64,000 bases of DNA, taken from positions 1 through 64,000 of the forward strand of contig AP018284.1 of the NCBI GenBank assembly GCA_002368355.1, written 5' to 3'. The notes below the pieces were generated by a model, which was not told the origin of the DNA, made no database searches, and saw only the letters and a list, made by a program, of their open reading frames with translations. The translations under genes and the position numbers were made by a program. Source of the stretch: Chondrocystis sp. NIES-4102. GTDB lineage: Bacteria; Cyanobacteriota; Cyanobacteriia; Cyanobacteriales; Xenococcaceae. The first letter of the stretch is position 1. The number at the start of each line of letters is the position of its first letter. This document shows, in pieces, positions 1-64,000 of the stretch.

Positions 1-368
1 CATTGAATAATGAAAATAACCAATAGATGTAAAAAAGCGGGTAGATTGAAACCTTTTATTGATTGGCTTGTTTGGGGATAATGTTCTGCATTTCCCTAAT
101 GTTCTTAATTTTCTAAATCCTTCAACACATCATCCAAGACTATTCGGATAATATCGGTCTTAGACCTTCGAGTCATAGCAGCCAAAATCGATAACTTGCG
201 ATGTACTGACCTCCGAAGGCGGCAGTCTCGTCCTCTTTTAGCTCACCTAACCCGTGTGATCCTAAAGTCCGATCCAAGACTTGTGAAGTCACTGTGAAGT
301 CAAGATAAAGCTTTTATAAAGGTAATTAAGTTAAACAAATTAATTTAATTACCTCATTATTTAAAGAC
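1..368. other. Intergenic leader with an 11-bp-spaced direct repeat
   Basis: I see no gene here. The only structure noted is a direct repeat GTGAAGTCA at 283-291 and 294-302, so the halves repeat every 11 bp (one helical turn). It lies about 70 bases before the start of the lyase-like gene and could be a tandem regulator site for it. It differs from the ATTTCAT repeat found elsewhere in this window. Confidence 0.4.
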
Positions 369-1481
369 ATGGCTATCACCAAAATTTCTAACTCAACTCT
401 TTCAGCAAATTCCTACGTATCAGAAGACTGGAAAGGAGGATACAAGCTCGAAGTAGATTTAACCTCAAGCGCAGTTGCTAAAGACTGGAAACTAAACTTC
501 AACTTGGCCACCGACTACAGTATCAGAGGAGCTTATGGCGTAGATTTAGTCAGCAACGGCAAAGGCAACTATACAATCGATGGACAAGGCAACGGACAGA
601 CTCTAGACCCAGGAGAAACCGTTAAAGCTATCTTTGTTATTGACGATCTGGGTAAAAATGCAGTTATTCCCAAATTTACGAGTTTAATGGGGTCGGTCAT
701 TAGCAATCCTGTATCCGCTCCCCAACTGAGTAAAAGCGCTATCTCCGTTGGATTTGAAAATCATTCAAGCGGCACCGTATATAATAATGCAGCTCAAAGT
801 AAAGACTGGAAAGTTGACTGGTCTAATCAAATGGACAAGTTTGCCTCTATTTCTAGTTCAGAAGCTCGCTCTGGTAAAAATTCTCTCAAAATGAATTACC
901 CGAATAATGAGCAGTCTAATGCTGGGGCTAAATGGGTAATTCCCGAACAGCAAGAATATTATTTTTCCTACTGGGTTAAGTTCGATAAAGGCTTTGATTT
1001 TGATGGTTCCAAACATAGTAGTGGTAAACTACCAGGACTAGGTGAAGGCGATCTCGCATCTGGAGGGACAAAACCTAACGGCAACAACGGCTTCACTTCT
1101 AGATATATGTGGCGCAAAGGTGGACAAGCTACTGTGTATCTATACCACATGGATCAGCCTGGAACTTATGGCGAAGATGTTTTGCTCAAAGGAAAAGACG
1201 GAAAAGATAAGTACTTTCAACCTGACAAATGGCACAACCTAGTTCAACGTGTTGAAGTTAACGATGCAGGGTTAGCTAATGGTGAGATTGATGTTTGGAT
1301 GGACAACGAAAAGGTGTTAGACATCGATGGTCTGAGACTTAATAATGGTCAAGGTATTGATACGGCATATTTCAGCACCTTTCATGGTGGATACGGCAGT
1401 GACTGGTGGCCTGGGCAATCCGTCAATGCTCACTTCGATGACTTTGTGGTCTCGACTAATGCTGCTGACGTTGGTTTGTAA
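369..1481 (+). CDS. Polysaccharide lyase-like protein with CBM2-like N-terminus
   Basis: The 370-residue product has two parts. Residues 1-100 look like a family 2 carbohydrate-binding module, with paired Trp at 21 and 40 in the DWKGGYK and KDWKLNF contexts. Residues 125-365 resemble the beta-jelly-roll polysaccharide lyase 14 / alginate lyase-like fold: KLPGL at 220-224, SRYMWR at 244-249, YLYHMDQ at 257-263, KWHNL at 287-291, STFHGGY at 336-342 and a closing FDDF at 356-359. By family knowledge such proteins cleave uronate polysaccharides outside the cell. No N-terminal signal peptide is visible, so export would need another route. Substrate cannot be told from sequence. It stands alone, with no operon partner. 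Confidence 0.72.
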   Translation: MAITKISNSTLSANSYVSEDWKGGYKLEVDLTSSAVAKDWKLNFNLATDYSIRGAYGVDLVSNGKGNYTIDGQGNGQTLDPGETVKAIFVIDDLGKNAVIPKFTSLMGSVISNPVSAPQLSKSAISVGFENHSSGTVYNNAAQSKDWKVDWSNQMDKFASISSSEARSGKNSLKMNYPNNEQSNAGAKWVIPEQQEYYFSYWVKFDKGFDFDGSKHSSGKLPGLGEGDLASGGTKPNGNNGFTSRYMWRKGGQATVYLYHMDQPGTYGEDVLLKGKDGKDKYFQPDKWHNLVQRVEVNDAGLANGEIDVWMDNEKVLDIDGLRLNNGQGIDTAYFSTFHGGYGSDWWPGQSVNAHFDDFVVSTNAADVGL

Positions 1482-1582
1482 TTCTAGTAGGATCGACTTA
1501 TTTCCGGGTAGTGTAATAAAGATGTCAATCGAGCCTAACAGTGGAATCTGGGTCATATTCATCCTCAAAAATGCGACCAGCT

Positions 1583-1612
1583 ATGTAGGGGCGACTACGC
1601 GGAGCGTACCCT
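1583..1612. repeat. GC-rich palindromic repeat
   Basis: A GC-rich island in AT-rich intergenic DNA runs from GTAGGGGCG to ACCCTTAC and contains the inner inverted repeat TACGC-GGA-GCGTA. It resembles the small dispersed palindromic repeats common in cyanobacteria and is similar in style to the elements inside coding genes further on. It sits between two converging genes. Confidence 0.5.
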
Positions 1613-1646
1613 TACGGATCGCACTAATAGAAAAAAAACTTAATTC

Positions 1647-2204
1647 TTACTCGTCTTGCCAAATACCCAATTTGCCTTCTTGGGCGATTGTTTCAGCCCA
1701 GGCTAAATTTTCAGGTTCTCGACATTGAGAAGCTTCTTTGATATCCCGACGGGCTTTACCTCTTTCGATTACCCAACTGTTAAGATGAATCTCTTGCTCT
1801 ACTAATTCATCAGGCGTATTAGATACGTGCTTTACTAGTTCCACATCGTATCCTGGCTTAAGTGATACCCAGGCTTCATAACTATTCCCTACTCGTTCAA
1901 GTTCAACCGTACCATCCCCAAGGTTGATTACTGAAGTTAGATACTGTTTGGTTTCATTTTCTATAGATGCAACACCACACAGGTTAATAGTTTTAGTTCG
2001 ATCATTACGAGTCACAATCAGGCTAGAACCATTATCAATACTAGTTACTGTCCAAGGAGTCAGATTGATAGTTCTCTCTTTAAATTTGAGCCAGTTATCC
2101 AGACCAATAATGATGGTAGCTGCGACTATTGAGAGTGTAATTATAGGTTTCTTGAATCTTAAGTAGAACAAGAATAATTTAGCTTGAAGAGTTAATTTTT
2201 TCAT
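1647..2204 (-). CDS. Membrane-anchored SNase-like (OB-fold) protein
   Basis: The 185-residue product begins with a basic stretch and one membrane segment at about 19-35, so the rest is probably periplasmic. The C-terminal part resembles the staphylococcal nuclease-like fold: VIERGKARRD near 146-155 followed by the helix ENLAWAETIAQ and the terminal GKLGIWQ, which is the usual end of this domain. The central part carries NLCGVAS near 73-79, as in other SNase-like proteins. The catalytic Arg/Glu set of true thermonucleases is not clearly complete, so nuclease activity is not claimed. It is a single gene convergent with the lyase-like gene. Function unknown beyond fold. Confidence 0.6.
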   Translation of the reverse strand: MKKLTLQAKLFLFYLRFKKPIITLSIVAATIIIGLDNWLKFKERTINLTPWTVTSIDNGSSLIVTRNDRTKTINLCGVASIENETKQYLTSVINLGDGTVELERVGNSYEAWVSLKPGYDVELVKHVSNTPDELVEQEIHLNSWVIERGKARRDIKEASQCREPENLAWAETIAQEGKLGIWQDE

Positions 2205-2442
2205 AGGGTCAAAGATTGGGCAAACTCAAACATCGCGTTTTCTCCAGTATTCCCAATCCTCAAACCGAATCATCCACCAATCCACAGCTAGGACAATCAA
2301 AGTGAATTAGGCTCGGCGCTCCGCTGAGACTCCATCACATCCTTCACCATACTTAAAGCTTAGTTACTGCATATATACTACAATTGAAATAACTAACATA
2401 ACTGCTTTTAATGTCGCTTTCTTCAGCACTCGAAACCAACTT

Positions 2443-3255
2443 TTACTTTAGATATTTCGGTGCTTTTGTTGTGCTTTCACCAAGCTGTTCGATCGCTTCA
2501 AAATGATTCTTCTGAGGTTGATATCTCGCTTTTAGGCGCACGAAATAACGTGGCATTTGTTGTCTTTTCTCAACATTAGGATCGTATTTGAAGGGTTCTT
2601 GGGGCGCGTCTGTCCAATCTACTGGAATATAATTTGTTTTTAATAGCTGCTTGGCTTTTTTGATTCCAACCCTTTCTACGGCTTGAGCTAAGCCTTGGCT
2701 GTAATTTCTCCATACTGCTACGACTGGACCATCATAAAAGTCAACATACTGCCAAAATCCTGACAGGTAAAACTCTCCTGCCGCTAAATCTTGGAAAATA
2801 CCTTCTCTGGTTTCTTCTGTTTTGGCTATCGTTACCAAGTTAAAATCTACTCCGTATCCGTATGCGGTTTTGGTATGACTCAATCGTGGATAGACTAAAA
2901 CTTTTTTCTGACTGTTGCCTTGTATTTTAATTTCTTCTACCAACGCTTTGTATTTTCTAGGTCGGGAAATAGCTGTAAATCCCAAACGATACTGTTGTCC
3001 GTCCAAAGTGATAATTAAGTTTTCCCCTTTGTCTAAGGCTATTTCACCTTGAATTACTCCTACGGCTTGGAAAATTAATGAATTTGAATTCTGAAGCGAT
3101 GGAGAAACAGTTTTGGTTGTTTGGCTTACTTCAGCATTAAATAACTCTCTTAACTCCCTTTTGTTTGTTACAGCAGTTTTTAGCTTGACTCGATTCTTTT
3201 TCTGCCCTTTTTTCTTCTTTGGAGACGTTGAAGAGATTGAAGATAACTCGCTCAC
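2443..3255 (-). CDS. Conserved hypothetical protein with Lys-rich N-terminus
   Basis: I do not recognise a named family. The 270-residue product starts with a basic tail (SPKKKKGQKKNRVKLK near 10-26) that could bind nucleic acid. From about residue 60 there is a globular beta-rich region (LIFQAVGVIQGEI, LIITLDGQQYRLGF) and around 165-180 an aromatic-rich strand (FYLSGFWQYVDFYDGP). Near the C-terminus it has another conserved-looking patch, MPRYFVRLKARY. The first half could be an OB-fold-like domain, by strand pattern only. No signal peptide or membrane segment. It is transcribed alone. The start was chosen because it is the first ATG before the basic tail. Confidence 0.55.
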   Translation of the reverse strand: MSELSSISSTSPKKKKGQKKNRVKLKTAVTNKRELRELFNAEVSQTTKTVSPSLQNSNSLIFQAVGVIQGEIALDKGENLIITLDGQQYRLGFTAISRPRKYKALVEEIKIQGNSQKKVLVYPRLSHTKTAYGYGVDFNLVTIAKTEETREGIFQDLAAGEFYLSGFWQYVDFYDGPVVAVWRNYSQGLAQAVERVGIKKAKQLLKTNYIPVDWTDAPQEPFKYDPNVEKRQQMPRYFVRLKARYQPQKNHFEAIEQLGESTTKAPKYLK

Positions 3256-3487
3256 AGTTTACTCCGATAAAGTGTTTTTCTTACTCTATCGAATTTTTTC
3301 TTTAATGGCGATGTTAGTCATGCACGGGGAAATGATGACCGCATACCGCTCCGCATATAGCGACAATTGAAGATAAAGCGATCGCTACCAATCAATCAAG
3401 AGCAAATCTGCATAAAAAAATAGACCTGACGTAATAAGTAAATGTAAGCAAAACACACTAAATTTTATTCTGACAAGGTTTAAAACG

Positions 3488-3829
3488 ATGAAAAAATCAA
3501 CATTAGGTATTCTTACTGCTCTTATCGCTTTCGCTCCTCTAACTGCTTTCGCTCAAGACGCTCAGACTAGCATTCAAAACAATAAAAATTCGGCTGCTGC
3601 TGTCGGTACTGGTAACTTCATCCACCAAAACACCGACCAAACCAGTTACCAAAACCAATTAGACTTAGGTGGTTACGGTTACTCCACTCCCAATGCTCAA
3701 ACTTCAGTACAATTAAACGCTAACGAAGCTGCTGCTATTGGAAACCATAATTACATCGACCAAAATGCAGACCAAACTAGCGTTCAAGACCAAGTTGATG
3801 TCAATCAATACCTTCCTTACGGCTACTAA
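3488..3829 (+). CDS. Secreted curlin-like repeat protein
   Basis: The product has 113 residues with a clear signal peptide ending at AFAQDA (about residue 22-24). The mature part is two near-identical units of about 43 residues, rich in Asn, Gln and Ala: unit 1 begins TSIQNNKNSAAAVG, unit 2 begins TSVQLNANEAAAIG, each continuing to ...QN.DQTS.Q.Q.D. This N/Q-ladder spacing is like curlin repeats of amyloid fibre subunits, so it may be a small surface or matrix protein. That is inference from repeat style only; no csg partners are in the window. An AAGGTTTAAAACG stretch precedes the ATG. Confidence 0.6.
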   Translation: MKKSTLGILTALIAFAPLTAFAQDAQTSIQNNKNSAAAVGTGNFIHQNTDQTSYQNQLDLGGYGYSTPNAQTSVQLNANEAAAIGNHNYIDQNADQTSVQDQVDVNQYLPYGY

Positions 3830-3924
3830 ACCAGCAGATTAAGGTTTTTTCGACCTCGTAACCAAGCTCCAGTCGCTCTCGATTGGGGCTATTTTTTGGT
3901 TTACAGCTCGAAATATTCTTCACT

Positions 3925-4261
3925 TCAAAAAAGAAATACTTACCTCTAAAGCCTTTTGGCTGTAGTGTGTTAAGCCGTTCCACTACTTGTATGTTACGGA
4001 ACTGTAATAAATTAGTTAGACTGTGTTGAACTTAAACAACTTCCCTTGCAGAGTTACCGAATTCGGCTATCAGCTATCTGCTTTGTATCCTAGCTCTGTA
4101 GCACTATGATGTTACCTAGCAGCACATAGGATATGGATTCAAACGTCCCATTCGTCGGTAGGAATTAAACCTACATGAGTCTAGAGTTATTGTATTTTCT
4201 AGGTTCTAGATAATACCCTCAGCGTTCCTACAAGATGTAGTTAGACTGAAACGAGTCGCAC
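3925..4261 (-). ncRNA. Group II intron 5' fragment (truncated, antisense to transposase)
   Basis: Read on the minus strand this begins GTGCGACTCG at 4261 and matches the first ~335 bases of the complete intron at 16477-17303 with many small differences; shared blocks include AGGGTATTATCTAGAACCTA and GGTAACTCTGCAAGGGAAGT. It covers domain I only; similarity fades near 3925 and there is no domain V. The 5' exon side falls inside the transposase remnant at 4262-4580, which reads on the other strand. It is therefore a dead fragment of an earlier antisense insertion. The left boundary is approximate. Confidence 0.8.
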
Positions 4262-4580
4262 TGAAGCTTCATACACAAAAGCTGACCTTACTTTGCGCCC
4301 AATGGCCCAACATCAAGCGATACAAGCAGCTAGAGAAAAACAACAAACTCCAGAATTCAAGAAACAATATGCCCTTCGTGCAGGAGTTGAGGGAACAATC
4401 TCTCAAGGCACTCGTACATTTGGGTTACGTCGATGTCGTTACCGAGGAGAAGCCAAAACTAGATTACAGAATATTATTACCGCAGCAGCCATTAACCTGC
4501 TTCGGGTTTGGGATTGGTGGTGTGGAAATTCAAGTTTTGGGACTGTTCCTTCACGATTTGCTGCATTAGCTCAGTCATGA
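4262..4580 (+). pseudogene. IS1182-type transposase C-terminal remnant
   Basis: The open frame begins in mid-protein at the intron fragment boundary and encodes about 105 residues. The sequence TKADLTLRPMAQHQAIQAAR, then QQTPEFKKQYALRAGVEGT, ISQGTRTFGLRRCRYRGEAK and TAAAINLLRVWDWW is the typical C-terminal end of IS1182-family DDE transposases, including the catalytic-region Glu in GVEGT. The N-terminal two thirds are missing, and no terminal inverted repeats were identified. Codons run in frame from 4263, so the apparent TTG/ATG starts within it are not real starts. A relic. Confidence 0.8.
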
Positions 4581-4783
4581 TACTTATTCGCGAATATTCA
4601 TCGCGAACATCTTTCTTTTGTTAACTTCGCCAACAAAGTCGTTTGCTGTCGCAACGCCAAATTACTGGATCTTCTATCAAATATTTTCGCCTTGTTTATT
4701 ATTTGCGACACAACCAATTTTACTCTCATTCTATCTACAACTGTAGAGCTAGAAAGGCAAACGAGCAGTAATCTGTTTGAACT

Positions 4784-6187
4784 TTAGAAATTTACTTTTG
4801 AATTGATCGCCAGAGGAAGTTGAAAAATGAAGGTACTGCCTTGACCCAATTCGCTGCGGACACTTAACTTAAAGGAATGCGCTCGCGCTATAGATTTTGC
4901 GATCGCCAACCCCAACCCCGAACCACCAGTGTTACGAGAGCGATCGCTCTGTACCCGATAGAAGCGATCGAAAATCTTTTTTTGATGTTCTGGGGCAATA
5001 CCAATTCCCGTATCTTTAACTTTAATTAGAGCATCAGAGGCATCGCGCTCTAAAATAACCGTAACTCGACCATCGGAAGGGGTGTGTTGAATAGCATTGA
5101 CGATCAAATTATAAACTAGGCGATATAACTGGTCGCAATCACCACTTACGTTTAGAGATTTTTTCACTCTAAATTCATTCGTCAGCGTTATTTGATTAGC
5201 GATCGCCAATGGTTCTAATTCCTCTACTAAATCACTAACCAAATCGTTTAAACAAAAAAGTTGACGGCGTAAAGGAATTGCTTTTCGATCCATCTGAGCT
5301 AACAATAGCAGATCTCCAACCAGTTGAATCAATCTTTTATTTTCTCGCTCGATCGTAGTTAAAATGTCTTTAGTTTCTTGTCGATCTAAATCGACTAACA
5401 GTGCTGATTCTAACGTTGCTTGCGTGGCAGCTAAAGGGGTTCTCAACTCATGAGCAGCATCTGCTGTAAACTGTTCTATTTGTTGATAGGAACGGTAAAT
5501 CGGTTGCATTGCCAAACCAGCTAGCCACCAGCTAGCAAAACCTACGAGAATTAATGAAGTTGGTAATCCTAATAACAAAACCAATTTTACTCTACCGAGA
5601 TAATCTTCAAAATCAGCAATGCTGCGTCCAACTTGAAAATATCCCCAATCTTCTCTGGTTTGAGTATGTAGCGAGAGAGAAATTTGGTGATAAATATTAT
5701 TGGTGCGATTGCTAAGAGTTTGCCAGGATTCTGTGTTTAACGATTGGGGCAAACCTTCTGGATAATCTCCAGCAATAGCGATTAAACGTCCTGATGTATC
5801 TTACAAGCGAGCGTAGTAATTACCTCGCTCGACAGCAGAAAGAATATGAGGGGCTGTGGGGCGAATCGCATTCGCCCCTTTATAAGCCCCGTGACGTTGC
5901 GAGTTAAAACGATCGGTTATACAGCTAGTTCCAACCAAACAAAGATTTGGTAGTAATTTGCCGATAATTGGTTCGATTTTTCCTGGCTGCTTCAATTTTA
6001 GCTCCAGACTATCGTGCAGAGTTCCCGCTACAGATTCTAACTCGTTGTCGAGGGCTACCCAATGAGCGTGAGAGATAGCTTTGTAAACTCCCATTCCCAG
6101 CAGGCTCAAAATTAATCCCATTACTCCTGCATACCAGAGAGCTAGAGAAGTACGAGTATTATTAAACAGCTTATTTTGTCTCATCAT
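4784..6187 (-). pseudogene. NrsS/RppB-type sensor histidine kinase with one nonsense codon
   Basis: The frame encodes a full membrane sensor kinase of about 467 residues but is cut by a single TAA at 5801-5803; the same frame stays open on both sides. The N-terminal part has a membrane segment (LWYAGVMGLILSLLG) and periplasmic region; after the stop come a second membrane segment, the HisKA box AAHELRTPLAA, the N box NLIVNAIQHTP, DTGIGI and GGSGLGLAIAKS. The intact paralogue at 46782-48194 has Phe-Asp where this has stop-Asp (YYARL-stop-DTSG against YYLRLFDHYG). A palindromic element (5850-5890) is also inserted in frame shortly before the stop. Its first ATG overlaps the regulator gene by 4 bp. 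A TTG inside (5752) could start a cytoplasm-facing kinase fragment. Signal sensing is presumably lost. Confidence 0.85.
5850..5890. repeat. Nested palindrome inserted in the kinase gene (element P1)
   Basis: Inner arms GGGGCGAAT and ATTCGCCCC (5858-5878) flank a 3-base loop; outer arms GGGGCT (5850-5855) and AGCCCC (5885-5890) make a nested hairpin. It encodes about a dozen extra residues in frame (GAYKGANAIRPTAP region) absent from the paralogous kinase. On the minus strand the stem is followed by CACAGCCCCTCA, the same tail that follows the palindrome in copA at 33602. Confidence 0.75.
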
Positions 6188-6879
6188 TTGTTTAGGTTAA
6201 ACCTATATCCCAAACCGCGTAAGGTTTCAATTAAATTAAAGCAAGAGACTGCTTCTAACTTACGTCTGAGTAAACGCACTTGAGCAGCGACGACATTGCT
6301 AAAAGATTCTGCATCCATTGACCAAAGTTGATTGCGAATCTGCTCGCTAGTGACAATTTGATTCGGACGTTTCATGAAATACTCTAGTAATTGAAACTCC
6401 TTATTGGTTAACAAAACCTTTTCCTTATCACCTTCTGGTGTCAAATGATAAACAGTCTGGCTGCCATAATTTAGGCTCAATTTTCCTAATTCTAAGTGTT
6501 GAGGCTGAATTTGGGGCGATCGTCTCTGTAATGCTCGCAAACGTGCCAATAACTCTGCCATGCCAAAAGGTTTGATTAGATAATCGTCTGCACCCGCATC
6601 TAATCCAGTCACCTTATCCTCCATGCGATCTCTAGCGGTGAGCATTAAGACTGGTAAGGGATTATTTTTAGCACGCAACTTTTTAAGCAATTCGATTCCC
6701 GACAACCCAGGCACCAACCAATCGAAAATAGCTAAGGTGTATTGCGTCCAATTACTTTCTAGATAACTCCAAGCGTCATTACCATTTTTTACCCAATCGA
6801 CTATGTATTTATGATGTTTTAAAGTGCGTTCGATCGCAGCACCTAAGTTTGGTTCATCTTCAACGAGGAGAATTCTCAT
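6184..6879 (-). CDS. OmpR-family response regulator (NrsR/RppA-like)
   Basis: The 231-residue product has a receiver domain (residues 1-115) with the acidic pair in LVEDE at 6-10, the phosphoacceptor Asp53 in IFDWLVPG, Thr81 in LMLTARD and Lys103 in LIKPF, then a winged-helix DNA-binding domain (about 130-228) ending ETLRGLGYRFN. It has a 4-bp overlap with the kinase gene downstream and follows the TolC-like gene, so the three are one operon. In cyanobacteria this family (NrsR/RppA, CopR) controls nickel or copper efflux. It is the nearest candidate to bind the ATTFCAT-type direct repeats listed below (consensus ATTTCAT). Its own kinase is broken, so it may depend on the second kinase or act unphosphorylated; that is inference. 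Confidence 0.9.
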   Translation of the reverse strand: MRILLVEDEPNLGAAIERTLKHHKYIVDWVKNGNDAWSYLESNWTQYTLAIFDWLVPGLSGIELLKKLRAKNNPLPVLMLTARDRMEDKVTGLDAGADDYLIKPFGMAELLARLRALQRRSPQIQPQHLELGKLSLNYGSQTVYHLTPEGDKEKVLLTNKEFQLLEYFMKRPNQIVTSEQIRNQLWSMDAESFSNVVAAQVRLLRRKLEAVSCFNLIETLRGLGYRFNLNK

Positions 6880-6898
6880 TTTATTAGGTTAAATTTAG

Positions 6899-8293
6899 CT
6901 ATAAATCGTTAATTGCTCTTCTTAGGGAGGTCAAAGAGCGATTGTAGTTCAAAATTGCTTTTACTCTATTACCAGCAGCGTTGGTCAATTCATTTTGTGC
7001 CGTGTTTACTTCTAACTGAGTAGTTGCACCTCGACGATAGCCAAAGCTAATCAACTCCAGTGCTTCTTGTGCTTGTTCTAGAGCAATAGTTGCCGTTTCA
7101 ATATTCTTAGCATTCGCCATCAGATTTTTGTAAGCTTGTTCGATTTCTAAACGAATTTGGCTGCGGGTATCGGCAAAGAGAGTTTCGGCAATTTTAACGT
7201 TAGCATCTTCCTGTTTTGCTGCTGCTGATGCCGTTCCACCATCAAGGAAATTCCAGGCGACTCTAGCCCCTGCTGCATAGCCATCTGCACCTTTATTACT
7301 TAGTTCGCTTAATGCTTGATAATTGGCAAACAAACTTACAGTTGGTCTAATTTCAGCTAAAGCTATTTGTCGCTGTTGAGAGCTAATATTGCGCTGTATC
7401 GACTGCTGTTTTAATTCTGCTCGATTTTGAAAAGCTAGAATAATACTTTCTTCTAAAGAGCGATTCCATTGACCTGCTGTTTGTACTGGCTCGGCAGCAG
7501 CAACATCAATTGTTTCGGGCAAACCTAAAATTCTGGTTAGCTGATCGCTGGCTAAATCTAGATCGGTTTGAGCTTGAGTTAAGTCTTGTTCGGCATTTTT
7601 CAACTGCACTGAAGCCCTAATCGTATCTAGTTTACTTCCTGTTCCACCTTCTTCTAACAATTGGGCATCACGCAGACCGATTCGAGCGTTTTCCACGGCA
7701 GCTTGGTTGATTTTTACTTGTTCGTCGGCTTCCTGCAAATCGTAATAGGCGTTGGCAACCTCTAGTCTAGTTTGTTGGCGAATTCTTGCTAATTCTAACT
7801 GCTCGAATTTTACTTGTTCCTGAGCAGCATTAATTTGTGCCGATCTCTTGCCAAAAGTAAACAGGTTATAATTAGCTTCTACTGTACCGCTCAAAAAAGT
7901 AGGAGAAGCAGATTCTGGCTCGAAAATTATGTCTCCAGGTCTTTCTTGGTCGCCAACCTGTGTGAGTTCTCCGTTTACTCCGAAAGTTGGCAGTAAAGCT
8001 GCTTGAGCTTGTTGTAGAGCCGAACGCGATCGCTCTAAGGTTAAGGCAGCAATCTGTAAATCTCGATTATTTTGTGCTGCTAGTTCTAGTGCTTGTTTGA
8101 GACTAAGCGATCGCACTTGTTGAATTTTCACCTGATTAGGAGAAGTCGGAAGTTGTAGAGAATTATTGTTCTGCTGCTGTTCTTGAGAGTCAGCTTCCGA
8201 AGGAGATTTGCTTTGAGCAAAAACTGATTCTAATTGACTAAAACTAATTCCTACACCAACACCTATAATAATTAACTTTCGAGACAAAGACAT
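6899..8293 (-). CDS. TolC-family outer membrane efflux protein
   Basis: The 464-residue product has a signal peptide (hydrophobic IIIGVGVGISFSQLESVFA, cleavage near residue 26), a Gln/Ser/Asn-rich linker and two OEP repeats: LSLKQALELAAQNNRDLQIA starts the first and ESIILAFQNRAELKQ the second. Long Gln/Ala-rich amphipathic helices (LEQAQEALELISFGYRRGAT, near 400-420) fit the periplasmic tunnel. The length is normal for the family. It is the outer-membrane channel for RND metal efflux; the pump is 3.6 kb upstream in the same direction and the adaptor is at 23463-25166. A direct-repeat box lies 98 bp before the start. Followed after 19 bp by the response regulator. Confidence 0.9.
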   Translation of the reverse strand: MSLSRKLIIIGVGVGISFSQLESVFAQSKSPSEADSQEQQQNNNSLQLPTSPNQVKIQQVRSLSLKQALELAAQNNRDLQIAALTLERSRSALQQAQAALLPTFGVNGELTQVGDQERPGDIIFEPESASPTFLSGTVEANYNLFTFGKRSAQINAAQEQVKFEQLELARIRQQTRLEVANAYYDLQEADEQVKINQAAVENARIGLRDAQLLEEGGTGSKLDTIRASVQLKNAEQDLTQAQTDLDLASDQLTRILGLPETIDVAAAEPVQTAGQWNRSLEESIILAFQNRAELKQQSIQRNISSQQRQIALAEIRPTVSLFANYQALSELSNKGADGYAAGARVAWNFLDGGTASAAAKQEDANVKIAETLFADTRSQIRLEIEQAYKNLMANAKNIETATIALEQAQEALELISFGYRRGATTQLEVNTAQNELTNAAGNRVKAILNYNRSLTSLRRAINDL

Positions 8294-8390
8294 AAACTTT
8301 CGAGCGACTATTGAAATGAAATTTTTTTAAGTTAAGAAAAGTAATTAAGTGCTTAAATTCCCCTCTAATTAGACAGATTGACATAATTAG

Positions 8391-8408
8391 ATGAAATCGA
8401 GATGAAAT
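8391..8408 (-). promoter_or_regulatory. Direct-repeat box upstream of the TolC-like gene
   Basis: ATGAAAT at 8391-8397 and 8402-8408 on the plus strand; on the coding strand this reads ATTTCAT, 4 bases, ATTTCAT, with an 11-bp period. Orientation matches the downstream gene. Typical arrangement for a tandem OmpR-family dimer. Confidence 0.75.
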
Positions 8409-8497
8409 TTCCACAAAATTAGACCCTAACTACAAGTTAGAGTCTGAAAACAATAATCGATAAGGATAATTTACTTTACTTTTTTCATAAGTAAATT

Positions 8498-8977
8498 TTA
8501 ATTTGATGAGTAAGTACGAACTTCAGCCGTTCCGAGTGGAATTTCTGCTGTCAACCCTACTGGTTTGCTATAAACTCTATACAGCAAACTTTGATCGAAA
8601 CCTGTAGTTCTAACACCACGTAAATTAACTTTTAGAACCGTATCAGGAGCAACTGCTTGAGCAAAAACTATAGTTGCTTTTCCGCTATCAACAGAAGCTT
8701 GAGCATCAATTTTTTGACCAGTTTCATCTGTTACTTCAATATCTTTAGAAAGATTTACTTTTTCTGGTAAATAGATCGAAAGCTCCGAAATAGGGGTTTT
8801 TTGAACATGAACTTTAAACTTATGAGTAGCGTTTTGAATACGAGCATTACTGGGAATTGCTGCACTATCAAAAAGATGGTTAGCATCAGGATAATCTGAC
8901 TTTCCGCTTGCCCAAGCTGTAGCTGGTAAAGATATGGCAATTAAGGTAAATGCAACAGTAGAAATTAGTTTTTTCAT
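8498..8977 (-). CDS. DUF2808-family secreted protein
   Basis: The 159-residue product has a signal peptide ending at AWASG (about residue 24) and then a single domain typical of the cyanobacterial DUF2808 family: an early ATHKFKVHVQK strand, PISELSIYLPEKVNLSKDI, and a C-terminal YRVYSKP...IPLGTAEVRTY block. The role of the family is not established. Here it is the second of two tandem paralogues in the RND cluster, each with its own direct-repeat box, so a link to metal stress at the envelope is likely. About one third of positions are shared with the neighbour at 9074-9559. An AAGAACAA stretch precedes the ATG. Confidence 0.75.
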   Translation of the reverse strand: MKKLISTVAFTLIAISLPATAWASGKSDYPDANHLFDSAAIPSNARIQNATHKFKVHVQKTPISELSIYLPEKVNLSKDIEVTDETGQKIDAQASVDSGKATIVFAQAVAPDTVLKVNLRGVRTTGFDQSLLYRVYSKPVGLTAEIPLGTAEVRTYSSN

Positions 8978-9036
8978 GATTTGTTCTTCAAATAATTAAC
9001 TTTATTGGTTCTTATTTATTAGTTTGACAAAGCTAA

Positions 9037-9054
9037 ATGAAATCAAAGTGAAAT
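9037..9054 (-). promoter_or_regulatory. Direct-repeat box upstream of the first DUF2808 gene
   Basis: Plus strand ATGAAAT at 9037-9043 and GTGAAAT at 9048-9054, 11-bp period, 60 bp before the gene ending at 8498. One mismatch in the second half. Confidence 0.7.
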
Positions 9055-9073
9055 TTCAGTTTTTTGATGTTTT

Positions 9074-9559
9074 TTAGCGTTGAAAATTACGAATTCGGGT
9101 AATGCCAAGGTCTAATTCTGTTTCAGTATCGGCAAGCTTTGTTTTGATTCGATAGCTCCAAGAGTTGCGATGAAGTCTTGAAAGAATTACTTTATTCATG
9201 TCAATTTCAATCTCGTTTGTTGACTTAAGTGGTTCAGTAAAATTAATAATTACTGCATCATCACCAACATTAGAGTTAGTTGCTATCTCTTTCCCAGATC
9301 GATCATGTACTGTAATATCATTTTTGACAGTGACTCCTGGAGATAAAATAACTTTTACTTGAGAAACAGCAGAACTAGTTTCAGGAATTTGAATTTTAAA
9401 GGTATGTCTCACATTTGACCATCTTGTTTGAGGAGATTGAGTAGAGCCTACAAGATAAGGAACGGTTGATTTTTCTCTAGTTGAATAGGCAAAAGTAGCA
9501 GAGCTTAAAACTGTAAAAGCAACAGTTGTAGCTATAGTAAAAATAAGTTGTTTTTTCAT
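9074..9559 (-). CDS. DUF2808-family secreted protein, second copy
   Basis: The 161-residue product has a signal peptide (FTIATTVAFTVLSSATFAYS, cleavage near residue 25). The mature part has the same order of blocks as its neighbour: VRHTFKIQIPE, VSQVKVILSPGVTVKNDITV, and a C-terminal SWSYRIKTK...ELDLGITRIR. Positioned between the YtkA-like gene and the other DUF2808 gene, all on the minus strand; its own direct-repeat box lies 86 bp upstream and a terminator separates it from the YtkA-like gene, so it is probably transcribed separately. Function unknown; envelope metal response is inferred from context. Confidence 0.75.
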   Translation of the reverse strand: MKKQLIFTIATTVAFTVLSSATFAYSTREKSTVPYLVGSTQSPQTRWSNVRHTFKIQIPETSSAVSQVKVILSPGVTVKNDITVHDRSGKEIATNSNVGDDAVIINFTEPLKSTNEIEIDMNKVILSRLHRNSWSYRIKTKLADTETELDLGITRIRNFQR

Positions 9560-9644
9560 CTTGAGTCTTAAGAAGTAAAGATTTTTTAGTTTAGATTCAC
9601 GTTTATTTTATGAATCTTTAGATCTACTAAATTGACTGATAAAA

Positions 9645-9662
9645 ATGAAATCAAGATGAAAT
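9645..9662 (-). promoter_or_regulatory. Direct-repeat box upstream of the second DUF2808 gene
   Basis: Two perfect ATGAAAT halves on the plus strand (9645-9651, 9656-9662), 11-bp period, orientation as at the other minus-strand genes. Confidence 0.75.
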
Positions 9663-9729
9663 TTAGATTTTTTACCTAAAGATTTAATTTTTCTCTTAAG
9701 ACTTACTTATTTGAAAATAGGGTTTTTTC

Positions 9730-9770
9730 TAAAAAAAAACCCGTTTTAATCTAATTGTTAAAAACGGGTT
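9730..9770 (-). terminator. Intrinsic terminator after the YtkA-like gene
   Basis: Arms AACCCGTTTT (9738-9747) and AAAACGGGTT (9761-9770) with a 13-base loop, followed on the minus strand by a run of T. It would end transcription from the YtkA-like gene. The 9560-9930 gap otherwise holds only the direct-repeat box. Confidence 0.75.
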
Positions 9771-10444
9771 TGTTACAAAAGTGTAAAAAATATCAACTTA
9801 ACTATTAATTAAACTATTAGTTTTAGATATATATTAGCTTTCATGGAAAGTTAATTCAAAAAGTAACAATTATAACTCTGGCATTGCCATTGAATTATCT
9901 TGAGAGCCGACATTTTTAGCTAAGAAAATATCATTGCTGAAAACTAAAACGACCGTTTACGTTTTCTCCACTAGCATCTGCGGTTATTTTAACTTGATAT
10001 TGACCAGTTGTCGTACCAGGAAATAAAACCGTGTAATGTTTTCCTTCAGTATCATAAGTGAGATTTAGACTTTGTTGTTTGCCATCAGGTGATTGAACTA
10101 GAGCCGTTACTTTCGCATTAGTCACGGCTTCGTGAGTATCACCTTTTTGTAAGTACAAGTCTAAGTGAGTTCCATTTTCCTCTTTCTCAGGTACAAATTC
10201 TAAATGATAAGGACCTGATTCGACTACTTGTCCTCCAAGAGATTCACCACTATCATCTTTATTACTATTGGCAATAATTGAAGTATCAACTTGGGATAAA
10301 GAATTTGTAGAAGAGTTATTTAAATCTTTACCTTGAGCGCTCACGGGGTGACAAGGAACTCAAAAGCAAGATAAACAGCTAAATATAGCAGTGAAATGGT
10401 AAGAAAAAGAGGTCAAACCAATTGAGAAAGACCTCTAATCAAAA

Positions 10445-11659
10445 ATGTTGCCAGAATTTTATCACAAATGTCTATCACAATTATTAACTTCAAGGCAGTA
10501 TGCGACCCTGAGAATAATCGTCTTAATATTACAAAGCTACAGAACAATTCAACAGCTCGATTGGTCAAGGCGGGGAAACCCCGCCGACCCTCTCGCTCAA
10601 ATAGAGAAACTAGCATCTATCTTACCGATACCAATCAAATATCAAAGTCGTCGTCGCCATATTCAACGATTTTTGATTTTGCCACAGTTAACAACTAAAT
10701 GTATTTGGTTTCCCATTATTAAAAAATGGCTCAAAATCAATCAAACCAGCAAGAAAGTTTGCTACCTAGCTATCGATAGAACAAGGTGGCAAGAGCGCAA
10801 TTTATTTGTAGCCAGCTTAATTAAAAACAAAAGAGGTATTCCCTTAAATTGGATGTTGCTCTCTAAGAAAGGAAATAGTAATATTGCCGAGCAAAAAAGA
10901 TTACTGAAATCAACTTTGAGGTTGTTAAAAGGATATCAAGTAATCGTAATTGGAGATAGAGAGTTTGGTAATATTAATCTAGCAGATTGGCTGTCAAAGG
11001 AAGGATGTAATTACGTTTTAAGAACTAAAAGCAATAAATATATTCAACAAAAAGGAGAAGCTTATCGGCAATTATCATCTTTAGGATTAAAGCCAGGAAA
11101 ATCCTTCTATCTTAAGCAAGTTAAATTTACCAAACAACTAGGTATGACGAGAGTAAATCTTGCTTTTTATTGGCGTAGAACAACCTCAGATAAAAGAAAA
11201 AATGAAGGATGGTATTTGGTTAATAATTTGTCAGGTTTAAAACCCACAATATCTGCCTATAAAAAACGAATGGGAATCGAAGCTATGTTGAAAGATTGTC
11301 CTAAAGGACTAGCTTCGCGTCGTAAATCAGGGGGTTATAATCTGGAAAAATGCCAAGGCAATGAACAGCGTTTATTATCGCTAATTTTACTCATAGCGAT
11401 CGCTTACACTTGTGCAGTAAATAAAGGACAAAATATTGCCTTCAAAGGAGTCAAAGAATACGTCTGTCGTTTGCCAGAAAACTTCAGAAAAGAGAAAAGA
11501 CACAGCAATTTTTGGATAGGTTTATATGGAAATTTGTGGGTGGAAAATTTTCAAATGTGTAATGATTGGATTGAACAATTAATGATACTTACTCCCAACA
11601 AGCTACCTTTTTATCAACAGGGTATGAGAGCTAAAAAGCTTATCCTCTCATCCCTTTGA
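10445..11659 (+). CDS. IS4-family DDE transposase
   Basis: The 404-residue protein has the IS4-family landmarks: first Asp in YLAIDRTRW (about residue 119), second Asp in VIGDREFGN (about 180) and the Y-R-E-K signature in YKKRMGIEAMLKDCPKG (about 272-288) carrying the catalytic Glu. The C-terminal helical part (LLSLILLIAIAYTCAV) is usual. It fills the element and reads opposite to the host gene. Near residues 39-52 it carries an extra RRGNPADPLAQ encoded by a perfect palindrome (10563-10589), which appears to be an in-frame insertion relative to typical family members; the gene is otherwise intact. Confidence 0.9.
   Translation: MLPEFYHKCLSQLLTSRQYATLRIIVLILQSYRTIQQLDWSRRGNPADPLAQIEKLASILPIPIKYQSRRRHIQRFLILPQLTTKCIWFPIIKKWLKINQTSKKVCYLAIDRTRWQERNLFVASLIKNKRGIPLNWMLLSKKGNSNIAEQKRLLKSTLRLLKGYQVIVIGDREFGNINLADWLSKEGCNYVLRTKSNKYIQQKGEAYRQLSSLGLKPGKSFYLKQVKFTKQLGMTRVNLAFYWRRTTSDKRKNEGWYLVNNLSGLKPTISAYKKRMGIEAMLKDCPKGLASRRKSGGYNLEKCQGNEQRLLSLILLIAIAYTCAVNKGQNIAFKGVKEYVCRLPENFRKEKRHSNFWIGLYGNLWVENFQMCNDWIEQLMILTPNKLPFYQQGMRAKKLILSSL
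10563..10589. repeat. Palindrome inserted in the transposase gene (element P2)
   Basis: Arms GGCGGGG and CCCCGCC around a 3-base loop, with outer arms GGTC and GACC. GC-rich in an AT-rich gene, read through in frame as part of the transposase N-terminal region. Similar in architecture to the palindromes at 5850, 33602, 47718 and 59065, but with a different stem sequence. Confidence 0.65.
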
Positions 11660-11803
11660 GTGTGTTGTCACCCCGTGAGCCTTGAGCGACGTTACTATAG
11701 ACTAATGAAATTCCGAAAATAGTTAAACTAATTAAAATTAATCTAGATAATTTCAAGTTACTTCCTCTTTGTTTAAAAGAATTACATTTATAATTAACTC
11801 TAC

Positions 11804-11839
11804 TTAGAATGACATTCTAAGATGAAATAAAGATGAAAT
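11804..11839 (-). promoter_or_regulatory. Palindrome plus direct-repeat box upstream of the YtkA-like gene
   Basis: ATGAAAT at 11822-11828 and 11833-11839 (11-bp period) is immediately preceded on the plus strand by the perfect 17-bp palindrome TTAGAAT-GAC-ATTCTAA at 11804-11820. On the coding strand the order is direct repeat, palindrome, then an AT-rich TTATAA -10-like box. About 45 bp here are nearly identical to the region upstream of the RND pump. Confidence 0.75.
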
Positions 11840-11919
11840 TCTGGCAGAAGTTTTATCATTTGCGCGAAAATATATAATTGCGTTAGCGAAGCTTCTGGGT
11901 TAGAATGCAACCAGAATTT

Positions 11920-14900
11920 TTAGATTTTAATTACCTCCGAAATTACCTTGCCATCTTCAACGACCGACGTATTTGGCTTGGGTATCAAGAACTTGCCAAA
12001 CTTAGCGTACAAGGCGGGTAAGACTAACAAAGTTAATGCAGTAGAAGTAACCAACCCTCCCAGCACCACGACAGCTAGAGGTTGCAAAATTTCTTTCCCC
12101 GCACCCGTGCCGATAACCAACGGAATCATTCCCAAAGCAGAAGTCAATGCTGTCATCAAAATAGCTACTAAACGTTCCATAGAACCCTCAAAAATGACCT
12201 GCCGTAAAGGCATTCCCCCTGCTAGTTTATTGTTATAGTTATCCACCAGCAGCAATCCGTTGCGTGTTGCCACTCCGAATAAAGTGATAAATCCCACCAG
12301 CGAGGCTACAGAGATTATTCCCCCTCCTATGGCAATAGAAAATATCCCTCCTACTAATGCCAGAGGCAGGTTAATCATAATCATCAGCATAGCTCTCACA
12401 GATTTTACAGCGAAATACATTAAAACTGCGATTACGATAAGTGCTAGTCCCCCATAGATTAATAAATTCTGACTTGCTCGTTGTTCCGATTCAAATTGAC
12501 CGCCGTATTGAATAAAATAGCCTGTAGGCAACTGCACCGACTGACGTACCTGCTCTTGAATTTCGTCTACGACTGAACCTAAGTCTCGACCCGATACATT
12601 GGCAGAAACAACGATTAAACGAGAAACATTTTCTCGATTAATTGTGTTAGGTCCCGTTCCATAATCAATGTTGGCAACTTGAGCGAGGGGAATTTTTTGA
12701 CCTGTAGGTGTATCGATTAATAAATTACGAATTACGTCTAAGTTGTTGCGAGCTTCTTCACGCAACCAAACCACCAAGTCAAACAGTTGCTGTTCTTGGA
12801 GAACTTGAGAGACGACTGTTCCATTGAGTGCTGTTTCCACCATCTCAGCTAGATTACCGACGCTTAATCCGTAGCGTGCAGCTGCTTCTCGGTTAAATTG
12901 AATTTGTATCTGTTTAATAGGTACTTGGGGTTCAAGTTGTAAATCTACCAGCCCCTCAATATCTTGTACAGCTTCTTCTACCTCAGAACCCAAACGGCGT
13001 AATTCTTTCAAATCAGGACCAAAAACTTTAATTGCGATCGCACTTCTGACTCCAGACAATACTTCATCCATGCGGTGGGAAATAAATCCGCCAATGTTAG
13101 GAGCGACTCCAGGAATTCTCGCAAATTCCTCTCGTAACTTGTCAATACTTCCTTCTCTATCTTTCAATCCCTCTTCGCTCAATTCTACATCTAAATGACC
13201 CAGGTTCACTCCGCCTGCATCAGCATCCCCTGAGGCGCGTCCAGCCCTTAACTGTACAGTTTTGAATCGCTTATCTTCTTTGAGGGCATCCTGCATTACT
13301 ATTCCAGCCTGATTTGTCGCTTCCAAAGAACTTCCTGGATAAAGCAGCATCGTATTCACCAATGATGGTTCTTGAAATTCTGGTAAAAATACCCGTCCTA
13401 AACTTGGCAGAATTGCTAAAGAAGCGACTAAAGAAGCTCCTGCCACTACTAAAATAATGTTGGGTGAACGGGTAGCAAAATTAAGCAGAGGTCGATAAAT
13501 TCGTTGCGACAAGGCACTAACCCAAGTATCATCCGATGGCAAAGGTCGTTTAGTTAGCAAAATCGCGCATAGTGCTGGAGATAGGGTCATTGCCACAAGG
13601 GTAGAAGCAAAAATCGATACTAAGTAAGCAACACCCATTGGCGTAAAAATGCGACCTTCTACTCCCGTCAGGAAAAAAATCGGGGCAAAGACAACCGCAA
13701 TAATGACTGTGGAAAAAATAACGCTGACTCGTACTTCTACTGAGGTATCGTAAACCACTTGGAAAGGATGCACGGGATTTTCTGCCAACTGATTCTTTCG
13801 CAAACCCCGATAAGCATTTTCCATATCGACAATCGAGTCATCTACTACCGAACCAATTGCCACTGCTAAACCACCTAAAGTCATGGTATTAATCCCCTGA
13901 CCGAACCAGCTTAAAATCAGCATTCCAATCAGAACCGATAAAGGAATTGCGCTGAGGGTAATAATGGCAGTGCGCCAGTTCATCAAAAATAATAACAGGA
14001 TAATCGAAACAATAATAATTCCGTCACGCAGAGAACCAGTAACGTTTTCGATTGCAAATTCAATAAAATTTTCCTGACGAAAAGTTTCCGTTACTGTTAC
14101 ATCTTTGGGCAGTCCAGCTTTGACCTCTTCCATCGCCATTTCAATCTCTTTAGTAACGGTGGGAGTATCGTATTGAGGTTGTTTATTAATCATCACAACA
14201 ATAGCTGACTGACCATTTAAACTGCCATCCCCGCGCTTTAAAGCAGCTCCAATTTTCACGTCTGCTATATCTTTAAGTAACACGGGTGTGCCATTACGAG
14301 CGGTTATCGCCGAATTTACCAGTTGCTCGATTGACTCAATGCGTCCCATGCCACGAATAATAATTTCTTGGTCGGGATTAATCAAAAAACCGCCTGCTGC
14401 ATTAACATTAGCTCCTCTAGCTGCTGTGGTTACTTCATCTAAGGTAATATTAAAAGCTTTTAACTTGGCTGGATCGACCAATACCTGATATTGGCGCACA
14501 TCTCCCCCATAGGCAATGACTTGAGAAATCCCTGGTATAGCTAGCAATCGATTAGTTACATCGCGATCGATTAAGCGACGTACTTCCATCAGTGGAGTCT
14601 TTTGAGCCGTAAAGGCGTACTGAACGACTGTACCAATCGGAGAAGAAATAGGGGAAATTTGCGGATTTTCAACGCCTTCTGGTAATTTTTGCACTATCTG
14701 TTGCAATCGTTCTGTTACCAACTGACGTGCTTGATAAATATTTGTCCCCCACTTGAAGATTACTTTGACCACGGAAATGCCCACCGCAGAGGAAGAACGC
14801 ACTGTTTCTACACCAGGCGTACCATTGACCGCACTTTCAATCGGCAGAGTAATTAGCGATTCAACCTCTTCGGGAGCGAGTCCTGGGGCTTCCGTTTGGA

Positions 14901-15045
14901 TTTCTACCTGTGGAGGAGCAAAGTCAGGAAAAACATCTAGTGGCATTTTGGTGAGATTATAAGAACCCCAGATTGTGACGACAATAGCTCCTATAACTAC
15001 CAGCCAGCGTTGGATTATCGACCATTTGAGAATAGAGTTGAGCAT
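11920..15045 (-). CDS. RND heavy-metal efflux pump (CusA/CzcA/NrsA-like), cluster A
   Basis: The 1041-residue inner-membrane transporter has normal length for heavy-metal RND pumps. After the first membrane segment it shows MPLDVFPDFAPPQVEIQTEA, a family hallmark, then two large periplasmic loops and twelve membrane segments. The proton-relay region reads AIGSVVDDSIVDMENAYRGL (about 400-420), with paired Asp and the Asp/Glu expected for divalent-metal pumps and unlike the copper/silver type; this is the form of Synechocystis NrsA, so nickel, cobalt or zinc is more likely than copper (inference). Partners are the TolC-type protein in this cluster and probably the adaptor at 23463. A direct-repeat box and palindrome lie 29-64 bp upstream. 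A paralogue is at 50128-53283. Confidence 0.93.
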   Translation of the reverse strand: MLNSILKWSIIQRWLVVIGAIVVTIWGSYNLTKMPLDVFPDFAPPQVEIQTEAPGLAPEEVESLITLPIESAVNGTPGVETVRSSSAVGISVVKVIFKWGTNIYQARQLVTERLQQIVQKLPEGVENPQISPISSPIGTVVQYAFTAQKTPLMEVRRLIDRDVTNRLLAIPGISQVIAYGGDVRQYQVLVDPAKLKAFNITLDEVTTAARGANVNAAGGFLINPDQEIIIRGMGRIESIEQLVNSAITARNGTPVLLKDIADVKIGAALKRGDGSLNGQSAIVVMINKQPQYDTPTVTKEIEMAMEEVKAGLPKDVTVTETFRQENFIEFAIENVTGSLRDGIIIVSIILLLFLMNWRTAIITLSAIPLSVLIGMLILSWFGQGINTMTLGGLAVAIGSVVDDSIVDMENAYRGLRKNQLAENPVHPFQVVYDTSVEVRVSVIFSTVIIAVVFAPIFFLTGVEGRIFTPMGVAYLVSIFASTLVAMTLSPALCAILLTKRPLPSDDTWVSALSQRIYRPLLNFATRSPNIILVVAGASLVASLAILPSLGRVFLPEFQEPSLVNTMLLYPGSSLEATNQAGIVMQDALKEDKRFKTVQLRAGRASGDADAGGVNLGHLDVELSEEGLKDREGSIDKLREEFARIPGVAPNIGGFISHRMDEVLSGVRSAIAIKVFGPDLKELRRLGSEVEEAVQDIEGLVDLQLEPQVPIKQIQIQFNREAAARYGLSVGNLAEMVETALNGTVVSQVLQEQQLFDLVVWLREEARNNLDVIRNLLIDTPTGQKIPLAQVANIDYGTGPNTINRENVSRLIVVSANVSGRDLGSVVDEIQEQVRQSVQLPTGYFIQYGGQFESEQRASQNLLIYGGLALIVIAVLMYFAVKSVRAMLMIMINLPLALVGGIFSIAIGGGIISVASLVGFITLFGVATRNGLLLVDNYNNKLAGGMPLRQVIFEGSMERLVAILMTALTSALGMIPLVIGTGAGKEILQPLAVVVLGGLVTSTALTLLVLPALYAKFGKFLIPKPNTSVVEDGKVISEVIKI

Positions 15046-15073
15046 GAAAAATTTAATTTACGACTGACTCTAC

Positions 15074-15109
15074 TTAGAATGACATTCCAAGATGAAATGA
15101 AGATGAAAT
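15074..15109 (-). promoter_or_regulatory. Palindrome plus direct-repeat box upstream of RND pump A
   Basis: ATGAAAT at 15092-15098 and 15103-15109, 11-bp period, with the adjoining imperfect palindrome TTAGAAT-GAC-ATTCCAA (15074-15090). Near-copy of the promoter at 11804-11839, so one is a duplicate of the other. Confidence 0.75.
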
Positions 15110-15293
15110 TCTAACTGAAGTTTGATTGTTGGCGCGAAAATACTTAATCTTGTTGTTTAAAATTCGCTCTTGTTTCTGCACAAAGTTTTATAAAAAAATT
15201 TGTTCGCGAAAAAGCCTAACATCCGCTAGCTTTACAGTTATTAAGAGATTTAATTAACTAATTTATCAAATTTAGATTAAAAAACGGCACGAA

Positions 15294-15311
15294 ATTTCAT
15301 TTTGATTTCAT
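15294..15311 (+). promoter_or_regulatory. Direct-repeat box upstream of the broken secreted gene
   Basis: ATTTCAT at 15294-15300 and 15305-15311 on the plus strand, 11-bp period. The orientation is flipped to match the plus-strand gene that starts at 15367, so orientation relative to the gene is conserved. The remaining 15046-15366 gap is a divergent promoter region. Confidence 0.75.
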
Positions 15312-15366
15312 CGGCGACTGAAACAATAAGAATTTAGATATAGTCAAATACAATCCAATCGATCTG

Positions 15367-16131
15367 ATGTTTATGAGAATAATTCAAACTAGCAAGTTTT
15401 TATTTTTTGTAATTATTATAAGTATTTTAAGTATTGATGTATTAGCAGCCCAAAACATTACTCTTAATTATAAAAATTTTTCATTAGAGAGTAATACAAT
15501 CTTAGCAAAAAAACATTTGCCTCAAACAAATACTAAATTTACTCTCAAAAATTATTTAATTAGACATTAAGGACTTAATAGTTTAGATGTTATTATTCAA
15601 TATAGTTCTTTCTTAGAAAAAACTAGTTTAATTTCTTATAAAAAAAATATATCTAAACAAGTACAATCTTTACTGCAAAGTTATCCTAATAAAATTAATT
15701 ATTGGGAAATAGTCAACTACTATTTAACTCAGAAAATTATCCAACAAAATCCTGAATTATCTTCAGTAACTATTACTTTGGCAGTTTATCCTAACCAAGA
15801 ATACTCTTATCATCGCTCAACCACTGTAACTCAAACTTACAATGGTGAAACAAAAGAATCTTGGCATTTTAATTTTCCTGTAAATTTTATACAAAAAAGT
15901 CAAGATTCGCTAATGCAAATTGATGTGTATTATACTTATAAAAATAATTTTTCTTCCATTAATTATCCCGACTTTATTCCGATTTACCAGCAAATTAAAA
16001 ACTTTATCGAGACTCGTGCTATTACTAAAGAAGAATCTTGGACAAATATAGAGCAGCAGTTAAAAACAACCTTACTTCAGCAAAGTCCAATGTTTTCTTC
16101 TTTATCTATTGAGTCAAAAAAGTTAAATTAA
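15367..16131 (+). pseudogene. Secreted protein gene with one nonsense codon, family not recognised
   Basis: A single frame of 254 codons is interrupted by one TAA at 15568-15570. The first 67 codons give a signal peptide (FLFFVIIISILSIDVLAAQ) and a short mature region. After the stop the frame continues GLNSLDVIIQYSSF, YWEIVNYYLTQKII, SSVTITLAVYPNQEY, then HFNFPVNFI and a helix ending at KKLN. The alternating strand/helix order is reminiscent of tunnelling-fold proteins such as pterin or urate enzymes, but this is weak. Codon use is unusually AT-rich. It has its own direct-repeat box, so it was probably part of the metal regulon. An ATG at 15778 is internal, not a likely start. Confidence 0.65.
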
Positions 16132-16272
16132 ATATTTAGAAAAAATTAGTAAGTAGACAAACATAATTAAACTAAATCATGTTTAAAATTGTTAAATAAA
16201 TTACAACTTTTCAACTTCTAATTCTCAAAGTTAACTTTTATTCACTCTACTTACTTAAACACATGTAAGAAT

Positions 16273-18612
16273 TCAGGTACTAAATTGAGGGATTAAAGAA
16301 GGGCGATCAATAACACCGATGTTTGCCAGTAAGGCTTGTGTAAAAAAATCCATTACAGAGCGGTGCTGAAAACGACAGGTTTGAATGACACTCAGTAAAT
16401 TAGCAGTGTCTCGAAATCGCGCCATACTGCTTGAACCACCACTAACTTTACGGCGCGTTTTGGGTAAGAAGATTCTGTGCGACTCGTTTCAGCCTAACTA
16501 CAATTTGTAGGAACGCTGAGGGTATTATCTAGAACCTAGAAAATACAATAACTCTAAATTCATGTAGGTTAAATTCCTACCGACGAATGAGACGTTTGAT
16601 TCCATATCCTATGTGCTGCTGAGTAACATCGCCCGTGGTGCAAAGCTAGGATAAAAGCGGATAGCTAATAGCCGAATTTGGTAACTCTGCAAGGGAAGTT
16701 GTTTATGTTCAACATGGTCAGACAATTTAACTCAGGTAACTCGATTTTAGGTTGTCTTGAGCTTAACAAATAAAGTTAAGTCTAACTAATCGTAATCTTC
16801 GTCACTTACAAATAGTGGAACGGCTTAATACACTATAGCCAAAAGGCTACGGAGGTTTTTTGTATTTCTTTTCTAGAATCTAAGAAATATCTCATCATAA
16901 TACCTCTCGGAGTAAAGATTAGGGACTAAGAACAACGTGAAATGAGTTTAGGGAACGAGATAACCCCATATTTCTATCAAGACATAATTCTTGATCAACC
17001 AGATGTGAAGCGTATGAAATATGGGAGTAGGATGCTGTAAAAAGCCAATGCTTAACCTGAATTAACAGGTAATGCCTGACAGGGATGGATGTAATATCCG
17101 AGATATGCGCTCCGTACAGCCCTGAGTTTGACTAGGCACTAAGTAGTTCTTTATATGCCTAATACACTTATCTTTGATAGAGTGTGGGATTTAAAGGAAC
17201 GAATAATTGTACCGAAAGAACCAGGAGGAGCCGTGTGCGGTGAAAGTCGCAAGCACGGTTTTGAATGGGAGGGTCAGAGGGCGACCTCTGGCTCGACCCC
17301 TAACTACCCAAAAGCCGCCTTACGTTTAGTGACTGCTAATCTTAAAGCGCGTTCGGCTAAGTTGTTATCAGGAGTAATTTCAGGATGGTCTAGAAAGTAC
17401 CACCATTGGTCTGCTTTTAGTTTCAAATTCCGTAATAACTTACCTGCCTCATAACCTGCTTTTTCACTCCATTTGCTCAAAGTTAAATTAATTTGAGTTT
17501 TTAACTGTGCAGCAGAATCAAGATATTGAGAGAGATGATTATTTTCGCGCCATAGCCGATGTTGTTGAAAAGCAGAATCCACAATTTCTGTCAAAACTAA
17601 TCCAATTGATTCATTATCCATTCCTGGTGTTTTGATGAGTCTTTGACAGTGACGGCGTAGATGAGCCTGACATTTTTGTTGAGCAGCCACAGGATAACCA
17701 TTGTAGACATATGCGGAGCGGTATCCTTTAGGACTAAAATCGTCGGAAATAATCACCCCTGAATACTGTGCGCCTAATTGCTCTTCTATTTCGGTTCTCG
17801 AACGAGTATCTCCTGCACGAAACAAGCAAAAGTTAGGATGAGCAAAGACCCAGAGCCATTCTTTTAATCCCTTTACTGACCAAGGTGTTTCATCAATATT
17901 TAAGGTTGGATGATTTGAGTTAATCCATTCTGACAATTCGGTGATACTAGGCTTAATAGCTGCTGAGATTCTTTGGTTGCTGGCAACTAAAGTTCCTAAT
18001 CCCACTTCAATTCGACCTAACTCCCACAATAGTTCTTGCTGCTTTTTATAGGGTAGATGCCCATAGTTTCCTAGCCATCCTAATAATCCCTGCAACTTAA
18101 TTCCTAAGTCTTGTCCTGGTACAATCTGATCAGACCATTGGGGCGATGTTACTTCTCCGCAACACTGACATAGAGAGTGATGACGTTGATACTCAACTAT
18201 TTCTATTGGTCTTTCTACTAATACTGCTGCTGAAAATGTTTCAACCTTGATTGATTGAGCTTCGGATAACCGTTCTCCACAACTCAAACACTTTTCTGCT
18301 TGGAGTACTTCATAACGATCTACTCGCCCAAATCCTTTCCTGGTTTTCCCTTGATGTCCTAATTGTCCCCCTGGATTTTTCTGTGTTTTTTTCTTGGATG
18401 ACTTATCCCTTTTTTCTGGTTTGATGAGTAAATCCGATGATGGAGGTTTAGAAGATAGTAAACTTGTCTAGATTTCTGCTTATTTTTAGTTTTTCTATCT
18501 CTATCTTGAACTCTTCGATAATTTTTTGTTGAGCCAATATTATTTCTACCAGTTCTTTTTTTGACAACTGGTTTAGCTGCTCTTGATTGTTAAACTCTGG
18601 TTTTTGGCTCAT
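16273..18612 (-). pseudogene. IS66 transposase, frameshifted and intron-interrupted
   Basis: Starting at the ATG at 18612, the N-terminal leucine-zipper part (LSKKELVEIILAQQKIIEEF) runs until a frameshift near 18455. The next frame restores KPPSSD, the usual IS66 zinc-binding start (CLSCGERLS, CQCCGEV) and the DDE core: NIDETPWSVKG, IISDDFS and LAERALRLAVTKRK. At 17304-17310 the frame meets the group II intron. On its far side (16476 leftwards) it resumes RRKVSGGSSSMARFRDTANL and ends at TGA 16273 inside the terminal repeat. Because the intron reads on the opposite strand it cannot be spliced from the transposase message. Two independent lesions make it dead. Confidence 0.88.
16477..17303 (+). 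ncRNA. ORF-less group II intron, antisense within IS66
   Basis: The 5' end is GTGCGACTCG at 16477. Domain V is clear at 17228-17262: GAGCCGTGTGCGG, then TGAAAGTCGC, then AAGCACGGTTTT, followed by a domain VI-like hairpin (GGGTC/GACCC and AGAGG/CCTCT arms) and the 3' end near CCCCTAAC or three bases later. The length is about 827 bp and no reverse transcriptase is encoded, so mobility would need a helper protein from elsewhere. A 5' fragment of the same family lies at 3925-4261. Splicing competence cannot be judged without folding. Confidence 0.88.
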
Positions 18613-18767
18613 CTTATCGTTAACATTACCCAGTTTTCTTCTCTCTTGCAACTATTTATCTCTTTTTGATACCTGAATACTTACAAACACATCAAGATCA
18701 AAGCAATAACCGATGATTAAAAATGGCTACAAATACCATAGTTTAGGCAAAATAAGAGAAAAAACAA

Positions 18768-18986
18768 ATGCTTGCTCTTTCATTAGTAACTTTATTAGTC
18801 GCAGCGATCGCTTTATACATTAGTTATAAAATCCAAGATGATGTATTTAGGGCTGCAACACGATTTACGTCGTTAACGTTTTCTTTGGTGACGTTATTTT
18901 GCGCTCCTTGGATCTTAAAATTATGTTTGGTGATTATTCCTTTAGTAATTGCTAGCATCGTTTCTTGGTCAACTGAAAATGTTTAA
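18768..18986 (+). CDS. Small membrane protein, unknown
   Basis: The 72-residue product consists of two hydrophobic segments: LALSLVTLLVAAIALYISY at about 2-20 and a longer one from about 33 to 63 (LTFSLVTLFCAPWIL, LVIIPLVIASIVSW). A short polar loop, KIQDDVFRAATR, lies between. I do not recognise a family. It is followed after 69 bp by the Spy-like gene in the same direction and may be cotranscribed. GGCAAAATAAGAG precedes the ATG as a weak ribosome site. Confidence 0.5.
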   Translation: MLALSLVTLLVAAIALYISYKIQDDVFRAATRFTSLTFSLVTLFCAPWILKLCLVIIPLVIASIVSWSTENV

Positions 18987-19055
18987 ACTTTAATTAAATT
19001 CGTTAATAAAAGCTAGTAAAGAAAATAATTAACAAATTAGGAGTATAGGCTGTTC

Positions 19056-19643
19056 ATGTTCAAAAAAATACTGTTTTTCCTGGGAGTTTTCTCCTTAGTT
19101 GCGTCGCTCGTTGTTCTTAGTTCGCGTTTTGGCTATACTCAACCTCAACGATCAAATCTTTCGCCTTATGCAACGCAACTCGATAGTCCAATTCGCGGAT
19201 TAACTACTCTTGAAGTCAATGATCTACTTAACGGACGAGGTGCGGGTTACGCACGTATGGCAGAATTGAATGGTTATCCAGGCCCTCGTCATATCCTCGA
19301 TCTAAATCGAGAACTAAAGCTATCTTCTAATCAGATTCTCCAAATCGAGACTGTGTTTAAGCAAATGCAAACGGATGCTAAAGGAGTTGGACAACAAATT
19401 GTTAATCTCGAAAAACAACTTAGTACTGCTTTTGCCAGTGATAAGATTAATGAAACCGAGATGCAAACAAATATAGAAGAGTTAGGCAAGCTGTATAGTC
19501 AGTTTCGTGCGATTCATTTGATGGCTCATCTTCAAATTAAGCCTCTGCTTAAGCCAGAACAAATTGATGACTACAATAAGCTTAGAGGGTACAGTAGTAT
19601 TTCGGAACAGTCAAAACCAATTCATCAGCAACGTCATCACTAA
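19056..19643 (+). CDS. Spy/CpxP-like periplasmic protein
   Basis: The 195-residue product has an N-terminal hydrophobic signal (ILFFLGVFSLVASLVVLSS, about 5-23). The mature protein is helical and Spy/CpxP-like: ILDLNRELKLSSNQILQIET (about 86-105) corresponds to the L-x-LT-x-x-Q start of the fold, followed by a long helix of heptads and the closing HLQIKPLLKPEQIDDYNKL, which parallels the second LTPEQ motif. It ends in a His-rich tail (HQQRHH). Related proteins are periplasmic metal-stress sensors or chaperones. The ATG follows GGAGTATAGG. Context with copper-binding proteins supports a periplasmic metal role. Confidence 0.75.
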   Translation: MFKKILFFLGVFSLVASLVVLSSRFGYTQPQRSNLSPYATQLDSPIRGLTTLEVNDLLNGRGAGYARMAELNGYPGPRHILDLNRELKLSSNQILQIETVFKQMQTDAKGVGQQIVNLEKQLSTAFASDKINETEMQTNIEELGKLYSQFRAIHLMAHLQIKPLLKPEQIDDYNKLRGYSSISEQSKPIHQQRHH

Positions 19644-19733
19644 TTTTAGTTACAGAATAACTATTAAAAACTATGATTCAAATGCTATTTTCGTAGCTCG
19701 ATCAATATTAATAAAATCGCTTAGCACGCCTAA

Positions 19734-19751
19734 ATAAAATTGAGATGAAAT
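19734..19751. promoter_or_regulatory. Degenerate direct-repeat box upstream of the copper storage gene
   Basis: ATAAAAT at 19734-19740 and ATGAAAT at 19745-19751, 11-bp period, with a further ATGAAAT at 19769-19775. The first half has a mismatch and the orientation is opposite to that seen before other genes, so this is a weaker call. Confidence 0.45.
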
Positions 19752-19889
19752 GCTTGTATGGCAAAGGAATGAAATCTAGATTAAGCCAGAAGAGAGAGGG
19801 ATCGATACTGCTATTTGATTAGTGTAAACACAGACAACATGAAAACTGCATCATGTGTGTTTATTACTTTAATTAATAGGAGTTAAATC

Positions 19890-20237
19890 ATGACAGCAAC
19901 TCATCAATCCCAACTTGAAACTTGTATTCAAGCTTGTTTCGATTGCCTGCGCGATTGTGAAAATTGTGCCACTGCCTGTTTAGACAGTGATATGGTACAA
20001 ATGATGGCTCAATGTATCAAACTGTGTCGGGACTGTGCTGATACTTGCGACATCTGCGCTCGCTTTATGTCTCGTAATTCCGACCTTCACGCCCAATTGT
20101 GCGGAGTTTGTGCAGAAGCATGCGATCGCTGTGCGGCTGAATGTGAAAAACACGACCACGAACACTGTAAACGTTGTGCTGCATCCTGTCGTCGCTGTGC
20201 TGAGTCTTGCCGACAAATGGCAGCAGCAATGGCATAA
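19890..20237 (+). CDS. Four-helix-bundle copper storage protein (Csp)
   Basis: The 115-residue product has 21 Cys arranged in C-x-x-C and C-x-x-x-C spacings along four predicted helices: CIQACFDCLRDCENC (12-26), CIKLCRDCADTCDIC (about 43-57), LCGVCAEACDRCAAEC (about 70-85) and CKRCAASCRRCAESC (about 94-108). This is the Csp/DUF326 pattern in which Cys line a four-helix tube and store many Cu(I) ions. No signal peptide is present, so it is the cytosolic type like Csp3. A strong AGGAG ribosome site precedes the ATG. Flavodoxin follows 147 bp downstream. Confidence 0.9.
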   Translation: MTATHQSQLETCIQACFDCLRDCENCATACLDSDMVQMMAQCIKLCRDCADTCDICARFMSRNSDLHAQLCGVCAEACDRCAAECEKHDHEHCKRCAASCRRCAESCRQMAAAMA

Positions 20238-20384
20238 TCCTCGTTTTTATGTTTTTGAGCGAGTAAAAATAATTAAGTCGGAGCGTCATGCTAATTACTT
20301 TAATATTGGCTTTATTCATTCTGGCGTTCCGACTTTATCCTCTTTGATTAACAAGCTACTTATAAATTATAAATAGGAGAAAAA

Positions 20385-20897
20385 ATGGCTAAAGTTGGTT
20401 TATTTTACGGTACTCAAACTAGTAACACTCAAACCGAAGCTGAGACAATCCAAAAAGAATTTGGTGGCGATAGTGTTGTAGATTTAATCGATATTTCTAG
20501 AGCAGAAGCAAGTAATTTTAACACATACGACTACATAATTATTGGTTGTCCAACTTGGAATGTTGGCGAACTGCAAGATGACTGGGATAACTATTACGAG
20601 GAGTTAGATAACATTGATTTAACTGGTAAAAAAGTGGCTTATTTTGGTGCAGGAGACCAGGTAGGCTATCCCGATACTTTTCAGGATGCAATAGGTATTT
20701 TAGAAGAGAAAATTTCAGAACTCGGTGGCGAAACTGTTGGTTATTGGTCTACAGAGGGTTATGAGTTTAGTGATTCTAAAGCCCTCCGCGATAGCAAATT
20801 TGTCGGTCTTGCTCTTGATGAAGATAATCAATCCGATTTAACCGAGGAACGAATCAAAGCCTGGGTTGCCCAACTAAAGCAAGAGTTGGGGATATAG
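20385..20897 (+). CDS. isiB: Flavodoxin, long-chain
   Basis: The 170-residue product is a long-chain flavodoxin: phosphate-binding loop GTQTSNT (10-16), the tryptophan loop PTWNVGELQDDWDNYY (about 56-71) and the YFGAGDQVGYPDTFQDA loop (about 87-103) that embraces FMN. It replaces ferredoxin in photosynthetic electron transfer when iron is short. Its position in a copper/metal cluster suggests it takes over when Fe-S clusters are damaged by excess metal (inference). The ribosome site is AGGAGAAAAA. Family length is normal. Confidence 0.93.
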   Translation: MAKVGLFYGTQTSNTQTEAETIQKEFGGDSVVDLIDISRAEASNFNTYDYIIIGCPTWNVGELQDDWDNYYEELDNIDLTGKKVAYFGAGDQVGYPDTFQDAIGILEEKISELGGETVGYWSTEGYEFSDSKALRDSKFVGLALDEDNQSDLTEERIKAWVAQLKQELGI

Positions 20898-20998
20898 AAA
20901 TAAGAAGTATAGATTGGCTAACCTTTGGGTCAATTATTTTAATTGCTAGCGATGTTTTTTGGCAATACAGTTTAAATAGCGATCGCATACATACAAAA

Positions 20999-21016
20999 AT
21001 GAAATTTGGATGAAAT
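20999..21016. promoter_or_regulatory. Direct-repeat box upstream of the DUF305 membrane protein
   Basis: ATGAAAT at 20999-21005 and 21010-21016, both perfect, 11-bp period. It is about 200 bp before the plus-strand gene at 21215, and its orientation is opposite to most other boxes relative to the gene. The rest of the 20898-21214 gap shows no gene. Confidence 0.6.
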
Positions 21017-21214
21017 TCCTATAGTTCTTTAGAAACAAATTTTAATTGCACCATTGGGTAGATGCAATCACCTATGCCACTTTTTAAAGTGAAGCTGAAG
21101 CAGCAAAATCGCTATCAATAGAAATAAGTCACAGGGTCAAAAAAAATTTGCCATTTACAGTCTCGTTACTTTTAGTAAGGCTTGAATCTCTAAACCAATA
21201 AGAAAAAATCCAAC

Positions 21215-21703
21215 ATGAAGTCTACACACAATACTGACTCTAAATCTGACATGAAATCTCAATCAAGCATGAAGCCTTATCTTACCTTGCTGATTGCACT
21301 GTCAATCTCTTATGTCGTGATGTTCGCTATCATGTATTCGCGAGTCAACGAGTTTAGCAACCTGTTCCTCAGCTTAAACCAGGTATACATGGCAGGGCTA
21401 ATGATCTCGGCAATGCTGATCATCATGCTGGTGACTATGGGAGTAATGTTCAAAAACAAAACGCTGAACATCGTACTTCTGGCGTTGGGAACGTTACTAG
21501 TACTAATGTTCTGGACTTTGGTTCGGACACAAGCAGGAGTAGGAAACCAGCAATTTTTACGCTCAATGATTCCCCACCATGCTGCTGCTATTCTCGTCTG
21601 TCAACAGTCAGCGATAACAAACCCACGCATTGAGGAGCTATGCACGGAGATTGTTCGGACACAGAAGGAAGAAATCCGAATTATGAAAGAATTGATGGAG
21701 TAG
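21215..21703 (+). CDS. DUF305 membrane protein
   Basis: The 162-residue product begins with a polar Ser/Lys/Met stretch, then three membrane segments (about 22-42 LTLLIALSISYVVMFAIMY, 54-76 and 84-102), and ends in a DUF305 helical domain: FLRSMIPHHAAAILVCQQS (about 114-132) with the HH pair, and EIVRTQKEEIRIMKELM at the end. DUF305 proteins are ferritin-like two-helix proteins often found with copper resistance; Synechocystis CopM is one. Several Met and the HH pair are candidate ligands. Likely an integral-membrane copper-binding protein; mechanism unknown. Confidence 0.75.
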   Translation: MKSTHNTDSKSDMKSQSSMKPYLTLLIALSISYVVMFAIMYSRVNEFSNLFLSLNQVYMAGLMISAMLIIMLVTMGVMFKNKTLNIVLLALGTLLVLMFWTLVRTQAGVGNQQFLRSMIPHHAAAILVCQQSAITNPRIEELCTEIVRTQKEEIRIMKELME

Positions 21704-21820
21704 CCTCAGCCGAAATTAGTTGCAGAAATATCTCGAATCTCGTTATAAGTAAAGCTACCAAAACTTACAGAGATAGTTGAGCAAGATAAAACAAATTGAC
21801 TCAAGATATCTAGCTCAAAG

Positions 21821-22069
21821 ATGAACCAAATGCAGCATCAAGACATGATGGAAGAAGAAATGATGTCAGCATTGCAAAATGCTGATGATTTTGATCGTGA
21901 ATTTTTAAATCAAATGATTCGTCATCATAGCGTGGCATCAATGATGGCTGGAATGGTTGTTAACAGTGCCGAACACCAAGAAATTCGCCAATTAGCTCAA
22001 ACAATCGTTAGAGATCAAAATGAGGAAATTGCCCAAATGAGGCAAATGCTAGCTCAAGCGAAAAAATAA
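21821..22069 (+). CDS. Short DUF305 protein without signal peptide
   Basis: The 82-residue product is Met-rich at the start (MNQMQHQDMMEEEMM) and continues into a complete small DUF305 domain: FLNQMIRHHSVASMMAGMVV (about 30-49) and IVRDQNEEIAQMRQML (about 64-79). It lacks a signal peptide and no good ribosome site is seen. Its first 19 bases (21819-21837) are identical to the 3' end of the small secreted Cys-rich gene at 23127-23303, which has a signal peptide but no DUF305 domain. It may be the downstream half of a rearranged gene, or a cytosolic form. Confidence 0.6.
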   Translation: MNQMQHQDMMEEEMMSALQNADDFDREFLNQMIRHHSVASMMAGMVVNSAEHQEIRQLAQTIVRDQNEEIAQMRQMLAQAKK

Positions 22070-22222
22070 AAAATAACCAGCTTTTGAAATTCTTGTTTAC
22101 CAGTGCAAATTTAAATCAAAAGCGATTTCTTCAACTTGTCTCGTAATTGTTTTATCACCTTCACAGCTATCTCCAACTCTACGGCATCGATTAAATCCGT
22201 TTTGTGTGGCGATCGATTTAAG

Positions 22223-22828
22223 TTAATTGTTTGCTATCTGTTTGATAAAATCTGACTCGATAGTTAAAGGACTTTCGGTAAACCCTCTATTCACAAAAGA
22301 TTCCAAAGTATCAGCAGCTAAGTTGGGCAAAGAGATACTAGTAGATATTTCTGTATAACCATTTGTATTTAATTGATAGAAAACAATTTTATGATCTTTC
22401 CACAACCATACTTCTTTAATGCCAATAGATTGATACTTTTTAAGATCGTCAATCCCACCGCTAGAAAAAATGACTTCGATCGCTAAATCTGGAAGATCTT
22501 TATCTGTACCGAAAGCAAAGCTAACATCTGGCTCTTTTCCCGCGTCAGGTTTATTGCTCAACCTGGTCGATCTCATGGGAAAATAAAGCAAGTTTAATTT
22601 TCTACAATAAGCGATGATGAGAATAGAAATTGTGGCAGCAATTCTTTCGTGATTTTTGCTGGGAGACACTAAAGTAATTACTCCGTTAAAATAGGAAACT
22701 CGATAACCTAAGTATTCTTCTGAATCAAATTTCTCATACTCAGCCCAAGTCATTCCTGCCCAACTCAGCGTTTGATCTTGACCGTGGAGAATTTCTGCAT
22801 TTATGGGTAATTGAATATTGATTAACAA
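22223..22828 (-). CDS. Uma2-family (DUF820) putative endonuclease
   Basis: The 201-residue product has the Uma2/DUF820 restriction-endonuclease-like fold, very abundant in cyanobacteria: MTWAEYEKFD near 27-36, YFNGVITLVSPSKNHERI (about 47-64), the PD-E/D-x-K-like core KEPDVSFAF (about 96-104), then LAIEVIFSSG (about 113-122) and IKEVWLWK (about 134-141). Biological role unknown; many copies appear stand-alone. It is unrelated to its metal-resistance neighbours. The ATG follows CTTACAGGAAAATC. Confidence 0.8.
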   Translation of the reverse strand: MLINIQLPINAEILHGQDQTLSWAGMTWAEYEKFDSEEYLGYRVSYFNGVITLVSPSKNHERIAATISILIIAYCRKLNLLYFPMRSTRLSNKPDAGKEPDVSFAFGTDKDLPDLAIEVIFSSGGIDDLKKYQSIGIKEVWLWKDHKIVFYQLNTNGYTEISTSISLPNLAADTLESFVNRGFTESPLTIESDFIKQIANN

Positions 22829-23126
22829 AGTGCTGATTTTCCTGTAAGTTAATCCATATAGAAGTTTATCCTAACATTAACCTGACTGCTTTACCCTGAA
22901 GAAACTACATTTGTTTGGCTAATTCGCCTATTTTGATTAATTGTTCTTGTAAAGCTTTAACTTCGGTTTGTGTCATATTTTTTACCAAAATATGAATAAT
23001 AGTCTTGACTCTATAGTTAGCTGTAGACCCTACACTGAATACAGTTCTTTAGGCGATATTTAGTCTCGATTCGCTCGTTCCATGCAAATTTTCGCCACTT
23101 TAATTAAATAAATAGGAGATTTAATC

Positions 23127-23303
23127 ATGTTTCAAAAATTATCTGCTCAACCCGCTTTAAAAGCTGCTAGTGTAGCTGTTGCGGTTCTCATGCTGACTGC
23201 TGGTGCTAGTTTGGCTCAAGATCGACAGCCAGAGCGCAATACCGACCAAAACAGCCCATGTGGTTGTTGTAAACAGATGAACCAAATGCAGCACTCTAGC
23301 TGA
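23127..23303 (+). CDS. 58-residue secreted Cys/Met-rich peptide
   Basis: A short gene with a strong GGAG ribosome site 9 bases before ATG. The 58-residue product has a good signal peptide (VAVAVLMLTAGASLAQ, cleavage near residue 30) and a mature peptide of about 28 residues ending with PCGCCKQMNQMQHSS, giving a CGCC cluster, three Met-type ligands and a His: a plausible Cu(I) or thiol-metal binder in the periplasm. It faces the RND adaptor gene convergently. A GCGATCGC followed by T-run (23349-23361) and a further hairpin (23371-23398) may end transcription. The 22829-23126 gap before it holds no clear gene. Confidence 0.7.
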   Translation: MFQKLSAQPALKAASVAVAVLMLTAGASLAQDRQPERNTDQNSPCGCCKQMNQMQHSS

Positions 23304-23462
23304 ATGGCAGTTAGTAGAAAATTATCGGTTAAAAACTAAACATAATAGCGATCGCTTTTTTTCTAAAAAACTCGCTCGAGGCGATCGCTTTCGAGCGATA
23401 ATAACTAACTGGCGATTATCCACTTGCCAATATTACTAATCAATCAAAAGCTAGAAAAACTC

Positions 23463-25166
23463 TTAGTTTGGTTTTTGGAACTCTTCGCGTTCTTCGGCAG
23501 AATCAACCGAGGAAGACAAAGTTGAAGTTGGGTGATGATTGTTCAGATAGATTTCTGTTTCATAGGACGTTGCTTTATCTTCTTTGCGCGATCGATGGCG
23601 GCGACTAGTAAAATAACCACCTGCTAAGAAAGCACTCACACCAATTACGCCTCCTCCTGTTGCACCTAGCAACCACAAAGGGAGTTGCTCTTCTGAAGTA
23701 GTGCTGCTAGATTGACTTTCTTGAGAGTTTTTCGATTCGTCAGCCCCTCCGTCTGGCTTGGTTGCTGCTTCTTCTTTACCGCCTCCTCGCAGAGACTGGG
23801 CGTAAAGTTGCGGCGCACTTTGAGTGACTATTAAATCGCCTTCAAACAAGCCAGTTTTGATTTCAACCAAATCTCCAGAAGTTTGACCGAGAGTAACTTC
23901 GACAGATTGAAAAGAATCGCCGTTCTGCAAATAAACTAGTTTTTTACCTTCTGCATCAACTATTGCCGAATTGGGAATGACTATAGCTGTTGTGTTTGCT
24001 TGACTGGTCATTACTTCTAATTCGGCAAACATTCCTGGTTTGAGAGTACCATTGATATTGCTTAATTGGGCTTTAACTGGGACAACGCGGGTTTCTCCTT
24101 CGACTATCGAACCAATTACCGCAATTTTTCCAATAAAAGTGCGATCGCTTACGGATGCTACTTTGGCTCTGACTTGTTGACCGTTTTTAATTTTATCTAA
24201 ATCTTGTTCGTAAATATTAGCCGTGGCAAATACGGTGGTGTCATCGATAATTGTCATCAACTTACCTCCCGCATCCTCAAAGGCTTGACCTAAAGTAACT
24301 TCGCGATCGCTAACTCGACCAGAAATAGGTGCTGTTATTATTGCCAGTCCTCGCTCGTTTGCTTCTGTACCCAGTTGTTGCAGTCGAGTTTGATAAGTAG
24401 TATCGCTCAATCGGAGAAGAGAATTAGCTGCTTCAAGAGACGATTGAGAGCGTTTGAGTTGGTTTTGAGCCGCCAAAACTTCTCTTTGACTCGAAGCTGT
24501 GGTAAGTTGGGCTTTGGTTTCTGCAAGCTTGGCTTGAGATTCGAGCATTTGCCGACGGGGAATAACTCCTTTGTTTGCTAGTTCTCGATCGCGATCGTAT
24601 TGTTCTTGTGCTACTGCTACTTGGGTTTGCGCTTGTTGTAATTCGGCTTTGGCAATTTCAACTTGACGTTGATAGTTTTGTTGGGCTAAATCTAAATCGG
24701 CTTGAGCTTGTTGTAATTCGGCTTTGGCTTGAGCTTGTTTTTCTTGGGAACTGACGCGCAACTCAATTAGATCAGGACTGGCAATTACTGCTACAGGCTG
24801 TCCTGCTTCTACATAGGTGCCTGGTTCTACTAACAACTCGTTTACTTTTCCAGGAATTGGGGATGTAACTTCTACTTGTTGGCTGGGTAGAGCTTCAATT
24901 TGTCCAGTCGTTTTAATGCTAATGTCAAGACGTTGACTGGTAACTGGTTTGACTTTTATTCCCAAACTTTTGGCGGTTTGATCGTCAACTTGGATCGAAT
25001 CTGAAGCTTCTTGTTGAGAATCTCCGCCCTGAAATTCGTCCCCATGTCCGGCGTGAGCCAGAACAGCAGTAGGAGCGGTTATTAAAATTAAACTCAAGAT
25101 TACTCCAGTACTACGGGTGAGAGAATTAGGCAAGCGAAACAGATAACGAGTAATGGTCATAGTCAA
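23463..25166 (-). CDS. RND periplasmic adaptor (membrane fusion) protein
   Basis: The 567-residue product begins with a signal/anchor (about 14-37) and a metal-binding-looking AHAGHGDEF motif. Then come the lipoyl half (TGQIEALPSQQVEVTSPIPG, about 91-110), a long Gln/Ala-rich coiled-coil hairpin (about 140-245, with AKAELQQAQADLDLAQQ), the second lipoyl half (APISGRVSDREVTLGQAF), beta-barrel, membrane-proximal domain (VIPNSAIVDAEGKKLVYLQ) and, unusually, a C-terminal membrane segment (LLGATGGGVIGVSAFLAGGY, about 500-519) with a basic tail. It would link an RND pump to the TolC-type channel. Direct-repeat box 159 bp upstream. It is far from either pump; it is the only full-length adaptor here. 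Confidence 0.92.
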   Translation of the reverse strand: MTMTITRYLFRLPNSLTRSTGVILSLILITAPTAVLAHAGHGDEFQGGDSQQEASDSIQVDDQTAKSLGIKVKPVTSQRLDISIKTTGQIEALPSQQVEVTSPIPGKVNELLVEPGTYVEAGQPVAVIASPDLIELRVSSQEKQAQAKAELQQAQADLDLAQQNYQRQVEIAKAELQQAQTQVAVAQEQYDRDRELANKGVIPRRQMLESQAKLAETKAQLTTASSQREVLAAQNQLKRSQSSLEAANSLLRLSDTTYQTRLQQLGTEANERGLAIITAPISGRVSDREVTLGQAFEDAGGKLMTIIDDTTVFATANIYEQDLDKIKNGQQVRAKVASVSDRTFIGKIAVIGSIVEGETRVVPVKAQLSNINGTLKPGMFAELEVMTSQANTTAIVIPNSAIVDAEGKKLVYLQNGDSFQSVEVTLGQTSGDLVEIKTGLFEGDLIVTQSAPQLYAQSLRGGGKEEAATKPDGGADESKNSQESQSSSTTSEEQLPLWLLGATGGGVIGVSAFLAGGYFTSRRHRSRKEDKATSYETEIYLNNHHPTSTLSSSVDSAEEREEFQKPN

Positions 25167-25324
25167 GATCCTTAAGTGATGAGCGAACGGGTTAACATTG
25201 GCGAGCGCAAAAATATTTGTATTATATGTATTGAGTTTTTTGTAGTTTAGATATATGGTAATTACTAAAAAAGTTTTTAACTAGCCAAAAAACACTGCTT
25301 TATTGACTAGTTTTTCACAGCTAT

Positions 25325-25342
25325 ATGAAATAAAGATGAAAT
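25325..25342 (-). promoter_or_regulatory. Direct-repeat box upstream of the RND adaptor
   Basis: ATGAAAT at 25325-25331 and 25336-25342, perfect halves, 11-bp period, oriented for the minus-strand adaptor gene. Confidence 0.75.
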
Positions 25343-25414
25343 TTGAATAAGGGATTTTAGAAATTATCTATAAGATATATTGGTACATTACCGATAGGCA
25401 GCTAGAATTGAGTT

Positions 25415-25804
25415 GTGAAACTCCTGCCGTCAAAATTTGTGATTAAAACCAAACCAAGTGATATTTGTCAAGTTCCATGTTTCAACATAGAGTTAGTCAC
25501 TCAGGTTAATGAAGCATTGCCAGAGGATGACCTCTTAGAAAACGCTCAGATTCTTTTTGGTGCTTTAGCAGACAAATCACGCTTAAAGATTCTTCATGCT
25601 CTTAGCGACGGTAAAGAGCTTTGTGTCTGTGACGTAGCTTCCCTGCTAGAAGTCAAAATCGCGTCTGCCTCTCATCACCTGCGAAAACTGCGCGATCTTA
25701 AAATTCTAAAGTACAGAAACGATGGCAAGCTAGCATACTACTCTCTAAAAGACCAGCGTGTAGCTAATATTCTTCGCCATGCCTTAAAGCAACTCATCGA
25801 GTAA
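25415..25804 (+). CDS. ArsR/SmtB-family metal repressor
   Basis: The 129-residue product starts at GTG and has the winged-helix ArsR fold: FGALADKSRLKILHALSDG (about 49-67), metal site on the recognition-adjacent helix ELCVCDVASLL (about 69-79), ASASHHLRKLRDLKIL (recognition helix) and the wing DGKLAYYSLKD. Extra Cys near the N-terminus (CQVPC at about 18-22) could add ligands, as in the CadC-type alpha3N site. It precedes a frameshifted CDF transporter by 83 bp with two candidate operators between, so it is presumably that gene's repressor. Metal probably Zn, Cd or Co. Confidence 0.87.
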   Translation: MKLLPSKFVIKTKPSDICQVPCFNIELVTQVNEALPEDDLLENAQILFGALADKSRLKILHALSDGKELCVCDVASLLEVKIASASHHLRKLRDLKILKYRNDGKLAYYSLKDQRVANILRHALKQLIE

Positions 25805-25806
25805 AA

Positions 25807-25869
25807 CATTCTAACGTTGGTTTGAGTGTAGATTCTTTTCTGATAATATTCTAATATTAATTTGAATGT
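25807..25869 (+). promoter_or_regulatory. Two tandem ArsR-type operator candidates before the CDF gene
   Basis: Two related 23-base copies, at 25807-25829 (CATTCTAACG...TTTGAGTGT) and 25847-25869 (TATTCTAATA...TTTGAATGT), share about 17 positions and start 40 bp apart. Each is an imperfect inverted repeat ATTC-n-GAAT, as for SmtB-family operators. Confidence 0.6.
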
Positions 25870-25887
25870 TTGAGTGATAAGTAAGCG

Positions 25888-26506
25888 ATGAGTGACAATT
25901 GTTGCCAAAAAAAGGGTTGTGAGCTATCGAAACTGAAAAAACAGCAAGCTAAGGTACTTTGGATGGTGCTATTCATTAATCTAGGAATGTTCGTTATCGA
26001 ATTTGGTATGGGAATTCGAGCTGATTCTTTGTCTTTAACTGGAGACTCACTTGATATGCTGGGCGATGCGTTGGTTTATGCAAGCAGTTTGTATCGTTAT
26101 TAACAAAGGCAGTAAAGCCCAGGCTGGGGCCGCATTTCTCAAAGGAACGATCATGTTTCTGTTTGCGATTGCAGTCTTTGGGCGAGCAAGCTATCAAATA
26201 TTTGCAGGTGCAAACCCAGAAGCAACTATCATGAGTACGATTGGAGTTGTGGCGTTACTTGCCAATTTACTCTGTTTGCTGCTGTTGACCAGACACAGGA
26301 AAGATAATTTAAATATGTCTTCTGTGTGGTTGTGTTCACGAAATGACATCATTGCAAATACGTCCGTTCTTGTAGCGGCAGGGTTAGTTTTTCTGACGCA
26401 TTCTGTACTACCAGATCTAGCTATAGGTTTTTTATTGACGTTCGTTTTTGCAAAATCGGCAAGCAAAGTACTTTCGCAGTCCTGGAGAGAAATGCAGCAA
26501 ACATAG
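25888..26506 (+). pseudogene. Cation diffusion facilitator-like transporter, frameshifted
   Basis: The first frame (25888-26103) encodes CCQKKGCE, a possible metal-binding start, then membrane segment 1 and the CDF helix II with SLSLTGDSLDMLGDALVYASSL (Asp ligands). A one-base shift near 26091-26094 moves the sequence into the second frame, which continues YVINKGSKAQAGAAFLKG, membrane segments and the later SRNDIIANTSVLVAAGLVF helix. Together they make a normal 205-residue transporter lacking the cytoplasmic C-terminal domain. The frames are otherwise clean, so the lesion is recent, or a sequencing error. Under the ArsR-type gene upstream. Confidence 0.75.
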
Positions 26507-26575
26507 ATAAACTGGGTTGATGTTTATCTAACAACTTATCCGTATCTCTTTTATTTCAAAAGCGATCGCCAGCTT

Positions 26576-27295
26576 TTATTGTTTGTACCAATCCTTACGC
26601 CATTGTTTCATCTGCTCGATTTCTTGCTGTTGAGAACTCAAAATATCTTGAGATAGTTTCTTCATCTCAAGACGCTTGGTTTTACTCAAAGCATCTTTTG
26701 CCATGACCAGCGCACCTTCATGATGAGGAATCATGGCATCAATAAAACGCAGATCGAAATCAGCATCGGCTTTACCCAAATCCATGCTCATCATCATACT
26801 TTTCTTCATATCATCAGATATCGCCATCATGTGACCCATCTCTGGATGCCAAGCCATAGGAGTTCGATCGGCATTGGGATACCAAGTTGTACGCCACTGT
26901 TTCATTTGCGCTATTTCTTGTTTTTGAGCAGCAATAATATCTTGGGCTAATTTTTTCATTTCAGGACGCTGCGATTTTTGCAGTACTTCTTCAGCCATAT
27001 CGACAGCCCCTTGATGGTGCATAACCATGCTGTCGATGAAACGTAAATCGTAGTCTGCATCAGCAGGCCCTATGTCCATCGACATATCGTGCTGCATCCC
27101 ACCCTCACCTTGCATCATATCGTAAGACATTCCACCGTCATCCTGTTTCATGTCTTGCTTGTTACTAGCTTCGGTAGCGTTAGTATTTGAGGCTGGGGTT
27201 TTGTTAGAAATAGCTGGAGAACAGGCAACCGTCAGGATAGTTGCACCTATAAATGTTAAGGCTATTAATCTAGTTTTAGTAAGAATTGCTTGCAT
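26576..27295 (-). CDS. Two-domain DUF305 periplasmic lipoprotein (CopM-like)
   Basis: The 239-residue product has a lipoprotein-like signal (TFIGATILTVACS, Cys25 as the likely lipid anchor), a low-complexity Met/Asp/Gly linker (MSYDMMQGEGGMQHDM) and two tandem DUF305 domains. Each begins G.ADADYDLRFID or G.ADADFDLRFID, then MVMHHQGAVDMAEEVL / MIPHHEGALVMAKDAL, and ends QEIAQMKQWRTTWYP / QEIEQMKQWRKDWYK. The HH pairs and Met residues are likely copper ligands. Synechocystis CopM is a related periplasmic copper binder. Its direct-repeat box lies 52 bp upstream. Confidence 0.85.
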   Translation of the reverse strand: MQAILTKTRLIALTFIGATILTVACSPAISNKTPASNTNATEASNKQDMKQDDGGMSYDMMQGEGGMQHDMSMDIGPADADYDLRFIDSMVMHHQGAVDMAEEVLQKSQRPEMKKLAQDIIAAQKQEIAQMKQWRTTWYPNADRTPMAWHPEMGHMMAISDDMKKSMMMSMDLGKADADFDLRFIDAMIPHHEGALVMAKDALSKTKRLEMKKLSQDILSSQQQEIEQMKQWRKDWYKQ

Positions 27296-27346
27296 AGATA
27301 TCGGAATCGAATTTTATTACTTAATAGTCTAGAGTTGCATACGAAT

Positions 27347-27364
27347 ATGAAATCGAGATGAAAT
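27347..27364 (-). promoter_or_regulatory. Direct-repeat box upstream of the two-domain DUF305 gene
   Basis: ATGAAAT at 27347-27353 and 27358-27364, perfect, 11-bp period, oriented for the minus-strand gene. Confidence 0.75.
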
Positions 27365-27378
27365 ATATAGCTTTTAGG

Positions 27379-28875
27379 TTAACCTTTCATCTCAACAATT
27401 CCCATCATGCCAAGATCTTCATGGTCTAAAATGTGACAGTGATAAACAGCTTTGCCTGTAAAATCGCGGAAAGCAATGCGAATGCGGACAGTTTCATTCC
27501 CTTTGACTAACACCGTATCTTTCCAAGCACGGTAAGGATCTGGCTTATCATTACGAGATACTACTTGAAAAGGATTGACGTGCAGATGAAATGGGTGAGC
27601 CATGCCATCTGGATCGACGTTGACTAATTCCCAATCTTCAACTGTATTAAGTTGAACTTGGGTATCTACTCGATTAGGATCGAAAGCTTTTCCGTTAAAA
27701 GTAAAAGTCATACCCATACCTGGAGTCATTTCTTCTTCCATCGATAATTCAATACGCCTTACTGTTTTTGGTTCTGGCAGTTCTTCCACAGAAACGAGTT
27801 GTTGGGGCAAAGGAAGAGGAGAAACAGAGCCTTGATATGTGAGTGTTGCTAAAACTTGAGGATTTGTTTGGGTATTTTCCTGCATCATGGCCATACCGTC
27901 ACCCATCATGTGACCACCATCACCCATCATTTCCATCATATTCATTCCGCCACGATCGTAGGGTAAATTTAAGAGACGATACTGTCCTGATTCTCTATCT
28001 CCTCGTACCAACACTTCTGCCCTTTCTCCAGGTGAAAGCAGTAGTTCTTTGAGTTCTATAGGTGTGCCTATTGCTCCTCCGTCTGTGGCAATTAAGTAAA
28101 AAGGATGATTTTCCAAAGCGAGTCGGTAGAAGCGAGAGGGAGAAGCATTGAGGATTCGCAGACGTAGCAAACCACCACAGGCGATCGCTAGTTGGGGATT
28201 GACTTGACCGTTAACTGTCATTAATTGTCCTTCTCGCCCCCTCATCATTGCCATGTGATTGGGAGATTGAATCTGTCCGCTATCATCTAAAGCAAAATCT
28301 TGTAAAACCAAAAATTCTTCTTTGGCAGCTTTGATTTCTGGAATTTCATCTAATTCACCCCGAATTATAAATAAACCCGCTAAACCTCCGAACAGTTGTT
28401 CGGCAACAAATTCATGACGATGGGGATGATACCAGAACGTTCCAGATGGATGGTTTTTGGGGAGAGTAAATTCATAGGTTAAATTCTTTCCAGGCGGAAT
28501 ATCGAGAAAAGCGTTGTCTGCATTACCATTGGGAGTGACGTGTAGTCCGTGATAGTGCAAGTTAGTAGGCTGAGAAAGATTATTGGTAAAGCAAATGCGA
28601 ACGGTATCGCCCGCTTTAGCTTCCAGACGAGGGGCTGGGATTTGTCCGTTATAGGTTAACAGATCTGCTGGCTTGCCTCTTAGATCGATGCGAGTCGAAC
28701 TTGCTTCGAGATCGAGTTCTAATAAACCGTTAGAACTTTTGTAGAGTTTGGAAAGTAAGGCTTTGGTTTGAGGGGAAATTTTGTTGTTTTTCCCAATTGC
28801 CCAACTAGTTGCTGATGTAGCCATCGCACCAGCAGCAGTTAGGATGATAAACTGGCGACGCTTAATTTTTGGCAC
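27379..28875 (-). CDS. Multicopper oxidase with Met-rich insert
   Basis: The 498-residue product is a three-domain multicopper oxidase. The N-terminus has a Tat-like signal (KRRQFIILTAAG). Copper ligands are HYHGLH (about 108-113), HPHRHE (about 149-154), HPFHLH (about 432-437) and HCHILDHEDLGM near the C-terminus, with Cys and Met for type 1 copper. A Met/Asp/Gly/His insert (MNMMEMMGDGGHMMGDGMAM, about 313-332) resembles the Cu(I)-binding segment of CueO, so cuprous oxidation in the periplasm is likely. Direct-repeat box 62 bp upstream. Paralogue at 54339-55790. Confidence 0.92.
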   Translation of the reverse strand: MPKIKRRQFIILTAAGAMATSATSWAIGKNNKISPQTKALLSKLYKSSNGLLELDLEASSTRIDLRGKPADLLTYNGQIPAPRLEAKAGDTVRICFTNNLSQPTNLHYHGLHVTPNGNADNAFLDIPPGKNLTYEFTLPKNHPSGTFWYHPHRHEFVAEQLFGGLAGLFIIRGELDEIPEIKAAKEEFLVLQDFALDDSGQIQSPNHMAMMRGREGQLMTVNGQVNPQLAIACGGLLRLRILNASPSRFYRLALENHPFYLIATDGGAIGTPIELKELLLSPGERAEVLVRGDRESGQYRLLNLPYDRGGMNMMEMMGDGGHMMGDGMAMMQENTQTNPQVLATLTYQGSVSPLPLPQQLVSVEELPEPKTVRRIELSMEEEMTPGMGMTFTFNGKAFDPNRVDTQVQLNTVEDWELVNVDPDGMAHPFHLHVNPFQVVSRNDKPDPYRAWKDTVLVKGNETVRIRIAFRDFTGKAVYHCHILDHEDLGMMGIVEMKG

Positions 28876-28936
28876 GATCGATCCTTTTTTAATTTTTTCT
28901 CAAAGTAATATATACACACTAATCTTTCATATCAAA

Positions 28937-28954
28937 ATGAAATGGAAATGAAAT
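28937..28954 (-). promoter_or_regulatory. Direct-repeat box upstream of the multicopper oxidase
   Basis: ATGAAAT at 28937-28943 and 28948-28954, perfect, 11-bp period, oriented for the minus-strand oxidase. Confidence 0.75.
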
Positions 28955-28975
28955 TTTGAGAGCGATTTTCAATCC

Positions 28976-30910
28976 TTAGCCTCGCAGCAGGCGCAGCCCA
29001 CTTAATGTCACAACTAATGTAGATCCCTCATGCCCAATCACACCAATAGGTAGAGTAATGCCACCCACAAAATTCGCTGTCAGTAGTAAGATGATAAAAG
29101 CGATCGCAAAGATAATATTTTGTTTGACAATGCTTTGAGCGCGACGACCCAGACGAATTGCTCGCTCTAATCTGTCTAATCGGTCTGCCATCAATATTAC
29201 ATCAGCAGTTTCTAAAGCAACATCAGTTCCCGTTACTCCCATCGCAATACCAACAGAGGCTTGAGCTAAAGCAGGTGCATCGTTGATTCCATCCCCAACC
29301 ATTGCTACCGTTTGATACTGTTTCTGAAGTCGTCGTAAAATGTGAATCTTATCTTCTGGTAACAGTTCGGCATACACTTTATCTATACCGACTGTTTGAG
29401 CAATTTGATGAGCCGTGCGCTCATTATCGCCAGTTAGCATAATTATGTGTTTAATTCCTAGTTTTTTCAATTGCGCGATCGCGCCTTGTGCTTCTGGACG
29501 TATTGTATCGGCAACGGCGATTGCTCCTAATACCCGTTCGGCTTGGATAATCCAGACAACTGTATTGCCCTGCTCTTCCAAGCTGTGGCAAGTTTGTTCT
29601 AGATTTGCTGGTAGCGAAGTGTTTGCTTCTAAACCAACGAGCTTGCCAACCCAAACTCGGTTTTCCTCGATCGTTCCTTCAATCCCTCGTCCCGCCTCCG
29701 CTCGAACGTTACTAGCCTCTAATTTGAATAAATTTCGCTGTTGTGCTGCTCGCACGATCGCTTCGCCAATGGGATGCTCTGAATAAGCTTCCAAGGTGGC
29801 TGCTACCGTTAGCAAATAAGACTTTGATCTTTCTGTGACTGGGATGATTTGGGTAACTTGTAGTTGACCTGTGGTAAGGGTTCCTGTTTTATCAAAAGAG
29901 ATCGCCTTTACTTGTCCGAGTGCTTCTAGGGTAGCGCTACTTTTAAACAAAATTCCTTGTCGTGCGCCATTGGCGATTCCCGATAGCAAAGTCGGCATGA
30001 TTGCCGCCATCAAAGCGCAGGGAGAAGCAACCACGAGAAAAATAAGCGCTCGATAAATAGTCGTTTCCCAGTCCCAACCCCAAAGAAAAGGCGGTAGTAA
30101 TGCTAAAAAAACACCTATAAACACGATTGCCTTGGCATAGCCTCGTTCAAATCGTTCGATAAACTGTTGTGATGGCGGTGCTTCTGTTTGAGCGTCTTTG
30201 ACAAGCTGGATAATTCTTTGAATCAAACTGCTTTCTGGGGGTTGATGCACTTTCAGCCACAAGGCTCCATTGCCATTGAGCGTCCCAGCAAAAACTTCAT
30301 TCCCCGCCGCTTTTTCGACTGGCATGGATTCCCCTGTAATCGACGCTTCGTTGAGGGTACTTTTTCCCTCCAACACTATACTATCAGTGGGAATTAACTC
30401 GCCAGGTTTCACTAGAATTTGATCGCCAACTTGAAGTTGTTCGACAGGAATCATTTGTTCGCGGTTGCCACGAATAATTCTTGCCACATCAGCCGTCAAG
30501 CTCATTAAACCTCGAATACTGCGTTCCGTTCGCTGCATCGCCACCCCTTCAAGAGCGCCACTAATGGCAAAAATTAAAATCAATATGGCACCATCGACAA
30601 TTAAATTGTATTCTTGCCGCCACAAGCCCAGTCCTGCTGCACCTAGTGCCGCGACGATCATCAGTAAATCTACGTCTAGTTCTTTCTCTCGAACTAGCGT
30701 TGTCAGTCCTTCTCGCGCACTCTCGTACCCGCCGATGACATAAGCTGCACACAAAATTGCCACACTTAATCCGATCCAATTCAGATTAAGCATTAGCCAG
30801 CCTAACAGAACTAACACACCACAGATCGAGGCAGCCAGCAGTTCTGAATTTTCTTTAAAAAGACGAACAATGTAAATAGAGGTTGATAACTTCGCTCGCG
30901 CTACGTTCAT
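28976..30910 (-). CDS. coaT: Cobalt-exporting P1B-4-type ATPase
   Basis: The 644-residue inner-membrane ATPase lacks N-terminal metal domains. The membrane metal site is SPC in FLVVASPCALMAAIMPT (about 295-311) rather than CPC, and the last membrane helix carries HEGST (about 628-632); this pair marks the P1B-4 group that exports Co(II). Other hallmarks: TGES actuator (about 190), DKTGT phosphorylation site (about 340), GDGINDAP (about 535-542). Divergent from the coaR regulator, with a 20-bp-spacer promoter between, exactly the Synechocystis coaT/coaR arrangement. The ribosome site AAGGAGG is rather far (about 18 bases) from the ATG. Confidence 0.92.
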   Translation of the reverse strand: MNVARAKLSTSIYIVRLFKENSELLAASICGVLVLLGWLMLNLNWIGLSVAILCAAYVIGGYESAREGLTTLVREKELDVDLLMIVAALGAAGLGLWRQEYNLIVDGAILILIFAISGALEGVAMQRTERSIRGLMSLTADVARIIRGNREQMIPVEQLQVGDQILVKPGELIPTDSIVLEGKSTLNEASITGESMPVEKAAGNEVFAGTLNGNGALWLKVHQPPESSLIQRIIQLVKDAQTEAPPSQQFIERFERGYAKAIVFIGVFLALLPPFLWGWDWETTIYRALIFLVVASPCALMAAIMPTLLSGIANGARQGILFKSSATLEALGQVKAISFDKTGTLTTGQLQVTQIIPVTERSKSYLLTVAATLEAYSEHPIGEAIVRAAQQRNLFKLEASNVRAEAGRGIEGTIEENRVWVGKLVGLEANTSLPANLEQTCHSLEEQGNTVVWIIQAERVLGAIAVADTIRPEAQGAIAQLKKLGIKHIIMLTGDNERTAHQIAQTVGIDKVYAELLPEDKIHILRRLQKQYQTVAMVGDGINDAPALAQASVGIAMGVTGTDVALETADVILMADRLDRLERAIRLGRRAQSIVKQNIIFAIAFIILLLTANFVGGITLPIGVIGHEGSTLVVTLSGLRLLRG

Positions 30911-30936
30911 AAAAAGTTTTCAATTATTACCTCCTT

Positions 30937-30968
30937 AGCCTAAACCTTGACATCAATGTTAAAGTCAA
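30937..30968 (-). promoter_or_regulatory. MerR-type coaT promoter with 20-bp spacer
   Basis: On the minus strand: -35 TTGACT (30968-30963), 20-base spacer, -10 TAGGCT (30942-30937). The spacer holds a dyad, CTTGAC and GTCAAG. The overlong spacer is the mark of MerR-family activation by DNA untwisting. CoaR is the evident activator. Confidence 0.8.
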
Positions 30969-30986
30969 GAAAAATCTAACCACAGC

Positions 30987-32072
30987 ATGAATTCTCAACA
31001 TCTAACAATTAAAGAGCTAACAAAGTCAGTCGAAGGCAAGATTACACCTCGCATGGTACGGCACTATCATCACATTGGACTCCTGCCAACGCCTGAGCGA
31101 TCGCCCGGTAACTATCGGCTTTACACTATCTCAGACGTACAACGCCTTAAACAGATTGTGGCACTAAAACAGCAAGGGTTTCAGCTCAAGCACATTCGTC
31201 AGCTTCTGTCAGCAGAAGAAGGAGCGATCGCTTCAGATAGTTTGTTGGTTCAGTTACAGCAGCAATATCAATTCATAATTCAACAACTCGCACAATTACG
31301 TCAAACTGCTTTAGCATTAGAAGGAATGTTGGGACAAGATTCAGAATGCCAAACCCAACGAGCAGCGCAAAAAAATTTCAACATCAACGAACTAGAGCAA
31401 TTTTGGCAACAGTTCGACATAACAACTCATGGGCATCCAGAAGCTTTTGAAGAATCGCTAAAGCGTCTTTTGCCCGATCTTTCTAGGCGCTCGGAAATTG
31501 AAGTCGATCTTCTCTCTAAACTTGTTCTAGCTTCTGGTGACGTTAGTTTGGTGCAGTTCGTGCAGAAGAGCCAAGGAGCGATCGCAGCAGCTCGTCATGC
31601 CTTACAAGCAGGCTCTGAGGTAGTTGGAGACGTACCAGCCGTAGTTCATTCCCTCGATCAAACTCGATTGGCGGGTTTGGGATGTTCTACAACAACTCTG
31701 ATAGACGATCCCCATATTACCAGTGCCGTAGAAGCAGAACGAGCATTTTGGCAGCAACCTCAATGGCAAGAGCGACTCCAGCAAGTCCCAGAAGGTGCTA
31801 TTTTAGCCATCGGTTTTGCTCCATCCGTTTTAATGTTTGCCTGCGAGTTAATCGAGAGCGGTCAACTGCAACCTGCTTTAGTTATTGGGATGCCCGTTGG
31901 TTTTAGTCATGCTCCTGCTGCCAAACGTCGATTGATGCGATCGGGCGTTCCTTATTTAACTGTACGAGGATCGCTAGGCGGCGGATTGTTAGCAGCAGTG
32001 GCATTAAATGCTTTGGCAGATTCATTGATAGAAAAGCCAGATTGTCATTGTTATTTAAATGAAAAGCAGTAG
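30987..32072 (+). CDS. coaR: Cobalt-responsive MerR-family activator with corrinoid-enzyme-like domain
   Basis: The 361-residue product fuses a MerR DNA-binding head (ITPRMVRHYHHIGLLP, about 18-33, then NYRLYTISDVQRLKQI) to a coiled coil and a C-terminal domain related to precorrin-8X methylmutase (CobH/CbiC): VPAVVHSLDQTRLAGLG, then AIGFAPSVLMFACELIE and VIGMPVGFSHAPAAKRRL. The C-terminus carries Cys353-His354-Cys355 in DCHCYL, the cobalt-sensing motif known from Synechocystis CoaR. The 76-bp divergent gap to coaT contains the target promoter. Start ATG chosen at the first Met before the head. Confidence 0.94.
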   Translation: MNSQHLTIKELTKSVEGKITPRMVRHYHHIGLLPTPERSPGNYRLYTISDVQRLKQIVALKQQGFQLKHIRQLLSAEEGAIASDSLLVQLQQQYQFIIQQLAQLRQTALALEGMLGQDSECQTQRAAQKNFNINELEQFWQQFDITTHGHPEAFEESLKRLLPDLSRRSEIEVDLLSKLVLASGDVSLVQFVQKSQGAIAAARHALQAGSEVVGDVPAVVHSLDQTRLAGLGCSTTTLIDDPHITSAVEAERAFWQQPQWQERLQQVPEGAILAIGFAPSVLMFACELIESGQLQPALVIGMPVGFSHAPAAKRRLMRSGVPYLTVRGSLGGGLLAAVALNALADSLIEKPDCHCYLNEKQ

Positions 32073-32113
32073 CAGACAAACGATCACCTCAACTCTACCA
32101 AAATCTTTTTCTT

Positions 32114-32536
32114 TCAAACAGCCTTCGCTCGTTCGATAATCGGACAGATTGTTTCTTCAGGCTTTTCGGGTATCTTTTCCCAACCCGATAAAAGTCCTTT
32201 TAATTCTTGCTTGAGAATTTGGAGTTGTTGAATTTGCTCTTCGATCGCAACTAGTTTTTCTTCCAGCTTGACTTTAATTTGGTCGCAAGGTAAGTTTCCT
32301 CGATCGTGTACTGACAAAAATTCTTTAATCTCCGACAAACTCAAACCTAAATTTTGTGCGCGTTTGATAAATTTCAAACGAACAAATACATCCGAGTCAA
32401 ATAAGCGATATCCGCCTTCAGTTCTACCATTAGTTTTGAGTAAACCCAAATCATCGTAATAGCGAATGGTTTTAATGGGAATACCACTTTCAGATGCGAT
32501 CGCACCGATTAGTTTTGGTTTTTCTTGAGTCAACAT
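32114..32536 (-). CDS. MerR-family heavy-metal (probably copper) activator
   Basis: The 140-residue product starts at the ATG at 32536 behind AGGAGATTT. The head is IKTIRYYDDLGLL (about 20-32) and GGYRLFDSDVFVRLKFIKRA. Cys occurs in NLPCDQI (about 82) at the dimer-helix start, and the C-terminal loop has ETICPIIE, which resembles the CPIIE of CueR/ZntR, though only one loop Cys is seen. It is the last gene of the copZ-copA operon, whose promoter has a MerR-type 20-bp spacer, so it is probably a copper sensor acting on that promoter. Its start lies 18 bp after the cupredoxin gene. Confidence 0.85.
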   Translation of the reverse strand: MLTQEKPKLIGAIASESGIPIKTIRYYDDLGLLKTNGRTEGGYRLFDSDVFVRLKFIKRAQNLGLSLSEIKEFLSVHDRGNLPCDQIKVKLEEKLVAIEEQIQQLQILKQELKGLLSGWEKIPEKPEETICPIIERAKAV

Positions 32537-32553
32537 AATAAATCTCCTAATTG

Positions 32554-33111
32554 CTATAAAACCTCGATCGCGCCCCGAAACATATTCATACCGCAAGTAA
32601 ACTCGTATCTACCAGGGGTTTTGGGTGTAAATTCAATTGGTGTAACTCGATTTAGAGGTAGTGTTTGAGCAATTCCAAAGTCGGGAAAGCGAACTTCCTC
32701 AAGACAACTACTGGCATCTTGGCGAGCAAAGTTTAATCTAACTTTTTGACCTGCTCGAACTACAATCTGACTGGGTTCGTAACCACCATCAACGGTGACA
32801 GTAATCTCTTGAATGTCCCCTTGTGTAGTTGCTCTTGCCGATTTAGGTTTACTTGCTAAAAACCACCACAGTTCTAAACCAATCAGTCCCAACCCACCAA
32901 CCGTAACGATAATCTTATTGCTTAACGGTTGTTCTATGGGTTGAAACTGTCCTGTTTGATTCCTTTGAGATGGTTGCATTTCATTCATATTGTGAGGCAT
33001 TTGGGCGACTGCATTACTCGAAGCAATCCCCAACACCACTCCTAAACTTACGATCCCGCTTGCGATCGCTTCGCGCACTTGAAAACGTGCGATCGCTTTT
33101 CTATTCACCAT
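32554..33111 (-). CDS. Membrane-anchored cupredoxin-like protein
   Basis: The product starts at the ATG at 33111 with AGGAGG 7 bases before it and has 185 residues. An N-terminal hydrophobic signal (about 15-35) is followed by a Met/Gln/His-rich stretch (MPHNMNEMQPSQ), a membrane segment (IIVTVGGLGLIGLELWWFLA, about 66-85), then a cupredoxin-like domain: ITVTVDGGYEPSQIVVRAGQ, LNFARQDASSCLEEV and the terminal YEFTCGMNMFRGAIEV with Cys and Met in type 1-like positions. The fold is as in the cupredoxin domain often placed beside CopA. Probable periplasmic copper carrier. Confidence 0.85.
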   Translation of the reverse strand: MVNRKAIARFQVREAIASGIVSLGVVLGIASSNAVAQMPHNMNEMQPSQRNQTGQFQPIEQPLSNKIIVTVGGLGLIGLELWWFLASKPKSARATTQGDIQEITVTVDGGYEPSQIVVRAGQKVRLNFARQDASSCLEEVRFPDFGIAQTLPLNRVTPIEFTPKTPGRYEFTCGMNMFRGAIEVL

Positions 33112-33122
33112 TGTCAAACCTC

Positions 33123-33200
33123 CTATACAATCGCTCCAGAAATTACTCCAACCAGAAATCCAAATCCTGCTAGTGTTCCAAAAAAGATGATTGTTTTCAT
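33123..33200 (-). CDS. 25-residue membrane peptide in the copper operon
   Basis: ATG at 33200 follows GAGGAATATCGAT and the frame ends with TAG at 33123, giving MKTIIFFGTLAGFGFLVGVI and five more residues. It is one membrane segment with Gly every few positions. Its stop overlaps the AGGAGG of the cupredoxin gene (TATAGGAGG), so the two are probably translationally coupled. It lies 12 bp after copA. Small membrane peptides modulating P-type ATPases are known elsewhere; such a role here is speculation. Confidence 0.55.
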   Translation of the reverse strand: MKTIIFFGTLAGFGFLVGVISGAIV

Positions 33201-33212
33201 ATCGATATTCCT

Positions 33213-35516
33213 CTAACCGAGTGTTTTTGGCTTAAAATTACGCAAACGCAGCGCATTTGTCACTACCGAAACAGAACTAAACGCCATCGCAGCACCAGCA
33301 ATAATGGGACTGAGCAACCAGCCGAAGAAGGGATAGAGAATTCCCGCTGCAATGGGAATACCAGCGACGTTATAAATAAAAGCGAAGAAGAGATTTTGAC
33401 GAATGTTACGAATGGTAGCGCGACTCAGTTGAATCGCTGTTACAATTCCCTGTAAGTCTCCTGAAATCAAGGTAATATCGCTAGCAGCGATCGCTACATC
33501 CGTTCCCGTGCCAATTGCTATTCCTACGTCGGCTTGTGCTAAGGCAGGTGCGTCATTGATACCATCTCCTACCATTGCTACTATTTTACGGGGCGTATAA
33601 AGGTCGGAGGAGACCTCCGACCACAGCCCCTCACCTTCCGACTGGATTGTTTCAACGGTAGCTGCTTTCTGTTCGGGACGAACTTCGGCAAAGACTCGTT
33701 TAATTCTCACTTCACGAGCGATTACTTCGGCGGTGCGGCGATTATCTCCAGTTAACATCACCACTTCCAAGCCCATTTTCTGTAAGGCTCGAATAGCTTT
33801 GACAGAAGAAGGTTTCACCGCATCGGCAATGCCCATAATCCCCTCAATTTTCCGATCTACGGCCATCCAAATAACGGTTTTACCTAGATATTCCAATCGC
33901 TCCCAATCTTTTTGTAAGTCGCTCGTATCTATATTTAATTCGTTCATCCAACGGTGCGTGCCAATTTGTACCCATCGATCCAAAACATACCCTTGAACAC
34001 CACTACCAGCGATCGCTTCAAATTCTCTTGCTTCATTTAACTGTACTCTTTGCGACTGCGCGTATTGAACAACCGCCTCTGCTAGAGGATGTTCTGAATA
34101 TCTTTCTACCGAAGCAGCGAGACGCAATAAATTTAGCTCGTTGTTGTTGGCAATACCATTGACAGTTACAAAGTCAGTCACAGTCGGTTTACCTTGGGTA
34201 ATCGTTCCCGTTTTATCGAGGACGATCGCTTTTAACTTGTGCGCCATTTCTAGACTCTCTGCACCTTTAATCAGGATGCCATTTTCTGCCCCTTTTCCCG
34301 TTCCCACCATAATTGAAGTTGGGGTTGCCAAACCAAGCGCACAGGGACAGGCAATAATTAATACGCCAACTGTGGTAATCAAAGCTATCGTTACATTTCC
34401 CATGATGTTGTACCAGAGGATAAAAGTAGCGATCGCAATGGCAATTACAGCAGGTACAAACCATCCCGTCACGCGATCGGCTAAACGTTGAATTGGTGCT
34501 TTCGAGCCTTGTGCTTGCTGCACCAGTTTGACAATCTGCGCTAAGAAAGTATCTTTACCGACTCTAGTTGCTTTAATTTTAAAGCTACCAGTTTTATTAA
34601 TCGTCGCGCCAATAACTTCATCTCCCCTATGTTTTTTCACAGGGATGCTTTCACCTGTAACCATTGCTTCATCAATGGTGGAAGAACCTTCAACGATCTC
34701 ACCATCGACGGGAATCTTCTCTCCTGGGCGTACCAAAATGATATCTCCTAAAACTACCTCAGCGATGGGAATATCTATTTCGCGATTATTACGAATCACC
34801 CGTGCTGTTTTCGCACCTAAACCCATCAGCTTGCGAATCGCTTCTGAAGTTTGTCCCTTGGCACGATTTTCCAATAGTCGTCCCAGCAAAATCAGGGCAA
34901 TAATTACTGATGCTGCTTCAAAATATACGTCAGGTGTAAGTCCCTGCGCGATAAACCACTGCGGAAAAAAGGTGGGAAATAAGGAATAGAGGTAAGCCGT
35001 ACCCGTACCGATCGCCACTAGGGTATCCATTGTTGCTGTATGGCGTTTGAGGGCTTTCCAAGCATTAATAAAGAAGGACGAGCCGCACCAAAATAGTACG
35101 GGTGCAGTCAGTACTAATTGCAGCCAGGAATTGTGCATCCATGCAGGAATAAAAGGAATGGGTAATCCTGTCATCATCGGCAGCGAACCAATTACCAGAA
35201 TTGCACTAACAATTCCGCTAACCCATACCCTGCGAGTCAGTTGGCGATTTTCGACTTGCCGTTCTCGTCTTTCGGTATCGTCTTCTGGAGCAAGTACGTC
35301 ATCTTGCATGGGTACGGCAGAATATCCTGCTGCATCGACGGCATCCTGTATCGCTGCTACATCGGTTATCCTAGAGTCATAAGTAACGGTGGCAAGTTCG
35401 GCACCAAAATTGACGTTACATTCGTTTACGCCTGGAACCGAGCGAATTGAATCTTCAATATTCCTGGCACAAGAAGCACAACTCATGCCTCGTAATTTTA
35501 AACTGGTATTTTCCAC
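33213..35516 (-). CDS. copA: Copper-exporting P1B-1-type ATPase
   Basis: Translation is placed at GTG 35516, behind AGGAGG with 6-base spacing; the frame remains open further up but that part shows no similarity and overlaps the copZ end. The 767-residue product has one N-terminal metal domain (GMSCASCA, about 9-16), eight membrane segments, TGES, the CPC site in [22 protein letters not shown] (YSEHPLAEA) and GDGINDAP. The sequence around [19 protein letters not shown], just before [12 protein letters not shown], is a roughly 16-residue insertion encoded by a palindromic element (33602-33622), in the nucleotide-binding/P domain surface. Operon order is copZ, copA, small peptide, cupredoxin, merR. 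Confidence 0.93.
33598..33636. repeat. Palindrome inserted in copA (element P3)
   Basis: Arms GGTCGGAGG (33602-33610) and CCTCCGACC (33614-33622) with an AGA loop, followed by ACAGCCCCTCA, the same tail as element P1. It is read in frame and adds residues between the usual QSEG and KIVAM segments of CopA. Confidence 0.75.
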
Positions 35517-35559
35517 TTCATACCTCCTGACTTGGTTTTCAAATAATGCCAAGCATTCT

Positions 35560-35754
35560 TCAGGCAACGGTGTAACCCGCCTCTGTAATCGCTTGCAAGA
35601 TTTCAGCTTCTGATGCTTGTGTGTCAACTTCGACAAGCTTAGTCTTGGAATTGGTTTGTACGGTTGCGACTGGATCGATTGCTTTAATCGCTTTGGTAAT
35701 GGTATCTCCACAAGCCGAACAAGCCATGTTGGGAACTTTAAATTGTAATGTCAT
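35560..35754 (-). CDS. copZ: Copper chaperone (Atx1/CopZ-like)
   Basis: Start at ATG 35754 gives 64 residues; an upstream extension is open but adds a non-family stretch. The ferredoxin-like heavy-metal-associated fold is clear: [20 protein letters not shown] (about 5-24) with the MxCxxC Cu(I) site, [15 protein letters not shown] and [14 protein letters not shown]. Delivers Cu(I) to the P-ATPase encoded next (44 bp between the copZ stop and the copA GTG). First gene of the operon under the MerR-type promoter. Confidence 0.92.
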
Positions 35755-35785
35755 AATTTCTACTCTATTAAGATCAATTACTTCT

Positions 35786-35817
35786 ATTGTGAAGTCTCTA
35801 GTCAACTGGAGAGTCAA
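35786..35817 (-). promoter_or_regulatory. MerR-type promoter of the copZ-copA operon
   Basis: On the minus strand: -35 TTGACT (35817-35812), 20-base spacer, -10 CACAAT (35791-35786). The spacer region has a dyad GACTCTC...GAGACTT. The MerR protein encoded at the operon end is the likely activator. Confidence 0.72.
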
Positions 35818-35954
35818 GAGGGTAAAAAAGAAAAATTTAAATATCTATCGAAATGAGTGCCAACAAAGTAATTAGTCTCTATCGAAGGTAGTAGTAGCCC
35901 TAATATTTGGTTTGATAGCATTGAGGCAACTCGTTACGGAGGCGAACGAAACTG

Positions 35955-36533
35955 ATGAGCATTGTAGACAACCTTTTCATGCAGATGTTTGGTCGTCCTC
36001 AAGGAATGCTGGGCAGGTTTGGTGGCATCATTATGGCGCGTATGAATAAAGAGTTTACCTATTCAGTTATCGATTTGCTCGACATTCAACCGAACGATCG
36101 AGTGCTGGAAATTGGATTTGGATCTGGAATGGGGATTCAGCGTCTAGCTAAGTTGGCATCAACAGGATATATTGCAGGTATCGATTACTCTAAAGAAATG
36201 GTCGAGCAAGCTACAGCTATGAATTTGAAAAAGGTTGAGGCTGGTTTGGTCGATTTGCGGCAAGGCTCGGTGGAAAGCTTGCCCTTTGAAGACAACACCT
36301 TCAATAAAGCACTGGCGGTTAACTCCATGCAAGTCTGGTCAGATGCCGCGAAAGCTTTACAGGAAATACGGCGAGTCCAGAAGAAGGTTGAGGGCAAGAT
36401 TGCGCTTGGTTTTACTCCCTATTCGGGGCAGTCGAGTCATGGATTGATTGAGATTCTTACAACTGCTGGCTTTACTGAGGTGAAGTTAGTAAATCTAGAT
36501 GATGGTTTTTGTCTACTGGCGATCGCATCATAA
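35955..36533 (+). CDS. Class I SAM-dependent methyltransferase
   Basis: The 192-residue product has the SAM-binding signature VLEIGFGSGMGIQRLA (about 50-65) and following motifs DYSKEMVEQA (about 78-87) and LPFEDNTFNKALAVNSMQVW (about 112-131). Its paralogue at 45702-46319 is longer; this one has a shorter stretch between RRVQKKVEGKIALGF and the C-terminal LIEILTTAGFTEVKL. The substrate is unknown. Adjacent to metal genes; arsenite methylation is not supported, as no Cys set typical of ArsM is seen. The ATG follows ACGGAGGCGAAC, a good ribosome site. Confidence 0.8.
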   Translation: MSIVDNLFMQMFGRPQGMLGRFGGIIMARMNKEFTYSVIDLLDIQPNDRVLEIGFGSGMGIQRLAKLASTGYIAGIDYSKEMVEQATAMNLKKVEAGLVDLRQGSVESLPFEDNTFNKALAVNSMQVWSDAAKALQEIRRVQKKVEGKIALGFTPYSGQSSHGLIEILTTAGFTEVKLVNLDDGFCLLAIAS

Positions 36534-36591
36534 CTAGAGTAGCGATCAAGAGATTGAATCAATTTTTTAGCTGTTAAAGATCGTATTTGTT

Positions 36592-36611
36592 CATCTGAAT
36601 AGACATTCAAG
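36592..36611 (+). promoter_or_regulatory. SmtB-type operator candidate upstream of ziaR
   Basis: CATCTGAATAGACATTCAAG contains the inverted half-sites TGAAT and ATTCA, similar to the operator before the ATPase gene. It is about 97 bp before the ziaR start. Confidence 0.55.
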
Positions 36612-36707
36612 CTTAAAATGAGTATCATTATCAAAGAAGTAAACTCAAAACTCTATTAACCCAGGATTGTCTAAGCAACTAAACTGATAGGGTTTAAAGT
36701 ATAAACA

Positions 36708-37103
36708 ATGAACAAAGTTGACAAATCAAAAAAAACAGTTTCTCCAGAAGGTGATGCACCTACTTGTGATTCTTCTCTGGTTCATCTAGAACAAGTGCGT
36801 CAAGTACAATCTGAAATCGTTACAACGGAAAAAGCACAACAAATGGCGCAGTTTTTCGGTGCAATGGCAGACCCTCATCGGCTTAAACTTCTCTCTGCGT
36901 TAGTCAAAGCTGAACTTTGCGTTTGTGATTTAGCCGCAGTAGTTAAAATGAGTGAATCTGCTGTATCCCACCAGTTACGTCTGCTACGAAATCTACGTCT
37001 GGTTAAACATCGCCGTGAAGGTCGTAACGTTTATTACAGCTTGGCAGACGCGCACATTGCCAATCTTTATCGGGAAGTAGCCGAGCATTTAGACGAAGTT
37101 TAA
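36708..37103 (+). CDS. ziaR: Zinc-responsive SmtB/ArsR-family repressor
   Basis: The 131-residue product is very close to Synechocystis ZiaR in order and motifs: LVHLEQVRQVQSE (about 24-36), FFGAMADPHRLKLLSALVKA, ELCVCDLAAVV (about 70-80), SESAVSHQLRLLRNLRLVKH (recognition helix), NVYYSLADAHIANLYREVAEHL (alpha5 with Asp/His ligands for Zn). It precedes the zinc-type P-ATPase by 93 bp; operator-like sequences lie in front of both. It would release DNA when Zn binds. Confidence 0.92.
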   Translation: MNKVDKSKKTVSPEGDAPTCDSSLVHLEQVRQVQSEIVTTEKAQQMAQFFGAMADPHRLKLLSALVKAELCVCDLAAVVKMSESAVSHQLRLLRNLRLVKHRREGRNVYYSLADAHIANLYREVAEHLDEV

Positions 37104-37142
37104 TTCTTTTTTTCGTTGTCAAATTACTTTTTTTTGGATATT

Positions 37143-37172
37143 ATCTGAACAACTATTCAATTGTTCAATAAT
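37143..37172 (+). promoter_or_regulatory. SmtB/ZiaR-type operator before the P-ATPase gene
   Basis: ATCTGAACAACTATTCAATT matches the SmtB/ZiaR operator half-sites TGAACA and ATTCA; the overlapping ATTCAATTGTTCAAT gives a second inverted repeat. It lies 25-55 bp before the ATPase start. Confidence 0.75.
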
Positions 37173-37196
37173 TAAATCTATTTAAATGTTTAGATA

Positions 37197-39140
37197 ATGT
37201 CAGATAAACATTCTGCTGGTTGCTGTGCGACCCATGAAAATCATAACCATCAAGGTCATGACCACAGCCACGAACATGGTGAGTTCAATTTACGTCGAGA
37301 GATTGTCCCCCTTGGTATTTCTCTAGTTCTATTTTTCATTGGATTAATTTTTAACCAGCCTTTGCACGATACTCCTGGGGCGATCGCGGAGTATGCAGTT
37401 TTGATTCCCGCTTACCTGATAAGTGGCTGGACTGTTTTAACTAGTGCGGGGCGTAATATTCTGCGGGGTAAAATCTTTGATGAAAACTTCTTAATGACCA
37501 TTGCTACTTTAGGGGCGATCGCGATTCACGAATTGCCCGAAGGTGTAGCAGTAATGCTGTTTTTCCAGATCGGAGAATTGTTTCAAGGATTCGCTGTCGG
37601 GCGATCGCGCAGATCGATTAAGTCATTGTTAGAAGTACGTCCAGATAAAGCAAATTTAGTTATTGATGGGGTAATTAGAGAAATTGCGCCAGAGAAAGTA
37701 AAAGTCGGAGATACCATTATTATCAAGCCAGGGGAAAAAGTTCCTTTAGATGGAGAGATCTTATCGGGAAGTTCGCAGGTAGATACTTCGGCACTTACGG
37801 GTGAATCAGTACCCCGCACGGTAAGAGAAGGGGATACAATCTTAGCTGGAGTAATTAACCAAACGGGTAGTTTAACGGTTCGAGTTACCAAACTGTTTGC
37901 CGAATCGTCCATTGCTAAAATTCTAGATTTGGTAGAAAACGCTAGCAGTAAAAAAGCCCCGACAGAAAAATTTATTACTCGCTTTGCCCGTTACTATACT
38001 CCCATCGTAGTTTTTCTCTCTCTAGCAGTTGCCATCTTGCCGCCCTTATTCATTCCTGGTGCGACTAGCCAACAGTGGGTTTATCGAGCGTTGGTTTTAT
38101 TAGTTATTTCCTGTCCCTGCGGATTAGTTATCAGTATTCCCCTGGGTTACTTTGGTGGAGTTGGTGGTGCAGCTAAAAGAGGAATTTTAGTTAAAGGTTC
38201 GACTTTCCTCGATGCCTTAACCGATGTCAAAACGGTGATTTTTGATAAAACTGGAACGTTAACTGAAGGGGTCTTTCAAGTAACTCAAATATCACCTTAT
38301 AACGGCTATAGCAAAACAGAAATACTTACTATTGCTGCGATCGCCGAATCTCAATCCAATCATCCCGTAGCGCGATCGATTATGGAAGCTTACGATGGTG
38401 CGATCGCCGAATCTGATGTCACTGATTATGAAGAAATACCAGGACACGGTATTAGTGCCAAAGTCAGAGAGATGTCAGTATTGGCAGGAAACGATCGCCT
38501 CTTGCATCGAGCCAATATCGAGCATGACACTTGCAATGTTGAAGGTACAGTAGTTCATTTGGCAATAGACGGTAAATATGCAGGATATATCTTAATTGCC
38601 GACAGAATTAAGGAAGATGCTCAAGAAGCGATCGCCCAATTAAAACAAGTAGGGGTAACTCAAACTGTAATGTTGACGGGAGATAATCGAGTTGTGGCTC
38701 AAAATGTTGCCGATAAACTCGGTTTAGATACCTATAAAGCAGAATTACTACCAGAAGAAAAGGTAGAAGCGATCGAGCAGTATCTTCGTAAGTCAGATAA
38801 AAAAAGTAAAGTGGCTTTTGTCGGAGACGGGATTAATGACGCACCCGTAATTGCTAGAGCCGATGTGGGAATAGCGATGGGTGCTTTAGGTTCGGATGCA
38901 GCCATTGAAACTGCTGACGTAGTACTAATGACTGATGCCCCGTCAAAAGTAACAGAAGCAATAGGTGTTGCTCGTAAAACTCACTCGATTGTCTGGCAGA
39001 ATATCATTCTGGCAATGGTAGTCAAAGCCCTGTTTATTTTACTAGGAGCAGTTGGCATAGCAACTCTTTGGGAAGCGGTGTTTGCCGATGTGGGAGTAGC
39101 ACTGTTAGCGATTCTTAATGCCAGTCGGGTTTTGAAATAG
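37197..39140 (+). CDS. Zinc/cadmium-type P1B-2 ATPase with His-rich N-terminus
   Basis: The 647-residue product begins with a His-rich tail (HENHNHQGHDHSHEHG, about 14-29) instead of a Cys-type metal domain, then eight membrane segments. The transport site is CPC in VISCPCGLVISIPLG (about 306-320), DKTGT is at about 347-351, and GDGINDAP at about 543-550. The CPCGLV form with a following GYFGGVGGAAKRG is typical for Zn/Cd exporters. Under the ZiaR-like repressor it should export Zn. It differs from Synechocystis ZiaA by lacking the GxDCxxC domain. Confidence 0.9.
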   Translation: MSDKHSAGCCATHENHNHQGHDHSHEHGEFNLRREIVPLGISLVLFFIGLIFNQPLHDTPGAIAEYAVLIPAYLISGWTVLTSAGRNILRGKIFDENFLMTIATLGAIAIHELPEGVAVMLFFQIGELFQGFAVGRSRRSIKSLLEVRPDKANLVIDGVIREIAPEKVKVGDTIIIKPGEKVPLDGEILSGSSQVDTSALTGESVPRTVREGDTILAGVINQTGSLTVRVTKLFAESSIAKILDLVENASSKKAPTEKFITRFARYYTPIVVFLSLAVAILPPLFIPGATSQQWVYRALVLLVISCPCGLVISIPLGYFGGVGGAAKRGILVKGSTFLDALTDVKTVIFDKTGTLTEGVFQVTQISPYNGYSKTEILTIAAIAESQSNHPVARSIMEAYDGAIAESDVTDYEEIPGHGISAKVREMSVLAGNDRLLHRANIEHDTCNVEGTVVHLAIDGKYAGYILIADRIKEDAQEAIAQLKQVGVTQTVMLTGDNRVVAQNVADKLGLDTYKAELLPEEKVEAIEQYLRKSDKKSKVAFVGDGINDAPVIARADVGIAMGALGSDAAIETADVVLMTDAPSKVTEAIGVARKTHSIVWQNIILAMVVKALFILLGAVGIATLWEAVFADVGVALLAILNASRVLK

Positions 39141-39209
39141 TTTTTCTAGCAACTATCATCTTAAAACTCGCTCAAATTTAATCAATTCACTATGTAGAGA
39201 TTTTTAAAT

Positions 39210-40133
39210 ATGATACGTCGTCAGCGTTCTATTCCTTGGATTCATCGCTATTATCGTCCAATTATGGCAGGAATAGCTACTATTGGTGCGGTAGGCACAG
39301 GTTATTTAACAGTAGTTAAACTAACCGAAGGAGCAGCAGCTTGTTCTACAGGAGGTTGCGATGTGGTGCTATCGAGTCCTTATGCCACTGTTTTTGATTT
39401 ACCCTTAACTCTATTTGGTTTTTTAGGGTATTTGAGCATGATTATCTTTGCGATCGCGCCTCTTTTGCTAACTTCTCCAGAGAAAAAGCAACTACGCGCC
39501 AGTTTGAAGCAGTGGACGAGTTGGTTTCTGTTTCTGGGTGGAACGGCAATGGTAGTGTTTAGTAGTTATTTAATGTATTTACTTGCCTTTGTCATCAAAG
39601 CTCTTTGTATTTACTGTATTGCTTCGGCTTTGTTTTCAGCTTGTCTGTTTATTTTGTCCATTATTGGTCGCGATTGGGAAGATCTCGGACAACTTTTGTT
39701 TACGGGAGTTATGGTAACGATCTTAGTTTTGGTAGGAACGTTGGGGGTGTATGCCAATGTCAATAATCCTCGTGTTGAAACTACCAACGGCTATGCTATT
39801 TCTACTACTTCTGGTGCTGCGGAACTCGATCTAGCACAACATTTAAAGCAAATTGATGCAAAAATGTATGGGGCTTTTACCTGTCCTCATTGTCAGAATC
39901 AAAAACAGTTATTTGGTAAAGATGCAGCAGCCCAATTGAATTATATTGAGTGCCATCCCCAGGGAGAAAATTCCCAAACTGACCTTTGTATGAAAGCGAA
40001 TATTCAAGGTTTTCCTACCTGGGAAATTAAAGGAAAAATGTATCAAGGAGAAAAAACTTTAGCAGAGTTAGCAGATTTATCTGGCTATCAAGGCGATCGC
40101 AATTTTAAAAATAGTTCCGAAGAGGGACATTAG
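39210..40133 (+). CDS. VKOR-DsbA-type fusion (disulfide bond formation)
   Basis: The 307-residue product fuses a vitamin K epoxide reductase-like membrane domain (four to five segments, residues 15-190) to a periplasmic thioredoxin-like domain. The VKOR half has the loop pair ACSTGGCDVV (about 44-53) and the active site CIYC (about 134-137). The thioredoxin half has FTCPHCQNQK (about 223-232) and a cis-Pro in QGFPTWEI (about 266-273). It oxidises periplasmic thiols using quinone. 69 bp after the ATPase gene; possibly protects periplasmic Cys proteins from metal stress (inference). Confidence 0.92.
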   Translation: MIRRQRSIPWIHRYYRPIMAGIATIGAVGTGYLTVVKLTEGAAACSTGGCDVVLSSPYATVFDLPLTLFGFLGYLSMIIFAIAPLLLTSPEKKQLRASLKQWTSWFLFLGGTAMVVFSSYLMYLLAFVIKALCIYCIASALFSACLFILSIIGRDWEDLGQLLFTGVMVTILVLVGTLGVYANVNNPRVETTNGYAISTTSGAAELDLAQHLKQIDAKMYGAFTCPHCQNQKQLFGKDAAAQLNYIECHPQGENSQTDLCMKANIQGFPTWEIKGKMYQGEKTLAELADLSGYQGDRNFKNSSEEGH

Positions 40134-40151
40134 ACTGTTGATAAACTTTCG

Positions 40152-40475
40152 TTAGTTTCTAGGAGCATACATCATGATTAACACTCCTAGTAATATAACC
40201 CAACCACCCAACAGGTCAAATTTATCAGGTCTAATCTGATCGATCAGCCAGCCCCATGAGATAGACAGCACAATAAAAACACCACCATATGCTGCATAGG
40301 CACGTCCAAAGTTAGTGGGTTGTAGTGTTGGAACTGCGCCATATAAACCCAGGATCGCCACTCCGATCAGGGCTAGCCAAATACTCTTTCCCTCTCGCAA
40401 CCATAGCCAGACCAAATAACCCCCACCAATTTCGCAGAGTCCAGCTAGAACGAAAAACAACATTGATTGAATCAT
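40152..40475 (-). CDS. ynfA: YnfA-family small membrane protein
   Basis: The 107-residue product has four membrane segments (about 4-24, 32-50, 60-80, 87-104) with the family blocks [40 protein letters not shown] and [18 protein letters not shown]. YnfA (UPF0060) is a small-multidrug-resistance-like transporter family. It reads opposite to its neighbours and shares a 2-bp gap with the TPR gene start, so the two are divergent with no real promoter space; the promoters must overlap. Confidence 0.92.
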
Positions 40476-40477
40476 TT

Positions 40478-41629
40478 ATGCATCCTCTTTTATCTTCACC
40501 TCTAAAATTATCCCTCGTTAATCGAAAACTACTAATGCAGGTGAAACTACTAATATTTAAGCTCGTTCTCTTGAATGGAATAGTCGGGGTAATTTTACCT
40601 GTTAATGCTCATTCACCTAATGAAACTCTAGAACAATGGCAAGCAGATCTAGAAGTCAATCGGCTTTTAAGTCAAGGCAAAGAATTGGTAGAACAGGGTA
40701 AACTGGCTGAGGCTTTGAATGCTTACCAGCACGTAATTAGTTTAGAACGAGAAAATCCGCAAGTCTTTTCGGCAATCGGTTATTTACAAGCGGTTCGAGG
40801 TAACTTTTCCGCAGCAGCAAGTGCTTTCCAAAAAGCGATCGCTCTAGAAAGTGACAATGCTTATTTTTATTACGGACTGGCATATAGCCTCGCTAGTTCT
40901 CAAGCTCATGCTGAAGCTGCCAATGCTTACAATCAAACCATCAAACTCAATCCGAATCTGGTAAATGCTCATTTAGGTTTGGCAGTGGTGCTGCTACGCC
41001 AACAAAACTACGATGATGCGTTGGATGCTTTTGTAAGAGTAACTACCCTCGCACCAGATAATATCCTCGCCTATCGCACAATGGGAACAATTCTACTCCA
41101 GAAAGAACAGTTTACTAAGGCGATCGAGGTTTTACAGCGAGCAGCCGAACTTGCTCCCTCTGACAGTGCAATTCAACTTGAATTGGGAATTGCTTGGTTA
41201 AATCTAAACAATATCCCTAAAGCCATAGCAGCTTTTGAACGGGCTGCCGAGTTTAATCCTGAAGATGGCAAGATTCATTTTCAGATTGGCAGAATTTTTC
41301 AGCTAGAAGGCCATACAGAATCCGCGTTAGCCGAGTATCGTAAAACAGCAAGCCGAGAACCCGATCTTGTTGCAGCCAGAAAAGCGATCGCCGATATTCT
41401 TTTAGAACAGCAAGATTACCTAATGGCGATCGTCGAACATCGTCAGGTGATTTCCCTCGCCCCAAAGGATGCTAAGTCTTATTATCACCTCGGACTGGCA
41501 TTAAAAGAAAGAAAACGTAATCAAGAAGCCATTACCGCCTTCCAACAAGCTTTAAACCTCTATAAACAGCAGGGTAATACCAAGCAAGTAGAAGAGATAA
41601 AAATTATTTTAGATGACTTACGAGAATAG
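40478..41629 (+). CDS. Exported tetratricopeptide-repeat protein
   Basis: The start is taken at ATG 40478 (about 383 residues); a further upstream frame is open but lies inside ynfA antisense. Another ATG is at 40535. A hydrophobic segment (LLIFKLVLLNGIVGVILPVN) acts as signal. From about residue 55 to the end there are roughly ten TPR units, for example LVEQGKLAEALNAYQHVI, AVRGNFSAAASAFQKAIAL, LLQKEQFTKAIEVLQRAAEL. TPRs bind other proteins; the partner is unknown. Followed after 3 bp by the CDF-like gene. Confidence 0.8.
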   Translation: MHPLLSSPLKLSLVNRKLLMQVKLLIFKLVLLNGIVGVILPVNAHSPNETLEQWQADLEVNRLLSQGKELVEQGKLAEALNAYQHVISLERENPQVFSAIGYLQAVRGNFSAAASAFQKAIALESDNAYFYYGLAYSLASSQAHAEAANAYNQTIKLNPNLVNAHLGLAVVLLRQQNYDDALDAFVRVTTLAPDNILAYRTMGTILLQKEQFTKAIEVLQRAAELAPSDSAIQLELGIAWLNLNNIPKAIAAFERAAEFNPEDGKIHFQIGRIFQLEGHTESALAEYRKTASREPDLVAARKAIADILLEQQDYLMAIVEHRQVISLAPKDAKSYYHLGLALKERKRNQEAITAFQQALNLYKQQGNTKQVEEIKIILDDLRE

Positions 41630-41632
41630 CTA

Positions 41633-42283
41633 ATGATACCAATCAAGAGCGATCGCTATAAGAAAATACCTTTAGAAGAATCTAAAACTCAAACACTGAA
41701 ATTATTATGGATTGTTTTATGTCTGCGAAGCGGATTATTTTTAGCTGAGTTAATTACGGGATTTCGAGTACATAGTTTATCCCTAATCGCTTTATCTGGT
41801 CATCTTTTTGTCGATTTAATTGCGATCGCTATTGCTCTAGTTGCTGCTTGGTTAGTTGAAGATTCTACTCAAAATAAGTTACTACTAAAACCTCAGCAAA
41901 TTGAGGCTATAGCTGCCTTACTGAACGGCTTGATTCTCTTAGCAGTAGCAGGATCGATTCTGTGGGGAATCACGCATAATTTTCAGGCTTCTGCCTCTGG
42001 AACTGGTTTACCGATGCTAGCAATATCAGCATTGGGGCTTTTAGTTAAAGGGATAAATGCCAGTTTGCTTTACGAAGAAAGTCACCATAATTTGAACGTG
42101 CGAGGCGTATTTTTTCATGCGATCGCCGATGGTGTAAGTTCGTTTGGATTACTTGTAGCAGCAATAGCTATTTTATATTTAAACTGGCTTTGGGCAGATA
42201 CGGTAGCAAGTTTTTTAGTAGTAATTTTCATGCTTGTTAGTGCCTTTTCCCTACTCAAAGATAGTCTTCACACTATTAACTAA
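41633..42283 (+). CDS. CDF-like membrane transporter
   Basis: The 216-residue product has six membrane segments and a CDF pattern: GFRVHSLSLIALSGHLFVDL (about 43-62) with His/Asp in helix II and HAIADGVSSFGLLVAAIAIL (about 161-180) with His/Asp in helix V. The cytoplasmic C-terminal domain of classical CDF proteins is missing, and no His loop is seen between helices IV and V. It is related to the frameshifted transporter at 25888-26506. Metal unknown, probably divalent. In the TPR gene's operon by a 3-bp gap. Confidence 0.75.
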   Translation: MIPIKSDRYKKIPLEESKTQTLKLLWIVLCLRSGLFLAELITGFRVHSLSLIALSGHLFVDLIAIAIALVAAWLVEDSTQNKLLLKPQQIEAIAALLNGLILLAVAGSILWGITHNFQASASGTGLPMLAISALGLLVKGINASLLYEESHHNLNVRGVFFHAIADGVSSFGLLVAAIAILYLNWLWADTVASFLVVIFMLVSAFSLLKDSLHTIN

Positions 42284-42359
42284 TATCTTAACTGGTCACA
42301 AATTAAAGCAGTTATTCGTCTTAATTAGTAGTTGTAACTCATAAAATCCAAATAGACTT

Positions 42360-42962
42360 ATGAAACTGCTGGAAATACAATCAAGTGCGCGTCAACAAGG
42401 CTCTATTTCTCGTCTTCTCAGTCAAGAATTTATCGCAACCTGGAAAACCTATCATCCAGCGATCGCACACAAACAAAGAGATGTAGGAAGTCAACCACCT
42501 GCTCATGTTACCGAACTTTGGACAAAAGCTAACTATCTTGCTCCAGAAGAACGTTCTTCAGAAATGATTGCAGTTTTGCAGGAGTCGGAAAATTTAATTG
42601 AAGAATTGCTGTGGGCAGATTATTTATTACTTGGTGTTCCCATGTACAATTTTAGTGTGCCTTCTGCCCTAAAAGCTTATCTAGATAATATCGTGCGGAT
42701 TAATCGCACCTTTACCTTCGATCCACAAAGTTATTCTTTTCAAGGAATGGTAATTAACAAAAAAGTTTTGGTTATTACTCCTAGTGCTGGTGATTTTACT
42801 CCTGGTACACCTTTGGAAACTATGAATTTTTGTGAAACTTATTTGCGATCGCAAATAAGTTTTATTGGCATTATTGTAATTAATCAATCTGAATTTAGTT
42901 TATCTACTCAAGATCAAAATCTACTACTCGAACAGTTTATGATGGCTTGGGATTATTTATAG
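42360..42962 (+). CDS. azoR: FMN-dependent NADH azoreductase
   Basis: The 200-residue flavodoxin-fold enzyme has FMN-binding QSSARQQGSISRLLS (about 6-20), the PMYNFSVPSALKAYLDNIVR block (about 93-112) that is diagnostic for AzoR, and SAGDFTPGTPLETMNF near 139-154. It reduces quinones and azo compounds by two-electron transfer, limiting redox cycling; in metal clusters it likely counters quinone stress. The DMT transporter follows immediately. Confidence 0.9.
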   Translation: MKLLEIQSSARQQGSISRLLSQEFIATWKTYHPAIAHKQRDVGSQPPAHVTELWTKANYLAPEERSSEMIAVLQESENLIEELLWADYLLLGVPMYNFSVPSALKAYLDNIVRINRTFTFDPQSYSFQGMVINKKVLVITPSAGDFTPGTPLETMNFCETYLRSQISFIGIIVINQSEFSLSTQDQNLLLEQFMMAWDYL

Positions 42963-42980
42963 TTGAAAAATTTAAAAATC

Positions 42981-44021
42981 ATGAACAAACAATTACCTAT
43001 TTTATTGGCTTTAATTTCAGCAGCTTTATTTGGCTCGGCAACTCCTGCTAGTAAAGTATTGCTAGACTCTTTTGCTCCGATTCAGTTAGCTGGATTACTT
43101 TATTTAGGAGCAGCAATCGGAGTTATGCCCCTATTAGTAAAAAAAAGAGAAGTTAGACTACCTAGTCAACTATCAAATAAAAATCGATTATATCTTTTGG
43201 GGGCTATTATTTTTGGCGGAATTCTAGCACCGATATTTCTTTTATTAGGACTTCAGTTTGCAACAGCTACTTCTGTTTCTCTCTGGTTAAATTTAGAATT
43301 AGTAGCTACGGCAATTTTAGGTTATTGTTTTTTTCAAGACCATTTAGGGCGTATTGGTTGGCTCGGTGTAGCTGGCTGTGTTTTCGCTGCGATTTTACTA
43401 TCTGTAGGTGAGGGAGTAGCAGGAGTTGAAGCGGGTTTGTTGGTAACTATTGCTTGTATTGCTTGGGGTTTAGATAACCATTTAACAGCACTAATCGATG
43501 GCATAAGTCCTGCACAAAGTACATTTTATAAAGGAATAGTAGCAGGAAGTGTTAATCTCTCTTTAGGCATATTAATCCAACCTTCTACTACTTCTGTCGT
43601 TAATATTTTCATTGCATTAGGTATAGGAATACTAGCCTATGGAATTAGTATCGTTCTTTATATAACTTCAGCCCAGAGTTTGGGGGCAACTCGCTCTCAA
43701 ATGCTCTTTTCCTCTGCTCCTTTATTTGGAATTCTGTTTGCAGCTTTGATTTTAGGAGAAAAAATCACTCTGTTTCAGCAGATAGCTTTGGTACTAAAGA
43801 TAGGTTCTTTATTTGCACTATTTCAAGACCAACATAGCCACCAACACGAGCATTCAGTGATCGCTCATCAACACCTGCATCATCATGACGATGAGCATCA
43901 CACCCATAACCATTCAGAGGGATTGGTTTCACTGCTACATTCTCACTGGCACGAACACGAAGCAATGTTACACACTCACTTTCATTTGCCAGATATTCAT
44001 CATCGCCACCAGCATAGCTAA
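42981..44021 (+). CDS. EamA/DMT-family transporter with His-rich tail
   Basis: The start is at ATG 42981 (346 residues); an in-frame TTG 18 bases earlier is less likely. There are ten membrane segments in two EamA repeats: ALFGSATPASKVLLDSFAP and, in the second half, TSAQSLGATRSQMLFSSAP. From about residue 285 the C-terminus is an unusual tail of about 60 residues with roughly two dozen His (HSHQHEH, HLHHHDDEHHTHNH). Such tails bind Ni, Co or Zn, so the substrate may be a metal or a metal-linked solute; most DMT members export amino acids or metabolites. Confidence 0.82.
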   Translation: MNKQLPILLALISAALFGSATPASKVLLDSFAPIQLAGLLYLGAAIGVMPLLVKKREVRLPSQLSNKNRLYLLGAIIFGGILAPIFLLLGLQFATATSVSLWLNLELVATAILGYCFFQDHLGRIGWLGVAGCVFAAILLSVGEGVAGVEAGLLVTIACIAWGLDNHLTALIDGISPAQSTFYKGIVAGSVNLSLGILIQPSTTSVVNIFIALGIGILAYGISIVLYITSAQSLGATRSQMLFSSAPLFGILFAALILGEKITLFQQIALVLKIGSLFALFQDQHSHQHEHSVIAHQHLHHHDDEHHTHNHSEGLVSLLHSHWHEHEAMLHTHFHLPDIHHRHQHS

Positions 44022-44122
44022 ACTTTAACTACAGAAGATAATTAGAATTATTAGCTGTCACAAACTGAATGCTTTTTTCGTCTTAGTTGAGTAAGCTAAT
44101 TTCTGACTTCTTCGCGATCATT

Positions 44123-44803
44123 ATGTCCGCACTACCCGAAACACTTGACCGTTTTAATCTTATGCTAGCTGAATCTGTTCCTAAAATTGCCAGTCGTTTA
44201 CAGCTTGGATTAACCCATATTGAAATTGAGAGGCAAGTCGTTTCATTTACTTGGACGCTACCTCAAGATGCTTTTCTTCTATATCAATGGCACAATGGGT
44301 TATCTGGTAAACCAGGAAAGTTGAACTTAGGAGAGAAACTACTTAGGCTCAAAGGTAAATGGCATGGAGAATTAACTGGTCGAGAAAATGAAGTACGTAC
44401 CATACTAGAAAATCGCCTTATTATGACCAAATTCTTGCCTTTAGAATATTCCCTTGCAGGACATCGCCACTTAAAACTCGGCAGATGCCAAATCGATTTA
44501 CTGCCTATTTTTATCTTGATGGAGGGCAAGAAGACAATTTACTGCATGATGCGCCTAGAGCCAAACAACCCAATTATCTATTGCGCTAACGGGACAAAAT
44601 TACCACCAATGAAAGTGACTGAATCATTTCTTTCAACACAGCCTCAATTTAGCCGATTGAGCAATTTTATTGCATTTCTGACCGCAGTTTTTCAACAAGG
44701 AATTCAATCCGTAACACCAAGCAAAGGGAGATGTATAAGCGGAATCGATTGTGAACTCGAATCAACAGAGTTAGAAAAACTTTATCAGCAATACAAAAGC
44801 TAG
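44123..44803 (+). CDS. SMI1/KNR4-like protein
   Basis: The start is ATG 44123; an in-frame TTG 36 bases earlier extends it without similarity. The 226-residue product resembles SMI1/KNR4 (SUKH) proteins of bacteria: IEIERQVVSFTWTLPQDAF, LLYQWHNGLSG (the family's Trp-Asn-Gly block, about 53-63), FLPLEYSLAGHRHLKLGRCQ and a C-terminal SNFIAFLTAVFQQGI. SUKH proteins can be immunity proteins to toxins, but many are single genes of unknown role. No toxin is visible nearby. Confidence 0.7.
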   Translation: MSALPETLDRFNLMLAESVPKIASRLQLGLTHIEIERQVVSFTWTLPQDAFLLYQWHNGLSGKPGKLNLGEKLLRLKGKWHGELTGRENEVRTILENRLIMTKFLPLEYSLAGHRHLKLGRCQIDLLPIFILMEGKKTIYCMMRLEPNNPIIYCANGTKLPPMKVTESFLSTQPQFSRLSNFIAFLTAVFQQGIQSVTPSKGRCISGIDCELESTELEKLYQQYKS

Positions 44804-44925
44804 ATTGTTTAACTGACGACAAATGTTATCCGAAATTTACGTCATAACAATGCCACTATAAATAATTAACTTTATTTACAGAGTATTTTGACTAACATTT
44901 TTTTTGAAAATAAAAGAGTTACATA

Positions 44926-45642
44926 GTGACTTTAAAAAAGATATCTGATTTTAATGGTTTGAGAAATAAACGTCGAAAATTTAATTTGAGAAGAAGAAAA
45001 CAGAATGTATTAGCAAAAATATTTTATCGGCTGCGATCGCTGCTGTTATGGTTAGTAATCGGTACGTGTTTAATACCCATAATTTCGACTGGTTATATTA
45101 ATTTAGCTACCAGTAGCGATCGCTATAGGTCATCGGCTCAAATTCCTCACGAAGATGTCGCTATCGTATTTGGTGCGGGCTTGTCAGCCGATGGAACTCC
45201 TAGCCCTATGTTAGCTGACCGAGTAGAATCTGCGGTGGAACTATATCAGAACGGGCGCATTCACAAGCTGCTAATGACGGGGGATAATAGTATGATTTCC
45301 TACAATGAAGTTGTGGCAATGAAACGATTTGCCCACGATTTAGACGTACCGACTCAAGATATTACTCTAGATTATGCAGGTTTTAGCACCTATGAAAGTT
45401 GTTACCGCGCCCATCAAGTCTTTGATGTACATCGAGCGGTGGTGATTACCCAAAATTATCATTTACCTCGCGCTGTCTACACTTGTCGTCAGTTAGGAGT
45501 AAACGCAGTTGGTTTGGGAACGCCAGATCGAGAGATTTATGGACTGCGAGGAATGATTCCCTATTTATTACGAGAAATGTTAGCTAACGTGAAAGCACTG
45601 TCGGACATTTATCTTACTCGTCCCCATCCTACTTTTTTATGA
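44926..45642 (+). CDS. YdcF/SanA-like membrane protein (DUF218)
   Basis: The 238-residue product starts at GTG (TACATAGTG), then a basic stretch, one membrane segment (LLLWLVIGTCLIPIISTGYI, about 39-58) and a DUF218 domain: EDVAIVFGAGLSADGTPSPMLADRV, LLMTGDNSMISYNEVVAM, SCYRAHQVFDVHRAVVIT, NYHLPRAVYTCRQLGV. SanA/ElyC-like proteins affect envelope integrity. A 5'-deleted second copy lies at 53418-53663, so this locus took part in a duplication that now brackets cluster B. Confidence 0.85.
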   Translation: MTLKKISDFNGLRNKRRKFNLRRRKQNVLAKIFYRLRSLLLWLVIGTCLIPIISTGYINLATSSDRYRSSAQIPHEDVAIVFGAGLSADGTPSPMLADRVESAVELYQNGRIHKLLMTGDNSMISYNEVVAMKRFAHDLDVPTQDITLDYAGFSTYESCYRAHQVFDVHRAVVITQNYHLPRAVYTCRQLGVNAVGLGTPDREIYGLRGMIPYLLREMLANVKALSDIYLTRPHPTFL

Positions 45643-45701
45643 GTTCATTAAGCTGCCACTAATATTGGTGCATTTTCGTGTACTGTCTTTTGTTGTCATC
45701 C

Positions 45702-46319
45702 CTATTGAACATTTCTTCCTTGTACGTACACCGTCGAAATAGGCTTCATCATCTTCCGTTCCACTTTGATATCTTTAAATCCCGCCATTTCCAGATAGCG
45801 TGCGAACCTTTCTCCCGCTTCAGTTGCATCATCTTCTGTAGCACCAGGGATTCTGGGCTGGTGAACGAGGGCTATGATTCCTCCCTTGCGCAACTGCTCT
45901 GTTAGCTTTCTCAGCACGTCAGTCTTGTTATCCCAGTTATGAAAGTTATTAACAGCCAGGATCTTGTCAAATGGGTCATCGAAGCAGGGTAATTGCGATA
46001 CCGAAGTGAGAACCAATCGCACTCTTCCAGCCGAAATAGCGCGTTGATTTCTTTTTGAAGCTTGCCTGAACATCACTTCAGAATGATCGATACCCCAAAT
46101 AACACCGTAGATCGCAATTTCACTCATCTTTTGGATCGTTACTCCAGGCCCGAAACCGATTTCCAGGACACGGTCGGAGGGTTGCAAGTTAAGCAAAGAA
46201 ATTGCCCACTCATTGCGTTCGAGATTTGATGGCCTATGTGCCATGATGAAGCCAGCGATATTCCCTAAAAATCCTGTGGGATGGGCAAATTGTGCGACAA
46301 TATTTTCTACAAAACTCAT
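45702..46319 (-). CDS. Class I SAM-dependent methyltransferase, second copy
   Basis: Start at ATG 46319, behind GAGAGGTATCTT. The 205-residue product has VLEIGFGPGVTIQKMSEI (about 51-68), DHSEVMFRQASKRNQ and PFDKILAVNNFHNWDNKTDV, and ends in MAGFKDIKVERKMMKP. It is related to the gene at 35955. The substrate is unknown. It lies convergent to the YdcF-like gene with about 60 bp between. Confidence 0.82.
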   Translation of the reverse strand: MSFVENIVAQFAHPTGFLGNIAGFIMAHRPSNLERNEWAISLLNLQPSDRVLEIGFGPGVTIQKMSEIAIYGVIWGIDHSEVMFRQASKRNQRAISAGRVRLVLTSVSQLPCFDDPFDKILAVNNFHNWDNKTDVLRKLTEQLRKGGIIALVHQPRIPGATEDDATEAGERFARYLEMAGFKDIKVERKMMKPISTVYVQGRNVQ

Positions 46320-46781
46320 AAGATACCTCTCTAACCGTCTTGTCGCCAGAATACAGACACACAAGGCAAAGCGGGCTAACTATTTATTATGCAAAAACTT
46401 TTTGTATACCCACTCCATAGATCATAATATCCAGAATTTTTCTGTATATTGTTCTTTAGTGGTATTGAGCCAGACATTTTCTTGACATCATACTTTGGTA
46501 AGGGATGCACTACCTTTACTTCTACCGTACCAACAGCTTATTGTTCATTAAGAAATATAATCGCCCGTTTTAATCTACAATAATTCAACTTCAAACTACT
46601 CCCCACCACCGAAGCCGTAAGCATTTGATTAGGTTTAATCGGTATCTTCACGAGCGACCCCGCGTTATGAGAAGCAGTATCCGTGATAGACGGCGTAAGA
46701 CGCAAGGGAATGCGCGAGTATATCTTCAGGAAAATCAATAGTCAACTGACCTCAAGCTGCATTTTGGTTATATACCTTGGG
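46320..46781. other. Intergenic region, no firm gene
   Basis: A minus-strand frame of 66 codons (46538-46738) with RIPLRLTPSITDTAS and VKIPIKPNQMLTASVVGSS looks protein-like, as of a gene remnant, but I cannot place it in a family and it has no ribosome site. Nothing else is seen. Confidence 0.3.
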
Positions 46782-48194
46782 TCAATGAATACAGGGAAGA
46801 TAGATGGTGAAGACACTGCCCTTACCTAATTCGCTGTTAACTTTTAAATGCCCTTGATGACGATGGGCGATCGCACTGGCAATTGCCAGTCCCAATCCCG
46901 TGCCACCAGTTTGGCGGGAGCGATCGCTATTCACGCGATAGAAGCGTTCAAAAATTCGGCTTTGTTCGGTCGATGAAATTCCCATCCCAGTATCCTCGAT
47001 CGCGAGGATAGCATTATGATCGCTCTGGGACAAACTTACTTGCACAGAACCTCCAGTAGAGGTGTACTGAATGGCATTGGCAATTAAATTAGAGACTAAA
47101 CGATAAAGTTGTGATTCATTACCTAAAACATAAATCTCGAAATGGGGAACTTGACTCGTCAGGTGAATGTTTGAGGCTGTTGCCAGTTCGGATAATTCCT
47201 CGCTTAGATCGGCAATCAAATCGTTCAAGCAGCAGGTCTGAAATGGTTTTGGGGAGGAATCCTGCTCCAAGCTGACGAGCAAGAGTAAGTCGGTGATTAA
47301 GTGACTCAAGCGTCGTCCCTGTCGTTCAACCCTCTGAAGCATTGAGGATACATCCTGTTGATGGGTTGGTGGCAGCCGTAAGATTGCCTCCACTGTTGCC
47401 AGAAGACTAGCTAAGGGCGATCGCAGTTCATGGGCAGCATTGGCAGTGAACTGTTGCTGTTGTTGATAAGATTGATAAATCGGCTGCATCGCTAACCCCG
47501 CAAGATACCAACTGGAGACGGCAACCAAGCCCAGAGCAATGGGAAACCCAACCGCTAGAATCAATTGTATTTGTTTGACTTCAGAATCATAGGTTTCTAA
47601 GGTTCGTCCAATTTGCAGATAGCCCCAGGATGGATGAGAGCTATTCCCAGTGGCAAGATGATGGGTATTGGCACTGTGTAAAATTATGGTGAACTGGTGA
47701 TAGCGAATACCGGAGGACACGGGGCTGGAGGTTGCCTCCAGCCCGTGAGATGTCCGTTTGGCACTCTTAAATGTTTGCCACTGAGCAGAATTGAGAGTTT
47801 GGGGCAGTTGTGCAGGTTGATTGGGAGAAAAAGCCAACAGTTTACCGTAATGGTCGAACAGACGAAGATAGTAAAGGTCGCGATCGCCGATGCCGATGGT
47901 ATGTCGTGGAATTAGGGTGGGTTTGAGGTTACAAAATTGCCCAGTCAAACACAAGTCAGGAAAAATCTGCTGCAAAACTGGCGTGGGGGCTTCTGAGACG
48001 GGTAACATAGGTTCTAAGCTATCGTGCAGCGTTCCCGCGATCGACTCGATTTCCCGTTCTAGAGATGCCCATTTAACCCGAACCATTGCCCGATACATAC
48101 CCAACCCAGACAGACTTAAAATTGTTCCCATCACGAAGGCATACCAGAATGCCAAACGGATACGGCTACGGCGAAATAGGTGATGACCGTTCAT
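46782..48194 (-). CDS. NrsS/RppB-type sensor histidine kinase
   Basis: The 470-residue product is intact: membrane segment 1 (LAFWYAFVMGTILSLSGLGM), a periplasmic domain with CLTGQFCNLK (about 83-92, two Cys that could bind metal), membrane segment 2 (about 213-233), then HisKA AAHELRSPLAS, N box NLIANAIQYTS, DTGMGIS and GGTGLGLAIAS. It carries an in-frame palindromic insertion encoding SHGLEATSSPVSSG in the periplasmic domain (47718-47747). Overlaps the regulator gene by 4 bp (ATGA). Homologue of the broken kinase at 4784-6187 and possibly the sole functional sensor for both regulators. Confidence 0.92.
   Translation of the reverse strand: MNGHHLFRRSRIRLAFWYAFVMGTILSLSGLGMYRAMVRVKWASLEREIESIAGTLHDSLEPMLPVSEAPTPVLQQIFPDLCLTGQFCNLKPTLIPRHTIGIGDRDLYYLRLFDHYGKLLAFSPNQPAQLPQTLNSAQWQTFKSAKRTSHGLEATSSPVSSGIRYHQFTIILHSANTHHLATGNSSHPSWGYLQIGRTLETYDSEVKQIQLILAVGFPIALGLVAVSSWYLAGLAMQPIYQSYQQQQQFTANAAHELRSPLASLLATVEAILRLPPTHQQDVSSMLQRVERQGRRLSHLITDLLLLVSLEQDSSPKPFQTCCLNDLIADLSEELSELATASNIHLTSQVPHFEIYVLGNESQLYRLVSNLIANAIQYTSTGGSVQVSLSQSDHNAILAIEDTGMGISSTEQSRIFERFYRVNSDRSRQTGGTGLGLAIASAIAHRHQGHLKVNSELGKGSVFTIYLPCIH
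47711..47756. repeat. Palindrome inserted in the kinase gene (element P4)
   Basis: Arms CACGGGGCTGGAGG (47718-47731) and CCTCCAGCCCGTG (47735-47747; one bulged G) with a TTG loop. Flanks are GGAGGACACG on the left and GAGATGTCC on the right, the same flanks as element P5 at 59065, which encloses a different stem. Read in frame in the kinase. Confidence 0.78.
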
Positions 48195-48895
48195 CGGGAT
48201 GAATTGAAGCGATAACCCCGACTGGGAATTGTTTCAATGGGACAGTCGCAGCCATAGTTGGCTAGCTTACGACGCAGCAATCGCATTTGAGCTGCCACTA
48301 CATTACTGATGGGTTCTTCTTCAAGCTCCCAAAGTTGATGCCGAATTTTGCTACCTGGAATGATGCGGTTGGGGTTTTGCATCAGATATGCCAGGATTTG
48401 AAATTCTTTATTAGTCAAAGGAATCATTTGAGATGGTGAATTTGTCCCAACACTCAGGGTATTATTAGCATAATCTAGGGAAAATTCGCCGATGGTCAGG
48501 GTTGGGGGCATAAATTGTGGCGATCGCCTTTGCAAAGCTCTCAACCGCGCCAGTAATTCTTCCATGACAAATGGTTTGACTAAGTAATCATCTGCCCCAG
48601 CATCTAGACCTGTCACGCGGTTTTCAGGCTGACCCAAGGCGGTGAGCATCAGTACGGGTAAATGATTTTGATGCGCTCTGAGTCGCTGGCATAGCTCTAA
48701 TCCTGACAGTTCAGGAAGTAGCCAATCGATAATCGCTACGGTGTAATCCGTCCACTGGTATTCCAAACAGTCCCAGGCTTGAATTCCATCTGGCACCCAG
48801 TCTACTACATATTTCTCGCCGATCAGCACTTGCTTAATTGCTAGTGCTAAATCTTCTTCATCTTCCACTAGTAGAATTCGCATTGCGCCTGACAC
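48191..48895 (-). CDS. OmpR-family response regulator, second copy
   Basis: The 234-residue product has the receiver domain with VEDEED (10-15), Asp57 in AIIDWLLPE, Thr85 in LMLTAL and Lys107 in LVKPF, and a winged-helix output domain ending TIPSRGYRFN. An internal ATG at residue 5 (MRILLVEDEE) is the start used by the paralogue. Cluster B regulator; divergent from the two mini-adaptors and the second RND pump, with a direct-repeat box between. Closely related to the regulator at 6184-6879. Confidence 0.9.
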   Translation of the reverse strand: MSGAMRILLVEDEEDLALAIKQVLIGEKYVVDWVPDGIQAWDCLEYQWTDYTVAIIDWLLPELSGLELCQRLRAHQNHLPVLMLTALGQPENRVTGLDAGADDYLVKPFVMEELLARLRALQRRSPQFMPPTLTIGEFSLDYANNTLSVGTNSPSQMIPLTNKEFQILAYLMQNPNRIIPGSKIRHQLWELEEEPISNVVAAQMRLLRRKLANYGCDCPIETIPSRGYRFNSSR

Positions 48896-48931
48896 CTCAA
48901 CTACGAGACTAATTTTACCAAAGTCACTGCT

Positions 48932-48949
48932 ATTTCACCTGAATTTCAT
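48932..48949 (+). promoter_or_regulatory. Direct-repeat box of cluster B
   Basis: ATTTCAC at 48932-48938 and ATTTCAT at 48943-48949, 11-bp period, oriented for the plus-strand adaptor/pump operon that starts at 49011. One mismatch. Confidence 0.7.
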
Positions 48950-49010
48950 CTCCCCTGTGGCAACCTGGAGAGGATTTTTGTTCAACCCCAAGTTTTGATG
49001 AGGAGATAGT

Positions 49011-49421
49011 ATGAAACCCAGGCAAATTATTAGTTCCATTCTCGCTGTCGGTTTGGTAGTTGGTGCGCCTACTATTGTGTTAGCTCACGCGGGGCATGGC
49101 GATGAATTTCAGTCAGAAGGCGGGATTGGGCGCGTACAGGTTAAGGCTGAAACCGACCAAATGTTGGGCATTGTAGTCGAGCCGATTGCTCCAGCTTCAG
49201 ATGGTAGTTCTGCCGTGATGATTCCCGTTATCGCTTTGGTGGATGCCGATGGTCAACAATTGGTTTTTGTGAAAAATAACGATTTTTACGAGCCAGTGAC
49301 AGTTACCACTGGGGCAACTCAAGGGGAACTGATCGAAGTTACTCAAGGTTTGACGGTGGGGCAGAATATCGTCACCCAAGGCGGTTTATCTCTTTATTCT
49401 GAATCAAAGAAAACCAAATAA
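49011..49421 (+). CDS. Miniature RND adaptor (signal plus membrane-proximal domain), copy 1
   Basis: The 136-residue product begins with a signal peptide (ISSILAVGLVVGAPTIVLAH) and HAGHGDEF, as in the full adaptor at 23463. It then jumps to MLGIVVEPI and straight to the membrane-proximal strand VMIPVIALVDADGQQLVFVK, EPVTVTTGATQGELIEV, GQNIVTQGGLSLYSES. The lipoyl, coiled-coil and barrel domains (about 300 residues) are absent. No C-terminal membrane segment. GAGGAG precedes the ATG. It cannot bridge to a TolC channel; it might help load the pump or be a relic. Tandem duplicate of the next gene. Confidence 0.78.
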   Translation: MKPRQIISSILAVGLVVGAPTIVLAHAGHGDEFQSEGGIGRVQVKAETDQMLGIVVEPIAPASDGSSAVMIPVIALVDADGQQLVFVKNNDFYEPVTVTTGATQGELIEVTQGLTVGQNIVTQGGLSLYSESKKTK

Positions 49422-49422
49422 A

Positions 49423-50121
49423 ATGCTTAACTCAATTTTAGAGCGAATCCCCAAAATAATGAAACCCGTTCGACTTGTTAGTTCTATTCTGTCTGTCGGT
49501 TTATTAATTAGTGCGCCTACTATTGTGTTAGCTCACGCGGGGCATGGCGATGAATTTCAGTCAGAAGGCGGGATTGGGCGCGTACCAGTTAATAATGAAA
49601 CCGACCAAATGCTACATATCTTAGTCGAACCGATTGCTCCAGCCCCAGATGGTAGTTCTGCCGTTATGATTCCCGCTACAGCCTTGGTGGATGCCGATGG
49701 TAAACAGTTAGTTTTTGTGAAAAATAACGATTTTTACGAACCCGTGACAGTTACCACTGGGGCGACTCAGAGAGAATTAATTGAAGTGACTCAAGGTTTG
49801 ACGGTGGGGGAGAATCTCGTAACCCAAGGCGGTTTATCTCTTTATGCTGAATCACGAAAAACCCAGTCTAGTCTGGAGCCAATTATCTCGCCCCAAACCA
49901 ATAACGCTCATGCTCAAGCAGATGCTCAAGGAATTCCTCATAGCCATGATAATGCGGGCAATCTCGTCGAGTCGGGTAAATTGCCTTTAGGATTATTCGC
50001 TGCCATTGGTGGAGGAGCGGTACTGGTAATCGGAGGATTTGGAGCGCTCGCTCTTGGAGGAGACAGGGGCAAAAAGAAACGTTCTTTGTCTAATCAAACT
50101 AGCAAGAGAGGAGGGTTCTAA
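49423..50121 (+). CDS. Miniature RND adaptor, copy 2, with C-terminal membrane anchor
   Basis: The 232-residue product repeats copy 1 (APTIVLAHAGHGDEFQSEGG and the VLVDADGKQLVFVK-type domain) and then adds a His/Asp/Gln stretch (ANAQGIPHSHDN-like, near 170-185) and a membrane segment (LPLGLFAAIGGGAVLVIGGF, about 190-209) with a basic end. It starts 1 base after copy 1's stop. The first 12 residues, MLNSILERIPKI, are copied from the start of the RND pump gene (MLNSILNQILKN), so the native start was probably the Met at residue 13 (49459); the fused start is a duplication scar. Confidence 0.75.
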   Translation: MLNSILERIPKIMKPVRLVSSILSVGLLISAPTIVLAHAGHGDEFQSEGGIGRVPVNNETDQMLHILVEPIAPAPDGSSAVMIPATALVDADGKQLVFVKNNDFYEPVTVTTGATQRELIEVTQGLTVGENLVTQGGLSLYAESRKTQSSLEPIISPQTNNAHAQADAQGIPHSHDNAGNLVESGKLPLGLFAAIGGGAVLVIGGFGALALGGDRGKKKRSLSNQTSKRGGF

Positions 50122-50127
50122 TTTAAA

Positions 50128-53100
50128 ATGCTTAACTCAATTTTGAATCAAATTCTCAAAAATTCCATCGCCCAACGCTGGTTAATTGTGGTCGGAGCGA
50201 TTTTAGTAACGGTATGGGGAGTTTTCAGCGTCACCCAGATGCCTTTAGATGTCTTTCCTGAATTTGCCCCGCCCCAAGTCGATATTCAAACCGAATCCCC
50301 TGGACTTGCTCCTGAAGAAGTGGAATCTCAAATTACCGTCCCCATTGAAAGTGCCGTTAATGGTTTACCTGGAGTGACTACCGTAAGATCTTCTTCTAAA
50401 GTTGGATTATCAATGGTGCAGGTGGTGTTTGACCAAAATGCAGACATTTACCGAGCCAGACAATCCGTCACAGAAAAGTTACAACAAGTGACAAAACTGC
50501 CTGAAGGCACTCATACCCCTGAAATTTCCCCTTTGGTATCCCCGTTAGGTACGATTTTACAATATGCCTTCACCTTCAACGGGCAAGGGCAAACTTCCTT
50601 GATGGATTTACGCCGTTTGGTGGAAGCTACTTTTAGTAATCAAATTCTCTCTGTGCCAGGAGTCTCTCAAGTCACAATTTATGGAGGTGATGAACGCCAA
50701 GAACAGGTGTTAGTCGATCCAGCCCAACTGCGATCGCTCAATGTTTCTCTTACCGAAGTAACCGATGCAGCCAGAGGTGCTAATTCTAATGCTCCTGGTG
50801 GCTTCTTAATTGGCGGGGGACAAGAGCTATTGGTACGGGGCATGGGGCAAGTGCAATCTATTGAAGATTTACAACAATCAGTGGTGAAGGTACAAAATGA
50901 CCAGCCTATTTTGCTCAAAGACGTAGCGGAGGTCAAAACGGGGTCGGCACTCAAGCGCGGTGATGCCAGCTTTAACGGGCAACCTGCGGTGGTGATGATG
51001 ATCAACAAACAGCCCGATGTAGATACTCCCACCGTCACCAAAGCAGTAGAAGCGGTGATGCGATCGCTACAGCCGACATTTCCCGCCGACGTTCAAGTGA
51101 CTAGGACGTTTCGCCAGTCCAATTTTATTGATTCTGCCATTGGCAACGTCAGCACTTCTCTAATTGAAGGTATGATAATCGTTTCGGCGATCATGCTGCT
51201 ATTTTTGATGAATTGGCGCACCGCAGCCATTACCCTGAGTGCGATTCCCCTATCGCTGTTGATTGGCTTAATGTTCATGAAAGCCTTTGGTTTGGGGATT
51301 AATACCATGACGTTAGGAGGATTAGTGGTTGCCATAGGTTCGGTGGTGGATGACTCAATTGTCGATATGGAGAACTGCTATCGCGGACTCCGTACCAACC
51401 AGGCACAGGGCAATCCCAAGCATCCTTTTCGAGTGGTGTATGACACCTCGGTGGAAGTGCGGTTGGCAGTGATTTTTTCCACGGTGATTATCATTGTAGT
51501 GTTTGCCCCGATTTTTAGTTTAACTGGAGTAGAAGGACGGATTTTTGCTCCGATGGGGTTGGCTTATTTGCTCTCGATCGCTGCTTCTACCCTGGTTGCC
51601 ATGACCCTTTCCCCCGCCCTCTGTGCGATTCTGCTGGCTAATCAAACCCTACCCCAAGAAGGGACTTTTGTTTCGCGCTGGGCAGAACGCTTGTATCGCC
51701 CCCTGCTGAACCTATCCCTGCGCTTGCCCCAACTAATTCTCGGTGTATCCTTGGCTGCCTTGGTTGCTGCTTTGACGCTCGTTCCTTCCTTGGGACGAGT
51801 CTTTTTGCCTGAATTCCAGGAAAAATCGATGGTTAACTCAATGGTCTTGTTTCCTGGAGTTGCCCTGGATATGACCAATCGGGCAGGGATGGCACTGTCT
51901 AATTCTCTTAAGGACAATCCTCTGTATGAGTGGGTACAGGTACGGGCGGGACGCGCTCCTGGGGATGCCGATGGAGCAGGTGTTAACTTAGCCCACGTCG
52001 ATGTGGAACTCAGCGACCTTGCCCTCAAAGACCGCGAAGCCAGCGTGAAGCAACTGCGAGAGACATTTTTGAAGTTACCAGGGGTAGTCCCGAATATTGG
52101 CGGGTTTATTTCTCACCGTATGGATGAGGTGTTATCTGGAGTCAGAAGTGCGATCGCCATTAAAATCTTTGGCCCCGACCTTGGTGAACTGCGTCAAATT
52201 GGCGAACAGGTGCGCGATGCTATCGAACCCATTGAAGGAGTGGTGGATTTGCAACTCGAACCCCAACTGCCGATCCGTCAGGTACAAATTCAGTACGACC
52301 GAGGGGCAGCAGCTAATTATGGTTTGAGTATGGAGGCAATTTCGGCTGTGGTAGAAACGGCTCTAAACGGTCGGGTAGTCTCCCAGGTAGCAGAAAATCA
52401 ACAGTTAATTGATATTACTGTGGGATTACAGGAATCGGCTCGCAACAACCTCGATGCCATTGGTGCTATTCCCATTTCTACTCCCACGGGAGAAATTATT
52501 CCCCTCAGTACTGTTGCTGAAGTGACCTATGGCATGGGAGCAAACGTGGTCAATCGGGAGGATGTATCGCGCTTAATCGTGGTTTCCGCCAATGTTGCTG
52601 AACGTGACTTGGGTAGTGTAGTGGAGGATATTCAAGGGACTATTCGCCAAAAGGTACAGTTACCCCAGGGCTACTTTATTCAATACGGCGGACAGTTTGA
52701 ATCGGAGCAACGTGCTACCAATAACCTGCTGGTGTTTAGTATTCTGGCAGCGATTGTCATCGCTATCTTAATGTTTTTCTCAGTGAAATCTCTTCCTGCT
52801 ACGATCGCGATTATGCTCAATTTACCTTTGGCTTTAGTGGGGGGTATTGTCTCCATTGCCTTGAGTGGTGGGGTGATTTCGATTGCTTCTTTAATTGGGT
52901 TTATTACTCTGTTTGGGGTTGCCGTTCGCAATGGCTTATTATTGGTAGACAATTACAACAATAAGTTTGCTCAAGGAATGCAGCTTAAAGATGCGATCGT
53001 CAATGGTTCTTTAGACCGAGTAAACGCGATCTTGATGACCGCCCTCACCTCAGCTTTAGGGATGCTACCTTTGGCGATCGCTAGTGGAGCGGGAAATGAA

Positions 53101-53283
53101 ATTCTACAACCCTTGGCGATTGTGGTGTTGGGTGGTTTATTTACCTCTACAGTCTTAACTTTATTGGTGATTCCTGCCCTCTATGCTAAGTTTGGCAAGT
53201 GGCTGATTCCCAAACACGCATCAACCGACCTGGAGAAAAACTTTCATCTTAACGAGCCGCCGAAAGTATCGGTTGAGTCATAA
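50128..53283 (+). CDS. RND heavy-metal efflux pump (CusA/CzcA/NrsA-like), cluster B
   Basis: The 1051-residue pump is a close paralogue of that at 11920-15045: MPLDVFPEFAPPQVDIQTES near the start, VVAIGSVVDDSIVDMENCYR in helix IV, VEVRLAVIFSTVIIIVVF, GGFISHRMDEVLSGVRSAIA and LALVGGIVSIALSGG in the later half. A strong GGAGGG ribosome site precedes the ATG. No full adaptor or TolC gene is in this cluster; it may borrow those at 23463 and 6899. The paired-Asp helix IV points to divalent metals such as Ni or Co (inference). Confidence 0.93.
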   Translation: MLNSILNQILKNSIAQRWLIVVGAILVTVWGVFSVTQMPLDVFPEFAPPQVDIQTESPGLAPEEVESQITVPIESAVNGLPGVTTVRSSSKVGLSMVQVVFDQNADIYRARQSVTEKLQQVTKLPEGTHTPEISPLVSPLGTILQYAFTFNGQGQTSLMDLRRLVEATFSNQILSVPGVSQVTIYGGDERQEQVLVDPAQLRSLNVSLTEVTDAARGANSNAPGGFLIGGGQELLVRGMGQVQSIEDLQQSVVKVQNDQPILLKDVAEVKTGSALKRGDASFNGQPAVVMMINKQPDVDTPTVTKAVEAVMRSLQPTFPADVQVTRTFRQSNFIDSAIGNVSTSLIEGMIIVSAIMLLFLMNWRTAAITLSAIPLSLLIGLMFMKAFGLGINTMTLGGLVVAIGSVVDDSIVDMENCYRGLRTNQAQGNPKHPFRVVYDTSVEVRLAVIFSTVIIIVVFAPIFSLTGVEGRIFAPMGLAYLLSIAASTLVAMTLSPALCAILLANQTLPQEGTFVSRWAERLYRPLLNLSLRLPQLILGVSLAALVAALTLVPSLGRVFLPEFQEKSMVNSMVLFPGVALDMTNRAGMALSNSLKDNPLYEWVQVRAGRAPGDADGAGVNLAHVDVELSDLALKDREASVKQLRETFLKLPGVVPNIGGFISHRMDEVLSGVRSAIAIKIFGPDLGELRQIGEQVRDAIEPIEGVVDLQLEPQLPIRQVQIQYDRGAAANYGLSMEAISAVVETALNGRVVSQVAENQQLIDITVGLQESARNNLDAIGAIPISTPTGEIIPLSTVAEVTYGMGANVVNREDVSRLIVVSANVAERDLGSVVEDIQGTIRQKVQLPQGYFIQYGGQFESEQRATNNLLVFSILAAIVIAILMFFSVKSLPATIAIMLNLPLALVGGIVSIALSGGVISIASLIGFITLFGVAVRNGLLLVDNYNNKFAQGMQLKDAIVNGSLDRVNAILMTALTSALGMLPLAIASGAGNEILQPLAIVVLGGLFTSTVLTLLVIPALYAKFGKWLIPKHASTDLEKNFHLNEPPKVSVES

Positions 53284-53289
53284 CCATAA

Positions 53290-53416
53290 CATTGGTCACA
53301 AGTTAAAGAAAGAAGAAAGTCAAGAGAAATAAAGAATCGCGTAAATAATTTCTTTTTCTCGTTTAGCTCTTAAACCCAGTTGATAAGGACTTTTTAAGCT
53401 TAATTTGTGACCAATG
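53290..53416. repeat. MITE-like element with terminal inverted repeats
   Basis: ATTGGTCACAAGTTAA at the left end and, inverted, ATTGGTCACAAATTAA at the right end enclose about 127 bp with no gene. A single related end, TGGTCACAAATTAA, occurs at 42293-42306. It lies between the pump gene and the YdcF fragment, at the point where the fragment's homology begins, so it may have mediated the rearrangement. Confidence 0.65.
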
Positions 53417-53417
53417 G

Positions 53418-53663
53418 AGTTGTTACCGCGCTCATAAAGTCTTTGACGTACATCAAGCAGTAGTGATTACCCAAAACTATCATTTACCTCGTGCTGTCTA
53501 CACTTGTCATCAGTTAGGAGTAAACGCAGTTGGTTTAGGAACGCCAGATCGAGAAATTTATGGACTGCGAGGAATGATTCCCTATTTATTACGGGAAATG
53601 TTAGCTAACGCCAAAGCTTTATGGGAAATTCACATTACTCGTCCCCGCCCCACTTTTATATAA
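53418..53663 (+). pseudogene. 5'-truncated YdcF/SanA copy
   Basis: The frame reads SCYRAHKVFDVHQAVVITQN, NYHLPRAVYTCHQLGVNAVG, REIYGLRGMIPYLLREMLAN and ends RPRPTFI. It matches the last 80 residues of the protein at 44926-45642 with only a few changes and begins abruptly at the MITE-like repeat. The N-terminal two thirds and the membrane segment are gone. Confidence 0.9.
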
Positions 53664-53750
53664 ATTTATATAAATTTACTGGACTCTTCAGCTAACTAGA
53701 GAGTTTAAGCTCGAAATCTAATACACGATCATTTATCAGCTTAATTCATC

Positions 53751-54317
53751 ATGTCAAAACTCGTATCTAAAATAACTATAACTTCAATGGCGATCGCCTC
53801 TGTGATTGGAGGAGCAATTTATTTGACTTCGGCTCAAGGTAAAAGTATCAGTAACAATACTGCGATCGCTCAAGATACCAACACAGCTACTCTCACTAGC
53901 GTTTGGGACAAAGAAACCGAACCAGCTTATTCAGGAACGACAGAAATGACCGTGTATCGCAGTCCCTCTTGTGGCTGTTGTGGAGGATGGATCGAACACG
54001 CGAAACAGCATGGTTTTAAAGTCAAAGATATTAAGACCGAGGATATGGCAGCCTTAAAGCAAAAATACAAGTTGCCGACCGAACTAGCATCTTGTCATAC
54101 AACTATTATTGATGGGTATGTAATGGAAGGACACATTCCCGTCGATGACATTAAACGTTTTCTATCGGAAAAACCCGAACTAGCTGGTTTAACTGTACCA
54201 GGAATGCCCATCGGTACACCAGGAATGGAAGCTAGAAATATTAAGCAACCATTTCAAGTCTTATCGTTTAATGATCGAGGAGAAGTCGAAATATTTAAGG
54301 AATATCAATCTTACTAA
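53751..54317 (+). CDS. DUF411 periplasmic metal-binding protein
   Basis: The 188-residue product has a signal peptide (ITITSMAIASVIGGAIYLTS, about 7-26) and a DUF411 thioredoxin-like domain: MTVYRSPSCGCCGGWIEH (about 66-83) with the CGCC motif, LPTELASCHTTIIDGYVMEG (about 103-122) and HIPVDDIKRFLSEKP. These proteins accompany copper resistance genes and probably bind Cu(I) by the CGCC and the later Cys/His. The multicopper oxidase follows after 21 bp and is probably in the same operon. Confidence 0.9.
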   Translation: MSKLVSKITITSMAIASVIGGAIYLTSAQGKSISNNTAIAQDTNTATLTSVWDKETEPAYSGTTEMTVYRSPSCGCCGGWIEHAKQHGFKVKDIKTEDMAALKQKYKLPTELASCHTTIIDGYVMEGHIPVDDIKRFLSEKPELAGLTVPGMPIGTPGMEARNIKQPFQVLSFNDRGEVEIFKEYQSY

Positions 54318-54338
54318 GACAAAGTAGTTAAATTAATC

Positions 54339-55790
54339 ATGGTTAAAATTAACCGTCGCCAGTTTATTGCATTAGGTGCTGCTGGTGTAGGAACAGCTTT
54401 AATAGGTAATTGGTTGCGTCAAGATATTTCTAGTCAACCTTTAGCCTCTTCATCTGCTAATGTATTCGATGTTTATCAAAGTAGTGATGGGTTATTAGAG
54501 TTAGACATTATAGCTAAAGAAAATCCCGTAAATTTGACTGGGAGACAAGCATATTTATTAACCTATAACGGACAAGTTCCCGCACCCCGTCTGGAAGCCA
54601 ACCCAGGAGACAAGATTCGCATTCACTTTGCTAATAATCTCTCTCAACCGACTAATATTCACTATCACGGCTTGCATATTCCCATTATGGGTAATGCGGA
54701 TAATGTTTTTCTGCATATCAAACCAGGAGAAAAACTAACCTACGAATTTCAGATACCATCAAATCATCCAGCAGGAATATTTTGGTATCATCCCCACCTG
54801 CATGGTTTAGTTGCCGAACAATTGTTTGGGGGTTTGGCAGGGTTGTTTATCGTGCGCGGTGATTTAGATGAAATTCCCGAAGTCAAAGCAGCCAAAGAAG
54901 AGTTTTTAGTACTGCAAGACTTTGCTGTGGATAATAATGGCAGACTAATCAATTCAGCCCATATGTCCTTGATGATGGGAAGAGAAGGAGACATAATTAC
55001 AGCCAACGGACAAGTAAATCCTAGTCTTTCTTTGCCCGAACAAGGATTACTGCGCTTGCGGATTCTCAATGCGTCTACTTCCCGTTTTTATCGACTGGCT
55101 TTAGAAGATCATTCCTTTTATCAAATTGCTACTGACGGAGGTGCGTTAAACGAACCAATAGAAGTTAACGAATTGCTACTGACACCAGGACAACGAGCCG
55201 AAGTTTTAATTAAAGGCGACAAAGAACCTAGACAATACCGCTTACTAAATTTACCTTACGATCGCGGTGGTATGGGTATGATGGGGGGCGGAATGATGGG
55301 CAGAAATAACCGCGATGAACCCATAGTTTTAGCAACGATTAACTACGAAGCCCCAGGACAGTCTCTTTCAATTCCCACCCAGCTTGCTTCAATTACGGCA
55401 TTGCCAGAACCTCAAACAGTAAGAAGCTTTGAACTCAATCATGGCATGAATCCCGCCGTGGGCATGGCTTTTCTAATCAATGGTGAAGCTTATAATCATG
55501 ATCGCCTCGATACCCAAGTACAACTAGATACAGTAGAAGATTGGGAAATAACCAATACAGGAATGATGGATCATCCCTTCCACGTTCACGGGTTAGCTTT
55601 TCAAGTAATTAGTCGTAACGGACAGCCAGAATCATTACTGGCTTGGCGAGATACGGTGCTAGTGCCTAGAGGTGAAACTGTCCGTATTCGTATTCCTTTC
55701 CGCGATTTTGCAGGCAAAACCGTGTATCACTGTCATGTTCTCGACCACGAGGATTTGGGCATGATGGGCAATTTGATGATTAATGCCTAA
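54339..55790 (+). CDS. Multicopper oxidase, second copy
   Basis: The 483-residue product has a Tat-like signal (INRRQFIALGAAG) and three cupredoxin domains with ligands HYHGLH (about 109-114), HPHLHG (about 149-154), HPFHVHG (about 415-421) and HCHVLDHEDLGM (about 466-477). The Met-rich insert is short here (RGGMGMMGGGMMGR). Close to the oxidase at 27379-28875 but with no direct-repeat box seen upstream. Probably a periplasmic Cu(I) oxidase. Confidence 0.92.
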   Translation: MVKINRRQFIALGAAGVGTALIGNWLRQDISSQPLASSSANVFDVYQSSDGLLELDIIAKENPVNLTGRQAYLLTYNGQVPAPRLEANPGDKIRIHFANNLSQPTNIHYHGLHIPIMGNADNVFLHIKPGEKLTYEFQIPSNHPAGIFWYHPHLHGLVAEQLFGGLAGLFIVRGDLDEIPEVKAAKEEFLVLQDFAVDNNGRLINSAHMSLMMGREGDIITANGQVNPSLSLPEQGLLRLRILNASTSRFYRLALEDHSFYQIATDGGALNEPIEVNELLLTPGQRAEVLIKGDKEPRQYRLLNLPYDRGGMGMMGGGMMGRNNRDEPIVLATINYEAPGQSLSIPTQLASITALPEPQTVRSFELNHGMNPAVGMAFLINGEAYNHDRLDTQVQLDTVEDWEITNTGMMDHPFHVHGLAFQVISRNGQPESLLAWRDTVLVPRGETVRIRIPFRDFAGKTVYHCHVLDHEDLGMMGNLMINA

Positions 55791-55815
55791 ATGATGCGAT
55801 CGCGATTGTCAAAAA

Positions 55816-56030
55816 TCAGCTAATTTTAGATGATAAAACCGTAACAGCCATCAGTCCCCAAATAACTCCAAAACGAACTTTAGTAGCACAGTGAATTTTA
55901 AATTCAGCAGATATCAATAACTTATGTAATTCCTCTTGTGTATAGCATTGTTGATGAGCGGGATCGAAAATTTGTAAGAGCCAGTCGCAGATTCTACATA
56001 CTGGATAATCTTTATTCCAGCTGTTTGATT
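55816..56030 (-). pseudogene. Methyltransferase C-terminal remnant fused after merR
   Basis: The minus-strand frame reads RICDWLLQIFDPAHQQ, CYTQEELHKLLISAEFKIHC and TKVRFGVIWGLMAVT, which is the usual C-terminal end of a cyanobacterial class I methyltransferase. It begins without a start, right where the MerR gene loses its normal sequence. A deletion presumably joined two genes. The exact seam is around 56010-56030. Confidence 0.65.
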
Positions 56031-56233
56031 TCATCCAGAGACAGCCCAAATTTTTTGGCTTTTTGAATGAAGCGCAAGCGTTCTTCATTTTCTTGACCAT
56101 AGATGCGATATTGTGATTCGGTGCGCCTGGGAGGTTCAAGTAATCCCAAGCGTTCATAATAACGGATGGTATGAGCCGATATTCCCACGCGATCGCTTAA
56201 CTCGCCAATCAACCAGCCTTCTTTACCTGCCAT
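56012..56233 (-). pseudogene. MerR-family regulator, truncated
   Basis: The 73-residue product keeps the whole DNA-binding head: LIGELSDRVGISAHTIRYYE (about 8-27), RLGLLEPPRRTESQYRIYG and ERLRFIQKAKKFGLSLDEIK. It stops at about the beginning of the dimerisation helix, so the coiled coil and metal-binding loop are missing. Without these a MerR protein is not expected to dimerise normally. The likely target promoter at 56544-56575 is intact. Located 6 bp after the thioredoxin-like gene. Confidence 0.8.
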
Positions 56234-56239
56234 TTTGCC

Positions 56240-56509
56240 TTAACCTTGACCAATACCAGCAGCTACAAGCATCTCGCGAGATACAGGCTGTTGAGAGGAA
56301 CAGCACTCTGCTAGTTTGCCATTTACTACTACCGCAGGAATGCGATGAATTCCATATTGTGTCCTTTTTTCTTTTTCTGCTGCACTTTCGTGATGTAGAT
56401 CGTAGATTTTCACCTCGCAATTAGAACAAGCTAATTCTCTCACCAGCTTGACAGTTTCATCGCATAGAGGACAACCAGCTACAAATACTTCTACTAATCG
56501 TTTTGTCAT
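56240..56509 (-). CDS. Thioredoxin-like protein with CxxC
   Basis: Start at ATG 56509, behind an AAGAGGAAAAAGAG ribosome region. The 89-residue product has VEVFVAGCPLCDETVKLVRE (about 6-25) with the GCPLC redox or metal site, CSNCEV (about 28-33), a cis-Pro in HRIPAVVVNGKL (about 54-65) and CCSSQQP (about 68-74). It resembles the small thioredoxin/glutaredoxin-like proteins found with mercury or other MerR regulators. Six Cys make metal binding possible. First gene under the MerR-type promoter. Confidence 0.82.
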   Translation of the reverse strand: MTKRLVEVFVAGCPLCDETVKLVRELACSNCEVKIYDLHHESAAEKEKRTQYGIHRIPAVVVNGKLAECCSSQQPVSREMLVAAGIGQG

Positions 56510-56543
56510 CTCTTTTTCCTCTTTAAATTGGAGTTCTAGATTT

Positions 56544-56575
56544 AGCTTAAACCTTAGAGTTAACTCTAATGTCAA
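56544..56575 (-). promoter_or_regulatory. MerR-type promoter with 20-bp spacer
   Basis: On the minus strand: -35 TTGACA (56575-56570), 20-base spacer holding the dyad TTAGAGTTAACTCTAA, -10 TAAGCT (56549-56544). Classic MerR/ZntR layout for the thioredoxin-like gene and the truncated merR. Confidence 0.85.
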
Positions 56576-56682
56576 GAAGAAATTTGTCCAATCCAAGTTT
56601 TCTAAATAAAAATGATGACTCAAATAACTTATATTTACTAGCTTCTGCTAAGATTATGAGAAGATTATGAAAAGTAACAAAA

Positions 56683-57762
56683 ATGACATTCGATGTTTCC
56701 AGGCGCTCGCTGTTGGGAATGGGATTGCTCGGAGGGGGAAATATCCTAGGCAAATTTTTACCCAGTAAGGCATTAGCTCAAAACCCCAAACAGCATGACA
56801 ACCACTTTACTAGCAGCGCGGTTCACGGTGGCAGCACTACGGTAGGTGATGTAGACAACGACCGTAATGGTTTTAATCCCCGCGACATCTTAACCGATTG
56901 GGACGGGGGAAAAGTCTCTCAATTACCTAACGGTCAGACTTTGCGAGAATATGATATTGCTGTTGAAGAACGAGAAATTGAAATCGCCCCTGGAGTGTTT
57001 TATCCCGCCTGGACGTATAACGGTCGAGTTCCTGGTTCTACTATTAGAGTAACCGAAGGCGATCGCGTTAAGATTAACTTTCGCAATAAAAGCCTACATC
57101 CCCACACCATTCACTTTCACGGTATTCATTCTGCCAGACAAGATGGCGTTCCTGGGACGCTAGAAGCCATGCCAGGAGAAGAAGTAGTGTACGAATTTGA
57201 TGCTAAACCTTTTGGCTGTCATCTCTATCACTGTCATTCTGCCCCTTTTAAGCGACACCTACACAAAGGACTTTACGGCGCATTTATTATCGATCCTGAC
57301 CCCAAACGCCATCCTGAAGCAGAGCAACAAGCGCGATCGCGATTGTTGGGCAGTTCTGAAAATAAACAGTGGCAAGAATTTTTAATGGTAATGAATGCTT
57401 TTGATACCAACTTTGATGAAGAAAACGAATTCTATGCCGTCAATACAATTCCCCACGAATTTATGAAACGCCCCCTCCGTATCGAACGAGATCGCCCCGT
57501 GCGAGTTTATTTAATTAACGTGACGGAGTTTGACCCAGTTAACTCTTTTCATCTTCACGGTAATTTCTTTGACTATTACGATAGTGGAACGACCCTAACG
57601 CCTACTCTTCGCACCATCGATACCGTGATGCAGTGCCAGGGACAGCGAGGTATTTTAGAATTTTCCTTCAAAGAACACGCCCCAGGACAGTATATGTTCC
57701 ACGCCCATCAGTCAGAATTCCTCGAACTCGGCTGGATGAGTGCCTTTGAGGTGGTGGCATGA
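56683..57762 (+). CDS. Two-domain multicopper oxidase
   Basis: The 359-residue product has a Tat signal (SRRSLLGMGLLGGG, about 6-19) and two cupredoxin domains, not three. Ligands: HPHTIHFHGIH (about 140-150), HLYHCHSAPFKRHLHKGLYG (about 180-199), SFHLHGNFF (about 287-295) and FHAHQSEFLELGWM near the C-terminus. It resembles two-domain laccases/nitrite-reductase-like oxidases acting as trimers. It overlaps the ZIP gene by 4 bp (ATGA), so the two are translationally coupled and probably functionally linked in oxidation and transport of a metal. Confidence 0.9.
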   Translation: MTFDVSRRSLLGMGLLGGGNILGKFLPSKALAQNPKQHDNHFTSSAVHGGSTTVGDVDNDRNGFNPRDILTDWDGGKVSQLPNGQTLREYDIAVEEREIEIAPGVFYPAWTYNGRVPGSTIRVTEGDRVKINFRNKSLHPHTIHFHGIHSARQDGVPGTLEAMPGEEVVYEFDAKPFGCHLYHCHSAPFKRHLHKGLYGAFIIDPDPKRHPEAEQQARSRLLGSSENKQWQEFLMVMNAFDTNFDEENEFYAVNTIPHEFMKRPLRIERDRPVRVYLINVTEFDPVNSFHLHGNFFDYYDSGTTLTPTLRTIDTVMQCQGQRGILEFSFKEHAPGQYMFHAHQSEFLELGWMSAFEVVA

Positions 57763-58913
57763 AAAAAACTTGGTTGTGGGCTGTTTTGCCATTGGTAGCA
57801 CTAGTTACTTCGATTATTATTTTCCTTTCTACCAATCCCCTCAGTCCTTTAGGCATTTCTGCACCTCCTCTAGAAAATCTGACTATAGAGCGAACTGTCT
57901 TAGGCGATCGCGCTATTTCCTTGTTAGTTAGGGCGGAAGGTTCAGAACCGATGCAGATTGCTCAAGTGCAGGTAGATGGGTCTTACTGGACGTTCACCCA
58001 AAAGCCTCCAGGTGCTTTACCTAGACTCTCAACTGCTTGGATCGATCTGCCCTATCCTTGGGTAGAAGGCGAAACCCATCATCTTAACTTGATTACTAAT
58101 ACGGGAGTTGGTTTTGAACATACTATAGATGTAGCTGTAGCTACGCCTCAATTTTCCTTGAGCCGTCTTTGGGGTTTTACTTTACTCGGATTATACGTTG
58201 GGGTCGTACCTGTAGGGCTGGGAATGCTGTTTTATCCATCCCTCAAAACTTTAGGTGGGGAAGGAATGAAGTTTATTCTCGCTTTAACCTTGGGAATGCT
58301 GGCTTTTCTTTTGCTAGATACCCTGGAAGAGGGATTAAAACTAGCTAACAGTGCAGCTAATGCTTTTGCGGGCAGCATTTTAGTTTGGGCGATCGCAGCT
58401 ATCTCTTTTTTGACAATTTTAACTATTGGTCGCAGTCGAGGTAAAGCTCCTGAAGGACAAAGCCTATCTACTTACCTATCTTTCAGTATCGGCATTCATA
58501 ATTTAGGAGAAGGACTAGCAATCGGTACGGCTTTTGCTGTCGGAGAAGCTGCCCTCGGTTCGCTTTTGGTAGTTGGTTTTACTTTGCACAACTTAACAGA
58601 AGGAATTGGTATTGCTGCACCTTTGGTTAAATCTAAACCGACCTTCATTACTTTTTTAGGCTTGACTGCTTTAGCGGGACTACCTGCGGTATTAGGAACT
58701 TGGCTGGGCGTTTTTGCCTTTTCTCCTCACTGGGCGGCAATATTTATGGGCATTGGTGTAGGGGCAATTTTACAAGTAATTGTAGAAGTTGGTTCGTATT
58801 TGGCACGTACCGCTAGTAAAATTGGTGGTACTTGGTTATCTAAGATTAGTTTGGCAGGATTTAGTGCGGGATTGATAGTAATGTACGGTACGGCATTGCT
58901 TGTTAACTTCTAA
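57759..58913 (+). CDS. ZIP-family metal transporter with periplasmic N-terminal domain
   Basis: The 384-residue product starts with one membrane segment (LWAVLPLVALVTSIIIFLS), then a roughly 110-residue beta-rich periplasmic domain (VLGDRAISLLVRAEGSEPMQ, LSTAWIDLPYPWVEGETHHL) not found in ordinary ZIP proteins. After that comes an eight-segment ZIP core: the metal-site helices are SIGIHNLGEGLAIGTAFAVG (about 246-265) and VGFTLHNLTEGIGIAAPLV (about 277-295). It is expected to bring divalent metal into the cytoplasm. Coupled to the two-domain oxidase, recalling oxidase-permease pairs for iron, but with ZIP in place of Ftr1. Confidence 0.88.
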   Translation: MKKTWLWAVLPLVALVTSIIIFLSTNPLSPLGISAPPLENLTIERTVLGDRAISLLVRAEGSEPMQIAQVQVDGSYWTFTQKPPGALPRLSTAWIDLPYPWVEGETHHLNLITNTGVGFEHTIDVAVATPQFSLSRLWGFTLLGLYVGVVPVGLGMLFYPSLKTLGGEGMKFILALTLGMLAFLLLDTLEEGLKLANSAANAFAGSILVWAIAAISFLTILTIGRSRGKAPEGQSLSTYLSFSIGIHNLGEGLAIGTAFAVGEAALGSLLVVGFTLHNLTEGIGIAAPLVKSKPTFITFLGLTALAGLPAVLGTWLGVFAFSPHWAAIFMGIGVGAILQVIVEVGSYLARTASKIGGTWLSKISLAGFSAGLIVMYGTALLVNF

Positions 58914-59016
58914 AGCGTAAAAGAAGTCTGATGTCAGATTAATTCTGTGTTCTGTTACTAGAATGGTATTGAGAGGTAATTTTCTTGTTCTAAGTTACAG
59001 CAAGAACAATCCAGCC

Positions 59017-59355
59017 ATGAAATCGATGAAGACATCAGGCATTATCATGGGGAGGACACGTGGGGCGAATCGAATTCGCGAGACTGAGATGTCCCTGATG
59101 ACATTAACTTTTGGAGGATTGTCGGTTTTTGTCAGACCAGCTTTAGCCATTTCTCCTACTCAGTAGCAATCGGCAATTTTTGCCGTTCGCATGAATGCTG
59201 AAAACTTGTTCGCTCGCGGTACAGAGAAAATTGCTCGCGGTGATTACCAAGGGGCAATTGCTGACTTCGAGCGCGTTATCGCACTCAATCCGAATTACAT
59301 TGAAGCTTATTGTAATCGAGGAATGGCGTACTTTGGCTTAGGAAATTTAGTCTGA
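59017..59355 (+). pseudogene. Exported TPR protein remnant with nonsense codon
   Basis: From ATG 59017 a hydrophobic export-type stretch (LMTLTFGGLSVFVRPALAIS) is followed by an in-frame TAG at 59164-59166. Beyond it the same frame gives MNAENLFARGTEKIARGDYQ, GAIADFERVIALNPNYIEAY and CNRGMAYFGLGNLV, one and a half TPR units, then TGA. A palindromic element (P5) sits in the N-terminal part, adding RGANRIRET. The rest of the gene is missing. The Tn7-like element begins 90 bp further on. Confidence 0.75.
59052..59099. repeat. Palindrome in the TPR remnant (element P5)
   Basis: Arms GCGAAT (59065-59070) and ATTCGC (59074-59079). Outer flanks GGAGGACACG and GAGATGTCC are the same as in element P4 at 47711-47756, but the stem is different and instead resembles that of P1 (GGGGCGAAT). 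Confidence 0.7.
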
Positions 59356-59445
59356 CCAGGAATGATTAATGTATCTAAAAATCAATGTCAATCTTGGAAG
59401 CTGGATTGTTCTCCTGAGAATTGAGAACATGAGTATAGACGGCAG

Positions 59446-59492
59446 TGTAACTTGAACCATAAAATGGGAATAATAGAAGCATAAAATGAGAC
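59446..59492. repeat. Tn7-like left end with two binding-site-like repeats
   Basis: After the terminal TGTAACTTGA there are two copies of a shared core: CCATAAAATGGGAAT (59457-59471) and GCATAAAATGAGAC (59479-59492). The tnsC reading frame ends only 23 bp inside, so this is the tnsC-proximal end. Confidence 0.85.
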
Positions 59493-59514
59493 TGTTTCTA
59501 TTTTGAGAAAACAA

Positions 59515-60678
59515 TTACGTTTCTCCGATCACATCACGATTAGGTTGGCGCACTCCAGGTTTGTATTTTCTTTTTTGAGTATTCCTTAAGCCAGGAGAAG
59601 GATTGTTGGTTAGTAAAACCGAAGAAGATACTTCTGATAAACCCAGTTTTTGACGTAGTAGAGTTAATTCTCCCGATTCAAACTGAAGTGCTTTCTCCCC
59701 TTCGATGGCTTAGAAGTGCCATTTGGAGACATTTAGACACAGATGGTGCATAAGATTGCCAATGCTGCTCAGTTAGACTGGAAGCATTTTCATCTAAGGC
59801 TTTTCGATAAGCTTGAGTGAGCCAATCTTTTAGAATGCCCACACAGCCAATGCTTCGTTCGTAAAAATGTTCCCAATGAGTTTCTAATTCTGGTGGTCTA
59901 TCCAAAGCCATTTTCTCTCCAAAACTTTTGAGTACCCGTTGAAACTCCACCAAGTCTTGGGAACAGTCGGCTTGATAACGAGAAAAATGAATATCTATGC
60001 TACGACGAGAAAGTTGACCGCGCTTGATTACGAAATTCTAGTAATTCGTAAGTACCAAATAACCCATGTAAAGTATCTGTCATACTAGCCATTGACTGCA
60101 TTGCATCTATTTGAGCTTGTTGTCTGCTACTACTAGCCATCTTGGAAAATCTTTGAGCTTCATCAGTCAAAAAAACAATCATGCGTCGATGTCGTATGTT
60201 GACGATTACTTGTTCTCTTAAGGTAGATAAATGACTTCTATCTGAACCAATACTCTTTTGAGATCGTCTGCTTTTTTTGAGTTGACTTCTTCTGGACATC
60301 AACTTAGATGGAACTGGTAAATCAGTTAGAGAAGTCAAAACACTTTGATAATAACTTTTCCAATCAAAACTGCCTGATTCGGGAGCGCGAGCTTCTACTG
60401 TCGCAAAAGAGCAGATAATCAGAATCTTTGACCATTCGCCCTAAATGTTCCTTTACCATCACTTTACTAATTTGACGTAGTAGGGTGGTTTTTCCGACTC
60501 CTGTTGGACCAAACAAAAAAATTATTGAAGCTCCGCCTGGATTACTTATTGCATCTCGGAATTCTTCGTAAGCCTTTTTTAGATGTGGATGTACTACTGT
60601 ACAATCACGAAATAAATCTAACTTTTGTTGTTTAGACAGGGTCGGATAGTGACGGTCAGTGCGTCTATAAATGGGCAT
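59515..60678 (-). pseudogene. tnsC: TnsC-like AAA+ ATPase, multiply frameshifted
   Basis: The start ATG at 60678 overlaps the tnsAB stop (TAATG). Frame pieces in order: HPHLKKAYEEFRDAISNPGG and the Walker A IIFLFGPTGVGKTTLLRQI; then, after a shift near 60390, VEARAPESGSFDWKSYY, MIVFLTDEAQRF (Walker B) and LHGLFGTYELLEFRN; after a shift near 60015, the C-terminal region with ETHWEHFYERSIGCVGILKD; and after one near 59700, FESGELTLLRQKLGLSEVSS to TAA 59515. At least three frameshifts; dead. The protein would be the transposition regulator, about 385 residues. Confidence 0.88.
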
Positions 60679-63104
60679 TACCAAAACTCCTCATAAGGTT
60701 TAATTTCTGCTGTTTTTTGAGACTGTAGAGACTCGGTTTCACTAACCACTGATGTAGTCTTTTGAGAAGACTCTGATTCGATCTCTTCATGACTAGAAAT
60801 GGTTGATAAAATATTTTTAGCTTCCCCATCCTTTAACCTCTGCATGAGAATCGATTCAGTGGCTTGAGTTCCTTCCAGGAAATCTGCCAGAGCTTTCGCT
60901 GTGATGGTAAATTTTTGTCCATGTTTTTTGTGCTGTTGTCGCAACTCTTGTGTCGCTAATTGAATTTCTCGTTCCGAACGACCATGAAAAATACTGTAGT
61001 ATTGGGAGATGCACCTAACCCATTGTCCTCGCACGTAGGCATAGGCAACTCCCGCGTCGCTTGGGTCATACCTGACATTCACTCGTGTCTTTTCAATGCT
61101 GCCATTGCGAAAACTATTATGCCAATAGTAAAGATGGTTAATTTTGACTCCCTGATTGGAGATGACTTTGGCCATTCCCTTAGAGGTGGTGGGCAAGGTT
61201 AAAATGCGGAAGTTTTCATCATAGGGAATTAATCGGCTCGGTCTTGAACCAGTTTGAACTATGTCTTGGTGATAGGCATCAAAAGGACTCTGACCTAATG
61301 CGGGATGCTCTTGATGGTCATAAAATTCGTACACCCAATTACATAAATATTGATATAAACTTTCTAGTGTCCAAATTGCATGACGACGTGGATTAACGGC
61401 GGTCGTAACCTGACGAGAGTTTTTTGTGATTTGTGTGTTACCTGCCAAATTGTGAATAAACATAGTGTTGGCAGTTCCGAAAAGACGCTCGCACACAGAA
61501 CCAAAACGTGGTTTTCCCCCTGGTCTAGTTTTTGAAGTACATTCATACATGGCAAGTAGTCTTTCAAAATAAATGCTACTAAATTCTTTTCCTCCATCCA
61601 CCACTAAACATTGAGGAAAACGCCCATAACGACGAACACAGTCTCGCATCACCATCATGCAACTGCGATACGATGGAGGGTCGAAAGTCAGATAAAAGGC
61701 TAGGATTCTTCGAGAATAAGCATCCGATACGAAAGTTACCCAAGGACGACCTAATATTGCTTGAGTTTTTGAGGAAACTAATTCGATATCTAGCTGGGTA
61801 TGATCTAGATGGCAAATAGCCCAAGGACGATCTCCATGTCGCGGTGTAGTAAATTCCAATTCCCAGTAAAAAGGTTCGTATTTGTATGCAGCACGAGAAC
61901 CCTGACGTTTTTTTGTTCGGCTTCTTTCCAACTTTGAATCCAACGATAAAAACTACTTCTAGGAACGTTTTTATTTCTAGGAGAAGAACCGATAAGATAA
62001 GGTGCAACGATCCGATAACGTCGATTGGCTTCTGCACAATCTGACTCACTAGCATCAATAATCTCTGAATAAATCTGGCTCTGGTTCGGAGTTTTATTAT
62101 TGATTACGGTTATTTTTCCTGAGCCTATCAACTCTTCAAAAACTGTAATCGATAAGTTAATGACATTTTGTGGCGAATTTAATAATGTCACCTCTGTCGA
62201 ACCTAAGTTGAGAACTCGCCAATCAATTCCATTCCAAATTATCTGACTTCCGACAGTTGGTTTAACCAATATCTGGTTGTTTGTGTCCCCAAAATTTTCT
62301 GATTCAATTGGTTGGGGAATTGAATAGGCTGTTTCAACAGAAAGAAAGAGTTGAACTTTTTTCGCTTCACTGGCTAAATCCGCAGCACTCAAATCAACGT
62401 AGAGTTTCTTGGTCGCGATTAGCCTGTAAATTTCGTCGGGGTTAAATTGCAATTCCAGTAGCTTTGATAATGTTATTCCTAATTGCGTTGCTACTAACCC
62501 CATAATTTTTTCTTGGTTAGATATTGGCGTGTCTAACTCTGTAGAAGCTCGAAAGTAATCTTCCAAGAAGTATAAATTTCGTTGAAGATACCAATCAATT
62601 TCGGTTTCTGTGCGAACCAGGTAGTAAAGCCCCCTAACATTTGCATAGTCTTCTCGGGCGCGGACACTGCCATTGACCCGGTTCAACTTGTTGGTAGCGG
62701 TTGGGCATCTTTACTGTCAGTTGTGTCAATTCTTGTGTTGTTTTCCATTCTGACCAACCAGCACGCTCTTGACGTATCACAAAAAAATCAGGAGTATGCC
62801 GTACTCCTACTCCTCGACCCGACCCACTCTCGTAGTTCAACTTAATCGTTGGTGGTTGGTCATAATATTCCAACACCTCGCTGTCGTATTCCATTGAATA
62901 GATCCCAGCGAGTTCATGATGATGGCTTTCAAATTGAATAGTCACCCCCATTTTTTGACTGGGATAGCGACCACTAACATTTCCTCTCCAACTTTGTACT
63001 CTCCGAGAGGGCGGTGAAGAGCGAATTTGTTGGCTTTATTCTCTCGTGGACTCTTTTAATTGAAGTTTTATACACCAATCATGAAACTGTGAGCCGTTTA
63101 GCAT
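60678..63104 (-). pseudogene. tnsAB: TnsA-TnsB fusion transposase, decayed
   Basis: ATG at 63104 gives NGSQFHDWCIKLQLKESTRE, then an in-frame TAA, then QQIRSSPPSRRVQSWRGNVS, and the TnsA endonuclease core VLEYYDQPP, HTPDFFVI and WSEWKT. A shift near 62665 leads to GLYYLVRTETEIDWYLQRNL and the TnsA C-terminus, followed without a stop by TnsB. A second shift near 61930 precedes the DDE core: ICHLDHTQLDIELV, CLVVDGGKEFSS and SVCERLFGTANTMFIHNLAG (Asp, Asp, Glu). The total of about 809 codons matches TnsAB fusions known from Tn7-like and I-B CRISPR-associated elements. Cutting and joining activities are lost. Confidence 0.88.
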
Positions 63105-63157
63105 GGCACTTCCGCTCTCGGAAAGTTGTTCTTCCAAAGCAGATTTTAGCTTATTTA

Positions 63158-63312
63158 GTCTCACTTTATGCTTCTGTTTTTAATAATAGTCTCACTTTAT
63201 GATTCAAAAAATTTAAAGAAGGAAAAATTTATTGGACGAATTTACTTACTTTTAGAGTTTAAACTGTCCCATTTTATGATTTCGTTATTCCCACTTTATG
63301 ATTCAAGTTACA
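63158..63312. repeat. Tn7-like right end with four binding-site-like repeats
   Basis: Four inverted copies of the left-end core: GTCTCACTTTATGC (63158-63171), GTCTCACTTTATGAT (63189-63203), GTCCCATTTTATGAT (63266-63280) and ATTCCCACTTTATGAT (63287-63302), then TCAAGTTACA. Two sites against four gives the left-right asymmetry typical of Tn7 ends. The tnsAB start lies just inside. Confidence 0.87.
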
Positions 63313-63966
63313 CCTGGCTGAATAAAGTTTTCGATTAAATAGTTGTTGTCTTCAACAGTTGTATTAGTACAGGTAGAATAGCCTGTAAAAGTTAGATATT
63401 AATCTTTCTAATCTAACTTTGAGTCATTGTGTGTGACGTGAGAATTATTATGTAAATGTCGGGCGGTTAAGTAAACAACAACTCGTTATGTGCAGTTTTA
63501 TTAATAATAAGTCTAGATATCTGGATAGTTAGATTTCTACAGTTATCAAATTTAAAGTTGTCAGATATCTAGACTCAATTTAATCTTGGTGTCAATTGCA
63601 AATAGTATTATATGTATAGGTTTCTTTAAGTCTAACTCTCACAATTTATATTTAACTCTAATTTAAGAATTATAAGTATTGCCAGACAAAGAAAAACAAC
63701 TTCAAACAATACTTGATATATAAATGTCCAAAATTAATAAATATTTTGAGTAGAGATATCTTGACTTCTTGGTATCTCTACTCAAAAATATCTAAGTTTC
63801 TAGATTTTTGTAATTCAAGTTTTAGCGAAATACATATATCAAAGAGCTAAAATAGCTTTACATAAACAGTTATATAAAGTTAAGTATCGAAATAGCTTAA
63901 CAACTCGACATTAGAGTACTTAGAGGTTATAAAGAACTGGCAAAAACTCAGAGAAAATCAAATTAA
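63313..63966. other. Gene-free AT-rich region with inverted repeats, possible partition site
   Basis: No gene is seen. GTCTAGATATCTG (63511-63523) recurs inverted as CAGATATCTAGAC (63561-63573). GAGTAGAGATATC (63748-63760) pairs with GTATCTCTACTC (63772-63783) as a stem-loop. The octamer AGATATCT or close variants occurs in all three. Lying just before a ParA-like start, these may be a centromere-like site or a ParA-family operator. Confidence 0.45.
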
Positions 63967-64000
63967 ATGAAAACAATAGCTGCTGTTAGTTTGGCTGGAG
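63967..64000 (+). CDS. Start of a probable ParA-family ATPase (cut by window edge)
   Basis: ATG at 63967 opens MKTIAAVSLAG before the window ends. This matches the usual opening of ParA/Soj ATPases just before the deviant Walker A (GG.GK.TT), which would lie in the next few residues. Eleven residues are too few to be sure. If right, it supports a plasmid location. Confidence 0.4.
   Translation, partial: MKTIAAVSLAG

Follow-up and report, generated by a model that had tools for sequence, protein, structure and literature searches.

Can a transposon of the Tn7 type work without a target selector? The question is raised by positions 59446-63312 of the window, the 64,000-nt stretch of DNA from Chondrocystis sp. 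NIES-4102 analysed here, in which a TnsAB fusion and TnsC are encoded between well-kept ends. The adaptor that Tn7-like elements are held to share is TniQ/TnsD, called 'ubiquitous in the Tn7 branch' in section 8 of PMC10293859. In Tn7, TnsABC is inactive unless a selector is present, and a table in PMC2918618 lists 0 transposition in the absence of TnsD. In the figures quoted from Benler 2021, 73-97% of the transposons in each clade have tnsD/tniQ, so that loci without either gene had already been counted.

The element has the form TGTAACTTGAA...TTCAAGTTACA and carries tnsAB followed by tnsC on the minus strand. Both ends are spanned by a 53-nt inverted repeat with 85% complementarity, which is free of mismatches in its first 11 bases, TGTAACTTGAA; this repeat and the homology to a second copy described below (copy 2) start at 59446. 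Repeat search placed two putative TnsB sites (59458-59466 and 59480-59488) in the left end (59446-59514) and, in opposite orientation, four (63162-63170, 63193-63201, 63270-63278 and 63292-63300) in the right end (63105-63312), in agreement with the original prediction of recognisable ends with a perfect terminal repeat. The left-end pair and its spacing are identical in the elements of LEGE 10410 and CCALA 161, and intact relatives have the same kind of ends, with 5-bp target duplications. No target duplication was found at the window copy (flanking pentamers GGCAG and CCTGG). Its left flank (59376-59445, minus strand), apparently the 3' end of a tyrosine-recombinase gene as named by eye from the sequence, shares 82.9% identity with C4:125763-125832 over 70 bp, whereas the right flank has no match at that locus, and the insertion site therefore seems rearranged.

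Open reading frames, Pfam matches and comparison with an intact 4,116-bp relative, 90.5% identical to the window element and used as the reference for lesions, showed that both genes are broken. The tnsAB fusion remnant (60678-63104, minus strand) has a nonsense codon at 63038 (codon 23), a 1-base shift near 62659 and a 253-bp deletion near 61918, and in the tnsC remnant (59515-60684, minus strand) the frame is shifted by 1 base at three places, near 60410, 60022 and 59716. In all, five lesions break the reading frame and there is one clear nonsense codon, which matches the one nonsense codon and the at least five frameshifts first read from the letters. A further stop at 59712 sits just behind a tnsC shift and is left out of the count. 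The TnsAB pieces matched the TnsA N-terminal domain (Tn7_TnsA-like_N, 2.7e-8) and Mu-transpos_C (2.6e-6) over the cut-offs and the DDE core (rve, 6.7e-6) under the rve cut-off, while the first tnsC piece had P-loop ATPase matches, those shown all being below the cut-offs. No recognisable gene besides tnsAB and tnsC was found within 59446-63312 by ORFs and Pfam, and no CRISPR-like array by repeat search; the predicted lack of tniQ/tnsD, Cas genes, CRISPR and cargo inside the element thus stands. The region is confirmed as a Tn7-type element: its ends are well kept, and tnsAB and tnsC are both broken.

The closest solved TnsAB was 9bw1_M (970 bits) and the closest TnsC was 8fcu_Q from a type I-B CAST (1.4e-80), which supports the suggested Tn7-like nature of this TnsAB fusion element and its kinship with type I-B CASTs. 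The type I-B2 and I-D CASTs (PmcCAST, CyCAST) have a TnsAB fusion and a TnsC of the same subfamily as the elements described here, but Cas effector genes, a CRISPR array, TniQ and TnsD are absent from the latter. The closeness of the solved type I-B proteins and the broken state of the window copy would suit a dead I-B type CAST or a remnant of a targeted Tn7 element, with selector and cargo lost by decay. We regard this as highly improbable: profile searches of the own genome gave no TniQ match and no Cas7 (PF01905) match (the Cas7 profile matched in 2 of 14 control genomes), and the same two genes make up intact relatives whose TnsB is 92-94% identical to the window TnsB piece. The gap of 72 bp between tnsC and the end in the window copy also occurs in two complete relatives. 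Because intact relatives share the two-gene content, with tniQ absent from the elements of LEGE 10410, CCALA 161 and CSU_1_1, the missing selector is not due to decay, contrary to one reading of the original prediction. A CAST remnant was rejected on these grounds, as was a tniQ just outside the element, none being present in the genome.

The intact Pleurocapsales relatives, termed clade A, are complete 4.1-kb elements with TnsAB and TnsC only and perfect 5-bp duplications, and the 72-145 bp between the last tnsC codon and the end in intact clade A copies leave no room for tniQ. Complete TnsAB+TnsC-only elements with a perfect 5-bp duplication were found in Pleurocapsa sp. CCALA 161 (4,116 bp), Hyellaceae CSU_1_1 (4,166 bp), Nostoc MS1 and, in four copies of which three are identical, genome G090. 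In Nostoc sp. ATCC 53789, a 4,749-bp element is 100% identical on four plasmids, with the duplication at the three sites that have complete flanks, and two of the three copies in Tolypothrix PCC 7712 have a perfect duplication. TGT...ACA ends, several transposase sites and a 5-bp duplication are present in 14 complete relatives; eight further copies with ends (Tolypothrix L192, G024a, G024b, G238, L147, L150, L153 and G276d) showed no target duplication. The two termini differ in many Nostocales copies, and the ends of the ATCC 53789, Tolypothrix, MS1 and Trichormus elements were set by comparing copies or close strains. Carrying transposition genes only and present as identical copies at unrelated sites (ATCC 53789, G090), these elements live as insertion sequences do. 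Many copies lie on plasmids, a plasmid collection being the set searched there.

A second, wider cyanobacterial TniQ-less clade, clade B, has 73-630 bp between tnsC and the end (ten copies with ends). Its TnsC ends in a long disordered tail that is modestly basic (median net charge +7 vs +2) and absent from clade A TnsC. Intact TnsC of both clades matched AAA_22 over the Pfam cut-off, with TniB over the cut-off in clade B and just under it in clade A. Intact relatives encode 892-aa TnsAB fusions, and the likely catalytic acidic residues of TnsAB, judged by eye, are invariant in nine of nine sequences. An element with cargo was rejected, since none was found in elements of the window lineage and extra ORFs occur only in the Trichormus/NIES-3756 type, where three of them fill 1,966 bp after tnsC; they gave no Pfam match over the cut-off, and one could be a new selector.

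The proposed search of the own genome for related ends and an intact TnsAB succeeded in its first part: three occurrences of a 24-base end pattern were found in 5.0 Mb (at most 3 mismatches; 0 for the backwards control) and copy 2 was found on the same plasmid, but no intact TnsAB of the family. With no TniQ or Cas7 match either, this genome lends no support to the idea that the element is a passenger of a CAST located elsewhere in it. Copy 2 is 99.83% identical to the window copy over 2,362 bp and carries the same three tnsC lesions, with homology from the very first base of the terminal repeat onwards. Not far from the window element, the same plasmid also holds a 603-bp relative with an internal deletion. 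These observations fit movement in trans, and past movement of the broken copy on the plasmid, as predicted, is probable; it was probably moved by an intact relative since absent. Segmental duplication or gene conversion might also have produced copy 2, whose right part has an interruption of about 117 bp and is lost after 80564 together with the right end, leaving one informative boundary, but such an origin is unlikely given that this boundary falls exactly on the terminal repeat and the left flanks are unrelated.

The suggested comparison of TnsAB phylogeny placed the TniQ-less proteins in two clades among 101. With labels on 27 TniQ-less and 63 TniQ-bearing rows, the tree had 2 TniQ label changes vs 23.5 after shuffling (0 of 500 shuffles as low), and a single TniQ-less clade was rejected (p-AU 0.003). 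The TniQ-bearing neighbours are Phormidium, G152, Coleofasciculus and G065. Clade B is old, as its stem measures 0.65 changes per column, and has no TniQ-bearing row inside; dN/dS values of 0.096-0.227 (11 comparisons) indicate purifying selection on the genes. We lean towards the view that TniQ was dropped twice in this cyanobacterial TnsAB subfamily, giving autonomous cut-and-paste insertion sequences in which TnsC recognises target DNA unaided and the clade B tail would replace the work of TniQ.

Alternatively, TnsAB+TnsC elements might parasitise TniQ-bearing relatives in the same cell and receive TniQ in trans. Of the 15 genomes that carry a copy from clade A or B, nine have a TniQ-domain match somewhere (both G024 matches being under the cut-off), and four of the six TniQ-free genomes (the own genome, G019, G246 and G238) carry broken copies only. 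However, the genes are intact in the other two, G249 and G278, and at E<=0.01 neither of these gave a TniQ match, nor did G507, a 99% complete genome in 3 contigs with intact TnsAB (924 aa) and TnsC (521 aa), where no clear element ends were found. Even at E<=1, G507 and G249 gave no match, and G278 gave just two with E of 0.4-0.5. Together with the age of clade B, its purifying selection and its lack of TniQ-bearing rows, this makes supply in trans quite unlikely.

The 14 insertions with perfect duplications occupy 14 different target pentamers, one insertion lying inside a 389-codon open frame, and A+T around the sites was above background in 8 of 14, without a clear preference. Another selector in place of TniQ, either a host protein or a preference of TnsC for DNA structures such as replication forks or bent or AT-rich DNA, would be invisible here if located outside the element, and the many copies on plasmids, albeit from a plasmid collection, would suit it. 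The 14 distinct pentamers, the small A+T excess and the lack of further space in elements of 4.1 to 4.8 kb whose ends are short speak against this reading, which we consider doubtful.

The best explanation, which as a whole we hold to be about 75% probable, is that the window copy has decayed and is not autonomous, and that it belongs to a compact Tn7-lineage element made of TnsAB, TnsC and ends only, a Tn7 derivative free of TniQ whose TnsC would license insertion by itself. TnsAB would bind the end sites and move the element by cut and paste, the TnsA part cleaving the 5' strands and the TnsB part cleaving the 3' strands, while TnsC would load onto target DNA alone, without TniQ/TnsD, and recruit TnsAB. 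Insertion would therefore need no fixed site, as in elements that depend on MuB or IstB, and in clade B the lysine/arginine clusters of the long TnsC tail may help to hold DNA.

The laboratory gain-of-function mutant TnsC A225V of Tn7 likewise allows selector-independent TnsABC insertion. Its structures 7mbw and 7mcs are among the fold matches of the TnsC model, and PmcTnsC was the first fold match of the predicted clade B TnsC model. IS21 (IstA/IstB), Tn552 and Mu (MuA/MuB) combine a DDE transposase with an AAA+ partner and no TniQ, and the elements here would work alike, as far as these systems are generally known; lacking a TnsA nuclease domain, the three stand outside the Tn7 lineage. Within the same TnsAB subfamily, CAST I-D is described in PMC11656645 as transposing without TniQ, apparently via direct TnsC contact. 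Tn5469 of Fremyella diplosiphon, a compact cyanobacterial Tn7-like element without cargo as well, is listed in the review PMC11406308 as apparently untargeted, its discovery suggesting no target specificity, but has one TniQ, whereas the elements here have none. Absence of TniQ as such is already reported: according to PMC12669027, TniQ-TnsD is lacking in Mu-like transposons that carry I-A CRISPR systems and in telomeric transposons (I-E5 CAST), both of which belong to other transposon classes by its description. No description of TnsAB+TnsC-only elements of this subfamily was found in the literature surveyed; Hsieh & Peters 2023 and Kahn & Schaefer 1995, outside that survey, may mention them. 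The elements have TnsA with TnsB and an AAA+ TnsC and lack the TniQ/TnsD selector, and since Tn7-like has no broadly accepted definition according to PMC11406308, we call them Tn7-lineage derivatives.

If this reading is true, the TniQ-less elements would be natural equivalents of the gain-of-function mutants in TnsC of Tn7. Lineages without TniQ can be paired with their close TniQ-bearing sisters to learn which features of TnsC make a selector needed or dispensable, which bears on off-target insertion by CRISPR-associated transposases of the same TnsAB/TnsC subfamily, and they could give rise to a compact cut-and-paste system of two proteins. Their spread to unrelated places may show how a tightly targeted transposon works without its target selector.

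The Tn7-type element at 59446-63312 of contig AP018284.1 (C4), here called the window copy, is bounded by a 53-nt terminal inverted repeat (85%) and carries CATAAAATG-type sites, two at the left and four at the right in opposite orientation, with pieces of a TnsA-TnsB fusion (TnsAB) and of the AAA+ ATPase TnsC on the minus strand. The window forms the initial 64,000 bases of C4 (149,096 bp) in a 5.0 Mb genome of seven contigs. As the yardstick for lesions we used the complete 4,116-bp contig of Pleurocapsales cyanobacterium LEGE 10410, which has the terminal repeat at both contig ends and is 90.5% identical to the window copy. The comparison revealed five lesions that break the frame plus one clear nonsense codon, bearing out the original observation of recognisable ends around broken tnsAB and tnsC genes. 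No target duplication was found at the window copy. Its left flank resembles a gene end at C4:125763-125832 (82.9% over 70 bp; a tyrosine recombinase by eye) and its right flank has no match at that locus, so the insertion site seems to have been rearranged. The window copy is a dead relic. In the same window, a metal-resistance region (50000-55789) with annotated RND efflux genes, a DUF411 protein and a multicopper oxidase shares 95.5% identity with Stanieria cyanosphaera plasmid NC_019750; a plasmid-record search with 50000-64000 returned Stanieria cyanosphaera PCC 7437 as the sole matching record (95.5% over 41% of the query).

A search of the genome for the same end repeats had been suggested, and the end pattern was found three times. 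A DNA search located copy 2 at C4:78059-80420, with 99.83% identity to the window copy over 2,362 bp (4 differences). Its homology starts exactly at base 1 of the terminal repeat, the sequence to the left is unrelated, and the three tnsC frame shifts of the window copy are also present. Position 80420 is followed by about 117 bp (80421-80537), 27 matching bases to 80564 and then unrelated sequence, indicating that the right end of copy 2 has been lost. The inserted segment, which holds five tandem AAGTAGC units, occurs nowhere else on C4. Transposition in trans after tnsC broke, the mobility originally proposed, is the simplest account of the two copies given the shared lesions and the start at the repeat; as just one boundary of copy 2 is readable, the copies may possibly be related by recombination instead. 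A third copy at C4:65373-65975, outside the window, spans 603 bp with ends TGTCACTTGAACC...GGTTCAAGTGACA; an internal deletion fuses tnsB to the 3' part of tnsC, and the pieces of this copy match the window copy at 72-79% identity. With both ends kept, it is in effect a miniature non-autonomous element.

An intact relative in this genome, perhaps a CRISPR-associated transposon (CAST), had also been considered possible, but we found no intact TnsAB of the family, no match to the target selector TniQ in a profile search and no Cas7 match. The TniQ model gave no match in any control genome in the first search; in a later one it matched in 40 of the 47 genomes searched, showing that it works in this group. 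A fourth TnsAB match in the genome was rejected as a family member, being 29% identical and part of a different element. This TniQ-match-free genome also carries a Tn552-like group at C4:109989-113236, encoding on one strand a serine resolvase (182 aa), a DDE transposase with Mu-transpos_C (493 aa), an AAA ATPase (282 aa) and a second short resolvase-like ORF.

TnsB matches at E<=1e-20 were present in 47 of 291 genomes of the order. We examined 60 regions around listed TnsB matches, some of the weak or fragmentary matches being skipped, and classified the best 80 of 272 confirmed loci from named genomes, with TnsAB, TnsC and TniQ placed in the fetched regions by profiles. Among 142 classified loci, including some of the same genome taken twice, 81 had TniQ, 40 lacked it, 12 were undecided and 9 had no usable tnsC. 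The missing selector is not a product of the window copy's decay: complete elements of its clade (clade A) contain TnsAB and TnsC only. These are LEGE 10410 (contig equal to element), Pleurocapsa sp. CCALA 161 (4,116 bp, duplication AATCT) and Hyellaceae CSU_1_1 (4,166 bp, duplication GCTTG), with 72, 72 and 145 bp, respectively, from the last tnsC codon to the end; the window copy likewise has 72 bp there. A second, wider cyanobacterial clade (clade B) likewise holds TnsAB and TnsC: four copies in G090 (4,502-4,513 bp; CATTG, GGTAG, TCAAA, GGAAT; three copies 100% identical), four plasmids of Nostoc sp. ATCC 53789 (4,749 bp, 100% identical; GCTCC, ACAAG, ACATT, the fourth cut off by the record end), Tolypothrix PCC 7712 (4,751 bp; GAAAG, CAGTC, a third copy without duplication) and Nostoc MS1 (4,744 bp; TTAAG). 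Ten clade B copies with located ends have 73-630 bp between tnsC and the terminus. The exception is the element on plasmids A and C of Trichormus variabilis ATCC 29413 (6,495 bp; GCAAG, CCGAC), where three ORFs occupy a gap of 1,966 bp. These ORFs (L197:9290-10875 and L198; 138, 122 and 211 aa) are 100% identical in the two plasmids and gave no Pfam match over the cut-off; the 138-aa gene, directly 3' of tnsC, is a candidate for cargo or for a novel accessory factor.

The main tree comprised 101 TnsAB proteins (120 minus near-copies; restricted to reading frames of 780-1,000 aa plus the window piece), of which 63 were TniQ-bearing, 27 TniQ-less and 11 undecided. The TniQ label needed 2 changes, whereas shuffling gave the TniQ-less group an average of 23.5 and none of 500 shuffles went as low; well-supported branches forced 2, and a first tree of 52 rows, after which the groups were named, gave the same outcome. 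These were quick trees without bootstrap, with non-cyanobacterial rows on long branches. Forcing together the 15 TniQ-less rows in a hand-chosen set of 42 main-tree rows, window piece excluded, cost 46.5 log-likelihood units (p-AU 0.003). Clade A grouped with TniQ-bearing elements of Phormidium, G152, Coleofasciculus and G065 (starred 99). Because TniQ is present elsewhere, we infer that the change in the TniQ-less clades was a loss.

Across pairs, dN/dS was 0.136-0.181 for TnsAB (6 pairs) and 0.096-0.227 for TnsC (5 pairs, one with near-saturated synonymous sites). The 14 TniQ-less insertions with perfect duplications had 14 different target pentamers, and A+T around the site was 0.599 versus a locus value of 0.581, with an excess at the site in 8 of 14. 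The CCALA 161 copy appears to have landed inside a gene, since its joined flanks yield a 389-codon stop-to-stop frame. This pattern fits unselective insertion in a small sample (14) drawn from surviving copies.

That TniQ is supplied in trans from elsewhere in the genome seems unlikely. We counted 15 genomes with a clade A or B copy (Chondrocystis sp. NIES-4102, G019, G217, G233, G249, G276; G246, G227, G024, G090, G189, G015, G278, G128 and G238, the last on its long TnsC), leaving out G073 (fragmented copy, no TniQ nearby) and G076 (contig end). Some TniQ-domain match at E<=0.01 occurred in nine, in G024 under the cut-off only, but none in Chondrocystis, G019, G249, G246, G278 or G238, of which G249 and G278 alone have intact genes. 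Of 386 phylum members drawn with completeness >=95%, 11 had a clade B TnsAB match at E<=1e-200; identity was 65-72% in five of these (G278, G507, G525, G128, G246). G507 (99% complete, 3 contigs) encodes a 924-aa TnsAB and a 521-aa TnsC, yet has zero TniQ matches even at E<=1, a threshold giving under-cut-off matches in 9 of 14 control genomes. At this threshold G249 and G246 gave no match; G278 gave two at 13 bits, and G525 and G128 gave one each, below and above the cut-off, respectively. Intact genes in genomes such as G507 show that persistence of TnsAB and TnsC, as distinct from activity, does not need TniQ in trans. Open frames of ~165-190 aa covering most of the TniQ model far from TnsAB matches (e.g. 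G065:C1:5632914, G234:C10:17501, G220:C3:1591204) may represent a family of TniQ-domain proteins outside transposons; a match below the cut-off is present in Synechococcus elongatus.

Clade B TnsC retains the AAA+ core and the family's C-terminal VGxRxPxRDxVG-type motif. The tail between them has a median of 135 residues (range 120-212 across 26 sequences, not all distinct), compared with 41 in TniQ-bearing elements (29-101, n=44) and 46 in clade A (n=4), ten further unassigned rows being left out. Clusters such as KRTRKKP and KKKQTRKK recur, and the tail is just modestly basic (median net charge +7 versus +2; range -1 to +12, the -1 from one tail with its start placed too early). An AlphaFold2 model of TnsC from Nostoc sp. 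KVJ20 (clade B; mean pLDDT 65.9) has no secondary structure at residues 384-487 (pLDDT <50), and its core best matches PmcTnsC in the dsDNA complex 9g0f (E 1.4e-24). The tail would help TnsC hold DNA without TniQ in clade B only, clade A having no such tail.

The selector gene tniQ/tnsD has been called ubiquitous in the Tn7 branch (Faure et al. 2023, PMC10293859) and is reported in 73-97% of transposons of each clade (Benler et al. 2021), TnsABC without TnsD gave 0 transposition (Mitra et al. 2010, PMC2918618), and cargo-free Tn5469, apparently untargeted, has a single TniQ (2024 review, PMC11406308). CASTs without TniQ-TnsD are already reported, I-A in Mu-like and I-E5 in telomeric transposons (2025 classification, PMC12669027). 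Elements of this subfamily with TnsAB and TnsC alone are not described in the literature searched, outside which Hsieh & Peters 2023 is the likeliest place for a mention. The window copy's family is one of two TniQ-free branches of the Tn7 lineage identified here.
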